A stretch of DNA of 64,000 nt from Candidatus Roizmanbacteria bacterium (GCA_016214055.1 JACRPE010000021.1:62001-126000); one strand, 5' to 3'. Positions 1-64,000 are shown, counted from the first letter of the stretch. Made by a program: numbers and translations. The notes: generated from the sequence alone by a model not told the origin.

Positions 1-412
1 CCTTATTAAGGTAGACAACAATTGCCGGAACGTTAACCTGTTTTGCAAGAAGAATGTGCTCTCGAGTCTGAGGCATTGGACCATCCGGAGCTGAGACGAC
101 GAGAATTGCTCCGTCCATCTGAGCGGCACCGGTGATCATGTTCTTAATATAATCTGCATGACCGGGAGCATCAATGTGTGCATAGTGTCTTTTCTCAGTT
201 TCGTATTCTGAGTGATGGAGATTAATAGTGACGCCACGTGCCCGTTCTTCGGGGGCTTTGTCGATATCCTCATATTTCAAAAATTTTGCTAGACCTTTTT
301 TGGAAAGTACGTAGTGGATTGCTGAAGTGGTTGTGGTTTTTCCATGATCCACGTGACCAATGGTTCCAATATTCAAATGTGGTTTATTCCTTTGAAAAAC
401 ACCGTCTGCCAT
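1..412 (-). CDS. tuf: Elongation factor Tu, N-terminal part (truncated by window edge)
   Basis: Reverse-strand translation from ATG at 412: [44 protein letters not shown]...[85 protein letters not shown]; not in ORF track because it is partial. Confidence 0.97.
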
Positions 413-472
413 AATAAAAAAATAAAATTATAATTAACAATAAAGAAAAAGCACCAACCATAAGTTTGACTT

Positions 473-1384
473 TTGCAAACGAAGTTGATTTTTTTTCCTG
501 ACTTCTCTATGATAATTGGTATGAGGAGAAAAGTCAAGACCTTTTTGCATGTATTTGTCAGCAGTGTTGTTCCCCAAACATCCTATTATGCAAAAATTCT
601 TAAAAGTAAATTCACATTCTCTCTACTATATTCATTTATTCTCTTGTCACTCGTCACAGGTATTGTGTTCGTACTCATATCCTATCAGGTAGCACGAAAT
701 AATATAGGAAGCATAAAACAGTGCCTTAACAGTTCTATGAATGAAATACCTTCAAATTTCGTTCTGAATGTCCGGGATGGATTACTGTCAACCAATCATG
801 AGCTGCCACTTTTTGTGTGGTTTAACTGCGATGAGCGGGTCCAACTTCTGGCGGTAGTGGATGAACGCGGGGTAAGTAAAAATATTAATTCTTTCGGTGC
901 CCAGCTTTTGGTAACCGGATCAGAAATAGTTTTGAAGTATAAAACAAATACCTATACCGTTCCCATCAATAAATATATTTCCAACCTCCATCTGGACAAG
1001 CAGAGCATAATCGCTTATGTAAATCAAGGATTTGAAATACTCTCGTTTTATATTCCTTTTTTTGCCTTGGCTTTGGTTTTATCAACCCCTCTTTTGGTGT
1101 ATTTGGCAACCATCATGACTATTTTATTTTCCAGTCTCTGTGTCCGCCTTTTCTTCCACCTGTTTAGAAAACACTACTCGTTCAAAAAAACTATTCAGAT
1201 CGGTCTTCATTCCTGTACTCTTCCCCTGCTCACCCTCATCCTTTTTGTATTGTTTCCCATACACATCCTCAACACCTATATCTTATTCTTTGCACTCGTT
1301 TTTATATTCCAACTTGTTGCAGTCTATGAAGGTCACTATATAAATATACCTCACCACCCGTCACCCCATCATAAAAGAGCGTAG
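473..1384 (+). CDS. Multi-pass membrane protein, DUF1189-like
   Basis: Several hydrophobic segments; layout resembles DUF1189; true start may be the internal Met near 509 or 521. Confidence 0.6.
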   Translation: MQTKLIFFPDFSMIIGMRRKVKTFLHVFVSSVVPQTSYYAKILKSKFTFSLLYSFILLSLVTGIVFVLISYQVARNNIGSIKQCLNSSMNEIPSNFVLNVRDGLLSTNHELPLFVWFNCDERVQLLAVVDERGVSKNINSFGAQLLVTGSEIVLKYKTNTYTVPINKYISNLHLDKQSIIAYVNQGFEILSFYIPFFALALVLSTPLLVYLATIMTILFSSLCVRLFFHLFRKHYSFKKTIQIGLHSCTLPLLTLILFVLFPIHILNTYILFFALVFIFQLVAVYEGHYINIPHHPSPHHKRA

Positions 1385-4300
1385 TCTGCAATAGTTGCAT
1401 GCGGGATCCTCACATGTTTTGTCAATAAATGAAAGATTTTTGATTTCGCCGGCCACCGTATATATGAGTTTCTCTAAATCATCCTCTTCCTGTTTACTTA
1501 TCGTAAAACGTTCACTCTGATACTCGCCTTTTTCATTTTTTTCGACAAATTCAATAATTCCTTCAACCACATTCATTTTGAGCTTTCCTTCTTTATACCG
1601 GTCGATAAGTATTTTGTAAAAGACAAGCTGGCGTTTGTAATCACCCTTGCTTGATTTGATGGTACCTTCAATATAGGAACGTGTTTTTGGTTTTCCCGTT
1701 TTAAAGTCATATACCGCAACGTCCCCTTTTTTATCCAGTCTCTCAATCATGTCAATTTTACCGTTTAAGAAGATCCCTTCGGCAAAGCGTATTCCCTTTA
1801 TATTTAATTCACTTTCCAAGCCGTGCGGCCAGCGGAACGCTCTTGCATTTACATACTCCTTCAAAACGCTCTCTCCTTTTTTTGTCAGTTCCGCAAGTTC
1901 CTGTTGATTGAGGGGTTGCTTATCCAGGGCTTCTCTGTATTTTTGTATGACAAAGTTCTCATCAACCTTGTTTTTTTCCCGTTCAAGAAGATATAAATTC
2001 AGTGCCTCATGGATGGCTGACCCGAATATCATGCTTTTATTTTTTACATCGGGAAGAAGCAGTAAATTCCGGAAAAAATACTTCCAAGGACACTCCAAAT
2101 AATTATTAAGACCGCTCACCGAAAGCCCCCGCCGGACAAAAAGCTCGTTGAAGAACTGTTTGTTCTGAAGCAGATCCTTTTCAATCTTGGCTCCCTTGTC
2201 TATTTTTTTCTCTAACATCATTTCGGGATGAGAAGCAACGTATTTCTTGAACGCATCCGTATTAATCCTTTTTTTAAAAAGCGAGTTGATTTCCTCTGCA
2301 AACTGGGAAAGAACCTGCTCCCGATCATCGGCTCCCTGGGAGGAATAGGAAAGGGTTATTTGTTTGCGACCCCGGGTGAGGGCTACGTAGAAAAGCCGGC
2401 GGTCGTCATCATCCCCGGTGCTTTGAGTTACGGTATCAAATGTTACTGACAGGTGCCGCCAGGGAATATCAAACAGGTTGCCTTCATGCCGCTTATTGCC
2501 CCAGTGACCATCATGTACATTGATGATATATACGTAATCAAACTCCTGTCCCTTTGCTTTGTGGGCGGTCATGAGGCGGACCCCTGATTTATGTATCAGT
2601 TTGTGTGCCGTTGAAGGGGAAATTTTATGCGCCTTCAGAAGTTCGATGTAGGCGATAAATTCATGGAGGTTGAAGAGATGGTTGCGGGAGACCAATTTTT
2701 TTATTTCAGTATAGAGGAGGGAGACTTTTTCAATGACATCAACCCGGTGCCGGTGACTCAAAATCCGCTTCAAAAAGCCTGAATCGTTTAAGACTCCGAT
2801 AAATACATTGTCAAATGTGTCATTCATACTTATCGTCTTCCACTCCGTTATTTTTTTTACGAAATCCTCAATCTTTTCCTGCTTTTTTAAGATGACATTT
2901 TTCTTGTATGTCTCGAGTGAAAGAACGTCCCAAAGAAAGGTATGCTTTTCGCGGGCAAAAAGTATAAGTTTGTAAATGTCAATCGGATCTATTTCAAATA
3001 CATCAATATGCATGACGTCAACCAATTCTATGTCAGACCCAAGCCGGTCGATGGCATAAAATAAACTGAGCAGTTTTTGCACGGTCAGGTCCTTAAATAT
3101 ATTTTGATCTGATTCAACAATATAGGGAATAGATAAATTTTCAAATACCTCGGCAAACGGATCGATATCCCGGTTATTTCGAGCAAGTATCGCAATCTCA
3201 CGGGGATTTGCCCCTGCTTTTATTTTCTTCTTAATTTCCCGTGCCACATAATAATATTCTTCATAAAAGGATGATAATTCAGCAATCTCTATCTCTCGCT
3301 TTTTTTCCAGACTTGCGGCAGAAAGAAAACTATCAGGCAAAAGTATTTGAGATGCGGAATTATGCTTTATTAAGCTATGGGCCGCGTCCAGTATGATTTG
3401 GGTTGATCGGTAATTTTTTGTCAGATTAATAAGAGTAGCGTCTTTGTACAGATGCTTAAAATAAAGAAAGTTTTCAAGAGTTGCCCCCTGAAAACGGTAG
3501 ATTGCCTGCTTTTCATCGCCTACTACAAATAGGTTTGGATTGGGATAGTAGTTACACAGATACTCAATAATTTTATTTTGCGCTTTGTTGGTATCCTGAT
3601 GTTCATCAACCAGAAAATACTGGAATAATTCCTGCATTTGTAAAAGAAGGTTCTTGTTTCCTTCAAAAGAAGAAAGCACTTTCAAAAGCATGTCGTTGTA
3701 ATCATATTTTTTTTGACTGATGAGCGCTTCTTCATATTTTTTATACACGGTAATCAGTTCTTTATTTTTCTCTATCTTTTTCTGAAGGGTCATATATTTT
3801 CCCTTCATTTTCCCGGTATACGGACCCTTGGTGTTGTATAGATCCTCAACCCCGTCAAAGTCTTTTTCCTGTTCTTTTATACCTTGTGCAAATGCCTTTA
3901 CGCTAACTCCTTCTTTCTTAAGATCTCCTATTACATGAAGAATTGATTTTGCAAAATGAAGGGGCGCCCCGAATGGTTTGATGTGGGTAAAAGAGTTTTT
4001 TTCCAGGATGGACTCAATTATTTGCAACTGTCCAAGCTCCTCAATGCTTTCGCTTTCGACCAGTTCTTCAAATTCCGAAGGATTGTGTTGGATAAGTTTA
4101 TTGCAAAATCCATGAAAGGTATTAATCTCGACCCGGTAGCCGGGAGTACCGATGAGATCGACCAGTCTTTTTCTCATCTCATACACGGCAGAATCGGTAA
4201 ACGTAAGGGCCAATATGTTTTCCGGCTCAATCTGGGTTTCAAGAAGTATTTTTGCAATGCGTAGGATGAGTACTTGTGTTTTCCCCGTACCGGGACCGGC

Positions 4301-4393
4301 AATCACCATAACGGGACCTTCAATAGTATCAACCGCTTTTTTCTGCTCGGTGTTTAGCTTCCGGTAAAACGCTTCAAATTGCTTGGATATCAT
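1361..4393 (-). CDS. UvrD/PcrA-type ATP-dependent DNA helicase with C-terminal PD-(D/E)XK nuclease domain
   Basis: GPGTGKTQVL Walker A, LVDEHQDTN, VVGDEKQAIYRFQGA, MTAHKAKGQEFDYVYI, VALTRGRKQ; C-terminal ECPWKYFF / VAVYDFKTGKPK / CEDPACNYC nuclease-type motifs. Confidence 0.93.
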   Translation of the reverse strand: MISKQFEAFYRKLNTEQKKAVDTIEGPVMVIAGPGTGKTQVLILRIAKILLETQIEPENILALTFTDSAVYEMRKRLVDLIGTPGYRVEINTFHGFCNKLIQHNPSEFEELVESESIEELGQLQIIESILEKNSFTHIKPFGAPLHFAKSILHVIGDLKKEGVSVKAFAQGIKEQEKDFDGVEDLYNTKGPYTGKMKGKYMTLQKKIEKNKELITVYKKYEEALISQKKYDYNDMLLKVLSSFEGNKNLLLQMQELFQYFLVDEHQDTNKAQNKIIEYLCNYYPNPNLFVVGDEKQAIYRFQGATLENFLYFKHLYKDATLINLTKNYRSTQIILDAAHSLIKHNSASQILLPDSFLSAASLEKKREIEIAELSSFYEEYYYVAREIKKKIKAGANPREIAILARNNRDIDPFAEVFENLSIPYIVESDQNIFKDLTVQKLLSLFYAIDRLGSDIELVDVMHIDVFEIDPIDIYKLILFAREKHTFLWDVLSLETYKKNVILKKQEKIEDFVKKITEWKTISMNDTFDNVFIGVLNDSGFLKRILSHRHRVDVIEKVSLLYTEIKKLVSRNHLFNLHEFIAYIELLKAHKISPSTAHKLIHKSGVRLMTAHKAKGQEFDYVYIINVHDGHWGNKRHEGNLFDIPWRHLSVTFDTVTQSTGDDDDRRLFYVALTRGRKQITLSYSSQGADDREQVLSQFAEEINSLFKKRINTDAFKKYVASHPEMMLEKKIDKGAKIEKDLLQNKQFFNELFVRRGLSVSGLNNYLECPWKYFFRNLLLLPDVKNKSMIFGSAIHEALNLYLLEREKNKVDENFVIQKYREALDKQPLNQQELAELTKKGESVLKEYVNARAFRWPHGLESELNIKGIRFAEGIFLNGKIDMIERLDKKGDVAVYDFKTGKPKTRSYIEGTIKSSKGDYKRQLVFYKILIDRYKEGKLKMNVVEGIIEFVEKNEKGEYQSERFTISKQEEDDLEKLIYTVAGEIKNLSFIDKTCEDPACNYCRLRSFMMG

Positions 4394-4438
4394 AGGGTAA
4401 GTTTTCCCATTATATACTATAAAAACGATATGCGTCTT

Positions 4439-5410
4439 TTAAGAAGATTGGTATACAGGAATTACTTTATTGTTAGTATCTTTTTGTTGATTAAAAAGAG
4501 TATTTTGACTTTGGAGATATTCTTCAATTCTTTTTCCTGCTAACTCGCAATATTTTTGATCATTGTCGTATGCAACATATCGTCTTTTAGTTTTTAATGC
4601 AGCAAGACAAGTAGTTCCACTACCAACAAAGGGATCAAGGATAACTTCATCTTCAAAGGTATAAAGTTGAATTAAACGATACGGAAGTTCAATAGGAAAT
4701 GGAGCTGGATGACCTATTCTTGAGGCTCTTTCGGCCGAAAATGTCCAAATACTTTTCGTATATTCCATAAATTCTTCTTTTGTAATTGTTGGTTTTCGTG
4801 CCACAGGTTTTTTTCTTGCAAAACCGTCTTTGGAGAAAATAAGAATATATTCATGAATATCTCTTAGAGTTGGATTAGTCGCCGATAGCCAGCTACCCCA
4901 GGCAAAGGACTGACTGGCAGACGATGCTTTATTCCATATAACCTCACCCCTCATAAGAAATCCTAATTTTTGCATGTCCTCAATAACATAGGAATGAATA
5001 GGTAAGTACGGTTTTCTGCCTAAATTAGCAATATTAACACAAACCCTCCCACCAGGAATTAAAACTCGATAAGTTTCTTTGAATACCTTTGTGAGTAGAT
5101 CTCGATACTCATTCATTGACAAATTTTTATCGTAATCTTTTCCAACATTGTAAGGAGGAGAAGTCACCATCAAATGAACACTGTTATCGGGAAGTTCTGT
5201 CATCTGCTCACTACTTTTACAAAAAACTTTATTGATATTTTCCTGAGGAATAGGATTTTCTAAATCTTTGGCAAAATAAGTGTTATTTGATCCGGCATAG
5301 ATCTTGCTATTGTAGAACTTTGAAGAGTCATGGTTTATTCGTGTTCCTACTCCAAAAGAGGAAGTTTGAGATCCATTACTTTTTCCGTTTGGTTTCAAGA
5401 TGCTATTCAT
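4439..5410 (-). CDS. Site-specific DNA methyltransferase (beta-type motif order), modification subunit
   Basis: VTSPPYNVGKDYD (motif IV) precedes DPFVGSGTTCLAALKTKRRYVAYDND (motif I). Confidence 0.9.
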   Translation of the reverse strand: MNSILKPNGKSNGSQTSSFGVGTRINHDSSKFYNSKIYAGSNNTYFAKDLENPIPQENINKVFCKSSEQMTELPDNSVHLMVTSPPYNVGKDYDKNLSMNEYRDLLTKVFKETYRVLIPGGRVCVNIANLGRKPYLPIHSYVIEDMQKLGFLMRGEVIWNKASSASQSFAWGSWLSATNPTLRDIHEYILIFSKDGFARKKPVARKPTITKEEFMEYTKSIWTFSAERASRIGHPAPFPIELPYRLIQLYTFEDEVILDPFVGSGTTCLAALKTKRRYVAYDNDQKYCELAGKRIEEYLQSQNTLFNQQKDTNNKVIPVYQSS

Positions 5411-5411
5411 A

Positions 5412-6299
5412 TCAATCCCCTGAATTTTTTATAAGTTGTAAAAACTTTTCTGCCTTTTGTTCGTAAGTTTGTTCCTTATTGGCAATTTCAACAATTTCAC
5501 CTAATTTCTTTTTATTTTGCATACTGGAGAAAAATTGTCGTTCTTCTTTTAGAAGCTCTAATGAATTTTCTTTCAATTCATCATAGGAATCAAAACGATA
5601 GAAACCATTCTTGGGTGTATTTTTAATATCTTCATCGTTATTGTCTAAAGGTTTAGAATTAACGGACCAAAAACCCTGAATAATACCATTTTGTTTTAGG
5701 TGGTCAACTTTTTTGTAATATCCGGCGTTTATAGGTGTGTTACCAATGACGATAATAGGAATTCTTGCCGCTTTATCACTGGAAACCCGAATATTGATGC
5801 TTTTACCTATCGCTTTAAGCATTGAATCGGATCGGCGAATACTTGGTTGTCCTGTATGCGTTTTATAGTCGCCAACACAAATGATCTCTGGTTGTCCCTT
5901 AGCCTGTTTATATTCCCAGTTCCAGACAATAGACATTTTAACCTCGGCTATCATGAGAATATTTTCAGGTTTTTGGACAATATCCTTGGATGTGCAAATT
6001 GCTACATCTGCCGGTGATTGACTAGTTAGTCCGATTTCTTCGCAAATTGCACCTTGAACTGAATAGCCACTTAATTGTTTGGCAATTTCAGAAAAAAGAT
6101 CAGTAGACCATTTTTCAGTATACGTACCAATTAAAGAGTTTCTACTTTGAAGGGTTGATTTAGTATCGCCATAATCTTTTGGCCAATAGGCATAAAATTT
6201 TTTATTAGAGGTAGCATAAAACAGTTGTTCAGGAGTGGCAAAGTTTAACGATTTAATAAAAAAGTCATATTCATCTTCTTTTTTCCATAACATCTTCAT
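5412..6299 (-). CDS. Putative type II restriction endonuclease, PD-(D/E)XK type
   Basis: Directly adjacent to and co-oriented with the methyltransferase; PADVAICTS...ILMIAEVKMS fits a PD-x(n)-ExK site. Confidence 0.7.
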   Translation of the reverse strand: MKMLWKKEDEYDFFIKSLNFATPEQLFYATSNKKFYAYWPKDYGDTKSTLQSRNSLIGTYTEKWSTDLFSEIAKQLSGYSVQGAICEEIGLTSQSPADVAICTSKDIVQKPENILMIAEVKMSIVWNWEYKQAKGQPEIICVGDYKTHTGQPSIRRSDSMLKAIGKSINIRVSSDKAARIPIIVIGNTPINAGYYKKVDHLKQNGIIQGFWSVNSKPLDNNDEDIKNTPKNGFYRFDSYDELKENSLELLKEERQFFSSMQNKKKLGEIVEIANKEQTYEQKAEKFLQLIKNSGD

Positions 6300-6383
6300 A
6301 TAAAAATAATTATAACAGTATTTTCTGAAAGAACATTGTAGATTACAAAAAGTTAATTCATATCATTTTGTATAATACATATA

Positions 6384-7862
6384 ATGTCCGAATATATTAT
6401 CAAGTCGCGCTTCTTTGGGCGCCTGTTTGAAATAATCATCCCTATCACCTCGTGGGTGATGATTACATTTCCCCTCTGGATGTCCCCTTTCCACCCTGCC
6501 CTCGTTGCTTATTTTATCATTGCTTTTGATCTTTATTTTTTTTATAGCTGTTTGCGTACGGTCTACTATTCAACCCTCTCATATCGCCTCATTGAAGAGC
6601 ATGATAAAATAAATTTTGCTTCTCTTCTTAAAAAAGTACCAAAAACAGAAGACTATCATCACTTCGTTATCATTCCTAATTTTAAAGAGCCCCTTTACAA
6701 ACTTGAAGAAACCGTGAAGGCCATAGTAAAAAGTGATTATCCCTATAAAAAAATCAGTCTGGTATTGGCTTTTGAAAAACGTGAAGAGGCGGCCACTGAA
6801 AAAGGAATTGAAATCCAAAAGAAATACGGTGATTACTTTGAATCAATTCTTTTTTCCTACCATATTCTGACTTCAGATGAGGTCGCAGGAAAAGCAAGTA
6901 ATCAAACCCATGCCGCCCGTCAAGTGGACGAATATGTCACTAAAAAAGGATGGGCCCCGGAACAGGTAATTGTCACCATATGCGACGCGGACAGCCTTTT
7001 GCCTGCAAATTTTTTCTCTTATTTGACATATGTATATCATCGGGATGAAAACCGGAAGTATCATTTTTATTGGGCTCCTGTACTGCTTTATAACAATTTC
7101 TGGAAGCTCTCCTTTTTTGTCCGTATCCAGGCAACTCTGTCTTCTATTCTCCGCCTCTCCTTTCTTTCCCAAAAAGAAAAATTGATACAAATCTCAACAT
7201 ACGCAACCAACATGTGGCTATTGAAACAAATCAATTTCTGGGATGTGGATATCATACCTGAAGACTGGCACGTGTACTTTCAAGCCTTTTTTACGTTTGG
7301 TGAAAAAGTGAAGACCCTTCCCCTGTATACCATGGTAAGCGGAGATGCAGTCTACACGGGCAGTACAATTAAAACATTTGTAAGCAGATATGAACAGGAA
7401 AAAAGATGGGCGTGGGGAGTGTCTGATATCGGCTATACTCTCAAAAAATTCTTTACCACTCCCCATATAAAACCGCTGCCGAAAATAAAAAAAATCCTGT
7501 ATCTTGTTGAGAATCATCTTTTTTGGCCTACCTCCTTTTTTATTCTGACCATAAGCGCGTCCATTCCCCCGATCATCAATCCCTCTTTTAAAAGGACAGT
7601 ATTGGGATTTTTGCTTCCGCAACTTTCGGGACTTATTTTAACTCTTTCAACATCGATGATTTTAGTATATATTTATCTTGACGTGAAACTTCGTCAGAAA
7701 ATAAATATCGGCACCAAACTTATCAATGTTCCTCTTTTATTTGTTCAGTGGTATTTTCTTCCTTTCATTTCTTTTCTTCTCTCTTCCCTCCCCGCCCTTG
7801 AATCTCATACGAGAATGATCATCGGAAAAAAGATTGAATATAAGGTGACTGAAAAAATATGA
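6384..7862 (+). CDS. Membrane-anchored family 2 glycosyltransferase
   Basis: FVIIPNFKEPLYKLEETVKAI...CDADSLLPANFF, flanked by TM segments; preceded by TATAAT 7 nt before ATG. Confidence 0.85.
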   Translation: MSEYIIKSRFFGRLFEIIIPITSWVMITFPLWMSPFHPALVAYFIIAFDLYFFYSCLRTVYYSTLSYRLIEEHDKINFASLLKKVPKTEDYHHFVIIPNFKEPLYKLEETVKAIVKSDYPYKKISLVLAFEKREEAATEKGIEIQKKYGDYFESILFSYHILTSDEVAGKASNQTHAARQVDEYVTKKGWAPEQVIVTICDADSLLPANFFSYLTYVYHRDENRKYHFYWAPVLLYNNFWKLSFFVRIQATLSSILRLSFLSQKEKLIQISTYATNMWLLKQINFWDVDIIPEDWHVYFQAFFTFGEKVKTLPLYTMVSGDAVYTGSTIKTFVSRYEQEKRWAWGVSDIGYTLKKFFTTPHIKPLPKIKKILYLVENHLFWPTSFFILTISASIPPIINPSFKRTVLGFLLPQLSGLILTLSTSMILVYIYLDVKLRQKINIGTKLINVPLLFVQWYFLPFISFLLSSLPALESHTRMIIGKKIEYKVTEKI

Positions 7863-9181
7863 ATACTGTCCTAAATTTATTATTTTCCTTCACTCCCCTC
7901 AAATTCTACGTGCAAAGTATATGGCGCGATGAAGCTTTTTCATACCTCTTGGCAAAGCAAAATATTCTGCAGATATTATCATTGACTGCAAAGGATTTTA
8001 ATCCTCCTCTGTACTACCTCCTGCTTCATGTTTGGATGGGAATGTTCGGATCTTCCGAAATTGCCATGCGGACTCTCTCATTCTTCTTTTTTTTGGGGAC
8101 TTTATATGTGGTGGGAATGTTTCTCATGGATATATTTGAGTTTTCCATAGGGGAGATACTTTTATTTCTTCTTCTTTTCGTACTCAATCCTCTACTTCAC
8201 TACTACGCGTTTGAAGCACGCATGTACAGTCTCTTTGCTTTTTTGATTACGCTTTCATTTTATTTTCTTGCGAAAAAATCATATCGGAAGTATGCGCTCA
8301 CCGTTATCTTTTCGCTCTACACTCACTATTTTGCGATATTCCCACTTTTCGGTCAAATAATATACTTCATGCTGACTGACAGAAAGAATATGGTCCAACA
8401 CATAAAAATGTTTATAAAAATCGGGTTCTATTTTCTGCCCTGGATCATCTTTGTCATTCTTTCCAAACCCCCCTTCGGCCAGTCATTCTGGATCCCACCC
8501 CTTCGCCTTGACACAGTCTTAAATACATTGGGATTATTATTCACCGGGTATGAAGATATGCTTGGATTTACCTATTCATCTATATCTATAATTTCTTTGA
8601 CGATATTCTGCATTATCGCTTTCTCTTTTTTCATCCTGCGTAATAAAAAGTTACACGAAACAAATTATAAAAATGTATGTCTTATGCTACTCTGCTGGGT
8701 GGCAGTTCCAACGATTTCGATTCTTCTTATCTCCTTCTTCAAACCTATGTTCCTTCCACGTTACATGATATTTATCACGGTGGGTCTTCTCATTTCTCTC
8801 ACATATCTCATCCATCGTTTTCCCGGGAAGTTGAAGTATCCGCTCCTTTTTATTTTAATGATTTTTTCTCTCCATTATGGCATGTATCAAACTATCATGA
8901 GGAATAAAGGAGATGTGAAGACCCCCCTGTTACAGATGAGAAATCTGTTGAAGAAAGACGATGTGGTTTATGTGACCCATGAGTATAATTTCCACCCCGC
9001 GGAGTATTATATAAACGATCAACAAGTGTTTCTTTATGGCAAGACATATGAAGAAGTCCCGTCATTTGTAGGAAAGGTGCTTATTCCGAAAGATAAGATA
9101 AAGAACTCACTTCCCCTCTATCCAAAAAGGGCATTTGTCTTCAAGGACGATCTGAGCTACTCAATACAGGCACTCTATTAA
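7859..9181 (+). CDS. GT39/PMT-like membrane glycosyltransferase
   Basis: WRDEAFSYLLAKQ...FNPPLYYLLLHVWMGMFGSSEIAMRTLS signature and multiple TM segments. Confidence 0.85.
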   Translation: MNTVLNLLFSFTPLKFYVQSIWRDEAFSYLLAKQNILQILSLTAKDFNPPLYYLLLHVWMGMFGSSEIAMRTLSFFFFLGTLYVVGMFLMDIFEFSIGEILLFLLLFVLNPLLHYYAFEARMYSLFAFLITLSFYFLAKKSYRKYALTVIFSLYTHYFAIFPLFGQIIYFMLTDRKNMVQHIKMFIKIGFYFLPWIIFVILSKPPFGQSFWIPPLRLDTVLNTLGLLFTGYEDMLGFTYSSISIISLTIFCIIAFSFFILRNKKLHETNYKNVCLMLLCWVAVPTISILLISFFKPMFLPRYMIFITVGLLISLTYLIHRFPGKLKYPLLFILMIFSLHYGMYQTIMRNKGDVKTPLLQMRNLLKKDDVVYVTHEYNFHPAEYYINDQQVFLYGKTYEEVPSFVGKVLIPKDKIKNSLPLYPKRAFVFKDDLSYSIQALY

Positions 9182-9186
9182 ACTGT

Positions 9187-10515
9187 TTACGGTATCTTAT
9201 ACTTGACAGCCATCCGTTTTATTTGATTCCGTAATAATGTAAGTTTCTTGTTTTTTTGTAAATCTACCAGAAACTGTTTGACGTACGCCCCCTTTTCGAG
9301 TTTTTCTTTTGGTAATCGGTATGCCTTAACTTCATCTACCACTTTTAAGATCATCTCACCGATGAATTTCATTTCTTTTTCTTTCATCCCCCGAGTGGTT
9401 GAAGCAGGGGTTCCCAATCTGACTCCAGATGGATAGTAAGGGGAAGATAGTTCCTCCGGTACGGTATTTTTATTTAGGGTAAGACCAACCACGTCAAGTG
9501 CCTTTTGGACAAAAACTCCGGCTCCCGGACCCATCGTCGGGGTTAGGTCAACCAATAGGAGATGATTCTCACTCCCTCCTCCGACTAATGTAAGACCTCC
9601 TTTAATCAAGACCTGTGCCAATGCTTGAGAATTTTTAACAATCTGATGTGCATATTTTTTAAACGAGCTTTGAGCCGCTTCATGAAGGGCAACGGCTATT
9701 GCGGCTGTCTGATTATCATGAGGACCTCCCTGAAGACCGGGGAAGATCGCTTTGTCAATCTTTGAAGCCAGATCGGCGTCTTTCTTTATCCCTTTGTCAG
9801 TGACCATAATCATGGCCCCCCGTGGACCGCGGAGTGTTTTATGGGTGGTAGTTGTAACTATGTGAACATGGGGAACGGGTGAAGGATGTGCACCTCCTAC
9901 GATGAGACCGGCAACATGAGCAATATCTGCGGCAAGATACGCACCCACCTCATCGGCAATTTCTGCAAACCGATCGTAATGAAACTTTAACGGATAAGCC
10001 GTTGCACCAACCCATATTAATTTTGGTTTGCACTCAAGTGCCAATCTGCGGATTTCTTTGTAATCAAAAAGGTCTTCGCTTTTGCCCGACGAATTCTTTT
10101 TTAAGCCATATTGCACCGTTTTATAAAAGATACCCGTTGCAGACACGGTGTGTCCATGGGTTAAATGCCCTCCGGCTATGAGTGCCTGACCCATCACCGT
10201 ATCTCCCGGTTTACAGGTTGCAAGATAGACTGCAAAATTGGCGGGTGATCCTGAATAAGGCTGAACATTGGCAAAGGGGACTTTAAACAATTTTTTTGCT
10301 CGTTCCTGGGCGAGGATTTCAACTTCATCCGCATTTTCATTCCCTCCGTAATATCTTTTTTTCGGGTACCCTTCAGAGTATTTATTGACCAGATATGACG
10401 AAAGAACGCTTCTCACCTCGGTTGATGCATAGTTTTCAGAAGGGATGAGCTCAATACCTTCCTTTTGTCTTTTGATTTCCTTTTTTATAAGAGTCGAGAT
10501 TAGTTTATCTTTCAT
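9187..10515 (-). CDS. glyA: Serine hydroxymethyltransferase
   Basis: ELIPSENYASTEVRSVLSSYLVNKYSEGYPKKRYYGG, VTTTTHKTLRGPRGAMI, GLQGGPHDNQTAAIAVAL. Confidence 0.98.
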   Translation of the reverse strand: MKDKLISTLIKKEIKRQKEGIELIPSENYASTEVRSVLSSYLVNKYSEGYPKKRYYGGNENADEVEILAQERAKKLFKVPFANVQPYSGSPANFAVYLATCKPGDTVMGQALIAGGHLTHGHTVSATGIFYKTVQYGLKKNSSGKSEDLFDYKEIRRLALECKPKLIWVGATAYPLKFHYDRFAEIADEVGAYLAADIAHVAGLIVGGAHPSPVPHVHIVTTTTHKTLRGPRGAMIMVTDKGIKKDADLASKIDKAIFPGLQGGPHDNQTAAIAVALHEAAQSSFKKYAHQIVKNSQALAQVLIKGGLTLVGGGSENHLLLVDLTPTMGPGAGVFVQKALDVVGLTLNKNTVPEELSSPYYPSGVRLGTPASTTRGMKEKEMKFIGEMILKVVDEVKAYRLPKEKLEKGAYVKQFLVDLQKNKKLTLLRNQIKRMAVKYKIP

Positions 10516-10609
10516 GCGTTATAAATGAAAATAATAATATCACCATCATATTAAACATATTTTTGTATTGCAACTGAAAATGGCTCATAAATCGGGTATA
10601 ATGAGGACT

Positions 10610-10915
10610 ATGTTATATGCCCTTCTCGGAAGTAACGCCATCATGATTCTTTCCTTCATACTGCGCTACAAAACATTCCCCCCTCAAATACCACTTTTCT
10701 ATACCCATTCAATTGGTGAGGACCAGTTGGGCGAGTGGTGGATGATTTTTCTATTGCCTTTACTGTTGAATGCGTTTGTATTGATAAATCGTTTTATCTA
10801 TCGAAAATTTTTTCTCAGCAATACATTTGTTGCGCAGATGATATATTATCTCAATCTCTTTTTCATGATTTCCTTCACCCTCATATTTATAAAAATTGTC
10901 CTGTTGGTCAGTTGA
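10610..10915 (+). CDS. Small membrane protein of unknown function
   Basis: ORF 10568..10915; start placed at 10610 because TATAAT lies at 10597-10602 inside the longer ORF. Confidence 0.6.
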   Translation: MLYALLGSNAIMILSFILRYKTFPPQIPLFYTHSIGEDQLGEWWMIFLLPLLLNAFVLINRFIYRKFFLSNTFVAQMIYYLNLFFMISFTLIFIKIVLLVS

Positions 10916-10916
10916 T

Positions 10917-11975
10917 ATGGATAGTATTCTTGCCCTTCTGTTTGCGGTACTTGTGTCATATGCGGTCACGCCATATGTGATTGCCTGGGCGGTAAAACAT
11001 AATCTGGTCACCGACCGTGCCAAACGCACTCATCCAGCCCATACTCACAAGGGGATCATCCCTCGCGGAGGGGGAATTGCCATATTCGTAGCTATTCTTC
11101 TCGTCACCGTCCTTTTTCTTCCCTTAAACAAGATTATGGTCGGCATTCTGATATCCAGCTTCCTGCTTCTCATTGTGGGTTTATTGGATGACCGTTATGA
11201 TCTCTCGCCCTATCTCCGTTTTGGGGCAAATATTTTGATATCAGCGATCGTCATCGGCTTTGGATTGGGTATTCCTTTTGTATCAAGTCCCTTTGGGGGC
11301 GTTTTGCGCCTTGATCAATGGCGGATTGTCTTTGATTTTTTCGGAAAACACTCCATTCTCGTATTTGCAGACATTGCCGCCATAATTTGGCTGACATGGA
11401 CCACAAATATGATTAATTGGAGTAAGGGGGTGGACGGCCAGCTTCCGGGTTTTGTGGGGATAGCTGCTCTATTTTTGGGAATTTTGGCAAACCGTTTTGT
11501 AGGTCATGATGTATCTGCTCAAACGGTCATGACTTTTGCTTTTATTGTAGGCGGAGCATTTATCGGGTTTCTTCCTTACAACTTTTTCCCTCAAAAGATT
11601 ATGCCGGGATATGGAGGAGGCGCACTGGCCGGATTTTTACTGGGCGTACTATCCATATTATCTTTCGGTAAATTCGGTACTGCATTTCTCATCCTGGCAA
11701 TTCCCATGCTTGACGCGGCATACACCATAATCCGTCGCATAAAAAATAAAAAGTCACCATTTAAGGCGGATTGGGGACACCTGCATCATAAACTTCTTGA
11801 CATAGGTTGGGGAAAAAGGCGGATTGCCGTATTCTATTGGTTTATTACCTTTATTCTCGGGCTTTCCAGTCTCTTCCTTGAGGGGATTGAGAAACTTATC
11901 GTTTTTCTCATGATTGCCGTTGTTCTTTTTGCCTTCATCATGATTATTGAACGCATGAAAAAAGATTCTCTATGA
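10917..11975 (+). CDS. Polyprenyl-phosphate HexNAc-1-phosphate transferase (MraY/WecA superfamily)
   Basis: HTHKGIIPRGGGIAIFVAI, LLDDRYDLSPYLRFGANI, NMINWSKGVDG, FKADWGHLHHKLLDIGWGKR; start placed at ATG 10917. Confidence 0.93.
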   Translation: MDSILALLFAVLVSYAVTPYVIAWAVKHNLVTDRAKRTHPAHTHKGIIPRGGGIAIFVAILLVTVLFLPLNKIMVGILISSFLLLIVGLLDDRYDLSPYLRFGANILISAIVIGFGLGIPFVSSPFGGVLRLDQWRIVFDFFGKHSILVFADIAAIIWLTWTTNMINWSKGVDGQLPGFVGIAALFLGILANRFVGHDVSAQTVMTFAFIVGGAFIGFLPYNFFPQKIMPGYGGGALAGFLLGVLSILSFGKFGTAFLILAIPMLDAAYTIIRRIKNKKSPFKADWGHLHHKLLDIGWGKRRIAVFYWFITFILGLSSLFLEGIEKLIVFLMIAVVLFAFIMIIERMKKDSL

Positions 11976-13093
11976 AATATTTTATCCATACGTTTGGTTG
12001 TCAACAAAATGTTGCGGACTCGGAACGTATTGCCACCTCCTATGAAAACCGGGGAATAAAACCGGCTAAGGATTTCGAAGAGACAAATTATGCAATCATC
12101 AATACCTGCATGATCCGTCATGCACCCGAAAATCGGGTGCGGGGTCTCGTGCAAAATCTGGCAAAAATCAAGCAAAAAAAAATAGCCAAAAAACAAGTGT
12201 ACAAAATTATTGTCACCGGTTGTATGACCGGTATGGCGACGAGGGACGCGACCGGGAAATACCTGAAAAAACTCCGTGATGAGATGCCGGAGGTTGATGA
12301 GTTTATGCCGATTGAAGAGGTGGGTTTTGACCACCCTCCGGTGCGGACAGACAAGCTCCATGCATGGCTCCCCATATCAAACGGGTGCAACAATTTTTGT
12401 TCATTTTGCGTCGTGCCGTTTACCCGGGGGCGTGAAGTAAGCCGCCCTTATGAGGATATTATAAATGAATGTAAGGAACTCATTGCAAAAGGCTACAAGT
12501 CGGTAATTCTTTTAGGGCAAAACGTCAATTCATACGGTTCGGATCTCGTACAAAATTCAAAAATTAAACCTGTAATGGTAAAACATTTGGGAAAATATCG
12601 TATCCCCACCTTATTCCCCCATTTGCTGGGTGAAGTTGCAAAGCTCGGCTTTGAACATATAGATTTTATGTCCTCAAACCCGTGGGACTTCTCTAAGGAA
12701 CTAATTGAAGTAATTGCAAAAAATAAAAATATTACCCGGACCATTCATCTCCCCATCCAGTCGGGTGACAGTAACGTGTTGAAACGAATGAATCGGTGGT
12801 ACACACGAGAAGAATACCTGAAGCTGGTTTCGAATTTGAAATTTGAAATTAGAAATTTGAAATTGACCACCGATATAATTGTTGGATTTTGTGGAGAGAC
12901 GGACGAAGAATTTGAAAACACCGTAAAGCTATGCAAAGAGGTTGATTTTGATAAGGCGTATGTTTCGATTTACTCAAAACGCCCCTTTACCCAAGCAACA
13001 AAAAGCATGAAAGACGATGTTCCATACGCAGTAAAAAAAGCACGTTGGCAGATACTTGAAGATCTCATCTTCCGCTCCAAGGCAGGAAAATAA
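11972..13093 (+). CDS. miaB: MiaB-family tRNA methylthiotransferase (short form)
   Basis: FGCQQNVADSE, NTCMIRH, TGCMTG and radical-SAM CNNFCSFCVVPFTRGREVSRP. Confidence 0.92.
   Translation: MKYFIHTFGCQQNVADSERIATSYENRGIKPAKDFEETNYAIINTCMIRHAPENRVRGLVQNLAKIKQKKIAKKQVYKIIVTGCMTGMATRDATGKYLKKLRDEMPEVDEFMPIEEVGFDHPPVRTDKLHAWLPISNGCNNFCSFCVVPFTRGREVSRPYEDIINECKELIAKGYKSVILLGQNVNSYGSDLVQNSKIKPVMVKHLGKYRIPTLFPHLLGEVAKLGFEHIDFMSSNPWDFSKELIEVIAKNKNITRTIHLPIQSGDSNVLKRMNRWYTREEYLKLVSNLKFEIRNLKLTTDIIVGFCGETDEEFENTVKLCKEVDFDKAYVSIYSKRPFTQATKSMKDDVPYAVKKARWQILEDLIFRSKAGK
12834..12864. repeat. Heptanucleotide array (ATTTGAA)4-like inside miaB
   Basis: ATTTGAA ATTTGAA ATTAGAA ATTTGAA ATT; encodes NLKFEIRNLKL in frame. 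Confidence 0.85.
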
Positions 13094-13110
13094 TTTGTTA
13101 CAATATACGT

Positions 13111-14082
13111 ATGAAACTATTAGTCACAGGCGGCGCAGGTTTTATCGGTTCAAATTTTATCCTCAACTGGCTTAAAAAATATCCGCAAGACTCCATTTTA
13201 AACTTAGATAAATTGACCTATGCCGGCAACCTTGAAAATTTGAAAGAGGTTGAAAAAAATCCCAACTATGAATTTGTTCAAGGAGATATTTGTAACCCGC
13301 AACTCGTTAACTCATTAACTCGTAACTCGGATATAATTGTCCATTTTGCGGCGGAAACCCATGTGGACCGCTCAATTCAGGATCCTGCACCGTTTATCAA
13401 AACAAATATCGAAGGAACTTATGTCTTACTCGAGGCCGCCCGCAAGAATGGGAATAAGCGTTTTCATCACATATCAACCGATGAAGTTTTTGGAGCTCTC
13501 GAATTAAAATCGAATGCGAAATTCTCAGAAACAACGCCCTATGATCCTCATAGTCCCTACTCTGCGTCAAAGGCGTCATCAGACCATCTGGTGCGCGCAT
13601 ATCATGACACATTTGAACTGCCGATTACTATTTCAAATTGCGCAAATAATTACGGTCCGTATCAATTTCCCGAAAAATTATTCGGGCTTTCCATAACAAA
13701 CATACTTGAAGGAAAGAAAGTTCCTGTGTACGGAGACGGTTTGTATGTGCGTGATTGGTTATATGTTTTAGACCACTGTGAAGCAATAGACCTAATTATT
13801 CAAAAAGGCAAAATCGGAGAAACATACCTCATCGGTGGACTCACCCAGGATATATCAAATATTGAAATTGTGAAAAAAATCGTAAAATTTATGGGTAAAA
13901 CGGAGCAAGATATTGAATATGTCAAAGATCGTCCGGGTCATGATCGAAGGTATGCAATCGATTGGACAAAAATTAACAAGGAGCTTGGTTGGTCTCCAAA
14001 ACATTCGTTTGATGAAGCTCTCCAAGATACCATTAAGTGGTATAAAGAAAATGAAAGTTGGTGGAGGAAATTAAAAATATGA
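13111..14082 (+). CDS. rfbB: dTDP-glucose 4,6-dehydratase
   Basis: TGGAGFIGSNFILNWL, HFAAETHVDRSI, YSASKASSDHLVRAYHDTFELPITISNCANNYGPYQFPEKL. Confidence 0.96.
   Translation: MKLLVTGGAGFIGSNFILNWLKKYPQDSILNLDKLTYAGNLENLKEVEKNPNYEFVQGDICNPQLVNSLTRNSDIIVHFAAETHVDRSIQDPAPFIKTNIEGTYVLLEAARKNGNKRFHHISTDEVFGALELKSNAKFSETTPYDPHSPYSASKASSDHLVRAYHDTFELPITISNCANNYGPYQFPEKLFGLSITNILEGKKVPVYGDGLYVRDWLYVLDHCEAIDLIIQKGKIGETYLIGGLTQDISNIEIVKKIVKFMGKTEQDIEYVKDRPGHDRRYAIDWTKINKELGWSPKHSFDEALQDTIKWYKENESWWRKLKI
13301..13330. repeat. Degenerate short tandem array AACTCGTT/AACTCATT/AACTCGT/AACTCGG inside rfbB
   Basis: Four consecutive 7-8 nt near-identical units read directly; encodes part of QLVNSLTRNSD. Confidence 0.7.
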
Positions 14083-14909
14083 TGAAAATTGCTTTAACCG
14101 GTGCAAGTGGTCTGGTTGGTTCACGAATAGTTGAGTTATTGGGTAATGATTTTGATTTTATCTCGCTTTCTCAAAATGACATGGATATAACGGATAAAGA
14201 ATCGGTCGTAAAGAAAATAATGAATACCGATTTTGATATTTTTCTTCACCTGGCCGGATATACTAATGTTGACGGGGCAGAGAAAGAAAAAGAAGTTGCC
14301 CTTAAGATAAACAGGGATGGAACAAAAAATGTATTTGATGCGGTTCGTCAAAGAGGAAAAAAGTTTATATATATTTCGACTGACTTTGTCTTTGACGGAA
14401 AAAATCCCCCTTATTTCGAAGACTCAAGTCCGAATCCAATTTCCAGTTACGGGATTTCAAAATATGAAGGTGAAAAGGTATTGGATGAAGGTGCTATGAT
14501 AGTCCGAATTTCCTATCCCTACCGTAAGTCGTTTGAACTAAAAAAAGATTTCGTCCGGACAATCCGCTCATTACTTGAGCAACATAAACCTCTCACTATG
14601 GTAACCGACTCACTCATGACGCCGACGCTTATAGACGATATCGCCTATGCATTAAAATATTTATTTATGAATTTCTCAGGCGGCGCATATCATATCAATG
14701 GGGCAGACAGCCTTTCGCCCTATGATGCAGGTAAATTGATTGCAAAAATGTATGGGTTTGACCAATCTTTGATTACTCCCACAACATATGAGAAGTACTT
14801 TCAAGGAAAGGCATTTCGTTCGCAGTACAGTGACATGAAAAGTAAAAAAAATAATTTTTATAAGATGAAGTCGTTTAAAGAAGGATTACAATTTATATTA
14901 AAAGATTAG
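14079..14909 (+). CDS. rfbD: dTDP-4-dehydrorhamnose reductase-like SDR protein
   Basis: MKIALTGASGLVGSRIVELL, HLAGYTNVDGAEKE, YISTDFVFDGKNPPYFE; start overlaps rfbB stop. Confidence 0.88.
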   Translation: MMKIALTGASGLVGSRIVELLGNDFDFISLSQNDMDITDKESVVKKIMNTDFDIFLHLAGYTNVDGAEKEKEVALKINRDGTKNVFDAVRQRGKKFIYISTDFVFDGKNPPYFEDSSPNPISSYGISKYEGEKVLDEGAMIVRISYPYRKSFELKKDFVRTIRSLLEQHKPLTMVTDSLMTPTLIDDIAYALKYLFMNFSGGAYHINGADSLSPYDAGKLIAKMYGFDQSLITPTTYEKYFQGKAFRSQYSDMKSKKNNFYKMKSFKEGLQFILKD

Positions 14910-14910
14910 T

Positions 14911-16209
14911 ATGACTATTACTATTGTCGGTCATGGATATGTGGGACTTGTTTCGGCTTGTTGTTTTGCGGATTTTGGAAATGATGTGTATGTCATCGGG
15001 CATACCGATGAAAAACTGAAGCTCCTGAGAAGTGGTGACCCCATCATATATGAACCCGGGTTGAAAGAACTGCTTGAAAAAAATAATAAAGCAGGACGAC
15101 TCCACTTTATAAAGGAGTATGAAAAAGCCGTATCACAATCTGACATAGTATTTATAACGGTAGGAACCCCCCCCAAGGAAAATGGCGAGGCAGACCTTTC
15201 AACTGTTTTTCATGTGGCGGGACTTATTGCCCCTCATCTCAAAAAAGGATTTACTGTGGTATCATGCAAAAGCACGGTGCCGGTCGGAACGAATAAAGAA
15301 ATAGAAAAAATACTTCAGAAACTGAAACCGAAACATGCAGATATTGCGGTTGCCTCATGTCCGGAGTTTTTACGGGAAGGATCTGCGCTTAATGATACCT
15401 TTTTTTCCGACCGAGTCGTCGTCGGGTCCGCGTCTCAAAAAGCCATAGACCTTCTTCTCAAACTGCATGCCTCAGTCCCGGGAAAGAAAGTAGTAACCGA
15501 TTTGGCATCAGCAGAGCTTATCAAATATACCTCAAACTCCATGCTTGCGGTCAAAATATCTTTTGCAAATCTTATTTCCTTTTATTGTGAACAGACGGGG
15601 GCTGATGTAGAGATGGTATTGGACGCAGTTGGTCTGGATAAACGGATAGGCCGGGTTTTCATGGATCCGGGAGTCGGATATGGAGGATCATGTTTTCCCA
15701 AAGACGTAAAGGCACTCATAAGTACCGGCAAAAATTTAGGAATTGATACGGGGCTTCTTCAGGCAACTGAGGATATTAATCAGCAGACGCGAGTCAACTT
15801 TCTGAAAAAAGTTCTGAAGACCGTGAAGGGGAAAACCATCGGTATTTGGGGGCTCAGTTTTAAACCCAACACCGACGATATCCGTTTTGCACCGTCACTT
15901 GACATCATAGACGCTCTGTTAAAAAATGGCTTCACCATTAAAGTGTACGATCAGGAAGGTATGGAAAATATACAGAAAAAATATACGGGAAAATTGACGT
16001 ATTGTTCAAACCCTTATGATGTGGTGAAGGGAGTCGACTCACTCGCGATTCTGACTGAATGGAATGAGTTTAAACAGATAGATCTGGATAAGGTCAAAAA
16101 GGCTATGAAGACTCCGCTTATCTTTGATGGTCGAAATATTTATGACCCAGCCGTTATGAAAAAATTAGGTTTTACGTATTACTCAACGGGTAGACAACCG
16201 GTTGTTTAA
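14911..16209 (+). CDS. ugd: UDP-glucose 6-dehydrogenase
   Basis: GHGYVGLVSACCFADFGNDV, FITVGTPPKENGEADLS, GVGYGGSCFPKDVKAL, WGLSFKPNTDDIRFAPS. Confidence 0.96.
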   Translation: MTITIVGHGYVGLVSACCFADFGNDVYVIGHTDEKLKLLRSGDPIIYEPGLKELLEKNNKAGRLHFIKEYEKAVSQSDIVFITVGTPPKENGEADLSTVFHVAGLIAPHLKKGFTVVSCKSTVPVGTNKEIEKILQKLKPKHADIAVASCPEFLREGSALNDTFFSDRVVVGSASQKAIDLLLKLHASVPGKKVVTDLASAELIKYTSNSMLAVKISFANLISFYCEQTGADVEMVLDAVGLDKRIGRVFMDPGVGYGGSCFPKDVKALISTGKNLGIDTGLLQATEDINQQTRVNFLKKVLKTVKGKTIGIWGLSFKPNTDDIRFAPSLDIIDALLKNGFTIKVYDQEGMENIQKKYTGKLTYCSNPYDVVKGVDSLAILTEWNEFKQIDLDKVKKAMKTPLIFDGRNIYDPAVMKKLGFTYYSTGRQPVV

Positions 16210-16215
16210 AATTTT

Positions 16216-17172
16216 ATGAAAATACTTATTGCGGGAGGTGCAGGGTTCATCGGATCACATCTGTCAGCTCATTTGTTGAAAGATAACCATGAGATAATCT
16301 GTGTGGATAATTTTTTGACCGGAAGTAAAAAAAATATAGAAAATCTTCTAGATAATAAATTGTTTACTTTTTTGCAACATGACGTCACCAAACCATTACC
16401 CCAAAATATAACCGCAGATGCAGTGTTCCATCTTGCCTCTCCCGCCTCCCCCAATCATCACAGCCGTTTAAGTTATCACGCTCTTCCCGTGGAGACCATG
16501 ATGGTCAATACGTTGGGAACGCTTGAATTGTTGAAGTTTGCTGAAAAGAATAGGGCAAAATTTTTATTTGCATCCACTTCCGAAGTGTACGGCGATCCTC
16601 TTGAACATCCCCAACGGGAGGAATATCGTGGCAATGTGTCGACAACCGGCCCCCGGTCGGTTTATGACGAGGCAAAACGCTTTGGCGAAACGTTGACCGC
16701 TTATTACGGACGAGATAAAGGGGTTGATGTCCATATTGCCCGAATTTTTAATACTTATGGGCCCCATATGTTACCGGAGGACAAGAGGATGATTGTGTCA
16801 TTTATCATTGAAGGTCTTTTGAATAAGCCAATCCCAGTTTTTGGCGATGGTACTCAAACACGTTCACTCTGTTATGTGGATGATATGGTTGAGGGACTCA
16901 TTCGGCTCATGTTTTATCCTGGCACAAAGGGACAGATTATAAATCTGGGAAGTTCTGAGGAACACACCGTCCTCGAATACGCAGAAAAAGTTAAAAAATT
17001 ACTGGGCTCAACAAGCGAAATTGTTTTGACCGAAAAGTTACCCACCGATGATCCAAAGCAACGTCGTGCAGATATCACCAAAGCAAAACAACTTCTGAAA
17101 TGGGAGCCGACTGTATCATTGGATGAAGGGCTTTCGAAATTGATAACCTATTTAAAAGAATTCAAAACATGA
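16216..17172 (+). CDS. NAD-dependent epimerase/dehydratase, UDP-glucuronate decarboxylase (UDP-xylose synthase)-like
   Basis: AGGAGFIGSHLSAHLL, HLASPASPNHHSR, ASTSEVYGDPLEHPQ, IFNTYGPHMLPEDKRMIVSF. Confidence 0.9.
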   Translation: MKILIAGGAGFIGSHLSAHLLKDNHEIICVDNFLTGSKKNIENLLDNKLFTFLQHDVTKPLPQNITADAVFHLASPASPNHHSRLSYHALPVETMMVNTLGTLELLKFAEKNRAKFLFASTSEVYGDPLEHPQREEYRGNVSTTGPRSVYDEAKRFGETLTAYYGRDKGVDVHIARIFNTYGPHMLPEDKRMIVSFIIEGLLNKPIPVFGDGTQTRSLCYVDDMVEGLIRLMFYPGTKGQIINLGSSEEHTVLEYAEKVKKLLGSTSEIVLTEKLPTDDPKQRRADITKAKQLLKWEPTVSLDEGLSKLITYLKEFKT

Positions 17173-18302
17173 AAAGAGCATCAATCATCATTCCAACATA
17201 CAACGAGGAAGGAAACATTCAGCAGCTTGTTGAGCAGGTATTTGACGTCTCCTCTCATGTGCCAAATTGGGTGGTGGATGTGGTGATAGTCGACAGTAAC
17301 TCTCCCGACGGGACCGGTAAGGTTGTTGAGTCGCTTATCCAAAAATATCCCCATCTTCATTTATTGAAAACAGAAAAAGAGGGGCTCGGAAAGGCATATA
17401 TGAAAGGATTCAAAATTGCCATTGAGAAGCTCCAACCCTACCTTTTGTTTGAGATGGATGCGGATCTTTCCCACGATCCAAAACTCATTCCTGCATTTCT
17501 TGAAAAAATTGAAAAGGGCGCAGATTTTGTGATAGGGTCACGCTATATCAAGGGTGGCTCTATCCCCGCTGACTGGGGGCTTTACCGAAAGGTGCTTTCA
17601 TCTATTGGCAATCTTATTATCCGTTTTGGTTTTATGAAATTATCAATAAGCGACTGGACTTCGGGGTACCGCGCAATCAAGGTGTGGATTGTGAAGGACG
17701 CGTTCACCCATACAGAGAAATACGCAGGGTATGTTTTTCAGGTCGCACTTCTTGATCGGGCAATTGCCAAGCATGCAAGGATAGCCGAAGTACCACTCAA
17801 ATTTATTGACCGGAAAAGTGGTATATCAAAAATAGATTCGGTTCAGTATATCGTACAGACGCTTTGGTATGTGTTTACCCATTCTTCTTTTATCAAGTTT
17901 GTGATCGTCGGACTTTTGGGGTTTGTCATAGATTTCGGGTTTGCTTATGCGTTTATTAACCTGCTTAAAATTGCCAAAGCACCGGCAAATATGTTATCTG
18001 CCGAGGTTGCAATTGTGTGTAATTTTTTCATCAATAATTTCTGGAGTTTCAGGCATAAAAAGATTGCCGGAGGATTCATGGCTTATGTGGGAAAATTCTT
18101 TATCTTCAATTTTGTTTCCCTCGGTTCAATCCTGATTCAGGGAGGAGGAATGTTTCTTGCCCTTAAATTCCTGGGGGATACCAAAATACTGCTTCTGGGA
18201 GGTCTTTCCTCTTGGATTCTTTATAAAGTCTTAATAATCGCCTTCCTCATCATCCCCTACTCCTACGTGTTGTATAACAAGGTTGTATGGAAGAATAAAT
18301 AA
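17169..18302 (+). CDS. Dolichyl-phosphate mannosyltransferase-like GT2 fused to GtrA-like membrane domain
   Basis: SIIIPTYNEEGNIQQLV, DVVIVDSNSPDGTGKV, EMDADLSHDPKLIP, then KFVIVGLLGFVIDFGFAYAFI GtrA-like TM region. Confidence 0.92.
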   Translation: MKRASIIIPTYNEEGNIQQLVEQVFDVSSHVPNWVVDVVIVDSNSPDGTGKVVESLIQKYPHLHLLKTEKEGLGKAYMKGFKIAIEKLQPYLLFEMDADLSHDPKLIPAFLEKIEKGADFVIGSRYIKGGSIPADWGLYRKVLSSIGNLIIRFGFMKLSISDWTSGYRAIKVWIVKDAFTHTEKYAGYVFQVALLDRAIAKHARIAEVPLKFIDRKSGISKIDSVQYIVQTLWYVFTHSSFIKFVIVGLLGFVIDFGFAYAFINLLKIAKAPANMLSAEVAIVCNFFINNFWSFRHKKIAGGFMAYVGKFFIFNFVSLGSILIQGGGMFLALKFLGDTKILLLGGLSSWILYKVLIIAFLIIPYSYVLYNKVVWKNK

Positions 18303-18308
18303 TCCCTT

Positions 18309-18932
18309 ATGCATCAGCTTGAAGAAAATAGTATAAAACAATTTACGCGGTGGGCGGATAATTATGACAACCCCTTCACTTCGATTACTTTTCGGCAAAC
18401 TAACTCTCAGATTGTAAAGCTCCTTAACCCAAAACCGAATTCATCACTTTTGGACGTAGGTTGTGGATCGGGAATATTAATCCAGAAGCTACTATCTTTA
18501 AACAGGAATATGAAATTATATGGATTGGATATTACTCCTAAAATGGTTGAGGTTGCAAAAAAGAAATTTAAAAATAACCCGAATGTAGAAATTACACAAG
18601 GCTCGGCAATTAACATGCCGTATGAAAATAATTCGTTTGACTATGTAACTTGCGCCAGTTCCTTCCACCACCACCCAGATCCTCTGCAATCGGTAAAAGA
18701 AATGGTTCGGGTATTAAAACCAGGCGGAAAACTTCTCATACTTGATATGTGTATTGAAGGACTCCTCCGCAAACTACTTTTCAAAATCGAGAATGTTTAC
18801 CACAATGAAGGAAAAGTATTCAGGCTTACCAATAGGGAAATGTATGACCTTTATGAAAAAGTGGGACTAACTCAAATCAAACAATCAACTTTCCTCTATT
18901 TTACCCTTATTACTGAGGGGATAAAAAAATAA
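18309..18932 (+). CDS. Class I SAM-dependent methyltransferase
   Basis: LLDVGCGSGILIQKLL, FDYVTCASSFHHHPDPLQSVKEMVRVLKPGGKLLILD. Confidence 0.9.
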   Translation: MHQLEENSIKQFTRWADNYDNPFTSITFRQTNSQIVKLLNPKPNSSLLDVGCGSGILIQKLLSLNRNMKLYGLDITPKMVEVAKKKFKNNPNVEITQGSAINMPYENNSFDYVTCASSFHHHPDPLQSVKEMVRVLKPGGKLLILDMCIEGLLRKLLFKIENVYHNEGKVFRLTNREMYDLYEKVGLTQIKQSTFLYFTLITEGIKK

Positions 18933-18944
18933 ATTAAAGATTTG

Positions 18945-19814
18945 TTACTCTTGTTTCTTTGTATACTGGCTTGAGATCCAGCCTTGTTTTCCGGAAATGT
19001 ATTCGATTTTATACCACCCGCTTTTTTCTTCAAGCACTGAGAATTTATCACCTTCATTCACGGTCGCACTTTTGGATGCGGAAACTGTGGCATCTTCGCG
19101 CACATTGAGAGTGCCCTCAGGTGTACCCTTTACTAGGATGGTTAATTTTCCTGGCGTGGTTGATGGAACATTCGAAGATGGTGTTGCATCTTTTATCGTG
19201 TCGACAATTTTAAACGTTGGAGACTGCACGGGGTCAACTGCAAGCTTCATATACGCATTTACCCGATATCCGGGTACTGCTACTATCTTTTTAGTCCTAC
19301 GGAAAAATCCCGGCATGAGGACTGATAACTCGTGGTCGCCCTTGGAAATATTGGAAAGAATGGCAGGCGCAACTCCCTTTTCATCGTTGTCCAAGTACAC
19401 GATGGCACCCGTTGGCTCGGTTTCCACGCTCACTTCCCCCTTATCACTTCCAAATGCAGTATCAGTCTTTGCTACATCAAACACGTCTCCAGTCGTTGAA
19501 ATGTCATTACTTCCCAGCTCAACTGACACGGTGGTAAGCGATTTTTTTCGTACGGTTATCTTTCTCTGCCAGGAGGCGGTTTGGGTCGCGTTTTCTTCAG
19601 GAATGAGTTTAAGCAGATACTCACCCGCTTTGTATTTATCATCGAAGGGAATTTTTCCTATTGCAACGTTGTTGATAAAGACCGTAGCATTGGGTGATGA
19701 CACAATCCGTAATTCTCCAAACGTATTCTGGGTATCAATGAGAAAAAAACGTATTGCAACAAAGAGAAAAAATCCAAGCAATAACAGAAGTAAAATTCCT
19801 ATCTTCTTTTTCAT
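18945..19814 (-). CDS. Membrane-anchored PEGA-domain protein with C-terminal bacterial SH3 domain
   Basis: Two PEGA-like segments (SSPNATVFINNVAIGKIPF; TEPTGAIVYLDNDEKGVAP) and LNVREDATVSASKSATVNEGDKFSVLEEKSGWYKIEYISGKQGWISSQYTK; start revised to ATG at 19814 (upstream ORF overlaps purA). Confidence 0.87.
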   Translation of the reverse strand: MKKKIGILLLLLLGFFLFVAIRFFLIDTQNTFGELRIVSSPNATVFINNVAIGKIPFDDKYKAGEYLLKLIPEENATQTASWQRKITVRKKSLTTVSVELGSNDISTTGDVFDVAKTDTAFGSDKGEVSVETEPTGAIVYLDNDEKGVAPAILSNISKGDHELSVLMPGFFRRTKKIVAVPGYRVNAYMKLAVDPVQSPTFKIVDTIKDATPSSNVPSTTPGKLTILVKGTPEGTLNVREDATVSASKSATVNEGDKFSVLEEKSGWYKIEYISGKQGWISSQYTKKQE

Positions 19815-19860
19815 AACCCTATTGTATACCCGCCCTACTCCCGTTTGCAACCTGACCAAT

Positions 19861-21159
<1,299 letters not shown>

Positions 21160-21282
21160 TTAATGTAATCGACTTGTACTTTTTTACGAAGGTCTTCCCC
21201 ATCCAGTGGGGTTAAAGAATAAGTATTATTATGAATAAATAGCATTTGTTCCACCAAGTTATAGTTTATATCAGATAACAAC

Positions 21283-21311
21283 TTGATTGTCAAAAGAATA
21301 TGTGATATAAT
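21283..21311 (+). promoter_or_regulatory. Sigma-70-like promoter with extended -10 for arginine leader/argH
   Basis: TTGATT (21283-21288), 17-nt spacer, TGA-TATAAT (-10 at 21306-21311). Confidence 0.75.
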
Positions 21312-21319
21312 TAAGTCTT

Positions 21320-21388
21320 ATGAAAATATTATCTATATCCAGTTCAGCAAGGAGAACCTCTGGGGAAGGTAATATTTTTATGAGCTAA
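21320..21388 (+). CDS. Putative leader peptide with tandem Arg codons (MKILSISSSARRTSGEGNIFMS)
   Basis: Short ORF starting 8 nt after a TATAAT box; AGG AGA Arg codons at 21350-21355; followed by competing hairpins and a terminator before argH. Confidence 0.6.
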   Translation: MKILSISSSARRTSGEGNIFMS

Positions 21389-21438
21389 ACTCGTAAATCT
21401 CAGTTACTAACCCCTCCAAATCGGAGGGGATTTTTTTT
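21339..21438 (+). promoter_or_regulatory. Candidate transcription attenuator (hairpins 1:2, 2:3, 3:4)
   Basis: 1:2 CCAGTTC(21339-45)/GAAC(21354-57)+TGG(21361-63); 2:3 GGGG-AA-GGTAA(21362-72)/TTACT-AA-CCCC(21404-14); 3:4 CCCCTCC/GGAGGGG + T8. Confidence 0.6.
21411..21438 (+). terminator. Intrinsic terminator upstream of argH
   Basis: CCCCTCC-aaatc-GGAGGGG-a-TTTTTTTT; 7-bp perfect GC-rich stem and T8. Confidence 0.88.
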
Positions 21439-21455
21439 ACATTAAAACAATCTAT

Positions 21456-22805
21456 ATGAAAAAACTCTGGCAGAAGGATGAAAAAGATAGTAGTAAATTA
21501 GTTGAAGATTATTGTTTCAGCGACGGAGTTGCATTGGATAATAATCTGGTTAACCATGATGTGTACGGCTCAATTGCTCATACGTGTGCATTGGCAAAGC
21601 TAAAAATTATTACCAATCTTGAGCTTGAAAAACTTGTTAAGTGTTTAAAAGAAATAATAGATCTCAATAAAAAGGGGAAATTCATCGTAACAGGAGGAGA
21701 TGAAGATGTTCACACTAAAGTTGAGAAATATCTGACTGAAAAGCTTGGAGATTTGGGTAAAAAAATTCATACAGCTAGAAGTCGAAACGATCAAATAGCG
21801 GTTGATATGAGACTGTATACAAAGGAGGAATTATTGAATATTGCAGTATTGATTAATAAATTAACCGATACTTACTTACATTTTGCAGAGAAATATGAGT
21901 TTATCCCTATGCCTGGATATACTCACATGCAAAAAGCCATGCCGTCATCAATTGGCATGTGGATAGGAAGTTTTGTTGAAAGCTTGATGGATGACTCAAA
22001 AATGTTACAAACTACCTATGAGCTTAATGATCAGTGCCCATTAGGTGCGGGAGCGGCTTATGGCTTATCATTACCCATTGACCGGGAATTGACAGCCGGA
22101 TTACTTGGCTTTTCAAAAGTACTTAATAACTCATTATATGCGATTTTATCACGCGCAAAATCCCACACCGTGGTAATGCAATCTTTGGTGCAAGTCATGT
22201 TAACTTTGTCCAGATTTGCTCAAGATATGCTTTTATTTACTACTTCAGAGTTTAACTTTTTCAAAGTTGATTCCCAGCTTTGTACCGGGTCAAGTATTAT
22301 GCCGCAGAAAAAAAATTTAGACATTATGGAATTTTTACGTGCAAAAACCCATGTGGTAATCGGATATGAGCAAATGGTTAATTCAATATCGGCAGGCTTG
22401 CCTTCTGGTTATAATGCCGATTTCAGTGAAACAAAGGGGCCTCTAATGAAATCAATTGGAATCGTAAAAGAATCTCTAAAGGTTGTTGATCTATTGATAA
22501 ATTCCATTAAACCTAACATTGAAATATTAAGTAATTCTATGACAAAGGAATTGTATGCTACGCATGCCGCGTATGAGTTGGTCAAGAAAGGAATACCTTT
22601 TCGCGAGGCATATGTCAAAATCGGAACATCTCTGGATGAGTTGCCACAATATAACAGTCAAGAAATATTAAAAATGTCTACTCATACAGGGGGAACAGGC
22701 AATTTAGGATTAAAAAAAATCCAAAAAGATTTCAGCAAGCAAGAAAATTACTGGCTGAAGGAAAAAAAGAAATATATGTCTGTTATTAATAAATTAATTG
22801 CATAA
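21456..22805 (+). CDS. argH: Argininosuccinate lyase
   Basis: GGDEDVHTKVEKYLTEKLGDLGKKIHTARSRNDQIAVDMRLY, PGYTHMQKAMPSS, GSSIMPQKKNLDIMEFLRAKT. Confidence 0.96.
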   Translation: MKKLWQKDEKDSSKLVEDYCFSDGVALDNNLVNHDVYGSIAHTCALAKLKIITNLELEKLVKCLKEIIDLNKKGKFIVTGGDEDVHTKVEKYLTEKLGDLGKKIHTARSRNDQIAVDMRLYTKEELLNIAVLINKLTDTYLHFAEKYEFIPMPGYTHMQKAMPSSIGMWIGSFVESLMDDSKMLQTTYELNDQCPLGAGAAYGLSLPIDRELTAGLLGFSKVLNNSLYAILSRAKSHTVVMQSLVQVMLTLSRFAQDMLLFTTSEFNFFKVDSQLCTGSSIMPQKKNLDIMEFLRAKTHVVIGYEQMVNSISAGLPSGYNADFSETKGPLMKSIGIVKESLKVVDLLINSIKPNIEILSNSMTKELYATHAAYELVKKGIPFREAYVKIGTSLDELPQYNSQEILKMSTHTGGTGNLGLKKIQKDFSKQENYWLKEKKKYMSVINKLIA

Positions 22806-22879
22806 GCAAATGTTAAAAACAAAACTGAGGTGATATTGATCGACGGGCATTTATTATTAATTATTTATTAAACAATATT

Positions 22880-24136
22880 ATGAAAAACACAACGTCCTAT
22901 CAAAAAGTCGCCTCATACGAGGCCAAAGTCGGTGAAGTTAAAAAAGTTTTACTTCTCTACTCGGGAGGTTTGGATACTTCAGTCATGTTGAAATGGATTC
23001 AAGACGAGTACAAAGCGCAGGTCATTGCGGTGACTTTGGATATTGGTCAGCAAAAAGATGATCTTGAATCCATAAAGAAAAAAGCACTTAAGTTTGGAGC
23101 TGTGAAAGCCATTACGTATGATGCAAAAGATGAATTTGCCGAAGAATTTCTTGCAAAAGGAATAAAGGCAAATGCGTCATACCAGGGTGATTATCACCTA
23201 TCAACTCCCATGGGGCGTGCAATATTGGCAAAAAAAGCCGTTGAGATAGCCAAGAAAGAAGGGGCGGATTGTGTCGCTCACGGTTGCACCGGCAAAGGGA
23301 ATGATCAGGTCAGACTTGATGGATATATCCTCACTTTTGACCCGATGATGAAGATAATTGCCCCCGTTCGAGAGTGGCAAATGGACCGCAATGAAGAAAT
23401 AAAGTATGCGCAAAAATATCATATCCCCGTCCCGGCGAGCATGGATTTTCCCTACAGTGTGGATGATAATATGTGGGGTATGACTTGGGAAGGCGGAGAA
23501 ATTGAAGAGCCTCATCTCATCGCTCCCATTGAAAAATTTTTGACCACCTATACCTTGGCAAAAAACGCACCTAATACAGAGGAATTTGTCAATATCCAAT
23601 TTGAAAAGGGAATACCTGTTGGATTAAACGGAAAAAAGATGAAGCTTTCTCAACTGATTGTAACGCTTAACAAAATCGCGGGTAAACATGGCGTTGGAGT
23701 TGTCCATATGTTTGAGGACCGATTGGTAGGAGTCAAAAATGGTGGGGTGTATGAGTTACCAGCGGCTCATGTGATCATAAAGGCACATAAGCACTTGGAG
23801 AAATTTGTATCGACGAGAATGTTGAACGAATTAAAAGAGACGATGGATCTCAAATGGGGATATCTCTGTTACGCCGCTCTATGGTACGACCCGATTATGA
23901 ATGCGATTAACGCGTTTAACGATAAAGTAAATGAGAAAGTAACGGGTGAAGTCACAGTAAAACTGTATAAAGGAAGCGCAAAGGCGGTAGCGATGACATC
24001 TCCCTACGGTCTAGATCATACCTCATTCACCAGTATCGGAGGGTATTCGTTTAACGTCAATGCAAGTGCCGGATTTACGGAGATTTATACGTTACAAATG
24101 AAATTGGCAAATCAAGTGGGGAAGAAAAAGAAATGA
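22880..24136 (+). CDS. argG: Argininosuccinate synthase
   Basis: VLLLYSGGLDTSVMLKWIQDEY, AHGCTGKGNDQVRLD, DPMMKIIAPVREW, GMTWEGGEIE. Confidence 0.97.
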   Translation: MKNTTSYQKVASYEAKVGEVKKVLLLYSGGLDTSVMLKWIQDEYKAQVIAVTLDIGQQKDDLESIKKKALKFGAVKAITYDAKDEFAEEFLAKGIKANASYQGDYHLSTPMGRAILAKKAVEIAKKEGADCVAHGCTGKGNDQVRLDGYILTFDPMMKIIAPVREWQMDRNEEIKYAQKYHIPVPASMDFPYSVDDNMWGMTWEGGEIEEPHLIAPIEKFLTTYTLAKNAPNTEEFVNIQFEKGIPVGLNGKKMKLSQLIVTLNKIAGKHGVGVVHMFEDRLVGVKNGGVYELPAAHVIIKAHKHLEKFVSTRMLNELKETMDLKWGYLCYAALWYDPIMNAINAFNDKVNEKVTGEVTVKLYKGSAKAVAMTSPYGLDHTSFTSIGGYSFNVNASAGFTEIYTLQMKLANQVGKKKK

Positions 24137-24180
24137 CCTAGAGAATTTTCAGGATCTTATACCATTACTATTTTTATCTT

Positions 24181-26244
24181 ATGATAGAAAAAATTAATTT
24201 AGAGAAGTTGGCTGGCAATTCAAAAGGAAAGAATCAGTTGGCTTTCATGTCGGCATATACAGGCATAGAAAGCTCCCAGATTAATGCACTCTCAGATGAA
24301 CACGCCAAGAAGGTCTTTCTGGGATTGTACAAACAACTGGATCTCATTACTATGCTCCATGGAAAACCAACTCAGGAAGCACTTCATCACTCAGTAGATG
24401 ACTATTTCCAAGGTACTCAGGATATGGAAAAAACCGCTTCTCAGATCAATTCCCTGATGGTATTTGGTGATGTGAGACCTCTTGAAGGCACCGGACTTGA
24501 ACATCTTCATAAACGCCTGGGGCATTTCTGGCGAATTCTGGGATGGGAAGAGCTGGGTCAAATGGAACAAGGTGATACCAAATTACAAAGTGGTTCCATT
24601 GAAGAAGTACAGCGATCCTCGGGAAATCTCATAAGAACACTCGATCTATTAGCTGAACAATGGAAGGAAAACCATATCGGACCCCATCTTATATATCCGC
24701 AAAGTAATGAAGGCGATGCTAAAGTAACCAGACAAGTAACAACTGGATATGGACTTATCAAGCGTCAAGATAAATATAGCAACTCAACAGTGGTTTTAAG
24801 CTCACAGAAACAGTCATATCCATCGGAGGATGATAAAAAATTTTACGATTCCCAAACAAATTTACTTCAACGGCTCCTTGATCGCTATCCTATGGAAATT
24901 GCTATAGCCGTGTATGATTATCATGCTTTTGTTGAAGGATTGGGTGAAAAAAAACTCAATATTGCATATGTCCAAGAATATAAGCAGAATGGCACACTTA
25001 AAGTAAAGGGGGTTATTAACGGTAAAGGCATGATTTTGTTGGGAAAACAAACCAATGATGTATTTAATTATCAGACTATAGCCGCATCAATAAACGAATC
25101 AGTAGTCGGCATGACACACGAATCTCCCTTTGAAACTTTTAATATTGAAACGGACTCTAATAGCTTTGTTACCTTCGTCCAAGGAAAAGCGGCAGTTTTA
25201 CTTGCGGAAAACCCCGCTGATGTTGGACAACTTTCAGTGCATCCGACCAAAATCGCCCAACATTTGCTTAACTACACTAAACAATCGGAAGGTGCATTTT
25301 CCAAAAATGTTCCCTACTCAAGACAAGGTAAACCCATATGTTCGACAAAACTTGTCGGGGTATCCGAATATCAATCTACCCCAATTACTGTTGAGTCGAT
25401 CGGTAAAGCAGGAGAATCAATTAGTCAGTATTTGAGAAAACACAATGTCCAATTCGTTAATATCGAAGCCGGACATATTCATGCAGATGCAACACCCACT
25501 ACTAGACAAAAAACAGGTATCTCAATAGGGGCGCAATTGAGTAAAATATTATCCGGTGTGTGTACTGTGAAAAAGACGACTATGATAGATGAAGATCATG
25601 TCCCCAATGCATTGGATCATGTGGGTTATTCTAGACTTATGCATGAATTGGGTTTCGAATTGGACGAATTGATTTATGAATCATCACCGGCTATCCGGGA
25701 AATCGCAATATCAGCGATTGTAAGTCTCCAACAACAATATCCTGATCATGTATATAAAAATGGTCAGGCATTAATGTTCAATATTCCAGATACGGACTTG
25801 CAGGTTGAACTCATCAAAGACATAGCGGAACCGGATGTCGAGCTGGGATGCGTCATTTTTGATGTAGGCCTTACCTTGGCAAAAGTTTATCCACAACTGG
25901 CCGATACATATTTAACGGGAGGATCGGCGGCTGTTCATGCGGCTATGCAAAAGATTTATACTGATATACAATCACCGTCAGAGAGACAAAGAGCAGTAAA
26001 AAAAGCATTCCCAAATAAGACCAGAACATATGAGGAGGCATTAGTCGCAAAACCACTTCCTGAAGTTGATAACGTAAATTCGGCTGTCATCAACGTTTTG
26101 GAGCGGTTTTATGATGGACAACAGGTAAAACTTGAGGGAATGCTACGTGCGCTTAAGATTCCAATTCACCTTGTCGATGTTACCTTCTCGGATCAAGGAT
26201 TACACGTTAACATGTCCACAAATGGGTTTTCAGAGAGTAATTAA
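24181..26244 (+). CDS. Large protein of unknown function (687 aa) in the arginine block
   Basis: Long clean ORF, co-oriented between argG and the PLP enzyme; no family I recognise. Confidence 0.9.
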   Translation: MIEKINLEKLAGNSKGKNQLAFMSAYTGIESSQINALSDEHAKKVFLGLYKQLDLITMLHGKPTQEALHHSVDDYFQGTQDMEKTASQINSLMVFGDVRPLEGTGLEHLHKRLGHFWRILGWEELGQMEQGDTKLQSGSIEEVQRSSGNLIRTLDLLAEQWKENHIGPHLIYPQSNEGDAKVTRQVTTGYGLIKRQDKYSNSTVVLSSQKQSYPSEDDKKFYDSQTNLLQRLLDRYPMEIAIAVYDYHAFVEGLGEKKLNIAYVQEYKQNGTLKVKGVINGKGMILLGKQTNDVFNYQTIAASINESVVGMTHESPFETFNIETDSNSFVTFVQGKAAVLLAENPADVGQLSVHPTKIAQHLLNYTKQSEGAFSKNVPYSRQGKPICSTKLVGVSEYQSTPITVESIGKAGESISQYLRKHNVQFVNIEAGHIHADATPTTRQKTGISIGAQLSKILSGVCTVKKTTMIDEDHVPNALDHVGYSRLMHELGFELDELIYESSPAIREIAISAIVSLQQQYPDHVYKNGQALMFNIPDTDLQVELIKDIAEPDVELGCVIFDVGLTLAKVYPQLADTYLTGGSAAVHAAMQKIYTDIQSPSERQRAVKKAFPNKTRTYEEALVAKPLPEVDNVNSAVINVLERFYDGQQVKLEGMLRALKIPIHLVDVTFSDQGLHVNMSTNGFSESN

Positions 26245-26253
26245 CTGACCCAT

Positions 26254-27273
26254 ATGATATACCATTCACTCTTTTGCATGACATGCAAAAAAAAACTTAA
26301 AGACACCCAGATCATTTGTCCCAAGTGTAAAAATGTTTATTCGTTAGTCACGTTGAAATACTTTGTCCGAAAAAAATTATCGACTATTGAAGAAATGTAT
26401 AGATATTTTCTGCCGTTCCAATTATTCAATCATAATGACTTCAAGAATTGTTCATTGAGTAAATATGGAGATGGACTTTGGCTTAAAGATGAAGGACTCA
26501 ATCAAAGCAAATCAATCAAGGAAAAAGATATATTGATAGGCCTTAAGTGCGCCTTTTATCTGGGATATAAGAAAACGATGTGTGTATCCGGAGGAAGTGG
26601 CATTCAGGTAGTCAGCTCATTATCAAAGAATACTATTCCTGTTACATTATATTCGCCAACTTCAACCCGTATACTCGTCGATAACCAAATTCTAATGGGT
26701 AATGATTACGAGGAAACATTTCGTATGTCCCTAAAGATGCAATCCGATGATTTATTCAATATCACCCCAGGAATCAATCCATATTCGCAAGAGGGGTGCA
26801 AAACAATCAGCTGGCAGCTTATCGAGTCAAAAATCAAATTTGACATTATTATAATTCCATGTGGAAATGGCTCCTCTTTATGGGGTATTTATAATGGTTT
26901 TAAAGAAGCAAAAGCCAAAGGTTTCATAAGTAAGATACCCAAGATATTCGGTGTGGAGCTTGCTCATGGGCCTATCCATCATATGTTGCGCACTGGAAAA
27001 ATAAGAGTGAACAAGAATATTCTGAACAGTAAGGCAATAAGTGTCGATGTAAAGGAAAGCTTCTGTCTCCAAAAAGCATCATATGCAACAAAGGACAGCC
27101 ATGGCGGCATAGTCAAAGTATCAGAGAGTAATGTCATAGATTCATATAACCAAATTCGTCTTGCAAACAAACAAATCTCGTTTACAGCGGCGACAGCTTT
27201 TGCAGCGGCACTCAAGTTAAGAAAGAAAAACCCTAAATCCATTATGTGTTGTATTATGACATCCCATCACTAA
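26254..27273 (+). CDS. Divergent PLP fold-type II enzyme, threonine-synthase-like with N-terminal zinc ribbon
   Basis: CMTCKKKLKDTQIICPKCK zinc ribbon; LKDEGLNQSKSIKEKDI (threonine synthase SFKDR-like lysine region); IIIPCGNGSSLWGIYNGFKEAKAKGFI; SFTAATAFAAALKL. Confidence 0.8.
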   Translation: MIYHSLFCMTCKKKLKDTQIICPKCKNVYSLVTLKYFVRKKLSTIEEMYRYFLPFQLFNHNDFKNCSLSKYGDGLWLKDEGLNQSKSIKEKDILIGLKCAFYLGYKKTMCVSGGSGIQVVSSLSKNTIPVTLYSPTSTRILVDNQILMGNDYEETFRMSLKMQSDDLFNITPGINPYSQEGCKTISWQLIESKIKFDIIIIPCGNGSSLWGIYNGFKEAKAKGFISKIPKIFGVELAHGPIHHMLRTGKIRVNKNILNSKAISVDVKESFCLQKASYATKDSHGGIVKVSESNVIDSYNQIRLANKQISFTAATAFAAALKLRKKNPKSIMCCIMTSHH

Positions 27274-27326
27274 ATTGATTTATGTGCAGTTTTTATGTAG
27301 ATCTATTTTGTGTTATCATATAAGCC

Positions 27327-29021
27327 ATGTTAATTGAGGAAGTTCAGTCCATAGTTCAAAAAGCGGCGGAGAAGATTGGAATAACTGAAAAGGTTGTCAT
27401 AGATGCCCCCACCCAAAAACAATTTGGTGATTTTGTGACGAATATTGCCCTGAAATCGGCAAAAGTTCTGAAGAAAAAACCTGCAGATATTGCACAAGAG
27501 CTTGTGAAGAATATTCCAAAAAATGATTTGATCACCGAGACAAAAATAATTGGTCCCGGGTTTATCAATTTTTGGATTAAATCGGGCATTAATTTTGATG
27601 TAGCAAAAAAAATTGCAGAAAATGTTTTTGACATTCCCTCCTTTCACTTTGGCCCCGAGAAAAAAGTGATGGTTGAATTTGCACACCCTAACACTCTTAA
27701 ACTTCTTCATATTGGCCACATGCGCAACCTCTCAACAGGTGAGGCGGTAGTTCGCCTCCTTGAGGCAACGGGGAATAAAGTGGTGAGATCAAATTATCAG
27801 GGTGATGTAGGATTGCACATTGCAAAAACGATTTGGAAAATCCGACAGGTGGTAAAAGAAATGGGTGATAAAGAGATCGACGCTTTATCTTTACGCGATA
27901 AGATTGCGCTTCTTGGAAAAGCCTATGCTGAGGCAGAGACCGCGTATGGCAGTGACGAAAATGCAAAGAAGGAAATACTTGAGGTTAACCGCATGGTATA
28001 TGAGGAGAATCCAAGCGTCATGCCCCTTTGGGAAAAGACGAGAAAGTGGAGTCTTCAATATTTTGGCGAAATTTATAAAAGAGTTTATTCCCATCATGAT
28101 CGCTTATATTTCGAAAGTGAGTGTCATAAACGGGGCACCATCCTTGCGGCAGATCTATTGAAAAAAGGAATTCTTGAAAAAAGCCAAGGAGCCATCGTTT
28201 TTATGGGAAAGAAGTATGGAGTTGATACGAGGGTATTTATCAATTCTCTTGGTTTTCCTACCTATGAAGGTAAGGAATTAGCACTTGCCGAGATGGAGTT
28301 CAGCGAATTTGGTAGCCTTGATAAAACTATTCATGTAGTCACCCCCGAACAGACAAGCTTTTTCCAGGTGACTTTTAAAGTAGAAGAACTTATTGATCCA
28401 ATAAAATTCAAAAGCAAACAATATCATCTTGCGTATAATTGGGTTAAACTCAAAAAGGGTAAAATGTCATCACGCCTTGGAAACGTAATTGAGGGATCTT
28501 GGCTTATTGATGAAGCAAAAAAATCCTTAAAAGAGAAATTTAAACTTGATGAAGAAACGGCGGAAACGTTGGCCGTTGCCTCGATAAAATATTCTTTTTT
28601 GAAGGTATCCCCTCAGATTGAAATCTTTTTTGATTTTGATGAGTCAATATCACTTGAGGGAAACTCAGCTCCTTATCTAATTTACACCTATGTCCGCACT
28701 CAAAGCGTCCTGCAAAAAAATATGGAAAACGCGAAGATTGAAGAAATAAAAGATCCCAACGAAGATGAAAAAATGTTACTCCGCAAGATTTCACAATATG
28801 CTCCAACCGTATATGAGACAACAGCCAGACTTTCACCAAATATTTTAGCAACGTATCTCTTTGAATTAGCGCAGGATTTTAATCTCTTTTATCAGAAAAA
28901 TCCTATACTCAAAGCAGAAGGTGAAAAAAGATCAACTCGCCTCGTATTGACAAAAGGTGTAGGAAATATTATCCGACATGGCTTAAATCTTTTGGGAATA
29001 AAAACAGTGGAGAAGATGTAA
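27327..29021 (+). CDS. argS: Arginyl-tRNA synthetase
   Basis: VEFAHPNTLKLLHIGHMRNLSTGEAVVRLLEATGNKVVRSNYQGDVGLHIAK; KLKKGKMSSRLGNVI; C-terminal anticodon-binding DALR-like region. Confidence 0.95.
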   Translation: MLIEEVQSIVQKAAEKIGITEKVVIDAPTQKQFGDFVTNIALKSAKVLKKKPADIAQELVKNIPKNDLITETKIIGPGFINFWIKSGINFDVAKKIAENVFDIPSFHFGPEKKVMVEFAHPNTLKLLHIGHMRNLSTGEAVVRLLEATGNKVVRSNYQGDVGLHIAKTIWKIRQVVKEMGDKEIDALSLRDKIALLGKAYAEAETAYGSDENAKKEILEVNRMVYEENPSVMPLWEKTRKWSLQYFGEIYKRVYSHHDRLYFESECHKRGTILAADLLKKGILEKSQGAIVFMGKKYGVDTRVFINSLGFPTYEGKELALAEMEFSEFGSLDKTIHVVTPEQTSFFQVTFKVEELIDPIKFKSKQYHLAYNWVKLKKGKMSSRLGNVIEGSWLIDEAKKSLKEKFKLDEETAETLAVASIKYSFLKVSPQIEIFFDFDESISLEGNSAPYLIYTYVRTQSVLQKNMENAKIEEIKDPNEDEKMLLRKISQYAPTVYETTARLSPNILATYLFELAQDFNLFYQKNPILKAEGEKRSTRLVLTKGVGNIIRHGLNLLGIKTVEKM

Positions 29022-29023
29022 TT

Positions 29024-30310
29024 ATGGCATTTTATATTTGTTCTAACTGTGAATACGGAAGCGCTTCCTGGATTGGCAAATGCCCCAACTGTGGCGCATG
29101 GAATACCATGGCGCAACGCCAGGAGGTTGCAATCAAGAACAAGGAAGGAATTAAGAAGATCACCCTCACCCCGTTAAATAAAGTAAAAATAAATAAGAAA
29201 GAGCGGATGAAGACCGGCATCTTCGAATTTGACCGGGTATTGGGGCAGGGATTTGTGCCGGGGGAAGTTCTTCTCTTAACCGGTGAACCGGGTGTGGGTA
29301 AGTCCACTCTCTTACTTCAGGCATTACAAAAATTAAACACTATTTATATCTCAGGCGAAGAGTCTCCTGAGCAAGTCAAAGACAGGGCGGAGCGATTAAA
29401 TATAGGACTTGAACATTTTTCATTTAGTAATGATTTGCAGGTTGATGGAATCACTGATTATATTGAAACGGCAGAAGAAAAACCGGAAATATTGGTCATT
29501 GACTCGATTCAAACTGTGTACAGTAAAGACGTTGACTCACCCCCCGGAAGTGTCAACCAACTGAAGGAGTGCGCAGCTAAACTGATTGATATTGCAAAAA
29601 GATTTCATGTGACGGTCATACTTATTGGCCACATCACCAAAGATGGTGATATTGCCGGACCAAAGACTCTGGAACATCTGGTTGACTGTGTCTTGAATTT
29701 TGAAGGAGAGCAGGTGTCGAATTTCCGGGTGCTCCGGTCTTCAAAAAACCGATTTGGTTCAACTGATGAGATAGGTATATTTGAGATGAAGGAGGGTGGA
29801 CTACGCGAAGTGACGAATCCCCTCGTATTTTTGGATAACATGAACGAATTGGTTCCGGGCAAATCGATAGTTGGGGTGAATGAAGGGAAGCGACAGCTTT
29901 TTTATGAGATCCAGACTCTTGCGGTCACAACGATTCTGTCTAATCCCCGTCGAGTGGTAAAAGGAGTTGACTACAATAAAGTCCAACTACTCCTTGCGGT
30001 GATAAAAAAACACTTATCCCTGCAACTTGACAGCTATGATATTTATGTAAATGTCATTGGCGGAGTTAAGATAACGTCACCACTTGCAGATTTAGGAATA
30101 ATTGCCTCCCTTTATTCTTCATTAAAAAATATTCCCATATCAAAAAAGACGGTATTCATAGGTGAGGTCGGACTACTTGGAGAAGTCAGAAAAGGATTTC
30201 AGGAAGAAAAAATAATACATGAATCAAAACGCTTGGGGTTTAATAACATTTACTCTTCAAAAAATATTGATTCAGTCAAAAAAATAATAAATATTATTGT
30301 TCGCGGATAA
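29024..30310 (+). CDS. radA: DNA repair protein RadA
   Basis: N-terminal zinc finger CSNCEYGSASWIGKCPNCGAWNT, LLTGEPGVGKSTLLLQ, KNRFGSTDEIGIFEM. Confidence 0.97.
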   Translation: MAFYICSNCEYGSASWIGKCPNCGAWNTMAQRQEVAIKNKEGIKKITLTPLNKVKINKKERMKTGIFEFDRVLGQGFVPGEVLLLTGEPGVGKSTLLLQALQKLNTIYISGEESPEQVKDRAERLNIGLEHFSFSNDLQVDGITDYIETAEEKPEILVIDSIQTVYSKDVDSPPGSVNQLKECAAKLIDIAKRFHVTVILIGHITKDGDIAGPKTLEHLVDCVLNFEGEQVSNFRVLRSSKNRFGSTDEIGIFEMKEGGLREVTNPLVFLDNMNELVPGKSIVGVNEGKRQLFYEIQTLAVTTILSNPRRVVKGVDYNKVQLLLAVIKKHLSLQLDSYDIYVNVIGGVKITSPLADLGIIASLYSSLKNIPISKKTVFIGEVGLLGEVRKGFQEEKIIHESKRLGFNNIYSSKNIDSVKKIINIIVRG

Positions 30311-30917
30311 ACTCTTTTCTCAGAATCGTCTTCTTCCCGTTTGCTCCGATGATTTCGATAACAAGAACGTTCTTGCCTTCCTTAAGAGGGTAATCATATT
30401 CAAAAATCCCTTCTTTGTTTTGATACACCCGCTCGCCAAAGATGGTAACCGCGGCTTCCTTTTCCGTCTTTCCAACAATTTTAACCTTATCAATACGTTT
30501 GAATACTGACTGCATTGGCTCAATGATGACTACTTTAGGAGGAGAAATATAGAGGGAAACCTGATAGCCGAAATAAGATAGAAACAACAGGGAAATGGCA
30601 ATAAATATTCCAATGATAACCCATCGGGTGTCGGAGATGAGATAAAGACTTGATACTTTTCTTTGGAATCTTACATCGTCTTTACTTTCGTATTCTCTCC
30701 TAAAGAAAGAAAGAATCTTTTTATGATCAAGCCCTAAAAATGTTGAGTAATTTTTTATTATGCCCGTTATGTAGATTTTAGATGAAAAAAATTTCCAGTT
30801 ATTTTCCTCAATAGCCCGCAGAAATTTTTCCCGGACCTTTATCTGTTTTTCGATGAGAGAAAGGGGATATCCCTTTTTGAGGCGTGCTTGTTGTAGAATC
30901 TGACCAACTGAAAGCAT
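30294..30917 (-). CDS. RodZ-like helix-turn-helix membrane protein
   Basis: VGQILQQARLKKGYPLSLIEKQIKVREKFLRAIEENNWKFF...YITGIIKNYSTFLGLD, then one TM segment. Confidence 0.82.
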   Translation of the reverse strand: MLSVGQILQQARLKKGYPLSLIEKQIKVREKFLRAIEENNWKFFSSKIYITGIIKNYSTFLGLDHKKILSFFRREYESKDDVRFQRKVSSLYLISDTRWVIIGIFIAISLLFLSYFGYQVSLYISPPKVVIIEPMQSVFKRIDKVKIVGKTEKEAAVTIFGERVYQNKEGIFEYDYPLKEGKNVLVIEIIGANGKKTILRKEFIREQ

Positions 30918-30938
30918 GAATTTAGTTATAAATTGAAG

Positions 30939-31505
30939 TTACTCTTTCACCCGTTCCCCATACTCTCCTGTCTCAGGATTCACCGTAATCAAATCCCCTA
31001 CCTTCACAAACAAGGGAACCATGACTGTGACACCTGTCTCAACTTTGGCTGGCTTCTTGCCGCCAGATACCGTGTCCCCTTTGATTGCCGCATCCGTTTC
31101 GACTATTTTTAGTTTCACACTGAGTGCAGGCCTCATGGTAAGGGCTTTATCATCGTAGACATACACAAAATACGATTTACCGTCCTTGAGAAATTTGACA
31201 GGTTCGCCAACTACCCCGATGGGAAGTGAGTACTGGTTATATGTTCTTTGATCCATAAAATAAGCATTTTCTGCATCTTTATACAGATATTGCATCTCTA
31301 GACAATCAACTTCAAGAGTTTCAACATCCTCGTTAGATTTGAATGCATAATCAATGTTTTTTCCGGTGATGATATTCTTTATGCGCGCTTTCATGAGGGC
31401 GGATCCTTTGCCCGGAGAATAAAAGTCTGCTTTCTGAAGCATCCAGATTTCTCCCTGATATCTGATAAACTCACCCTTCTTAAGTCCTCCCGCGTTTGTT
31501 TTCAT
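30939..31505 (-). CDS. efp: Elongation factor P
   Basis: GGLKKGEFIRYQGEIWMLQKADFYSPGKGSALMKARIKNIITGK; C-terminal GVTVMVPLFVKVGDLITVNPETGEYGERVKE. Confidence 0.95.
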   Translation of the reverse strand: MKTNAGGLKKGEFIRYQGEIWMLQKADFYSPGKGSALMKARIKNIITGKNIDYAFKSNEDVETLEVDCLEMQYLYKDAENAYFMDQRTYNQYSLPIGVVGEPVKFLKDGKSYFVYVYDDKALTMRPALSVKLKIVETDAAIKGDTVSGGKKPAKVETGVTVMVPLFVKVGDLITVNPETGEYGERVKE

Positions 31506-31533
31506 ATGTATGGATAAACCCTATTGTAATACC

Positions 31534-32409
31534 TCAGGTAGTAGTTTTCAATTCCTTTTCTAATTCTTCAAGAAGTCTCCGGGCCTTTGAAGTAAGATGA
31601 CCGGGAACTTTTATTTTGTAGATGACATATTGATCACCCTTGCGTGCTGTCTGGGGATACACAATCCCCTGCCCTCTCAAACGCACTGTCGTACCTGACT
31701 CGGTGCCGGGACGGATACGAAGTTGCACTACCCCATCAAGGGTGGGAACTTCGACTACCCCACCTAAGGCGGCGACTGAATAGGATATCTCTTTGCTTAA
31801 AGAAACATCCTGTCCATCGCGCCGAAAATAAGGGTGTGCTTGTACTCGGACCTGTACATCAAAATCAGTAAATCGAATTCTCATCCCATCATCTACTCCA
31901 GCCGGAATTTTGATCGTTTTATTTTTTCCTTTTATTACGGTTTGTTTCTCAACGCCGTGAACTGCTTCATCAAAGGTTAACACCAATTCATATATTTCAT
32001 GGCGCCGGGCGCGTGTTCTTCCCGCTCCTCCAAACCCGCTGAAGAACTGTTCAAAAATATCAAAAGGGTCAGAAAAACCACTTGTATCAAATCCCTCAAA
32101 AGGATTCCCCCCACCGGTGGAATAAGAATAAGTAAAAGGTCCTGCTCCTGCATTGGGATTTCCTTGATTCGCATTAGTTCTTCCATATCCCCCTTTTTCA
32201 AATGCATCTTTTCCGTACTGATCATACATGCTTTTCTTTTTGGGGTCATTTAAAACCTCATATGCATGATTTATCTCCTTAAATTTTTCGGTTGCCCCCG
32301 CCTCTTTATTCCGGTCAGGATGCCATTTTAACGCCTGTTTTCGGTAAGCGGCTTTTAGTTCAGCCTCAGATGCTCCTTTTGAAATTCCTAATAATTCGTA
32401 ATAGTCCAT
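31534..32409 (-). CDS. dnaJ: DnaJ/CbpA-type J-domain co-chaperone
   Basis: [54 protein letters not shown]-rich linker, C-terminal DnaJ domain; no Cys-rich zinc domain. Confidence 0.93.
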
Positions 32410-32414
32410 ATTTG

Positions 32415-34316
32415 TTACTTAACAACCTCGCCCTCTTCGACGTCTTTTTTATTCTCCGAAGCCTTGGCGGAGGAGGACTTGTCCTCCGAGTTAGCTTGCC
32501 CGGCTGGCGGTGTTGCCTCAGGCTGCTTTTGATACATATACTGACCAATTTTCTGTAAAGAGTCGGATAAATTCTTTGTTTTTTCTTCAATTACTTCTTT
32601 TGATTCTTTTTCCTTGACGTCCTTCAGTTCTTTGACTAGCTTTTCAATTTCTTCCTTAAGCTCTTTTGGTGCCTTATCCCCCGCATCTTTCAAAGATTTT
32701 TCGCTAATATAGATCATGTTCTCGGCTTTATTCTTTACTTCTATCTTTTCTTTTTCAGCCGCGTCCTCAGTCGCGTGTTGTTCTGCCTCTTGTTTCATTT
32801 TCTCAATCTGCTCTTTTGTTAACCCGGTTGATCCGGTTATTTTGATTGCTTGAGTCTTTCCGGATGCTTTATCTTTTGCAGTGACTGTGAGAATTCCGGA
32901 TGCGTCAATGTCAAAAGATACTTCTACCTGAGGCACTCCTCGAGGTGCGGGAGGAATACCATCCAGGATGAATCTACCAAGCGATTTGTTATCTTTAGCA
33001 AGAGGACGTTCTCCTTGTACGATATGAATCTCAACCTGCGTCTGATTATCCCCAGCTGTTGAAAATATTTCGGATTTAGTAGTGGGAATAGTGGTGTTGC
33101 GCTGAATAAGAGGTGTGGCAACTCCACCGAGTGTTTCCACTCCAAGTGTCAATGGAGTGACATCAAGTAACACAACATCCTTTGTCTCTCCGGTAAGCAC
33201 ACCGGCTTGAATGGCGGCTCCAACTGCGACTACTTCGTCAGGATTTACTGAACGGTTCGGCTCTTTTTTAAAGAACTCTTTTACTTTGTCAAATACCATT
33301 GGCATTCTGGTCATACCACCAACCAGCACTACTTCATTAATTTTAGACACATCCATTCCGGCGTCTTTTAGACATGCCTTTACCGGTTCAAACGTGTTCA
33401 ATATGAGATGCCCGACTAAGGATTCCAGTTTAGCACGAGTTAATTTCAAAACCATGTGCATGGGCTGACTATCTTTGACAGTAATAAATGGTAAATTTAT
33501 TTCCGTCTCGACGGATGAGGAGAGTTCAATCTTTGCCTTTTCAGCTGCGTCCCGTAATCGTTGCAACGCTTGCGGATCTTTTTTCAAATCAATCCCGTTG
33601 TCTTTTTTAAATTCGTCTGCAAGATAATCTAAAATTAACCGGTCGAAATCGTCGCCTCCCAGATGAGTATCTCCATTAGTGGCTTTAACTTGAAATACAC
33701 CCTCTCCGAGTTCAAGGACAGTGACGTCAAAAGTTCCTCCTCCAAGATCATACACTACAATGGTTTGGGCATTCTTTTTATCCAATCCATATGCGAGTGC
33801 AGCTGCAGTGGGTTCATTGATGATGCGGACAACCTCAAGTCCCGCGATTTCTCCCGCCTGCTTCGTTGCCTGCCGTTCAGAATCGTCAAAATATGCAGGC
33901 ACCGTAATAACTGCCTTATCAACTTTTTCTCCTAAATAAGCCTCTGCATCGGTCTTAATCTTCTGCAATATCATCGCTGAAATTTCTTGAGGAGTATACA
34001 TTTTTCCTGATACTTCAACAGACGCGGCGCCGTTTTTTCCTTCAACTATTTTATATGGCAACCATTTCTTATCCTGTTGAACTGAAGGATCGGCAAGCCT
34101 TCGCCCCATCAACCTCTTGATAGAGAAGATAGTGTTCTGTGGATTTATCGCCATTTGACGCTTTGCTACATCGCCCACTACTCTCTTTACCGGATCCACC
34201 ACCGAAGGAATAACATTTCTCCCCTCTTGAGAGTGGATGACTTTTGGTTTACCTCCCTCCATAACCGCAACACACGAATTAGTTGTTCCAAGGTCGATTC
34301 CTATTACTTTTGACAT
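32415..34316 (-). CDS. dnaK: Chaperone DnaK
   Basis: [61 protein letters not shown]. Confidence 0.99.
32454..32487. repeat. Palindrome-rich in-frame segment in dnaK 3' end (encodes [11 protein letters not shown])
   Basis: CTCCG-aagccttgg-CGGAG followed by GGAGGAC-TT-GTCCTCC. Confidence 0.55.
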
Positions 34317-34334
34317 AGTTAAATAATTTTAAAT

Positions 34335-34844
34335 TTATAATTTTTTACTCACCTTCACCTGTGCTACCCGTATAACTTTCCCGTTCATCTCATATCCCTT
34401 ACGTAAGACATCAACCACCTGATTTGCCTTTTCTCCCTCAACCATATCGATTACTTCGGCAGTGTAGGGATCATACTCCTTTCCTTTGACTTCAAGTTCT
34501 TTGAGGCCTTCTTCTTTTAACATTTTGTGAAATGAATCTTTAATTAGTTTTAAATGGTTGTCTTTGACAAAAATCTCTGCCTGATCCAAATTGTCCAAAA
34601 AACTGAGTAGCTTAATTATCAGATGTTTATTAGCGTTGTTTATCAATTCTTCTCTCTGGGATGCTACCCTATTTTCAAAATTTTGATAGTCCGCCAATGC
34701 TCTCAGATACTTCGTTTTGTTCTCTTCTGTTTTCTTTTTTTCTTCCTCAAGCGCTGATTTGAATTGTTCAAGTTCATCCTGAAGCTTCTTAACTTCATCA
34801 TTTTGCACTGATTTAGCCTGTTTATTTTGATCTTTATCTGTCAT
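34335..34844 (-). CDS. grpE: Nucleotide exchange factor GrpE
   Basis: KYLRALADYQNFENRVASQREELINNANKHLIIKLLSFLDNLDQA; AEVIDMVEGEKANQVVDVLRKGYEMNGKVIRVAQVKVSK; heat-shock operon context. Confidence 0.95.
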   Translation of the reverse strand: MTDKDQNKQAKSVQNDEVKKLQDELEQFKSALEEEKKKTEENKTKYLRALADYQNFENRVASQREELINNANKHLIIKLLSFLDNLDQAEIFVKDNHLKLIKDSFHKMLKEEGLKELEVKGKEYDPYTAEVIDMVEGEKANQVVDVLRKGYEMNGKVIRVAQVKVSKKL

Positions 34845-34849
34845 ATTAA

Positions 34850-35590
34850 TTATGAATTTTGTGTTTTGATAATATCTTGTAACAAAGATGAAAAGAATTT
34901 TAACTGAGGCGAGACCGTGTCATAATTCATGCGCTTGGGACCTACCACACCGATAATTCCTTTTATTTTATCCGTCTCAAATTCACAAAACACACTTGCA
35001 CATGATTCATACATTGGATCCCGAAGGTCATCGTCACCCAGTAAATAATATATTTCTCCATCCAGTTTTCCCATACGCTCAAGAATTCGTTCCCAATACC
35101 CTATTTCGTCAAGCCGTTCAAACAAATACTTCTCAAGTTCACGGTCGATAAACTCATGAATACTCAGTAAGTTTGCAACGCCTGAGTAGTACATATCTCC
35201 ACCGTTTGTGGCCGCAACCGAAACCAAACCGGTCCGGTGGGCTAATACTTTAGTCGCCTGAGCCAACAACTTATGCCGCTCTCCCCGCTCATCCCACACG
35301 CTGTTTTTATATGCCACTTCATCCGCGGTAGACATTTCCTTCTCTTTCATAATTTTATTTATGTAAAAGCGAAAGCCTTTAGCTGAAGGAACTCTTCCCG
35401 ATGAAAAATGAGCTTTTTTTATATATCCGTTCTTTGCAAGCAAAACCATCTCGTTTCGTATCGTGGCCGGTGATACTCCCAGCTTATATTTTTTTTCAAG
35501 GATCTCCGAACCCACGGGCTCACCGGTTTCTGTATATTCTTTGATGATAACCTTCAGGATATCTGTTTGTCTTTGAGTTATATCTTCCAT
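34850..35590 (-). CDS. hrcA: Heat-inducible transcription repressor HrcA (short form)
   Basis: RQTDILKVIIKEYTETGEPVGSEILEKKYKLGVSPATIRNEMVLLAKNGYIKKAHFSSGRVPSAKGFRFYI. Confidence 0.93.
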   Translation of the reverse strand: MEDITQRQTDILKVIIKEYTETGEPVGSEILEKKYKLGVSPATIRNEMVLLAKNGYIKKAHFSSGRVPSAKGFRFYINKIMKEKEMSTADEVAYKNSVWDERGERHKLLAQATKVLAHRTGLVSVAATNGGDMYYSGVANLLSIHEFIDRELEKYLFERLDEIGYWERILERMGKLDGEIYYLLGDDDLRDPMYESCASVFCEFETDKIKGIIGVVGPKRMNYDTVSPQLKFFSSLLQDIIKTQNS

Positions 35591-35611
35591 AGTATTTTGT
35601 TGATTTGTCCT

Positions 35612-35638
35612 TTAGCAATGATAATACATCTCTGCTAA
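35612..35638 (-). promoter_or_regulatory. CIRCE-like HrcA operator overlapping the hrcA promoter
   Basis: TTAGCAATG-N9-CTCTGCTAA (consensus TTAGCACTC-N9-GAGTGCTAA); minus-strand TTGACA (35642-35647) and TATCAT (35618-35623) with 18-nt spacer bracket or overlap it. Confidence 0.82.
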
Positions 35639-35677
35639 TTTTGTCAAGAGGATTTTTATATTTGTTATAATTACTCC

Positions 35678-36082
35678 ATGTACGACAAATACCCCATCGT
35701 CCTTGCGGTAGCCGCATTTATCAGAGATGCCAAAGGAAGAATCCTCATAATCAAAAAATCCCTAAACGAACAAATTGACCCGGGCTTATGGACAGTCCCC
35801 GGTGGAAAGGTTATGCCTGAGGAGCCGATTGTGTCAGCCTTGAAAAGAGAGGTTAATGAAGAAGTGGGCCTTCTTATTGATACGTTTTCATGGATAGGAG
35901 AGGATGTGTTTACCAGTAATGACAGATTTTTCCATGCTCAGCATTTTCTGTGCGAAAAGGTTAAAATAACACCCATAAAGCTCGAAAAGAACCTGACTGA
36001 ATATAAGTGGGTTTTGAAAAATGAAGTTGAGCGTTTTCAATTTCCGCCGAAAATTAAAAAAAGACTTCTCAACCTTTTATGA
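35678..36082 (+). CDS. NUDIX hydrolase
   Basis: GGKVMPEEPIVSALKREVNEEVGL NUDIX box. Confidence 0.92.
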   Translation: MYDKYPIVLAVAAFIRDAKGRILIIKKSLNEQIDPGLWTVPGGKVMPEEPIVSALKREVNEEVGLLIDTFSWIGEDVFTSNDRFFHAQHFLCEKVKITPIKLEKNLTEYKWVLKNEVERFQFPPKIKKRLLNLL

Positions 36083-36930
36083 TTACTCTAGGTGCCCATG
36101 TTTCAACCGCGGGAGGATTTGAAAAAGCCCTGACTCATTTATCAAACATCGGCGGGAATGTATTGCAGATTTTTTCTGCCTCTCCTCGGGGATGGAACTT
36201 TGCAAAGACAGACCCGATTCAATCATCTCACTTTAAAGAAGCAAAAACAAAGCTTCATGTGGATCATGTTTACTTTCATGCCTCATACCTCATCAATCTT
36301 GCCGATGGAGAAAAAACAGGGCACATGTCAAAACTATCCCTCATCGCCGAACTGAAGGCGGCATCTGCACTTGGAGTGAGAGGGAGCATCGTCCATTTAG
36401 GCTCCTTCAAATCAGGTAGAGACGTGATTAATCACGTCTCTACAAACCCAAAATACATTACCTTGATTAAAAATATCAAAGAAATACTTGATCAAACACC
36501 TGAAGATACTTATTTTATTGCGGAGAACGCAGGAAACAAAAAAATAGGTCAATCCCTCGATGAACTTGCTTCAATTATCCGTGATGTAAACAATCCCCGC
36601 TTGAAAATTTGCCTTGATACATGTCATCTTTTCAGCGCGGGATATGATCTTCGGGAAGAAAATAAATTATCCGCATTTCTTGCTGAATTTGATAAAAAAA
36701 TCGGACTGGAAAAGCTTGAAGTCTGGCATTTAAACGATAGCCGCGATTCCTTCGCCTCCGGGCGGGACCGCCATGAAAACATAGGAGAGGGTACGATTGG
36801 TTTGGACGAATTCAGATTTATACTTAATCATCCCAAGTTGAAACATCTTCCCTTCATCATTGAGACGCCGGGTTTTGACGGAAACGGTCCGGATAAAAAG
36901 AATTTAGATATATTGAAAAGTTTCGTATGA
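36079..36930 (+). CDS. nfo: Deoxyribonuclease IV (endonuclease IV, AP endonuclease)
   Basis: LGAHVSTAGGFEKALTHLSNIGGNVLQIFSASPRGW, CLDTCHLFSAGYDLR, WHLNDSRDSFASGRDRHENIGEGTIGLDEFRFIL. Confidence 0.95.
   Translation: MITLGAHVSTAGGFEKALTHLSNIGGNVLQIFSASPRGWNFAKTDPIQSSHFKEAKTKLHVDHVYFHASYLINLADGEKTGHMSKLSLIAELKAASALGVRGSIVHLGSFKSGRDVINHVSTNPKYITLIKNIKEILDQTPEDTYFIAENAGNKKIGQSLDELASIIRDVNNPRLKICLDTCHLFSAGYDLREENKLSAFLAEFDKKIGLEKLEVWHLNDSRDSFASGRDRHENIGEGTIGLDEFRFILNHPKLKHLPFIIETPGFDGNGPDKKNLDILKSFV
36416..36443. repeat. Perfect 28-bp palindrome inside nfo
   Basis: GTAGAGACGTGATT|AATCACGTCTCTAC. Confidence 0.95.
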
Positions 36931-37481
36931 ATATAAAATCAGTCCTCCTAAACAGGATAGAAAAACTTGCTAAGAAATCATACGTTGACCGAGAGGTCCT
37001 TAACGAATGCAGGGATGCATTGGAATATAATAAGGGGTTGATAAAAAAGGACAATATTTCTCATCATTTCTGTTGTTTTCTTGTTCCGCTTTATCTTCCA
37101 GCTAAGTCCATATTTCTTGTCCACCATATCAAAGCAAAAAGCTGGATACCACCGGGCGGGCATATTGATCCGGACGAAACACCTGAATCTACGGTCAAGA
37201 GGGAATTCCAGGAAGAGTTGGATTACTCTCTAACTGATGAAAAAGTATCTTTATTTGATGTAAGCATAGCCCGCATCGAAGATTCCAGAACATGCGTAAT
37301 ACATTACGATCTATGGTATACCATTCTATGTAAGGAAGAAACTCGCTTTATCATCGAGAAAAAAGAATTCCATGACGCGGGTTGGTTTCCAATCGATGAG
37401 GCAATTAAGAAGGTTTCTTTTGAAAGAATCAGGACCGTGTTAAACAAAATAAAAAAACTGACCCTTTCTTCTCCTGTATAA
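36927..37481 (+). CDS. NUDIX hydrolase
   Basis: GGHIDPDETPESTVKREFQEELDYSL NUDIX box. Confidence 0.9.
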   Translation: MNIKSVLLNRIEKLAKKSYVDREVLNECRDALEYNKGLIKKDNISHHFCCFLVPLYLPAKSIFLVHHIKAKSWIPPGGHIDPDETPESTVKREFQEELDYSLTDEKVSLFDVSIARIEDSRTCVIHYDLWYTILCKEETRFIIEKKEFHDAGWFPIDEAIKKVSFERIRTVLNKIKKLTLSSPV

Positions 37482-37488
37482 TAGTTCC

Positions 37489-38856
37489 ATGATCTCACTG
37501 TCCGAAGATATTAAAAAATTCATGGCGGTTTTTGAAAAAAAAGGGTTCCAGATATACCTGGTTGGCGGTGCTGTGCGCAATTTGTTGCTCAAAAAAGAAA
37601 TTACGAACTGGGATTTTACAACTGATGCAACTCCTGAGGAAATGCTAAAAATGTTTCCTGATGGGTTTTATAACAATGTGTATGGGACGGTGACTGTACC
37701 CGTAGAGACGGGGCATGCCCCGTCTCTACATAAATATATTTTTGAAATCACTCCCTTCCGTAAAGAGTCAGATTTTGATGATAACCGTCACCCAATGAAA
37801 ATCGAATGGGCAAAAACCGTTGAAGAAGACCTTGCCCGACGTGATTTCACAATAAATGCAATAGCTTTTAATGGTAAAAGAATGGTCGATCCTTATTCGG
37901 GTCAAAAACATTTGAAGGAAAAAGTAATTGTTGCAGTAGGTGATCCAAATAAGCGCTTCCAGGAAGATGCTTTGCGCCTCATGCGCGGAGTTCGTCTGGC
38001 GGCTCAACTGGGATTTCTTATCGACGAAAAAACGAGGGTCTCGATCCAACAAAATTCTTTTTTGATCAAAAATATTTCTTGGGAGCGGATAAGAGATGAG
38101 TTATTAAAAATTGTGGAGAGTGACCATCCGGGAGAAGGTATATTATTTCTTCATAGCGCTGGGTTGTTGAATTATATACTGCCAGAACTGGAAATTTGCT
38201 TCTCCATACCCCAAAAAAGTCCAAAACGGCATCACATCTATGATGTAGGAACGCATTGCGTTGAGGCTTTAAAACACTGTCCTTCAAAAGATCCGATTAC
38301 AAGACTTGCCACACTCCTTCACGATATTGGAAAAGCTAAGACGTTTTGGAAGGATAAAGAAACTGAACTGATTACATTTCATAACCATGAGGTGGTTGGT
38401 ACAATTCAAGTGACTGAAATTGCCAAACGTCTCAAACTTTCAAAATCACAGAGTGAAAAATTAATTCGCCTCGTGCAGTTTCATCAATTTACCGTATCTG
38501 AAGAAATAACTGATAAAGCAGTGCGCCGATTTATCCGTGAAGTGGGAAAGGAATATTTGCAGGACATGCTTGATCTTCGTACTGCAGACCGAATCGGGTC
38601 AGGGGCGACTCCCACGTCGTGGAGATATGAGCTATTCAAAAAAAGGGTTATAGAAGTCCAAAAGGAGCCATTTAAAGTTTCAGATCTGAAAGTAGATGGA
38701 CATGACGTTATGGAAATATTTAATATAAAACCAAGTAGGCAAATCGGTGATATATTAGATAAATTGTTTAACGAGGTTATTGAAGGAAAGCTCAAGAATG
38801 ATAGAGAGGTGCTTCTTGCTCAATTGTCGTCTCTGGCCCATGCCCCGGGTAAATAA
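37489..38856 (+). CDS. cca: CCA tRNA nucleotidyltransferase / poly(A) polymerase family with HD domain
   Basis: YLVGGAVRNLLLKKEITNWDFTTDA, RRDFTINAIAFNGKRMVDPYSGQKHL, RFQEDALRLMRGVRLAAQLGF, HDIGKAKTF. Confidence 0.95.
   Translation: MISLSEDIKKFMAVFEKKGFQIYLVGGAVRNLLLKKEITNWDFTTDATPEEMLKMFPDGFYNNVYGTVTVPVETGHAPSLHKYIFEITPFRKESDFDDNRHPMKIEWAKTVEEDLARRDFTINAIAFNGKRMVDPYSGQKHLKEKVIVAVGDPNKRFQEDALRLMRGVRLAAQLGFLIDEKTRVSIQQNSFLIKNISWERIRDELLKIVESDHPGEGILFLHSAGLLNYILPELEICFSIPQKSPKRHHIYDVGTHCVEALKHCPSKDPITRLATLLHDIGKAKTFWKDKETELITFHNHEVVGTIQVTEIAKRLKLSKSQSEKLIRLVQFHQFTVSEEITDKAVRRFIREVGKEYLQDMLDLRTADRIGSGATPTSWRYELFKKRVIEVQKEPFKVSDLKVDGHDVMEIFNIKPSRQIGDILDKLFNEVIEGKLKNDREVLLAQLSSLAHAPGK
37702..37729. 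repeat. Perfect 28-bp palindrome inside cca (same ends as the nfo copy)
   Basis: GTAGAGACGGGGCA|TGCCCCGTCTCTAC. Confidence 0.95.
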
Positions 38857-39409
38857 CCGTCTCCTCAGGGAACGACTTAATTAATTGATTAATTGAGTCG
38901 TTCAAATCTTTTTTGCTGGAATAGGAAAGATCTGTTCTTCCCACTGCTTCTTTGAAGATAGTGTCACCCGTGAATAAGGCTTGCTCTTCGGGTAAATAAA
39001 AACAACAGCCGCCGGGAGTATGACCGGGTGTTTTAATAATTTGAAATTTGAAATTTAAAATTTTTAAACTACTATTTGGCAGATTTTTTATTATCGTTGG
39101 ATCAATTATCTGTGGTTCGTATCCTAAAAAATGTTTGGCCGTTTCTTTTAATCTGTTGATGAGGAATAAATCTTTTTCGTGAATATAAAATGGCACTTTC
39201 ATACTGAGCTGAATCTCCCCTACCGCCATCACATGATCAAAATGTCCATGGGTCGCCAACATTGCGATGAGATTAAGATTCTGTCGAGAAATCTCCTCAA
39301 GTAAAAAATTCGCATCATCTGCCGGATCAATAAGAATACATTCTTTGTCTTGAATAAGCAGATAACAATTTGCCTGAAGCTGACCTAGCGGATAGTGTTT
39401 TATATGCAT
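38792..39409 (-). CDS. MBL-fold metallohydrolase (glyoxalase II-like)
   Basis: ATHGHFDHVMAVGEI, KTPGHTPGGCCFYL, LFTGDTIFKEAVGRTDL, IYPGHGPETTI. Confidence 0.93.
   Translation of the reverse strand: MHIKHYPLGQLQANCYLLIQDKECILIDPADDANFLLEEISRQNLNLIAMLATHGHFDHVMAVGEIQLSMKVPFYIHEKDLFLINRLKETAKHFLGYEPQIIDPTIIKNLPNSSLKILNFKFQIIKTPGHTPGGCCFYLPEEQALFTGDTIFKEAVGRTDLSYSSKKDLNDSINQLIKSFPEETVIYPGHGPETTIEQEAPLYHS
39039..39059. repeat. Heptanucleotide array ATTTGAA ATTTGAA ATTTAAA inside the MBL-fold gene
   Basis: Read directly; minus-strand gene encodes LNFKFQIIKTPGH. Confidence 0.75.
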
Positions 39410-39984
39410 AAAGATGTAGCAATCTCGGACCAGCTGGTGACTCGCTTAATATTCGGATGAGTAATTGATTCATTTTTATTCCATGGCATAGGCAACAACA
39501 ATACCTTAATACCCTCATTAGCACAATCTAATGCATATTCTAAGTGATCTTCGATCATAATATTAATTCCCTCTTCTATACATATCTCGGATTTTCTTCT
39601 TCTTATTTCATGCTTATGAGATGTCTGATTAGTATGAATTACTTTTGAGAATTTTCCCTTAAAAAAAATGTCTAACCACTGGTGCGATTTATGTTCGATA
39701 ATATTAGGTCGGGAAGTAATAAGAATGAGTGTGTGTGATTTTGATAAAATATCAATGTTTCTTTTCGCGCCTTTCATCGGTACAATTTTATCAAAATAAG
39801 GAGATTCATAAAATTCATAGATGCGCTTGATTACCTCTTCTCCTGAGCAATTCCATATTTTACTCAGGTCGTAATCGCCATGACTGCTGTTTGAGATTGA
39901 AGTTTTGTAGGTTGCATTATGAAATAAATCAAGAGGGGGTATGATATCGGCCAAAACTGAATCCATATCTACACCAATTTTCAT
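39400..39984 (-). CDS. HAD-superfamily 5'-nucleotidase-like phosphatase
   Basis: KIGVDMDSVLADIIPPLDLFHNATY, LILITSRPNI, MIEDHLEYALDCANEGIKVLLL. Confidence 0.8.
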   Translation of the reverse strand: MKIGVDMDSVLADIIPPLDLFHNATYKTSISNSSHGDYDLSKIWNCSGEEVIKRIYEFYESPYFDKIVPMKGAKRNIDILSKSHTLILITSRPNIIEHKSHQWLDIFFKGKFSKVIHTNQTSHKHEIRRRKSEICIEEGINIMIEDHLEYALDCANEGIKVLLLPMPWNKNESITHPNIKRVTSWSEIATSLCI

Positions 39985-39996
39985 AGGAATATTCTT

Positions 39997-40866
39997 TTAC
40001 TTTTTACTGTTACTTCCCTCGAGCCATACGAGGATAGGGGTTGCGATGAAGGGAGATGAATACGTACCAGTGATTGTTCCAACTAACAGTGTTGCTACAA
40101 AAAAACGGATACTGGCACCCCCTAAAAGAGTAAGGGACAACAACATGAACATGATCGTCATCGAATTGTTAAGCGAACGAACCATAGTCTCAGTCAACGC
40201 ACGGTTTGCATAATGGGTGATGTCCCCCCTTCCCTCATTCTTGAGATACTCTCGGATTTTGTCGAAGATGATGATGGTATCATGTACTGAGAAAGACATC
40301 GTGGTAAGGACCGCGGTCACAAACATGGTATCAATTTCTGCACCAAAAAAGTGGGAAAATATCGAATAGGTGCCTATGACTACCAAAAAGTCGTGAATCA
40401 TCGCCAGGATAGCCGCAAGGGCAAAATTGAGCCCTTTAAATGCGAAACTCATATAGATAAGGATCCCAAGAGTTGCAAGAAATGAAGCAATGAGTGTTTT
40501 CTGCATGGTTTCGCGACCTATGACCGGTCCGACTGTCTCAAACCGTAAGGTTTTTATTTTTAATTTAAGGTTTGTTTCCAAAACTCCTCTCAGTTTTGCC
40601 TCCTGTTTTTCATCAATGGGCTTTGCTTTAAAAAAAACATTATTCTTCTCGAGTTTTAATTGAGAAGTTTTGATTTTGTTATTTTTTATGATCTCGGAAA
40701 CTTTTTTTAAGTCTGTCTTTTTATCCAGTTGATACTCGATATCACTTCCCCCTATAAAGTCAATTGAATAGGTAAATCCATACCGTATGATGGAATACAT
40801 ACCGCTACCGATAACGATCGTTGAAATAAGTACGTAAAGCCAGGTGAATTTTAAAAATTTGAGCAT
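39997..40866 (-). CDS. secF: Protein translocase subunit SecF
   Basis: YSIDFIGGSDIEYQL, SFSVHDTIIIFDKIRE, ALTETMVRSLNNSMT. Confidence 0.95.
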   Translation of the reverse strand: MLKFLKFTWLYVLISTIVIGSGMYSIIRYGFTYSIDFIGGSDIEYQLDKKTDLKKVSEIIKNNKIKTSQLKLEKNNVFFKAKPIDEKQEAKLRGVLETNLKLKIKTLRFETVGPVIGRETMQKTLIASFLATLGILIYMSFAFKGLNFALAAILAMIHDFLVVIGTYSIFSHFFGAEIDTMFVTAVLTTMSFSVHDTIIIFDKIREYLKNEGRGDITHYANRALTETMVRSLNNSMTIMFMLLSLTLLGGASIRFFVATLLVGTITGTYSSPFIATPILVWLEGSNSKK

Positions 40867-40867
40867 A

Positions 40868-42226
40868 TTATTTGTTCATTTTTTTCTCTTTATAAAAAGC
40901 GTCGATTAACCTTCGGGTTATCACCACTCCTGTAAACAAACTTGTCCCCACCCCGATTGCAAGCGTCAAAGCAAATCCGCGCACCATACCAAACTGGGGT
41001 AAAAATTCCCAGTTCATAGGATTGAATAAGATGAATGCAACGGTTAAAGTGGTGATATTTGCATCTTTTATGGCATCAATTGCCCGGCCAAATCCAAGAC
41101 GCACCGCAACTGAGAAATTCTTTCCTTTTCTCATCTCTTCCTTAATCCTTTCAAATATAAGGATGTTTGAGTCAACCGCCATACCGATTGAAAGGATGAA
41201 ACCCGCAACTCCGGGAAGAGTTAGTACGACCGGAATTGCCCGGAAAATTGCAAACGTGATAAGGCCATAAATGATAAGCGCCATGGATGCTATTATTCCC
41301 AGTTTGCCGTAATATACTACCATGAAAAGAAGAACCATGGCAAGTCCAAACACTCCTGCGATTAAACTCTTTTTTACTTCAAGTGCCCCAAGTGATGGGC
41401 CGATATTTCTTTGCTCAACTAATTTGATAGGTAAAGGCAGCGCTCCTGAATTGATGGAAATGGAAAGACTTTTTGCTTGCTCCACGGTAAAGTTTCCCGT
41501 TATAACTGCATTCCCCTCCGTAATTTTTTGTTGTACGGTGGGCGCGGATATGGGAAAATAATCCAAGAATATACCGACCGGTTTGCCTACGTTGCGTCCC
41601 GTAACATCTCCAAAAAGTTTTGCTCCGTCCGGTGTAAATTGGAGCGCAACTTGAGGTTGACCGTTTTGTGAATCAAATGTGACACTCGCTTTTTTTATAT
41701 CCTTCCCGCCCAAGCCGGTATATTTCGTAAGTCGATTGATGATCGGCGTAGTTGTTGCAATTTTAGGATCAACCTGTCCCTCTTCCATAAACCGCAATTG
41801 GGCCGTCGTCCCGATAAGTCCTACAGCTTGCAATACATCTTCAATTCCGGGAAGATCGACGCTTATCCGGTAGATATTTCCTGACTTAAGCGTCTGCACT
41901 ACGGGTTCCGAAACCCCAAAAAAATTGACTCTCTTTTCAATCACATCCCGCGCAGATAATAATGAATCCTGGAGATCGGCTGGCTTTATTTTTGAAGTAT
42001 CCGTTTCAAACACCAGATGGCTCCCCCCTTTCAGGTCGAGCCCCAGTTTTGTCTTGAACTCTTTTTTTATCGGTACTCCAAAAAGGCTTGTATTAATGCT
42101 GAGAGGATTTATCGTGAAATCTATCTTGGATTTTTGCACGCGGAAATGAACAGGAATATTCTCAGGTAAACAAATCCATATCAATACCACCAAAAGAACG
42201 GCGTAGAAAACATGCTTCATTTTCAT
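40868..42226 (-). CDS. secD: Protein translocase subunit SecD
   Basis: KTKLGLDLKGGSHLVFETD, SIGMAVDSNILIFERIKEEMRKGK. Confidence 0.96.
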   Translation of the reverse strand: MKMKHVFYAVLLVVLIWICLPENIPVHFRVQKSKIDFTINPLSINTSLFGVPIKKEFKTKLGLDLKGGSHLVFETDTSKIKPADLQDSLLSARDVIEKRVNFFGVSEPVVQTLKSGNIYRISVDLPGIEDVLQAVGLIGTTAQLRFMEEGQVDPKIATTTPIINRLTKYTGLGGKDIKKASVTFDSQNGQPQVALQFTPDGAKLFGDVTGRNVGKPVGIFLDYFPISAPTVQQKITEGNAVITGNFTVEQAKSLSISINSGALPLPIKLVEQRNIGPSLGALEVKKSLIAGVFGLAMVLLFMVVYYGKLGIIASMALIIYGLITFAIFRAIPVVLTLPGVAGFILSIGMAVDSNILIFERIKEEMRKGKNFSVAVRLGFGRAIDAIKDANITTLTVAFILFNPMNWEFLPQFGMVRGFALTLAIGVGTSLFTGVVITRRLIDAFYKEKKMNK

Positions 42227-42798
42227 TTAAGAAGATCCTCCTCGAGCCCAACTAACATAACTTTTGGCTGCTTTAAAAAATTCCAGATAAAAGGATCATT
42301 GTTTTTTTTGCGGAATGCAAACTCCTCTTCGGTCATGGCAGTATAATTTATCTCTCGTTCAAACTCTTTTTCCACTTCATCAACAATTGCCGTCAGTTCC
42401 GGTACTACAACGACGCCCACAAATAGTAGATATATTTCCCCTTCCTTTATGGGAATTTTCTTTGAGTATTTTGTGGAGATGGCGATAAATTTGATTTTCC
42501 CCAGTTTTGAAAGATTCTTATAGATGAGAGTTGATAGGGAGTTTGTCTTGGTAAAAATGCGCAGGAACTCGTCATACAGTAAAACGCCTTTATTCAGTGA
42601 ATAGAACACTTTATTCAATCTCTTCTCTTTATGTAAAACCCGCGCCTTTTCTAGAATATCGAGTTCCCGCTTGACCGCATTTACTTCTTCATTTATCTCA
42701 CGGACAATTTTTCTCAAATAATACGTTTCCCCATAGTGATGGAAAAAAAGTTCGAGTATCTCTCTCCTTGTCTTTGAAGTAATGATGTACTGCAACAT
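42223..42798 (-). CDS. Winged-helix transcriptional regulator with nucleotidyltransferase-like C-terminal region
   Basis: TSKTRREILELFFHHYGETYYLRKIVREINEEVNAVKRELDILEKARVLHKEKR wHTH pattern. Confidence 0.7.
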   Translation of the reverse strand: MLQYIITSKTRREILELFFHHYGETYYLRKIVREINEEVNAVKRELDILEKARVLHKEKRLNKVFYSLNKGVLLYDEFLRIFTKTNSLSTLIYKNLSKLGKIKFIAISTKYSKKIPIKEGEIYLLFVGVVVVPELTAIVDEVEKEFEREINYTAMTEEEFAFRKKNNDPFIWNFLKQPKVMLVGLEEDLLK

Positions 42799-42800
42799 AG

Positions 42801-43979
42801 TTAATACTTGACTTTATTTCCTATCGGTAATATTTCTATAAATACTTGCCCACGCACTATTGATAGTTCCTTATCTTTTTCATCAAAGAATTTCATACGA
42901 GTTTCTTCGTCTTTTTTATCCCACGTACCCTTAACCGCGTTTCCATTTTGAAAGATAAGAGCGTCACCCGTACCGCTTAACTGATACAGGATGTGTCCCC
43001 CGTCATACCCATCGTTGGCGGGTGACTCTTTTGCAAACACCACAATCACGTTTTTTGAAGTGATTTGTTTTCCGGTATTTTTATCATTGTGTGGAGCCCC
43101 TCCGTTTACGCGTTTATATGTGTTTGCCTTTGCATCATAGTTCCAGACGACACCCATTTCGCTTGCGAAAGAGTTCCAGAATCCAAGTTCAATCTTTGAT
43201 GTGGTTCCTTTTTCAGAGGCTTTTGCGTCATCCTGAAATTTCCAGGAGGTAAATGTTTTATCCCAACTTATTCCGTCTTCATCGACATTGGTGAGCTTTC
43301 TCTTGATCTTTGCATAGTCCCACAACTTTGATGTTGATGAATAGACAGTGTGTTCGGTTGCAACATTCGGCAATCTTTCATAATCCCGCCAATAGTAGGG
43401 AAAGGGAACTCCGAATTGATTTAAGTCATTGTATCCGTCCCACCCGAGCTTACGGATGATACCTAAGGCGTCAGCTTTTGCTCCATTAGCACACCCGGAG
43501 CCAGACTCAGCGTCACAATTTGCCCCTCCCACATGCGCATATAATGGATAATCTCCATATTCACGAAGGACTTTCATAAAATGAACACGCGCTGACCGGA
43601 CCGGACCCACAAAAGGAGCGTCTTGACAATAAAATATGCCTAAGAAGCGGGTGATTCCCCCTTCAGCAACTGCCTCATATATCACATCGGCACTGCTTAA
43701 ACCCGATTGCGGACGGGCATCCTTACTGTTCTCAATGGCAATCCCCATGGGCCGCCGGGTAACCCATTTTTCCTTTTGTTTTTTTGTTTGCATTTTGCCG
43801 TTCAGAGGACATTCTTCCGTTTTGGGTTCAAGAGACTCGGGATCAACCACCCCGGTCGGAGTCACGTTATTTGAAGACACCGATTTTCCCGATTGATTGG
43901 AAAAATACGAATAGGAAGCGTAACTTGTTGCAAAAAAAAGCACAAAACAAACCACAACCGCAATTTTTTTATTTATCAT
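42801..43979 (-). CDS. DUF3048-family (YerB-like) exported protein
   Basis: N-terminal signal/TM; RRPMGIAIENSKDARPQSGLSSADVIYEAVAEGGITRFLGIFYCQDAPFVGPVRSARVHF. Confidence 0.88.
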   Translation of the reverse strand: MINKKIAVVVCFVLFFATSYASYSYFSNQSGKSVSSNNVTPTGVVDPESLEPKTEECPLNGKMQTKKQKEKWVTRRPMGIAIENSKDARPQSGLSSADVIYEAVAEGGITRFLGIFYCQDAPFVGPVRSARVHFMKVLREYGDYPLYAHVGGANCDAESGSGCANGAKADALGIIRKLGWDGYNDLNQFGVPFPYYWRDYERLPNVATEHTVYSSTSKLWDYAKIKRKLTNVDEDGISWDKTFTSWKFQDDAKASEKGTTSKIELGFWNSFASEMGVVWNYDAKANTYKRVNGGAPHNDKNTGKQITSKNVIVVFAKESPANDGYDGGHILYQLSGTGDALIFQNGNAVKGTWDKKDEETRMKFFDEKDKELSIVRGQVFIEILPIGNKVKY

Positions 43980-44008
43980 GACTTATTCAATTAATTAATA
44001 AAGGTTGT

Positions 44009-44455
44009 TCACTTTGCCTGTTTTACCGCCTCATTTTCCTCAACCGACAACTCATGCTGTTCTCCTTTTCCTGCCTTCACCGGTTTTGCATATACCCGAA
44101 TACCATCGTGAATATAGATAAAATTCACCACAACCCCGTTTCCTAATTCATTGAGAAGTGCCAGCACAAAGCTTTGCTCTCCTTCCGATTTACCAAAAGC
44201 GTTAAACCTAACAAGCCCCATCTTTTGGTAACTGCCCTTCAGATGTGATTGTACCTCATCAAGTTCTTTTTTCAAGTCTTGCTGATTATGTTCAACTGCC
44301 TCTGCCTGTCGGATTACTTCGTCCAAAATATCGTCAATACTTCTCCTTCTGGTCCGTGATGTTAATTGTACATAGTGATTTCTGATTTTGTAAACTACAA
44401 AGGACAGAACCACCAGCCAACCGAAAAAAAAAGCCATCGCAAGATTGGTAATCAT
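44009..44455 (-). CDS. DUF4446 family protein
   Basis: TM + coiled coil + GLVRFNAFGKSEGEQSFVLALLNELGNGVVVNFIYIHDGIRVYAKPV; ATG at 44455 preferred to TTG at 44461. Confidence 0.85.
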   Translation of the reverse strand: MITNLAMAFFFGWLVVLSFVVYKIRNHYVQLTSRTRRRSIDDILDEVIRQAEAVEHNQQDLKKELDEVQSHLKGSYQKMGLVRFNAFGKSEGEQSFVLALLNELGNGVVVNFIYIHDGIRVYAKPVKAGKGEQHELSVEENEAVKQAK

Positions 44456-44464
44456 GTACAAATG

Positions 44465-44505
44465 ATTGTAACCTCTTTACAAATGGGTGTCAATATGGTT
44501 ACAAT
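44465..44505. promoter_or_regulatory. Overlapping divergent promoter pair with inverted-repeat -10 boxes
   Basis: ATTGTAACC...GGTTACAAT perfect 9-bp IR; minus strand TTGACA-17-TACAAT; plus strand TTTACA-18-TACAAT. Confidence 0.7.
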
Positions 44506-44520
44506 ATCCGAAGTATACCT

Positions 44521-44778
44521 ATGCCCAAAAAATCTAAGAAACAAAAAATGAGAGCCTTTGCACATTTTCAAGCAAAGATGCAAGGCGTACCTGCCGTGAC
44601 AAAAACAGAAGAAAAAGTCATTGAACATCCCCTCAGCCAGGAAGAAGTCGTGACCGCACATTTTTTTAAGATTGATTTGAGGAAAAGTCTCCTTCTTATC
44701 TCAGGCATAATTGCGCTTGAAATAATTTTTTATTTTGCTAGTATGAGTACAGTTTGGTTCAAGCTATTTAACTATTAG
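44521..44778 (+). CDS. Small single-TM protein of unknown function
   Basis: Basic N-terminus MPKKSKKQKMRAFAHFQAKMQGVPA and C-terminal TM LLLISGIIALEIIFYFA. Confidence 0.75.
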   Translation: MPKKSKKQKMRAFAHFQAKMQGVPAVTKTEEKVIEHPLSQEEVVTAHFFKIDLRKSLLLISGIIALEIIFYFASMSTVWFKLFNY

Positions 44779-44805
44779 ATAGCATGGAGGGAGGTGAAAA
44801 AACGT

Positions 44806-44949
44806 ATGACATCGATGTACTGTGTAAAATGTAGAGCAAAAAGAGAAGTTTCCAATGCAGAAAAAGTTACCATGAAAAACGGTAAACCCGCTCAGAAAGC
44901 GAAATGCCCAGTTTGTGGAACAGGTATGTATAAAATAGGAGCGGCATAA
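44806..44949 (+). CDS. DUF5679-like 47-aa zinc-ribbon protein
   Basis: Below ORF-track length cut-off: MTSMYCVKCRAKREVSNAEKVTMKNGKPAQKAKCPVCGTGMYKIGAA; strong GGAGGTGA Shine-Dalgarno. Confidence 0.9.
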   Translation: MTSMYCVKCRAKREVSNAEKVTMKNGKPAQKAKCPVCGTGMYKIGAA

Positions 44950-44961
44950 TTTTTCATAAAT

Positions 44962-44992
44962 AAAAAAACCCTCCATCTCGGGGGGTTTTTTT
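44962..44992. terminator. Bidirectional intrinsic terminator
   Basis: AAAAAAA-CCCTCC-atctc-GGGGGG-TTTTTTT between convergent genes. Confidence 0.9.
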
Positions 44993-44997
44993 ATGGA

Positions 44998-45531
44998 TTA
45001 AATACTCTGCAGGGGAATTGTTTCAATTTTATGAAAGCTATTCTTCTTTATCGTCTGTACACTGTCAAACAATATTAATTCCGAAACTTTAAATTCAAAA
45101 TCTATATTTGTTCTTTCCAATTTTTTTTGTAAAAGAAAATATTGTTGTTTGGATGAAGTGCTTGACCGGGACACCGTGATATGGGGGATGAATTTCTTCC
45201 GTTCCAATAAAAATGCATCCTGTATTTTTTCCGCAATCGCCTCAAGAACTTTTTCCCGACGGAAATGCACGTAGATCATGATTTGATTTGTCATAAACAA
45301 ATCCAGGTGGGAGGCGTATAAATAAAAAGATTCCTGGTCGTATAATGCGTCCTTTGTTTTTTGTATGATAGCTTCCTTTTTATGATGAGGTGCAAAAAAA
45401 TGGATGGGAATATGGTATTGATCTTTATCCACCCAACTGTATGCGGGGTATACTTTTTGAAGATCCTCAAGCTGTTGTGATAACTGCAGTTTAACCTTTT
45501 TGGGTAAATCAATTGCCAAATTAAGTGCCAT
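44998..45531 (-). CDS. 2'-5' RNA ligase / 2H phosphoesterase-like protein
   Basis: HIPIHFFAPHHK ... FIPHITVSRSS 2H-like motifs. Confidence 0.75.
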   Translation of the reverse strand: MALNLAIDLPKKVKLQLSQQLEDLQKVYPAYSWVDKDQYHIPIHFFAPHHKKEAIIQKTKDALYDQESFYLYASHLDLFMTNQIMIYVHFRREKVLEAIAEKIQDAFLLERKKFIPHITVSRSSTSSKQQYFLLQKKLERTNIDFEFKVSELILFDSVQTIKKNSFHKIETIPLQSI

Positions 45532-45988
45532 ATTGTTGTATATACGAACTTGAATAACCTTTCATAAAATCTATTTGCACAATCTCTGCGCCAACTTTTT
45601 TTGCTTGGACACTCTTCTCTGCTAAGTGCGGATCCCCCTTGGTCAAGGCAATGACCTGTGGATGAACCACCTGAACCATGTCATAATAATCCTTTTCCGT
45701 AAACAATGGCAGTAAAATAATCACATCGACCAAATCTAAATGTGCCAGTATTTCCGCCCTCTGCTCTTGTGTATGAATTGGCTTTTTATTTTTAATTTTT
45801 CTGATAAATTCGTCCGGTTCAAGGGCAACAGCGAGCACCTCGCCGCATTCTTTTGCCTGTGACAGGAATCGAAGATGTCCGTAATGTAAAATGTCAAAAC
45901 AACCTCCTATCAGAACCGTTTTTTTACCTTCAATTAATTTTTTTATCGCAACACTATTTTCATACCGTACTATTTTATTGCTTATCAT
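45521..45988 (-). CDS. Cytidylyltransferase-family nucleotidyltransferase
   Basis: VLIGGCFDILHYGHLRFLSQAKECGEVLAVAL (HxGH motif). Confidence 0.9.
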   Translation of the reverse strand: MISNKIVRYENSVAIKKLIEGKKTVLIGGCFDILHYGHLRFLSQAKECGEVLAVALEPDEFIRKIKNKKPIHTQEQRAEILAHLDLVDVIILLPLFTEKDYYDMVQVVHPQVIALTKGDPHLAEKSVQAKKVGAEIVQIDFMKGYSSSYIQQYGT

Positions 45989-46045
45989 AGTTCATTGTGG
46001 ATTGCCCTATTGTAGTATTATAGTATATCATCTCGATATACACTT

Positions 46046-48355
46046 ATGACAGACAATTCCAGCATACTTCATGGGCGGCAAAAGATACTCATTGTGGAGG
46101 AGAGCCAAAGCCAATTTGGATTAAAATTGAAACAGTACCTCAGAACGTTTGATAATGATATTTTTTTGTCTCCCCGAATACCCTTATCTATAGCGCAGTT
46201 TGATTACTGTTTTTTTATCAATGAGGAAGCATTTTTAAGAAAAGCAGGGTATTTTGAGCACTGGAAAAATGTCGTACTTGTCATAGAAAATAATCTGAAA
46301 AAGGCGGCCGATGCATCAAAACGTATTCATCTGAAAAAATTAAAAGGTGTTAAGGTTGTAGCGATCCCCCATCTTCAATCTTGCAGTCACAGTCAGGTTG
46401 AGGAAACGGTATGGTTTGCGCTATCCAAGTCAGCAGAAGTTCTTTTTACCTTGCGCCCTGAAACAAATCAAACCACCCATACACGGCCCATGGTTAAGCA
46501 ACTTAAGGTTCACCCTCCCTTCCTCTACCGGCTCTACTTGTATATCGAAAAAACCATAAGTAAAAAAAATGTGACTCTCTTTGCAATTATCACGGTATTG
46601 ATTTATCACTTTATGTTTGTAATTCCTCTTCTGTACGGGGGTGCCGTTCTTTATCAGGCGGTAAAAAAAATTCAGGCAAAGGATTTTTCCTCCGCGGTCG
46701 TATTGATACATGAGAGTCAACCCCCTGTTGCGATCGCAAAACAACTGTATTCATTGGCCCGTCCGACATTCCTCCTCTTTTCATTAGCTCAGACCACCGA
46801 CGATCTCTTTGCCGCGCATGAAAAAACAGTATTAATAATGAACATATCAGTCGATATACAAAATAATGCTCACCAGGCATTTACTCTCCTTTTAAAAAAA
46901 AATAAATCAGATAAGGAAAAGCTAAAAACTTCTTCACTTATTAAGTCAATAAAAGATTCATTGTCAGCCCTTGAAGAGAATCTTATCTTTCTCAATCAAA
47001 AAATTCCTTCCCGCATCCTTTTTTTCAGTAAATATAAGGGGCAGATGGCGGATGCAATCAATATGGTTGCAAAAGCAAAAAAGCTTTCCTTTTATTTGCC
47101 GACTATTCTCGCGCAGGGCGGTGAAAAAAAATACCTCCTTCTTTTTGCCAACAATATGGAGCTCCGACCCGGAGGGGGATTCATCGGATCATACGGCATT
47201 TTAACCATGAAGGATCTCACGTTTGAAGGGATACAGGTGTATGACGTATATGATGCGGACGGCCAACTCACTGCTCACGTGAAGCCTCCGGACCCCATCC
47301 GCGACTATCTTTCACAACCGCATTGGTTCCTGCGGGACTCGGCATTTTCTCCCGATTTTTATGAAAACTATTTTCAGGCTAAATTTTTTCTTGATAAAGA
47401 GAGGCAGCTGTCCGACTTTTCCGGAGGGATTCTCATAACAACCACCGCCATCAAGAATATTTTATACGCATTCGGCAATCTCTACCTGCCTGATTTTAAT
47501 GAAAAAGTGAATGCCGATAATTTTTACCTGAAGACGCAGCTCTATGCGGAAAAAGGTTTTTTCCCCGGCTCCACCCAAAAAAAGAGTTTTCTTTCTGCCC
47601 TTACCCGGCAGATATTGACCAGCCTTGACTCTATACCCGAGTTGGAGCTTATCAAGCAGGTGTATAAATCTGCTGAGGAAAAACAGCTGGTTTTTTATAT
47701 TGAGAATGAGGACCTGCAAAAAGTCATCGATTCCTATTACTGGGCAGGCCGCATCATTGAACCCCACTGCCCGCCGAACATTGACAACTGCTATACCGAT
47801 TTTCTTTTTCCCTACGACGCCAACCTTGGAGTCAATAAAGCAAACTTTTTTATGAACCGCGCCATGGAGGTAAAAATTAATATTGATTCCGAAGGTATTG
47901 TACACAGCTATTTGAATATCAAATTCAAAAATGAATCGATCCAGGACATTTTTCCGGGAGGCTCATATCAGAATTATTTCCAGATTCTTATCCCCCGGGA
48001 CAGCCTGGTGAAAAGAATCATGATCGATGACCGCCAGCTTGATCAATATGATCAGGATATGGGCCAATTTAAAAAGATTGGATTCTTCTTCGATGTGCCT
48101 ATTCAATCAAAAAAGGAGGTCAGCATTGAATATCAATCCATCAAAAAGTTCCTACCCGGCAAATCCATTTATCAATTTCTTCTTCAGAAACAAATTGGCT
48201 CAATAAACAATGATGTAAATCTTGAAATTACTCTCCCCCCTAATATGTTTTTAGTTAATCAAAACTTTTCTGCTCTTGTTAAAAATAACCAGATCCTCTA
48301 TAATACTGAGTTATCAGCAGATAAAATTTTTTTTATTGAACTGCTAAAAGATTAA
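46046..48355 (+). CDS. DUF4012 domain-containing protein
   Basis: KKYLLLFANNMELRPGGGFIGSYGILTMKDLTFEGIQVYDVYDADGQL. Confidence 0.88.
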   Translation: MTDNSSILHGRQKILIVEESQSQFGLKLKQYLRTFDNDIFLSPRIPLSIAQFDYCFFINEEAFLRKAGYFEHWKNVVLVIENNLKKAADASKRIHLKKLKGVKVVAIPHLQSCSHSQVEETVWFALSKSAEVLFTLRPETNQTTHTRPMVKQLKVHPPFLYRLYLYIEKTISKKNVTLFAIITVLIYHFMFVIPLLYGGAVLYQAVKKIQAKDFSSAVVLIHESQPPVAIAKQLYSLARPTFLLFSLAQTTDDLFAAHEKTVLIMNISVDIQNNAHQAFTLLLKKNKSDKEKLKTSSLIKSIKDSLSALEENLIFLNQKIPSRILFFSKYKGQMADAINMVAKAKKLSFYLPTILAQGGEKKYLLLFANNMELRPGGGFIGSYGILTMKDLTFEGIQVYDVYDADGQLTAHVKPPDPIRDYLSQPHWFLRDSAFSPDFYENYFQAKFFLDKERQLSDFSGGILITTTAIKNILYAFGNLYLPDFNEKVNADNFYLKTQLYAEKGFFPGSTQKKSFLSALTRQILTSLDSIPELELIKQVYKSAEEKQLVFYIENEDLQKVIDSYYWAGRIIEPHCPPNIDNCYTDFLFPYDANLGVNKANFFMNRAMEVKINIDSEGIVHSYLNIKFKNESIQDIFPGGSYQNYFQILIPRDSLVKRIMIDDRQLDQYDQDMGQFKKIGFFFDVPIQSKKEVSIEYQSIKKFLPGKSIYQFLLQKQIGSINNDVNLEITLPPNMFLVNQNFSALVKNNQILYNTELSADKIFFIELLKD

Positions 48356-48356
48356 T

Positions 48357-49109
48357 ATGAAAAAAAGTGCTCAAAACACCTCAAACCAAATCGGTCTTTC
48401 GGTTAGCAACAGAACTGTTTTAGGAAAACAGGTCAGGAAATTAAGAAAAGAAGGAACCCTTCCGGGTAACGTCTACGGCAACGACTTCAAATCAGTGGCG
48501 GTGAGCATGAAATACGCCGATTTTGCACACGTATATAAAATTGTGCATGAAACGGGAGTTGTGTATCTACAACTCGATAAGAATGAAATTCCCGTCATGG
48601 TGAAGCATATCCAAAGACATCCTCTTGATTCGAGTGTTCTTCATGTTGATTTCAGGAAGGTTGACCTTACTAAGAAAGTGGTCGCAGAGGTTCCTGTTAA
48701 GGTTGTTGGGGTATCTGAGGCAGTTGCTCAAAAAGGCGGAGTACTTCTCTATCAATCAGCTCATCTTTCAGTCGAAGCCCTTCCTCAAGATGTTCCCAAC
48801 GCAATCGAGGTGGATATTTCAGTCATGAAAGAGCTAGGTCAGGATATCAAGGTGTCAGACTTACCCAAGAATGAAAAATATTCAGTTACTACAGACGCAA
48901 ACAAAGTAATTGTGTCCGTCACCGCTCATAAAGAAGAGAGCGTCATCGCCGAAACAACTGCCACAGCCGCTCCTGAAGTCATAACTGCAAAGGTTGACGT
49001 AGAAGGCGCAACTGAGGTTGCCGAAGGAAAAGAGGGAAAGAAAGAAAAAGGAGCTCCAGCGGCCGCACCGGGTGCTGAAAAAGAAAAAAAAGAACAAGTT
49101 AAAAAATAA
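48357..49109 (+). CDS. rplY: 50S ribosomal protein L25/Ctc
   Basis: RTVLGKQVRKLRKEGTLPGNVYGND, VMVKHIQRHPLDSSVLHVDFRKVDL, VEALPQDVPNAIEVDIS; low-complexity charged tail. Confidence 0.93.
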   Translation: MKKSAQNTSNQIGLSVSNRTVLGKQVRKLRKEGTLPGNVYGNDFKSVAVSMKYADFAHVYKIVHETGVVYLQLDKNEIPVMVKHIQRHPLDSSVLHVDFRKVDLTKKVVAEVPVKVVGVSEAVAQKGGVLLYQSAHLSVEALPQDVPNAIEVDISVMKELGQDIKVSDLPKNEKYSVTTDANKVIVSVTAHKEESVIAETTATAAPEVITAKVDVEGATEVAEGKEGKKEKGAPAAAPGAEKEKKEQVKK

Positions 49110-49110
49110 T

Positions 49111-50115
49111 ATGACTATAATTAAAACAGAGTTTGCCCTTGCACTCAATCAGGTAGCCGGAGAACGCGGTATCTCCCCTGATGAAGTCATTGAATCCATT
49201 GAGTTGGCGCTCGTTGCCGCATATAAAAAAGAGTATCAGGGTAAAGAAGAGGAAGTGTTGACCGCCAAACTCAATCGTGAGACGGGTGAATCCAAGATTT
49301 TCAAGGAAAGCAAAGATATTACTCCTCCCGGATTTGGCCGCATAGCTGCTCAAACCGCAAAACAAGTCATCTTACAGAAAATCCGCGAAGCAGAAAAACG
49401 CACAGTTATCTCTCACTATAAGGGACAAGTTGGCACCGCCATACGTGGCCGGATTATCCGGTTTGACGGTTACAATGCCCACATGGACATCGGTAAAGCT
49501 GAGGCTGTCTTGCCTCATGAGGAGCAAATTAGAGGTGAAAATTACTCAGTGAATAATTCATTTACTGTTTATCTCAAGGAAATCGCTGATGATAAATTCG
49601 GTAATCCCCGCATTATCGTCTCGCGCAACGATGCCCGCCTGATTGAGGAACTCTTTAAAAAAGAAGTGCCTGAAATCGGCAATAAAACAGTTGAAATCAA
49701 AAAAACAGTTCGGGAGCCGGGAGAACGTGCAAAGATCGCAGTCGCCAGCACTCACGGATCGGTTGATCCGGTCGGAGCATGTGTCGGACAAAAAGGCATA
49801 CGGGTACAAACGGTGACCGATGAGTTTGAGAGAAAGGAAAAGATTGACATCATCCAATGGAACAAAGACGATAAGCTTTTTATTATCGCCGCTTTATCCC
49901 CTGCTAAGGTAATCGATGTTGTAGTCGATCGGGAAGCTAAACGGGCAAAAATTACGGTGGATGAAGCTCAGGCTCCTCTAGCTATTGGAAAAGGCGGAGT
50001 GAATGTCAACCTTGCATCCCGACTAACCGGATATACTCTCGACATAGTCCAGACAAAGCCTGCATCCCCCCCTGAAGCTAAAACTGCAATCACTGAAGTA
50101 AAGCCGCAGGCATAA
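49111..50115 (+). CDS. nusA: Transcription termination/antitermination protein NusA
   Basis: ALNQVAGERGISPDEVIESIELALVAAYKKEY, DPVGACVGQKGIRVQTVTDEF, SPAKVIDVVVD, APLAIGKGGVNVNLASRLTGYTLDI; start at ATG 49111. Confidence 0.95.
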   Translation: MTIIKTEFALALNQVAGERGISPDEVIESIELALVAAYKKEYQGKEEEVLTAKLNRETGESKIFKESKDITPPGFGRIAAQTAKQVILQKIREAEKRTVISHYKGQVGTAIRGRIIRFDGYNAHMDIGKAEAVLPHEEQIRGENYSVNNSFTVYLKEIADDKFGNPRIIVSRNDARLIEELFKKEVPEIGNKTVEIKKTVREPGERAKIAVASTHGSVDPVGACVGQKGIRVQTVTDEFERKEKIDIIQWNKDDKLFIIAALSPAKVIDVVVDREAKRAKITVDEAQAPLAIGKGGVNVNLASRLTGYTLDIVQTKPASPPEAKTAITEVKPQA

Positions 50116-50153
50116 CGATAATTACTCTGCGGAATTAATTTTTTTATTTTTTT

Positions 50154-51611
50154 ATGCAATCAAGGTCGCCCGTCGTAGCCATTTTAGGTCACGTTGATCA
50201 TGGGAAGACTACCCTTCTTGACTATATCCGTAAATCCCGCATTGCAAAGGGTGAGGAGGGTGGTATAACACAAAAAATAGGTGCTTATGAGGTGGAGACG
50301 GGCATCAAGGGTTATCCGATAAATAAAATCACATTTATCGATACTCCCGGACATGAGGCATTTTCCCTCCTCCGCGCGCGCGGTGCACATGTTGCAGATA
50401 TTGTCATACTTCTTATCGATGGACGGGATTCAGTCATGCCACAGTCAATTGAGTCCATCTCCCATATCAAAGCCGCAAAAGTTCCCTATATCGTAGTCAT
50501 CAATAAAATTGATCTTGAGGATGTTGATATAGAAAAAGTCAAGAATGATCTTTTGAAATATGAGGTTATGGTGGAAGGTAAGGGTGGCGACGTTCCGGTC
50601 GTTCCCTTGTCTGCCAAAACCGGAAAGGGAGTAAGTGACCTGCTTGAAACAATTCTCTTTATATCATCAGATAAGAAGCTCGAATATGACCCGCTTGCAA
50701 CCCCGCAAGCCTTTATCATAGAGACGAAAAAGGATAGACGCGGTGTTGTCATGAGTGCAATCATTAAAAATGGAGTACTTAAAATCGGCGACACCATATA
50801 TGCAGACCAGAAAAAAGCCCGTATCCGAGCTCTGATCAATGATATGGGTAAAAATATTCAATCTGTTACTCCATCAACTCCTTTTGAGCTTCTTGGATTT
50901 GAGGAGGCCCCTACTGTCGGGTCTGAGATATCGAGCCTGCTTGTAGCCCCCCCGGATGCAGTTTCTGAGGTGGTAATTCCCGGAGAAAAGGCGGTGTTTG
51001 ATATGGCCGCGATGATGGCCGTTCCCAAAGAGGAAAAAAAACTTGCCCTTGTCATAAAGTCCGACTCTCAAGGCTCCCTTGAGGCTATCCATGCCGCACT
51101 CGTAAAAAACGAGCACGTTGATATTCTGTTAAGCGCAGTCGGGGACATCCACAAATCCGACATTTTCCTGGCTAAAACAGCCAAGGCCATCGTGATCGGC
51201 TTTAATGTGAAGCCTGATCCTGAGACAAAAGACCTCGCCAGGCAGGAAAAAGTCATCATTAAGACTTACGGCATTATCTATGAACTTTTGGATGAATTAA
51301 ACGAGGTTGCAGACCTTCTTCAGGAGAAAGAAGAACAGGAAAAACACCTCAAAGGCGAGGCTAAAATCATTGCAACCTTTACTATAGAAGGAGAAAAGAT
51401 ATTCGGTGTGAAGCTAACCAAGGGTAAGATTACGGCTGGAGACGAGGTTCAGCTCTATAGAGGTGATAATCTTATAGGAAAAATGAGGCTTGTATCCCTC
51501 CAGGTACGTGCAAAGAAGGTTCAGGAGGTCAAAAAGGACCAGGAATCAGGCATGGTCTTCTCTCCACCACTTGACATACGGGTAGGTGATGTGGTAAAAT
51601 GTATCCTATAA
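50154..51611 (+). CDS. infB: Translation initiation factor IF-2 (short N-terminus)
   Basis: [81 protein letters not shown]. Confidence 0.97.
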   Translation: MQSRSPVVAILGHVDHGKTTLLDYIRKSRIAKGEEGGITQKIGAYEVETGIKGYPINKITFIDTPGHEAFSLLRARGAHVADIVILLIDGRDSVMPQSIESISHIKAAKVPYIVVINKIDLEDVDIEKVKNDLLKYEVMVEGKGGDVPVVPLSAKTGKGVSDLLETILFISSDKKLEYDPLATPQAFIIETKKDRRGVVMSAIIKNGVLKIGDTIYADQKKARIRALINDMGKNIQSVTPSTPFELLGFEEAPTVGSEISSLLVAPPDAVSEVVIPGEKAVFDMAAMMAVPKEEKKLALVIKSDSQGSLEAIHAALVKNEHVDILLSAVGDIHKSDIFLAKTAKAIVIGFNVKPDPETKDLARQEKVIIKTYGIIYELLDELNEVADLLQEKEEQEKHLKGEAKIIATFTIEGEKIFGVKLTKGKITAGDEVQLYRGDNLIGKMRLVSLQVRAKKVQEVKKDQESGMVFSPPLDIRVGDVVKCIL

Positions 51612-51612
51612 T

Positions 51613-52560
51613 ATGTTTCCAAACAACAACTCTCAAACCACATCCCGCATCGTTGAAGTAATTGGAAAAGCTACAAGCGGTATTATTATTTTGCCACAAA
51701 ATCCTACCGTTGACGCAATTGCGGCAACTACCTCTCTCTATTTAGGCTTGTTGAAACTCGGTAAAACCGTAACTATCGTATGTACTTCACCCGTTCAGAG
51801 TGATCTCATGGGCGCCGATAAAATTCAGGCCAATCTTTCTGTAGGTGGGGACAATTTAGTTGTTTCATTCCCCTATTCTGATGGCTCTATAGACAAAATC
51901 GACTATAACATTCAAGGTCAATTCTTTAACTTGACCATTGCCCCCCGCGCCGGATTTCCCAAATTGAATCCCAACCAGGTTACCTATTCATATACGGGTG
52001 GTTCTTTTGACTTTATCGTAGCTGTTGATATGCCCAATCTGAATAGTGCCGGGCCTCTTTATGCCGATAATCAGACCATGTTCCAGGGAAAAAACATCAT
52101 CAATATTGACCGTCATCTGACCAATGGATTTTTCGGCACCATCAATTTCGTAAATAAGACAAGCTCTTCAACTTCAGAACTTGCGCTGAAAACATTGCAG
52201 GCTCTTCAAGTTGAATTGGACCGCGATATTGCGACTAATCTGTATGCGGGTATTTCAACTGCAACGAATAACTTTACGGCTTATTCAGTAAATGCAGAGA
52301 CTTTTGAAACAATTGCAACTCTTCTGAAGGCGGGAGCTATGAAGAAAAGCTTTAAGCCTGCAGTCGCTCCTCCCATCTCACCTGTTACTCAAGGCTCTTT
52401 TGGGATGTCTCAGGCGGGAACACAAAAAGCGTTTGAACAAAAAATGGGAGGAAGCATTGATACCGTTGAAGTAGCGGGATCCTCACAGACAAAAGAGGGA
52501 GTTCCTCCAGCCCAGGATTGGCTCAAACCTAAAATATTCAAAGGTGGCGGATTAGTCTAA
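51613..52560 (+). CDS. DHH/DHHA1-family-like protein with degenerate catalytic motifs
   Basis: LPQNPTVDAIAATTSLYLGLLKLGKTV, FDFIVAVDMPNLNSAG, NIDRHLTNGFFGTINFVNKTSSSTSELAL resemble NrnA-type order but DxD and DHH are altered. Confidence 0.7.
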   Translation: MFPNNNSQTTSRIVEVIGKATSGIIILPQNPTVDAIAATTSLYLGLLKLGKTVTIVCTSPVQSDLMGADKIQANLSVGGDNLVVSFPYSDGSIDKIDYNIQGQFFNLTIAPRAGFPKLNPNQVTYSYTGGSFDFIVAVDMPNLNSAGPLYADNQTMFQGKNIINIDRHLTNGFFGTINFVNKTSSSTSELALKTLQALQVELDRDIATNLYAGISTATNNFTAYSVNAETFETIATLLKAGAMKKSFKPAVAPPISPVTQGSFGMSQAGTQKAFEQKMGGSIDTVEVAGSSQTKEGVPPAQDWLKPKIFKGGGLV

Positions 52561-53640
52561 TAAAGGTTTTTCATTCACAGACTGTGCCCCTTCTTCCAGT
52601 TTTATTTTCTCAGCAGTTTTCATCAGCTGATTAGTGCGTGTGGTTCCAACCATGTTATATTGCTTCGTAAGGGATTCTATCCGCTCTCCGAGTTTATCGA
52701 ATTCCAGGTTATATTTATTAAATTCTTCGACAAACATTTTGATATGACCGATTATTTTCTGAACATTTTTTTGATATTTGAAATTTTCATACGCCTGACT
52801 TACCATACGCAGGATGGCGGTAAAAGTAAACGGACCGGCCAGGACAACCTTTTGCCTCATCGCCTCAACCCACACCTCACTCATGCTCTCGTAAATAAAA
52901 GAGAAAACCATCTCATTGGGAATAAATAATATGACAAAATCAACCGTGTTGTCTTCGGGATTGATGTAGTCCCGGGTGGTAACCTGCTTTATCTTTTCAC
53001 GTACGTCCCTCTCAAACATCTTTTTCAGGTCCGCCTTCACCGATATATCATTTGTTTCCGTCATTTTTTTCAGATTCTGATAGGGAAATTTCGCGTCCAC
53101 ATTGATCTTTGCCTTATTGGGAAGAAAAATAGTAAAGTCAGGGCGCCTCCCCGTGTCCTGTTCCTTATTGAATTCATAATTTTGCCCCCGCACAAACCCG
53201 TTCATCTCAAGAAGGTCCCCTGCAACTTTTTCACCCCACTGCCCCCTCATTTGATTACTCGATAGTACTTTACTCAGGCTTTCGGTCGTCATCTTCAGTT
53301 GGTCTGTCAATTTGCTTTGATTTTTGATCGCTTCATTCAGTTCGCTGAAGGACCCGATTCGCTTTTCTTCCGCATTTCTCAATCTCTGGTCACTTTCTTT
53401 CAACTCCTCATGAATCCGTTTGACCATTTCTCCGATTATTTCTTTTTTATTATCAAGATCAGTTTTTATATCCTGTTTCTCCGACTTTAATTGCTCTTTA
53501 GCCATCATGATAACCTGTTCGTTGGATGACTTGGTGAAACCGGGGAGGGCGGACTTTAATATGAATTGTGTCACGGCAATTCCCACGATAACTGCAACGA
53601 AGATCCCGATAACGACTGCAATAATGATGGTAATAAGCAT
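52552..53640 (-). CDS. rmuC: DNA recombination protein RmuC
   Basis: NQMRGQWGEKVAGDLLEMNGFVRGQNYEF, RPDFTIFLPNKAKINVDAKFPYQNL, AGPFTFTAILRMVSQAYENFKYQKN. Confidence 0.94.
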   Translation of the reverse strand: MLITIIIAVVIGIFVAVIVGIAVTQFILKSALPGFTKSSNEQVIMMAKEQLKSEKQDIKTDLDNKKEIIGEMVKRIHEELKESDQRLRNAEEKRIGSFSELNEAIKNQSKLTDQLKMTTESLSKVLSSNQMRGQWGEKVAGDLLEMNGFVRGQNYEFNKEQDTGRRPDFTIFLPNKAKINVDAKFPYQNLKKMTETNDISVKADLKKMFERDVREKIKQVTTRDYINPEDNTVDFVILFIPNEMVFSFIYESMSEVWVEAMRQKVVLAGPFTFTAILRMVSQAYENFKYQKNVQKIIGHIKMFVEEFNKYNLEFDKLGERIESLTKQYNMVGTTRTNQLMKTAEKIKLEEGAQSVNEKPLLD

Positions 53641-53689
53641 AGCTATATCATACCAAAATGAATTTTTTTATTTTGATACAATAAACCGT

Positions 53690-55381
53690 ATGAAAATTAC
53701 GTGGAAGAAAGAAATCGGGCCTGGGGAGAAGCCAAGTGCGCAGGAAATCGTAGACATAATCCTTGAGAACAGAAAAATAAAAGATTCAAAAGAGTTTCTC
53801 TCACCAACCTCTCCCTTAGAAATACCACTCACCACTTTTGGTTTCAAAAAAGAATTAGAAAAGACACTCAAGCTCCTTGAAGGGATAAAAAAGGAAAATA
53901 AAATGATAGTCGTCTACACCGATTACGATGCCGACGGAATAACGGGGGGAACTATACTTTGGGAAACGCTTCATATGCTGGGGTTTAAGGTCATGCCCTA
54001 TGTCCCCCACCGCCGTCATGAAGGATATGGGTTTTCGGTAAAAGGAATTGATCGGGTGAAAAAAGAATTTGATCCGTCACTCATCATAAGCGTCGATCAC
54101 GGGATAAGTGGGAAGAAAGAAATCGCCTATGCCGCGAAATTGGGAATAAAAATAATCGTAACCGATCATCATCTAGCTCCCGCAGAACTTCCTGACAAAG
54201 CGGAAAGCATCTTTCACATCCCTGCCCTTTCCGGATCCGGTGTTGCATATTTTTTCGCAAAAGAAGTCTTCAATCATTTTGGAAAAATTTCAAATTTCAA
54301 ATTTCAAATTTCAAATTATTTTAAATCCGATTATCTCGCCCTCGCCGCAATCGGTACCATTGCAGACCTCGTCCCTCTGGTTGGACCATCTAGAAGTGTT
54401 GTGTATCATGGATTAAAAGCTTTTAAAGAAACGAAAAGACAAGGAATAAAACACATTATAAAGGAGGCGGGAATTACGGATAAAGATATTACTCCCTACG
54501 AAGTAGGATTCATCATTGCGCCGAGAATAAATGCAGTTGGAAGACTGGAGCATGCCATTGATGCTTTACGTTTATTATGTACACACAACGATAAACAGGC
54601 GGAGGAAATCGCATCGAAAATGGGGGGGACCAATAAAGAACGTCAGGATCTTGTGACATCCGCGGTTAAACAGGCAAAAGGAATGGTTAAAAAAATAATT
54701 GAAAAGGAGAAGAAACTTCCTCTAATCATTACGTTATCTTCCGAAGAATGGAATGAAGGAATCATCGGGCTTATATCGTCAAAAATTACGGAAAGTTATT
54801 CCCGCCCCTCAATTGTCATGACTAAATCAGATGGCTTTTGGAAAGGATCCGCCCGCTCCATGAACGACTTTCACCTGACGAATTTTTTGAGATCGCTTGA
54901 TACATATCTGATAAGCGTGGGCGGTCATAAAGGCGCCTCCGGATTTTCGATACTTGATGAAAAGAAGGAGGCCTTTTTAAAAAAAGTGCAGACGGCGGCA
55001 AAGAAAATCGTGACGGAAAAAGATTTTGAAAAGAAAGTGGAGGCGGATTTGAAGATTCCCCTTGCCCTGGTGAATATAAAACTGGCACATGAATTAGAAC
55101 GCCTGAGTCCGTATGGAATCGGCAATCCTAATCCTTCATTCATCAGTGAGGTGACAATACTTGAAAAAAAATTATTCGGAAAAAAAAGTGAGCACGTGAA
55201 ACTCTTTGTCAAAGACGCCCATACGGGCTCTTTTCCCATGGAGTTTATATCTTTTTTTAAAGTTGAAGAATATAAAGATATTGACAAAGATCAAAACATC
55301 ACCCTCGTCTATAATTTGGATATAAATAGGTGGAATGGGAGGGAGAGTTTGAGGGGGAGGATTAATTTTTTTATTTCTTAA
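53690..55381 (+). CDS. recJ: Single-stranded-DNA-specific exonuclease RecJ
   Basis: MIVVYTDYDADGITGGTILWETL, ISVDHGISGKKE, IIVTDHHLAPAELPDKAE, APRINAVGRLEHAIDALRLL, VGGHKGASGFSI; start revised from 53420 to ATG 53690 (TACAAT 7 nt upstream). Confidence 0.95.
   Translation: MKITWKKEIGPGEKPSAQEIVDIILENRKIKDSKEFLSPTSPLEIPLTTFGFKKELEKTLKLLEGIKKENKMIVVYTDYDADGITGGTILWETLHMLGFKVMPYVPHRRHEGYGFSVKGIDRVKKEFDPSLIISVDHGISGKKEIAYAAKLGIKIIVTDHHLAPAELPDKAESIFHIPALSGSGVAYFFAKEVFNHFGKISNFKFQISNYFKSDYLALAAIGTIADLVPLVGPSRSVVYHGLKAFKETKRQGIKHIIKEAGITDKDITPYEVGFIIAPRINAVGRLEHAIDALRLLCTHNDKQAEEIASKMGGTNKERQDLVTSAVKQAKGMVKKIIEKEKKLPLIITLSSEEWNEGIIGLISSKITESYSRPSIVMTKSDGFWKGSARSMNDFHLTNFLRSLDTYLISVGGHKGASGFSILDEKKEAFLKKVQTAAKKIVTEKDFEKKVEADLKIPLALVNIKLAHELERLSPYGIGNPNPSFISEVTILEKKLFGKKSEHVKLFVKDAHTGSFPMEFISFFKVEEYKDIDKDQNITLVYNLDINRWNGRESLRGRINFFIS
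54287..54317. repeat. Heptanucleotide array (ATTTCAA)4 inside recJ
   Basis: ATTTCAAATTTCAAATTTCAAATTTCAAATT; encodes ISNFKFQISN in frame. Confidence 0.9.
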
Positions 55382-56804
55382 GTGGTTTTATTTTGACAAC
55401 CCTATCTTTTCTCGCATAGCGTTTAAGGAATATTCTCCACATTTTGTCCTTTTGTATTGGATCTAAGAAGAATTTTTTATATAGTCTGTCTTCCATCATT
55501 TCTTCAATACTTTTATCCATAAATTTCGTTAATATTTCTCCAGTTGTTGGACCAACCGGAATAATGGTTACATTTGGCATACCCTTAAAGGAGTATTTTG
55601 CTTCAGGGATGGTGTCTGTCATAACAATTCTGTCAACGATGGGGCCATTTGCTTGAGAGCTTAGTGCTGATTCAATATTTTCAACACCAGCTGCAATTTG
55701 ATCAGAGATAGATAAATAATTAGTCAGTCGGTCTCTTTCTCTTATATATTTTCTCCATCTTTTAGATCTTAGTTTTGCGGCTAATACTTCATCATGATCT
55801 GTTAATACATCGGTTATTGTCTGCCAAGCAGGATATGACAGTACTCCATGCGTGGCTATTATAGTGATAGATTTAACACCATATTTATTTTTCAAACTTT
55901 CACATGTTTTTTTCATCGAGCCAAACGTATCAATAATATCGTCATAAATTATGATGTCTTTTCCTTTTAAGTCGTCAGGTGAGCCATAAACCATCATTGA
56001 ATCATTCACCATATTTGGTCCTTTTCTTGTTTTATCGAATGCTACAATATGGGTTGATGGGCTCATTCCAAGCAAATTTGATAAGTGCACACACTGTTGC
56101 AAACTCCCTTTATCCAACGCAACTATTCGTGTATTTTTTGGCTCAATTCGATTTTTATTTTCCTTTTTTGAAAGGTCATCTCTTGTAAAAACTTGTTCTT
56201 TAATGTGCTCAGCAAATAATGGAGCTGCGGTCATCGCAACAGTCCCAATTTTATTTTTTTTAAAATATTTTAAACCTTCCCAACTATGAGGCCCCCAGAT
56301 ATATACTCGTTTGAATTTTTTAAAATCTTCTGCCGCAATCTCTACATTTATGGCTTCCCCTGCTAACTTTTCTTTCGCCTCAGTAATTGTTGCTTTGTCT
56401 TGTCTCATTTCTACATAGATCCCTGCACCATGAACCTCGTCAACCATTGGTAAATTTTTTCCTTCGCGATGAGTCAAAGCATTAAGTAACTGCTTTGTTG
56501 CAAAGGAAACCTTTTCATAGTCACCGAAGTGTGGAGTTAACCAGAACGGAAAAAGGGCTCTTACTGGCGGTCTATCTGTTATGTCATTTTCTCTTCCCCT
56601 ATCGCCTGAAAATCGCACTTGCAACCAAGGAGTTTGGTCTTTGAAATTAGTTTTCATAACCCTGAGAGTTTCCATCTGATTTGATGGAGGAAGAGCGGCT
56701 ACCAGACTATCGATAAAGGCTCCGTATTGATAGAAAATTGGGTGTACAGCAAGTGCAGGAATTGGAGATTCTTTTGAACCATGAAAAACTTCTCTAAAAG
56801 TCAT
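55371..56804 (-). CDS. Divergent PRPP-synthetase/phosphoribosyltransferase-like protein
   Basis: RIVALDKGSLQQCVHLSNLLG; KDIIIYDDIIDTFGSMKKTCESLKNKYGVKSITIIATHGVLS resembles the PRPP-binding loop. Confidence 0.75.
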   Translation of the reverse strand: MTFREVFHGSKESPIPALAVHPIFYQYGAFIDSLVAALPPSNQMETLRVMKTNFKDQTPWLQVRFSGDRGRENDITDRPPVRALFPFWLTPHFGDYEKVSFATKQLLNALTHREGKNLPMVDEVHGAGIYVEMRQDKATITEAKEKLAGEAINVEIAAEDFKKFKRVYIWGPHSWEGLKYFKKNKIGTVAMTAAPLFAEHIKEQVFTRDDLSKKENKNRIEPKNTRIVALDKGSLQQCVHLSNLLGMSPSTHIVAFDKTRKGPNMVNDSMMVYGSPDDLKGKDIIIYDDIIDTFGSMKKTCESLKNKYGVKSITIIATHGVLSYPAWQTITDVLTDHDEVLAAKLRSKRWRKYIRERDRLTNYLSISDQIAAGVENIESALSSQANGPIVDRIVMTDTIPEAKYSFKGMPNVTIIPVGPTTGEILTKFMDKSIEEMMEDRLYKKFFLDPIQKDKMWRIFLKRYARKDRVVKIKPLKK

Positions 56805-56878
56805 ATATGTTTAGCCCGTATTATACCCCTTTTTTCCAAAAAAACAACTATAAGCTATTGGTCAAAACTGAGGTGTAG

Positions 56879-57442
56879 TTAAAGAAAGAGTTTGTCTTTT
56901 GTAGCTACGAGGGAAATACCAGAGGCATAATCTTCTGAAAGTGCCGCTTGTCTATCTCGATATACTCCAATATCCATTATCCTTCCAGTCTGGCCCATCA
57001 TTTTTCTTATTACCTCAGACAGCTGAGGTGAGGCTTTTTGTAAGCTTCGTTTTATTTTACCGTTTTTTCTATCAACTAGCCCGTACGTCTTCCTTCCTCC
57101 CATTTTAGGAAATTTTCTTTCGGGTAATATGTCGTACGGATCTGCTTGTTTTATTTTTTCAAAAAGAATTTTATCTACTAAGATAAAATCGGTGTCACTT
57201 TCCTTGTCTGGGCTATTTCCCCAACGCGCCAAACTTGTATTTGGATTAAGGGTTCTTCCACCTCTCATACTACCAACAAGGGCAATCAAGCCTACAGGGT
57301 CTTCCAAACAACCCTGCATTTCTTCCATGTATTCAACTGCTTGTTCCATATTACCATTAAACATTCGCTCAAAAGCCCGGTATAGGGTCTCGTGATATTG
57401 ATCATAATCATATGGTAAATTTCCCTCGCCGCCATCTATCAT
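56879..57442 (-). CDS. Putative nucleotidyltransferase-fold protein
   Basis: LIALVGSMRGGRTLNPN...SPDKESDTDFILVDKILFEKI resembles GS...DxD nucleotidyltransferase core. Confidence 0.5.
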   Translation of the reverse strand: MIDGGEGNLPYDYDQYHETLYRAFERMFNGNMEQAVEYMEEMQGCLEDPVGLIALVGSMRGGRTLNPNTSLARWGNSPDKESDTDFILVDKILFEKIKQADPYDILPERKFPKMGGRKTYGLVDRKNGKIKRSLQKASPQLSEVIRKMMGQTGRIMDIGVYRDRQAALSEDYASGISLVATKDKLFL

Positions 57443-57512
57443 AAAATTGATTTCTCATTTTACACTAATTCTAGCTTGTAAAGAAATGTAATTATTTGTA
57501 TCATATACAGAT

Positions 57513-58886
57513 ATGAAAACTTTGGCAATTGCCGATGTCGTGCATAAAATTGGGCAGGAAGTTGAGCTTTACGGCTGGGTGAATATAAAACGCGATCATA
57601 AAAAGATAGTTTTTTTAGATATCCGAGATCGAAGCGGTATCGTGCAGGTTGTTGGTGGAGAAGAATGTAAGGCTCTATCTATTGAAGATGTAGTGAAAAT
57701 AAAAGGGTTGGTCAAAAAAAGACCGGACAAATTGGTGAATGACAAGATCCCAACAGGCTCCGTGGAAATTGAAGTAAAAGAATTGACAATCCTCAGTAAA
57801 GCCCAACCCATGCCATTACCAGTTACCACAGACGGATATGAGATTGACGAGGAAATACGGATGAAATATCGATACCTTGATATTCGTCGCCCTCGCATCA
57901 CAAAGAATTTAGTATTAAGATCGAAATTTATCCAACTTCTCCGCGAATATCTTTTCGAAAAAGGATTCTTGGAGGTTGAAACCCCTATTTTAAGCGAGAC
58001 AACACCTGAAGGAGCACGCGACTTCGTCGTCCCCTCCCGTCTTCAAAAAGGTAAGTTTTATGCTCTCCCCCAGTCACCTCAGCAATATAAACAATTACTT
58101 ATGGTTGCAGGGCTAGAGAAATACTTTCAAATTGCCCGATGCTTCCGAGATGAAGATCCTCGAGCTGACCGGGCATATGGGGAATTTACCCAGCTTGATA
58201 TGGAAATGAGTTTTGTGGAGCGGGAAGATGTGATGCGATTGGTTGAGGACATGATTATAGGCGTCTATCAGAAATTAAACGTTCCCATCAAGCAAAAACC
58301 TTTCCCTGTCTACAATTATCAGGATGCCATCAAACAGTTCGGGGCAGATAAATTTGATTTACGATCCGATGAAGACAAAAAAAATAATGTACAGGCATTT
58401 GCATGGGTGATAAACTTTCCCTTTTTTGAAAAAACGGAAACCGGAGGGTGGACTTTTACTCATAATCCCTTTTCCGCTCCCCTTCCCGAGTTTAAACAAG
58501 ATTTGTTGGATAAAAAAAATATCGGGTCTATTCTCACGTCTCAATACGATTTAGTCTGCAATGGTTATGAGGTTGGGGGAGGCAGTATCCGCGGACATGA
58601 ACCGGCTGTTTTGAAAACAGTGTTTGAAATCATGGGATATGCCGAAAAAGATATCCAACATCAATTCGGTCACATGCTTGAGGCATTTTCTTATGGCGCA
58701 CCTCCTCATGGTGGGATCGCCCCCGGTATTGATCGTTTACTCACTTGTATAACAGGCGAAAAAACTTTGCGGGAAGTTATTCCATTCCCGATGACAAGCG
58801 GAGGAAAAACATCGGTCATGAGTGCTCCATCCACGGTACCCGATGATAAGCTTCAGGAGCTGGGGATTAAAGTCAATACTGATTAA
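57513..58886 (+). CDS. aspS: Aspartyl-tRNA synthetase (bacterial-type signatures, lacks GAD insertion)
   Basis: EVETPILSETTPEGARDFVVPSR, QIARCFRDEDPRADRAYGEFTQLDMEMSFV, HMLEAFSYGAPPHGGIAPGIDRLLTCITGEKTLREVIPFP. Confidence 0.95.
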   Translation: MKTLAIADVVHKIGQEVELYGWVNIKRDHKKIVFLDIRDRSGIVQVVGGEECKALSIEDVVKIKGLVKKRPDKLVNDKIPTGSVEIEVKELTILSKAQPMPLPVTTDGYEIDEEIRMKYRYLDIRRPRITKNLVLRSKFIQLLREYLFEKGFLEVETPILSETTPEGARDFVVPSRLQKGKFYALPQSPQQYKQLLMVAGLEKYFQIARCFRDEDPRADRAYGEFTQLDMEMSFVEREDVMRLVEDMIIGVYQKLNVPIKQKPFPVYNYQDAIKQFGADKFDLRSDEDKKNNVQAFAWVINFPFFEKTETGGWTFTHNPFSAPLPEFKQDLLDKKNIGSILTSQYDLVCNGYEVGGGSIRGHEPAVLKTVFEIMGYAEKDIQHQFGHMLEAFSYGAPPHGGIAPGIDRLLTCITGEKTLREVIPFPMTSGGKTSVMSAPSTVPDDKLQELGIKVNTD

Positions 58887-58889
58887 CGT

Positions 58890-59795
58890 ATGCGTACAAA
58901 ACTGGTGGTTTTATTCTTTTTCTTCACCCTCCTTTTTCTCTTTTATCCGGGGGATTCTTACTATTTTCACATCTTTGCCTATAATCGCGAAGTATTTCAT
59001 GACCCCTTAGCTCCCAAAGAAATCAACATTCAACCTATTCCCCGACTCAAGTACCCTACTTCTCCTGATATAACAGCACAAGGAGCATACATTGTAGACA
59101 TCCCCACTTTTACCCCCATCTTTGAACGAAGCGGACATGACCGGTTTTTCCCCGCTTCAACTACAAAAATAGTGACTGCGCTTGTGGTGAATGATATATA
59201 TAACAGCGATGATATATTAACAGTCAAAAAGGCAACATACGAAGGACAGATTATGAATCTCGTATTAGGCGAAAAGATTACTGCAGAAAATCTTCTCTAT
59301 GGCATCCTCGTGCATTCGGCAAATGATGCGGCTTTTACTTTTGCAGAAAATAAAGGATACGATACTTTTATCCGCCTCATGAATGAGAAGGCAAAACAGA
59401 TTCATATGACCGGCTCGTCATTTGAAAACCCTGCGGGCTTAGATAATCCGAATCAATATACTACCCCTTTTGATCTGGCACTCGCCGCCCGTGAACTTTT
59501 AAAAAATAAATATCTTGCCAAATTTGTATCTACGAAAGAAATAGTTATCTCAGATGTTGATTATGTTTATTTTCATAAATTGACAAATGTAAATAAGTTG
59601 TTAGGAGAAATTCACGGGATTGGAGGATTAAAGACAGGATATACGGAAATTGCGGGTGAAAATCTGGTAAGTTTTTACAAGAAAAACGGACATCAATTTA
59701 TCATAGTAATTTTAAAAAGTGAAGATAGATTTAACGATACCAAGAATATTGTCCGCTGGATTGACGACAATGTTACCTACTTCACCGTTGAATAA
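58890..59795 (+). CDS. D-alanyl-D-alanine carboxypeptidase / PBP5-like serine hydrolase
   Basis: PASTTKIVTALV (SxxK), HSANDAAF (SxN), GLKTGYTEIAGENLV (KTG). Confidence 0.94.
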   Translation: MRTKLVVLFFFFTLLFLFYPGDSYYFHIFAYNREVFHDPLAPKEINIQPIPRLKYPTSPDITAQGAYIVDIPTFTPIFERSGHDRFFPASTTKIVTALVVNDIYNSDDILTVKKATYEGQIMNLVLGEKITAENLLYGILVHSANDAAFTFAENKGYDTFIRLMNEKAKQIHMTGSSFENPAGLDNPNQYTTPFDLALAARELLKNKYLAKFVSTKEIVISDVDYVYFHKLTNVNKLLGEIHGIGGLKTGYTEIAGENLVSFYKKNGHQFIIVILKSEDRFNDTKNIVRWIDDNVTYFTVE

Positions 59796-60853
59796 CTGAG
59801 GATATACTCATCAGTTACTGCCGGAACATATGCGACGAAGTTGAGTTTTTGATTCCAGAATACATAGATGGGCTGCATATATTGCTGATAGGTTTCAGGG
59901 TCATAGTAGGCTAAAAACATATTAGTTATGGGAATTTGTTTATCTTGAATGTCCGCCCCGGCCACAATATATCCGCTTCCCGTTGCAAGCTTTTCAAACG
60001 CTGTTTTTCCGTCGATGATGGGATAGGTACCCACTTGACCTTCTGATTTTTCAAAAAATTGGACCTGTGCTCCGACTACCTGATACCCCTGGTCACCCAT
60101 CTGTACCATGATCACGTAATTTTGACTGTTGTAGTAGTTGGGAGAAACAACCTGATAATCATCAATATTTTTCCGGAAAAAATCTACCTCCACCATGTTT
60201 GCTCCTTTATTGTCTTCCAAAATTGCTGTTTGACTGCTTTCCTTATCATACTGCATGAAGGTGACAATCATCCGCCCCAGAGCTAAATCTTCAGGATAGC
60301 GATCCAGCGATTTGAGGAAGTCAACCGCCTTGTTCTCCGCTGATTCTTTATCCGGAGTACCATTTGTTTCAAACAATTCAGGACTATGCACGATATCCTG
60401 CCTATATTTAAAATTGAAATTGGTTATGTCTATTTCCAATTTTCTTTTACTATCCTGAAAGATGCCTTCTGTTTTTTTTGGTGACAGAACATACTCAAGA
60501 CTTGGTCCTTCAAATCCCAGATTCTTTGCGATGAGGGAAATTTTTTCCTTATACCCAAACCTGAATTTTGTTTCGGGCAAGAGAAATACTTTGGCCGCAT
60601 CCGACGCCGTGACCGGCTCTCCTTCCACCGTATCCATAATGTAAGTATGTCCGGCACTGCTTGATGCCTCTGCAAACTCAATCGGTTTCAGTTCTTTAAA
60701 CACGGGGTTAAGGGTTGATACTTGAGTAGTGTTTAATTGCCCAAAAAGAAGTACGAGCTTGAAAGAGTAGAACAAGATGAGCATGACCACAAAAAGAAGG
60801 ATGACAAAAGGCGCCAATTTACGACTGAAATAAGATACCTCTGTAAGGGTCAT
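59777..60853 (-). CDS. Membrane-anchored protein of unknown function
   Basis: One N-terminal TM segment and a large hydrophilic domain; full-length ORF antisense to nothing else credible. Confidence 0.75.
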   Translation of the reverse strand: MTLTEVSYFSRKLAPFVILLFVVMLILFYSFKLVLLFGQLNTTQVSTLNPVFKELKPIEFAEASSSAGHTYIMDTVEGEPVTASDAAKVFLLPETKFRFGYKEKISLIAKNLGFEGPSLEYVLSPKKTEGIFQDSKRKLEIDITNFNFKYRQDIVHSPELFETNGTPDKESAENKAVDFLKSLDRYPEDLALGRMIVTFMQYDKESSQTAILEDNKGANMVEVDFFRKNIDDYQVVSPNYYNSQNYVIMVQMGDQGYQVVGAQVQFFEKSEGQVGTYPIIDGKTAFEKLATGSGYIVAGADIQDKQIPITNMFLAYYDPETYQQYMQPIYVFWNQKLNFVAYVPAVTDEYILSYSTVK

Positions 60854-60900
60854 GTATCTATGATAGCAGAAATCATATTTGAGATGCTACAATGAATTAT

Positions 60901-61386
60901 ATGGCGAAAATCCGAATCGGGTGGTTTACTTTCACGTGTTGTGAAGATTCCACTATCGTCTTTACCGAGCTCCTGAACAAACATTATAAGGAGTGGTTTG
61001 AGAAGTTCGAATTTGTCCACGCTCGGATACTCCAAAAAGACGACTCAAAAGAAATACAACAGATGGATTTTGCTTTTGTGGAAGGGGCAATCAGCTCGGA
61101 TGCACAAGAGACTAAACTCAAGAAAATCAGGGAAATGTCCACAACACTTGTGGCAATTGGGGCATGTGCGGTCACGGGAGCCCCTTCAAATCAACGGAAT
61201 TTCTTCAATGAAATGCAAAAAAAAGAGATTAGAGATGTCCTAGATAAATTCAAATACAAGGATAAGGTTATGAAGTTGTCAGAAGTAGTAAAGGTTGATA
61301 TAGCGGTCCCGGGATGCCCGATGAATGAGCAAATATTTTTGGAACTTATAAAAAAAGTTATAAATAATACCACTCAGTCATCCTGA
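60901..61386 (+). CDS. [NiFe] hydrogenase-type small subunit (short)
   Basis: RIGWFTFTCCEDSTIVFTELL, VAIGACAVTG, VAVPGCP-like IAVPGCPMNEQIF; directly before the large subunit; start revised to 60901. Confidence 0.88.
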   Translation: MAKIRIGWFTFTCCEDSTIVFTELLNKHYKEWFEKFEFVHARILQKDDSKEIQQMDFAFVEGAISSDAQETKLKKIREMSTTLVAIGACAVTGAPSNQRNFFNEMQKKEIRDVLDKFKYKDKVMKLSEVVKVDIAVPGCPMNEQIFLELIKKVINNTTQSS

Positions 61387-61433
61387 ATTTATTTCAGGAT
61401 CTGGGTAAGATGCTGAAACACGTTCAGCATGAC
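61377..61433. repeat. 57-nt double-hairpin interspersed repeat at the hydrogenase subunit junction
   Basis: GTC-ATCCTGAA-tttat-TTCAGGAT-ctgggtaag-ATGCTGAA-acacg-TTCAGCAT-GAC; outer GTCAT/ATGAC pair. Confidence 0.88.
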
Positions 61434-62772
61434 TTATATGCACGACGGTAATTTTGATATTGGCGATATTAATAAAGATACCTACTCAATTAAACTGGAT
61501 GAAATATCCAAGATTGAGGGCGCGGCTTCATTGGAAATAAAGGTAACTGATGGAAAAGTTGAAGATTTGAAGTTTAGTATCTCTGAGTGGAAACGGTTTT
61601 ACACCCAAGCTATTCAGGGAAAGCCGGTAACCGCCATCCCACCACTTGTGGCCAGAATTTGCGGCACCTGTTCGAATGCTCATCTCCTGGCGTCATTGGA
61701 GGCGGTTGAAAATGCCCTGTCCATCAAAATCTCAGATCAAACACTGCTGCTTCGCAAACTTATTTTTCACGGCCTCATCATCCGTGACCATGCGCTTCAT
61801 TTATATATTTTTGCTCTCCCTGACGTGTTTAAAAAGAACTCTATACTCGATTTTGACATGAATGACCCCGTACAACATGAATTTCTCGATGATGCATTTG
61901 CGGTAAAGGAGGTCGGGAATCAATTATCGATAGTGGTGGGAGGAAGATCGGTGCATGCCCCCTACCCCACAGTCGGTGGATTCTTAAAACTCCCGAAGTT
62001 GGATGAAATAAAAAATCTCGTAACAAGTCTTAAGTCCATACGTCCAAAAGTTCTTAAATTAATTGATTTATTTGCCCATAGCTCTTTTTTCCATGAGGTC
62101 CAAGCTCCTTTTGTCTTTACTTCACTTGTCTCAAAAGATTTCTCTTACCTAGAGGGCACCATTCAAACATCGCGGGGTGATATGATAAATGAAAAAGAGT
62201 TTGGTAATCACTTAAACGCGGTCGTCATCCCCTATTCTCACGCGCGCGGTTTTTCCTATGACGGACAGCTTATGATGGTGGGGGCAATTGCACGTCTCAC
62301 GTTGGGAAAACAGTATCTGAATCCAAAAACAATTGAATCCGTGAAAGATCTGCTACCCTTTTTCCCCACTAAAAATCTTTTTTATAATAATCTAGCCCAG
62401 GCAATTGAAATACTCCACTCCATCGATCAGTCCATTGAAATAATTGAGAGTTTACAGGCGATCCAACCGGAGGCACCGATAAAGGGAGCCATGAAGGAAT
62501 CAACGGGGGTGGGGGTGATTGAAGCACCCCGCGGCACTCTTTACTACAAACTTGAAATAGATGAAAAAGGGGTGGTGAAGCGAGGCGAAATCGTAGTACC
62601 TACCGGTCAAAATCAAGTAATAATGGAGCGGGCAATTCGAGAAATTGTCGAAGAACTGTTAAGTAAGAATGCGGTTCAGGAGAAAATAATCTATGAAGTT
62701 GAGAAATTCATCCGCGCCTTCGACCCGTGCATGTCTTGCGCTTCACACTTTTTGAAGGTGAAATGGAAGTGA
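61429..62772 (+). CDS. [NiFe] hydrogenase large subunit
   Basis: L1 motif ARICGTCSNAH and L2 motif DPCMSCASH near the C-terminus. Confidence 0.95.
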   Translation: MTYMHDGNFDIGDINKDTYSIKLDEISKIEGAASLEIKVTDGKVEDLKFSISEWKRFYTQAIQGKPVTAIPPLVARICGTCSNAHLLASLEAVENALSIKISDQTLLLRKLIFHGLIIRDHALHLYIFALPDVFKKNSILDFDMNDPVQHEFLDDAFAVKEVGNQLSIVVGGRSVHAPYPTVGGFLKLPKLDEIKNLVTSLKSIRPKVLKLIDLFAHSSFFHEVQAPFVFTSLVSKDFSYLEGTIQTSRGDMINEKEFGNHLNAVVIPYSHARGFSYDGQLMMVGAIARLTLGKQYLNPKTIESVKDLLPFFPTKNLFYNNLAQAIEILHSIDQSIEIIESLQAIQPEAPIKGAMKESTGVGVIEAPRGTLYYKLEIDEKGVVKRGEIVVPTGQNQVIMERAIREIVEELLSKNAVQEKIIYEVEKFIRAFDPCMSCASHFLKVKWK

Positions 62773-63099
62773 AGGGCTAGGGAAACCAATTATCTTCACC
62801 TTGTCAATCCTTCCCATCTTTTTGAGAAGTAGTAAATGGAGGAGGAGATCGTAGTCGTGAGGTGAAATAGGACTTTTCTCAATCAACGCCAGATCTGAAT
62901 AATCCAATAAAGTTACTTCTGAGATTCCCTTAACTGTATCAAGAATAATTAAATCACGTTCCCCCTCGGGAGGGAAATTTTCATTGGGATCAACCACTAT
63001 GAAGTGTATGTCCGGAAATTGTTTCTGCAAATCGGGAAGAATATGAATGGGTAGGGAGTCTTCTGCAACTAAAGGATTACCAAAGATATAAATTTTCAT
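62743..63099 (-). CDS. Hydrogenase maturation protease
   Basis: IYIFGNPLVAEDSLPIHILPDL, DLIILDTVKG, SPHDYDLLLHLLLLKKMG; opposite strand, overlaps large-subunit 3' end. Confidence 0.85.
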   Translation of the reverse strand: MKIYIFGNPLVAEDSLPIHILPDLQKQFPDIHFIVVDPNENFPPEGERDLIILDTVKGISEVTLLDYSDLALIEKSPISPHDYDLLLHLLLLKKMGRIDKVKIIGFPSPSLPFHLQKV

Positions 63100-63100
63100 A

Positions 63101-63853
63101 TTAATCATTGTAAAACCGTATCGCTTCTGAGGTATAATAAAACAAATTCTTCGCCTGCTCTGATCCTATTATGTCACACACCTGCCCCCAATGAAAACTC
63201 ACCCAGTCTCCGACTTTCGGTTTAATAAATTGTTTTTCCTTATAAGAAACATTAAGTGTCTTTCTTTTTTCTCTACCGAAAATGAGGGTTTTATCACTCA
63301 TCATAAGTGGTCGTGTCGTTACTATAATAGTTGCGTTTTGAGATTTAATATTTGGATTCTGGGCATGGAGCACCTTCCCCCACCCTATTCTACATTCATC
63401 CATGGTAGAAAGGGTATGAAAACTGGGGTCATACCCTGTTCTTTTAAAAATATTGAAAACGTGGAATGAATGATGGGGATAAATTTTATTTACTAATATT
63501 TTATGGGAAAGTTTACTGAGATTTTTTGAACCTAGTTTTTTTTCAAGATTAAATTTCTCATCGAGAAGATCAGTATAATCCTTGCTTGAAATATTTTGAA
63601 GTAAATAATTTCCAACCCAATATGCCTCAACCACCCGCTCGTCAAATATATCGTCAATCTTATTTTCCTTGGCTATTAGGGTAAGGTTCAAATAGAGTGT
63701 CTCAAACTCAGAAAGTATGGACTGAACCTCCTTATCACCTGAATTTTCTTTTAGGTGGTCCACGAGAGATTTATTTTCATTAGGCCCGCAATACCCGAAG
63801 TAATTGGGAGCCACCGAGTATTTTGCACAAAGCAGTAATCCTTGTTTATTCAT
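63101..63853 (-). CDS. Hydrogenase-neighbourhood protein, DUF6390-like
   Basis: GLLLCAKYSVAPNYFGYCGPNENKSLVDHL, HHSFHVFNIFKRTG; start placed at ATG 63853 overlapping the upstream stop. Confidence 0.75.
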   Translation of the reverse strand: MNKQGLLLCAKYSVAPNYFGYCGPNENKSLVDHLKENSGDKEVQSILSEFETLYLNLTLIAKENKIDDIFDERVVEAYWVGNYLLQNISSKDYTDLLDEKFNLEKKLGSKNLSKLSHKILVNKIYPHHSFHVFNIFKRTGYDPSFHTLSTMDECRIGWGKVLHAQNPNIKSQNATIIVTTRPLMMSDKTLIFGREKRKTLNVSYKEKQFIKPKVGDWVSFHWGQVCDIIGSEQAKNLFYYTSEAIRFYND

Positions 63854-64000
63854 GTGACCGTACAAATAGTCTCTGAGTCAATATTCCCATGGCAACGGTT
63901 ATGAATACCATCGTATACCAATCATTTCTTTGTAAAGTTATATGAGCAAAAGATCCGTTGAGAATATTTCCTACAACCAACGAAAAGGTGAGAATCAAAG
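63846..64000 (-). CDS. Membrane protein, C-terminal fragment (truncated by window edge)
   Basis: Open reverse frame to the edge: LILTFSLVVGNILNGSFAHITLQRNDWYTMVFITVAMGILTQRLFVRSHE*. Confidence 0.6.
   Translation of the reverse strand, partial: LILTFSLVVGNILNGSFAHITLQRNDWYTMVFITVAMGILTQRLFVRSHE

What the first reader, a model, noticed from the sequence alone, without database searches (positions are those of the whole stretch)
24181..27273. Unexplained two-gene module between argG and argS: 687-aa unknown protein plus divergent threonine-synthase-like PLP enzyme
Genes run argH-argG-X-Y-argS, all on the + strand with short gaps. X (687 aa) matches no family I recognise. Y has a zinc ribbon and fold-type II PLP features, but its active-site lysine region reads GLNQSKSIKEKDI rather than the threonine-synthase NPTGSFKDR type, and SGGSG replaces the usual Asn-containing loop, so its substrate may differ. 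No citrulline-producing genes (argF, carAB, arcA) are in the window. Inference: X and Y could feed, salvage or divert an intermediate of the argininosuccinate step, or make an unrelated amino-acid-derived product under arginine control.
Basis: partly seen in the sequence, partly recalled or inferred. Interest (0 to 1): 0.72.

Follow-up and report, generated by a model that had tools for sequence, protein, structure and literature searches.

The report
Inactivated ArgRS-like enzyme paired with PLP enzyme
Beside the arginyl-tRNA synthetase gene of a tiny uncultured bacterium sit two linked genes, one carrying what looks like an old, stripped-down copy of the synthetase's own catalytic domain (without its ATP-binding motifs) and the other a relative of threonine synthase, which suggests an unrecognised pathway that uses arginine or arginine-charged tRNA outside protein synthesis.

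Summary
The two genes are real and under selection. The conserved neighbour is argS, not argGH. X (687 aa) has full-length relatives in two other CPR genomes. Its C-terminal ~280 residues belong to an undescribed ~200-aa family ('C0') found in 16 of 381 CPR genomes, in six huge-phage contigs and on one Paenibacillus plasmid; Pfam, PHROGs and (for X) NCBIfam do not know it. A confident model of the family (pLDDT 83) matches class I aminoacyl-tRNA synthetases, arginyl-tRNA synthetase (ArgRS) best (Foldseek E 1e-5). Profile comparisons independently pick ArgRS as nearest relative. HIGH and KMSKS are gone, but two acidic positions that in ArgRS hold the guanidinium group survive in every argS-linked member, X included. 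Y belongs to a clade of C0-linked PLP enzymes (99/98 support), separate from the threonine synthases sampled; its catalytic lysine is kept. C0 lies within five genes of argS in 8 of 12 genomes of this subfamily. The argininosuccinate idea fails: G347 has X-Y-argS without argG. Most likely X is an ArgRS-derived, ATP-independent enzyme that takes arginine from Arg-tRNA and passes it to a partner made by Y, in the manner of cyclodipeptide synthases. The fold and linkage are shown; the chemistry is inferred.

The parts
24181..26244 (+). Gene X, 687 aa: unique N-terminal ~400 residues plus C-terminal ArgRS-like domain
   Evidence: ORF; full-length homologs G347 664 aa, 41% identity and G513 672 aa, 22%
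24181..25392 (+). X N-terminal region (res 1-404), no known fold; conserved blocks around NxL.FG..G....L...L.HF.RI.G and Q-E-(Y/I)
   Evidence: aligned in three full-length X proteins; single-sequence model uninformative, pLDDT 37
25393..26241 (+). X C-terminal domain (res ~405-687): class I aaRS (HUP) fold, ArgRS-like, no HIGH, no KMSKS; family-invariant E429, H432, D470, E500, C557 and subfamily-A D561
   Evidence: profile built without X finds it at E 1.5e-10 and 2.4e-17; family model pLDDT 83 with ArgRS as top PDB fold match; residue map
25885..26079 (+). X-type insertion (res ~569-633) between the C557 helix and the next core strand, absent from the short family members
   Evidence: alignments
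26254..27273 (+). Gene Y, 339 aa: PLP fold-type II enzyme, threonine-synthase-like, derived
   Evidence: PF00291 9.8e-20; tree: with five further C0-linked PLP enzymes and G347 Y, 99/98
26275..26328 (+). Y N-terminal Zn-ribbon-like motif C8-x2-C11 ... C22-x2-C25
   Evidence: sequence; C8 and C22 invariant in the five C0-linked PLP enzymes aligned
26518..26520 (+). Y K89, aligned to the PLP-binding lysine of SFKDR
   Evidence: gapless alignment
27327..29021 (+). argS, normal ArgRS (VEFAHPN..HIGH, KMSSR intact); the conserved genomic partner
   Evidence: Pfam; motifs; only match in this genome
21456..24136 (+). argH-argG, adjacent but not conserved partners of X-Y
   Evidence: absent with X-Y in G347

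Best explanation
X carries an ArgRS-derived catalytic domain that has lost both ATP-handling signatures (HIGH, KMSKS) and therefore probably does not activate amino acids itself. It keeps the acidic pair that in ArgRS grips the guanidinium side chain (Glu148 and Asp351 in yeast ArgRS numbering; X E429 and D561) and has a family-invariant Cys (X C557) where ArgRS has the pocket tyrosine. It most likely accepts the arginyl group from Arg-tRNA made by the neighbouring ArgRS, perhaps as a thioester on C557, and transfers it to an amine or amino acid supplied by Y, a threonine-synthase-derived PLP enzyme. This would be a cyclodipeptide-synthase-like, tRNA-dependent route evolved separately from ArgRS. 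Shown: domain family, class I aaRS fold with ArgRS as nearest relative, loss of HIGH/KMSKS, conserved linkage to argS and the PLP gene. Inferred: Arg-tRNA as substrate, thioester chemistry, Y as co-substrate supplier. Separate confidence: fold and ArgRS kinship 0.85; functional tie to argS 0.8; tRNA-dependent transfer 0.35.
For: Fold: model of a family member from an alignment that includes the window domain has pLDDT 83, pTM 0.82; Foldseek PDB top hits are T. thermophilus ArgRS (E 1.1e-5, prob 1.00), P. horikoshii ArgRS, MetRS, C. jejuni ArgRS, CysRS, MshC. Sequence: hhalign of the family without X against ArgRS gives score 35.5 over 199 columns, prob 26%, against <=1.4% for 13 control families, and ArgRS is best for all four profiles. 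Among 330 proteins the best non-member of each of four C0/X profiles is an ArgRS (E 0.002 to 0.04), and the ArgRS profile's best non-ArgRS hit is a C0 protein (E 4.3e-5), ahead of a LeuRS/ValRS-type synthetase. The alignment is gapless through VEFAHPNTLKLLHIGH versus (I/V)EAGHxYANEELTSEH. The Asp351-equivalent is Asp in 11 of 11 subfamily-A proteins aligned (X included) and in 0 of 9 subfamily-B proteins, and only subfamily A is argS-linked. argS lies within five genes of C0 in 8 of 12 subfamily-A genomes; chance ~1e-13, or ~1e-8 after collapsing relatives. A C0-linked PLP gene occurs in 7 of 12. Precedent: cyclodipeptide synthases are class Ic aaRS-like, lack ATP motifs and form acyl-enzymes from aa-tRNA (PMC5935735).
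Against: No biochemical data. The pairwise hhalign probability is modest and the 3D kinship rests on a predicted model of a phage relative, not of X itself. Residue roles in ArgRS are from memory (yeast ArgRS structure), not checked in a paper here. The Asn153 and Gln375 positions that bind the alpha-amino group in ArgRS are not kept, so recognition must differ. CDPS also uses a class I aaRS fold, but no CDPS was among the listed fold hits. No tailoring oxidase of CDPS-cluster type is next to X-Y. Subfamily B has no argS link, so aa-tRNA use need not be general. The argS enrichment was noticed before it was counted.
Confidence: 0.4

Rival explanations
1. HisZ-like regulator: the ArgRS-like domain is a catalytically dead arginine sensor that controls Y or ArgRS, not an enzyme.
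For: Loss of HIGH and KMSKS, retained guanidinium-side residues, fusion to a 400-aa extra domain in X, linkage to argS. HisZ (HisRS paralog) is a precedent from general knowledge.
Against: A Cys at the start of a helix and E/H/D residues are invariant across CPR, phage and (by eye) Paenibacillus members, which looks catalytic. Subfamily B lacks the Asp351-equivalent yet keeps the other invariants.
Confidence: 0.22
2. Trans-editing or detoxification: X hydrolyses mis-charged tRNA(Arg) (e.g. canavanyl-tRNA) and Y, whose relatives act on gamma-substituted homoserines, degrades the arginine analogue.
For: argS linkage, arginine deiminase neighbours in G073, G116 and G087, threonine-synthase ancestry of Y fits gamma-elimination of O-guanidino-homoserine. 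Stand-alone canavanyl-tRNA deacylases exist (general knowledge).
Against: Known canavanyl-tRNA deacylases are B3/B4-domain proteins (general knowledge); X has no such hit. No analogue exposure is known. The fused N-terminal half of X is unexplained.
Confidence: 0.15
3. EpmA/EpmB-like ligation: Y makes a modified amino acid and X attaches it to a protein or metabolite using ATP.
For: Pairing of an aaRS paralog with a PLP enzyme has this precedent (EpmA is a LysRS paralog, EpmB a PLP aminomutase; general knowledge). MshC, a CysRS paralog, is among the fold hits.
Against: EpmA and MshC keep their ATP-binding signatures (general knowledge); X and all relatives have lost HIGH and KMSKS.
Confidence: 0.1
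4. X-Y replaces argF and supplies citrulline for argG.
For: X-Y sits where G356 has argF and G290 has argF-carA-carB; no OTC was found in this genome although it has carAB with a pyrB-like gene.
Against: G347, G325, G593, G073, G087 and G116 have the module or its core without argG; G116 and G209 have both C0 and a true OTC. Neither a class I aaRS fold nor a PLP fold II enzyme is known to make citrulline.
Confidence: 0.07

Closest known systems
Arginyl-tRNA synthetase catalytic domain (PF00750)
   Same: Same fold; gapless VE(F/A)xH start, FES and TY-x3-D/E vs TC-x3-D motifs in register
   Different: No HIGH, no KMSKS, no anticodon-binding domain; ~200 aa core; pocket Tyr replaced by invariant Cys
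Cyclodipeptide synthases (class Ic aaRS-like)
   Same: Class I aaRS-like fold with ATP motifs lost, compact size; works-like hypothesis only (PMC5935735)
   Different: No Pfam match to CDPS; no CDPS among the fold hits listed; invariant Cys instead of catalytic Ser; kinship points to ArgRS, not TyrRS/TrpRS
MshC and other aaRS paralogs (EpmA, HisZ, GluQ-RS)
   Same: aaRS-derived proteins with non-translational roles; MshC appears among the fold hits
   Different: MshC, EpmA and GluQ-RS retain ATP signatures; HisZ is class II (general knowledge)
Threonine synthase (Zn-ribbon type, e.g. haloarchaeal ThrC)
   Same: Y and its C0-linked relatives share fold, Zn-ribbon-like N-terminus and, in most, NPTGSFKDR
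   Different: Separate clade; window Y has SGG for SGN, a shortened small domain and no TAGG tail

Membership tests
Class I aminoacyl-tRNA synthetase fold | HUP/Rossmann catalytic fold | tested here: met
   Foldseek: ArgRS/MetRS/CysRS top hits, prob 1.00, on the family model
Class I aminoacyl-tRNA synthetase fold | HIGH motif | tested here: not met
   TSEH / TNEH / TTRQ / TIWS at the aligned position
Class I aminoacyl-tRNA synthetase fold | KMSKS motif | tested here: not met
   Absent from all 20 members checked
Functional ArgRS | Acidic guanidinium pair (Glu148/Asp351 equivalents) | tested here: met
   E429 and D561 in X; Asp in 11/11 subfamily A, 0/9 subfamily B. Role of the residues recalled, not tested
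Functional ArgRS | Anticodon-binding (DALR) domain | tested here: not met
   No Pfam DALR hit in X; the domain ends about where KMSKS would begin
Cyclodipeptide synthase | CDPS Pfam profile match | tested here: not met
   No hit in X or other members tested
Cyclodipeptide synthase | Catalytic Ser acyl-enzyme from aa-tRNA | not testable with these tools
   Invariant Cys (C557) is a candidate nucleophile only; needs biochemistry
Threonine synthase (Y) | Clusters inside threonine synthases | tested here: not met
   Separate 7-member C0-linked clade, 99/98
Threonine synthase (Y) | PLP-binding Lys and phosphate loop (GNG) | tested here: met
   K89 and PCGNG retained
Threonine synthase (Y) | SGN loop Asn to PLP O3' | tested here: not met
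   SGG in window and G347, SGN in other clade members

The most novel reading that the evidence does not exclude
A previously unrecognised superfamily of ArgRS-derived enzymes, ATP-independent and possibly tRNA-dependent, has diversified in CPR bacteria and huge phages: one branch (with X) transfers arginine from Arg-tRNA in partnership with argS and a PLP enzyme, another makes a signal sensed by a neighbouring 7TM histidine kinase. It would be a second, independent origin of cyclodipeptide-synthase-like chemistry from a class I synthetase.
Probability: 0.3. Interest if true: 0.9.

Novelty: new variant of a known kind. Interest (0 to 1): 0.78.

Why it matters
The genes form a conserved module around an apparently undescribed protein family that structure and sequence tie to ArgRS, with the translational machinery (HIGH, KMSKS, anticodon domain) removed but the guanidinium-side residues kept where argS is next door. 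That makes an old question testable: can a synthetase fold other than TyrRS/TrpRS be turned into a tRNA-consuming metabolic enzyme? It also gives a first functional handle on a recurrent unknown gene in CPR bacteria, which lack most biosynthesis yet keep this pair, and on its relatives beside histidine kinases and in huge phages.

Tried and rejected
Single-sequence AlphaFold of X: pLDDT 37, unusable. Pattern searches of genome and viral collections with X alone, and tblastn of X against phages and plasmids: nothing. PDB sequence searches with C0 profiles: only chance hits. PHROGs: nothing. Weak Pfam/NCBIfam hits for X (Porin_5 E 0.006, ArsD-related E 0.002, far below cut-offs) were treated as chance. 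Viral scans with subfamily-A profiles found nothing; with subfamily B the same six huge-phage contigs twice. Literature searches for an ArgRS paralog family found none. Rejected: argininosuccinate-step module (argG absent in most carriers); Y as an ordinary threonine synthase (tree).

Full report
WHAT IS THERE. The window lies in a 1.2 Mb genome of the Candidate Phyla Radiation; one order-mate contig is named Candidatus Roizmanbacteria. The two genes are as described: X at 24181-26244 and Y at 26254-27273, in the order argH-argG-X-Y-argS-radA. X has no family match by sequence in Pfam, NCBIfam, PHROGs or PDB. Y is a PLP fold-type II protein nearest threonine synthases.

THE CONSERVED UNIT. Single-protein searches found no X relative in 287 phylum genomes, but the order-level search found a full-length X (41% identity) in G347, followed by Y (55%) and argS-radA, with no argG found in that genome. 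In G325 a separate 210-aa protein resembling the X C-terminus, a Y-like PLP enzyme and argS are adjacent. Searching with that 210-aa protein, then with a profile of it and its relatives made without X (A7), exposed an undescribed family, here called C0: 16 of 381 phylum genomes, window X itself at E 1.5e-10. One of those 16, G188, is in fact an argS hit. A third full-length X is in G513, with no argS nearby.

TWO SUBFAMILIES. Subfamily A (EAGH(Y/F)Y..., C-x3-D) lies in arginine or argS neighbourhoods: X-Y-argS (G000, G347), C0-PLP-argS (G325), argS-C0-PLP (G593), arginine deiminase-argS/PLP-C0 (G073), arginine deiminase-argS/C0-OTC-M20 peptidase (G116), arginine deiminase-argS...PLP-C0 (G087), argS-C0-racemase-M20-ArgA-like (G209). 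That is 8 of 12 subfamily-A genomes with argS within five genes (the other four: G495, G115, G228, G513); under a 1% chance per genome the probability is ~5e-14, or ~1e-8 when related genomes are collapsed. The association was noticed before it was counted, so these numbers are illustrative. Subfamily B (VE(Y/F)xHIYTNE..., no Asp after the Cys) is not argS-linked.

FOLD. Foldseek against PDB ranks T. thermophilus ArgRS first (E 1.1e-5, prob 1.00), then P. horikoshii ArgRS, MetRS, C. jejuni ArgRS, CysRS and MshC. TM-scores are 0.5-0.6 on the query side for the leading hits, which I read as a core that lacks the large insertions.

INDEPENDENT SEQUENCE SUPPORT. hhalign of the family without X against ArgRS: score 35.5, 199 columns, prob 26%; 13 control families score <=22 with prob <=1.4%; ArgRS is the best of 14 for each of four profiles, X-only included. 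hmmsearch over 330 neighbourhood proteins: the best non-family hit of all four C0/X profiles is an ArgRS (E 0.002-0.04), and the best non-ArgRS hit of the ArgRS profile is a C0 protein (E 4.3e-5), ahead of a LeuRS/ValRS-type synthetase. An earlier unbiased search had already hit the argS gene of G188 at E 8e-4. The window's ArgRS reads VEFAHPNTLKLLHIGH; C0 reads (I/V)EAGHFYANEELTSEH in the same register, so HIGH is replaced, and no member has KMSKS.

RESIDUES. E429, H432, D470, E500 and C557 of X are family-wide among the CPR members. The position of ArgRS Asp351 (yeast numbering; role recalled from the ArgRS-arginine structure, not verified here) is Asp in 11 of 11 subfamily-A proteins aligned (X D561) and never in nine subfamily-B proteins; G513 X also has it. 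The Asn153 and Gln375 positions are not kept. My reading, an inference: side-chain recognition was kept while adenylate chemistry was lost.

Y. Window Y and G347 Y form, with five PLP enzymes next to C0 genes, one clade (99/98) apart from threonine synthases, dehydratases and a cysteine synthase. The lysine and the GNG loop are retained, SGN has become SGG, and the small domain is shortened. Y is thus a derived member of a C0-linked enzyme family, probably catalytic, substrate unknown. The rates of change by codon position (X 0.47/0.33/0.64, Y 0.33/0.25/0.67) resemble argS (0.35/0.21/0.62).

ARGININE CONTEXT. In family members the argS-upstream slot is variable: argH-argG-argF (G356), argH-argG-argF-carA-carB (G290), GNAT-like genes, an M20 peptidase and a metallo-beta-lactamase-like gene (G288, same genus), others in G294 (names partly by eye). 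The window genome has argGH and, on another contig, a carbamoyltransferase-carA-carB run (read as pyrB), but no OTC was found. X-Y therefore stands in the argF slot here, but the module exists without argG (G347 and others) and C0 coexists with OTC (G116, G209), so replacement of argF is unlikely.

MECHANISM. Best supported: an ArgRS-derived, ATP-independent arginyl-handling enzyme. Cyclodipeptide synthases show that a class I synthetase fold without ATP motifs can use aa-tRNA through an acyl-enzyme (PMC5935735); arginine-specific, aa-tRNA-using cyclodipeptide synthases have also been reported, from eukaryotes (PMC11760959). X would use Arg-tRNA from the neighbouring ArgRS and C557 as nucleophile, with Y supplying the acceptor. 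This is a works-like claim; membership in the CDPS family is not met by Pfam. Main rivals: arginine sensor (HisZ-like), trans-editing/detoxification, ATP-using ligase (EpmA-like), argF replacement.

VERDICT. C0 appears to be an undescribed family, hence a new variant of the known kind 'aaRS-derived non-translational proteins'.

Noticed in passing
L041, L042, L043, L044, L045, L046: Subfamily B of the C0 family forms a recurrent module in CPR genomes: a GNAT-like protein (often membrane-fused, mostly without a Pfam hit), C0B, and a histidine kinase with N-terminal 7TM region (PF16927 in the two tested). It looks like an undescribed signal-synthase / receptor system.
   Followed up: partly
L057-L062, positions ~4950-5610: Six huge-phage contigs in IMG/VR (182-465 kb) encode a well-conserved C0B protein; function in the phages unknown.
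   Followed up: partly
L063 (NZ_CP106993.1), 6685-10624: Paenibacillus thiaminolyticus plasmid: nadE, an 84-aa protein, a phytanoyl-CoA-dioxygenase-like protein, a 431-aa protein that by eye carries a phosphoribosyltransferase-like motif, and C0B in a row; suggests a nucleotide-cofactor pathway using C0B.
   Followed up: partly
L081, 1628-7930 (G513): Full-length X followed by two proteins without Pfam match (226 and 477 aa), an M19 dipeptidase and an amidohydrolase, then hisS (by eye); a possible peptide-like product cluster next to another synthetase gene.
   Followed up: no
L103-L108: The slot upstream of argS is a hot spot of variable gene content within this family (argF, carAB, GNAT-like genes, M20 peptidase, X-Y).
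   Followed up: partly
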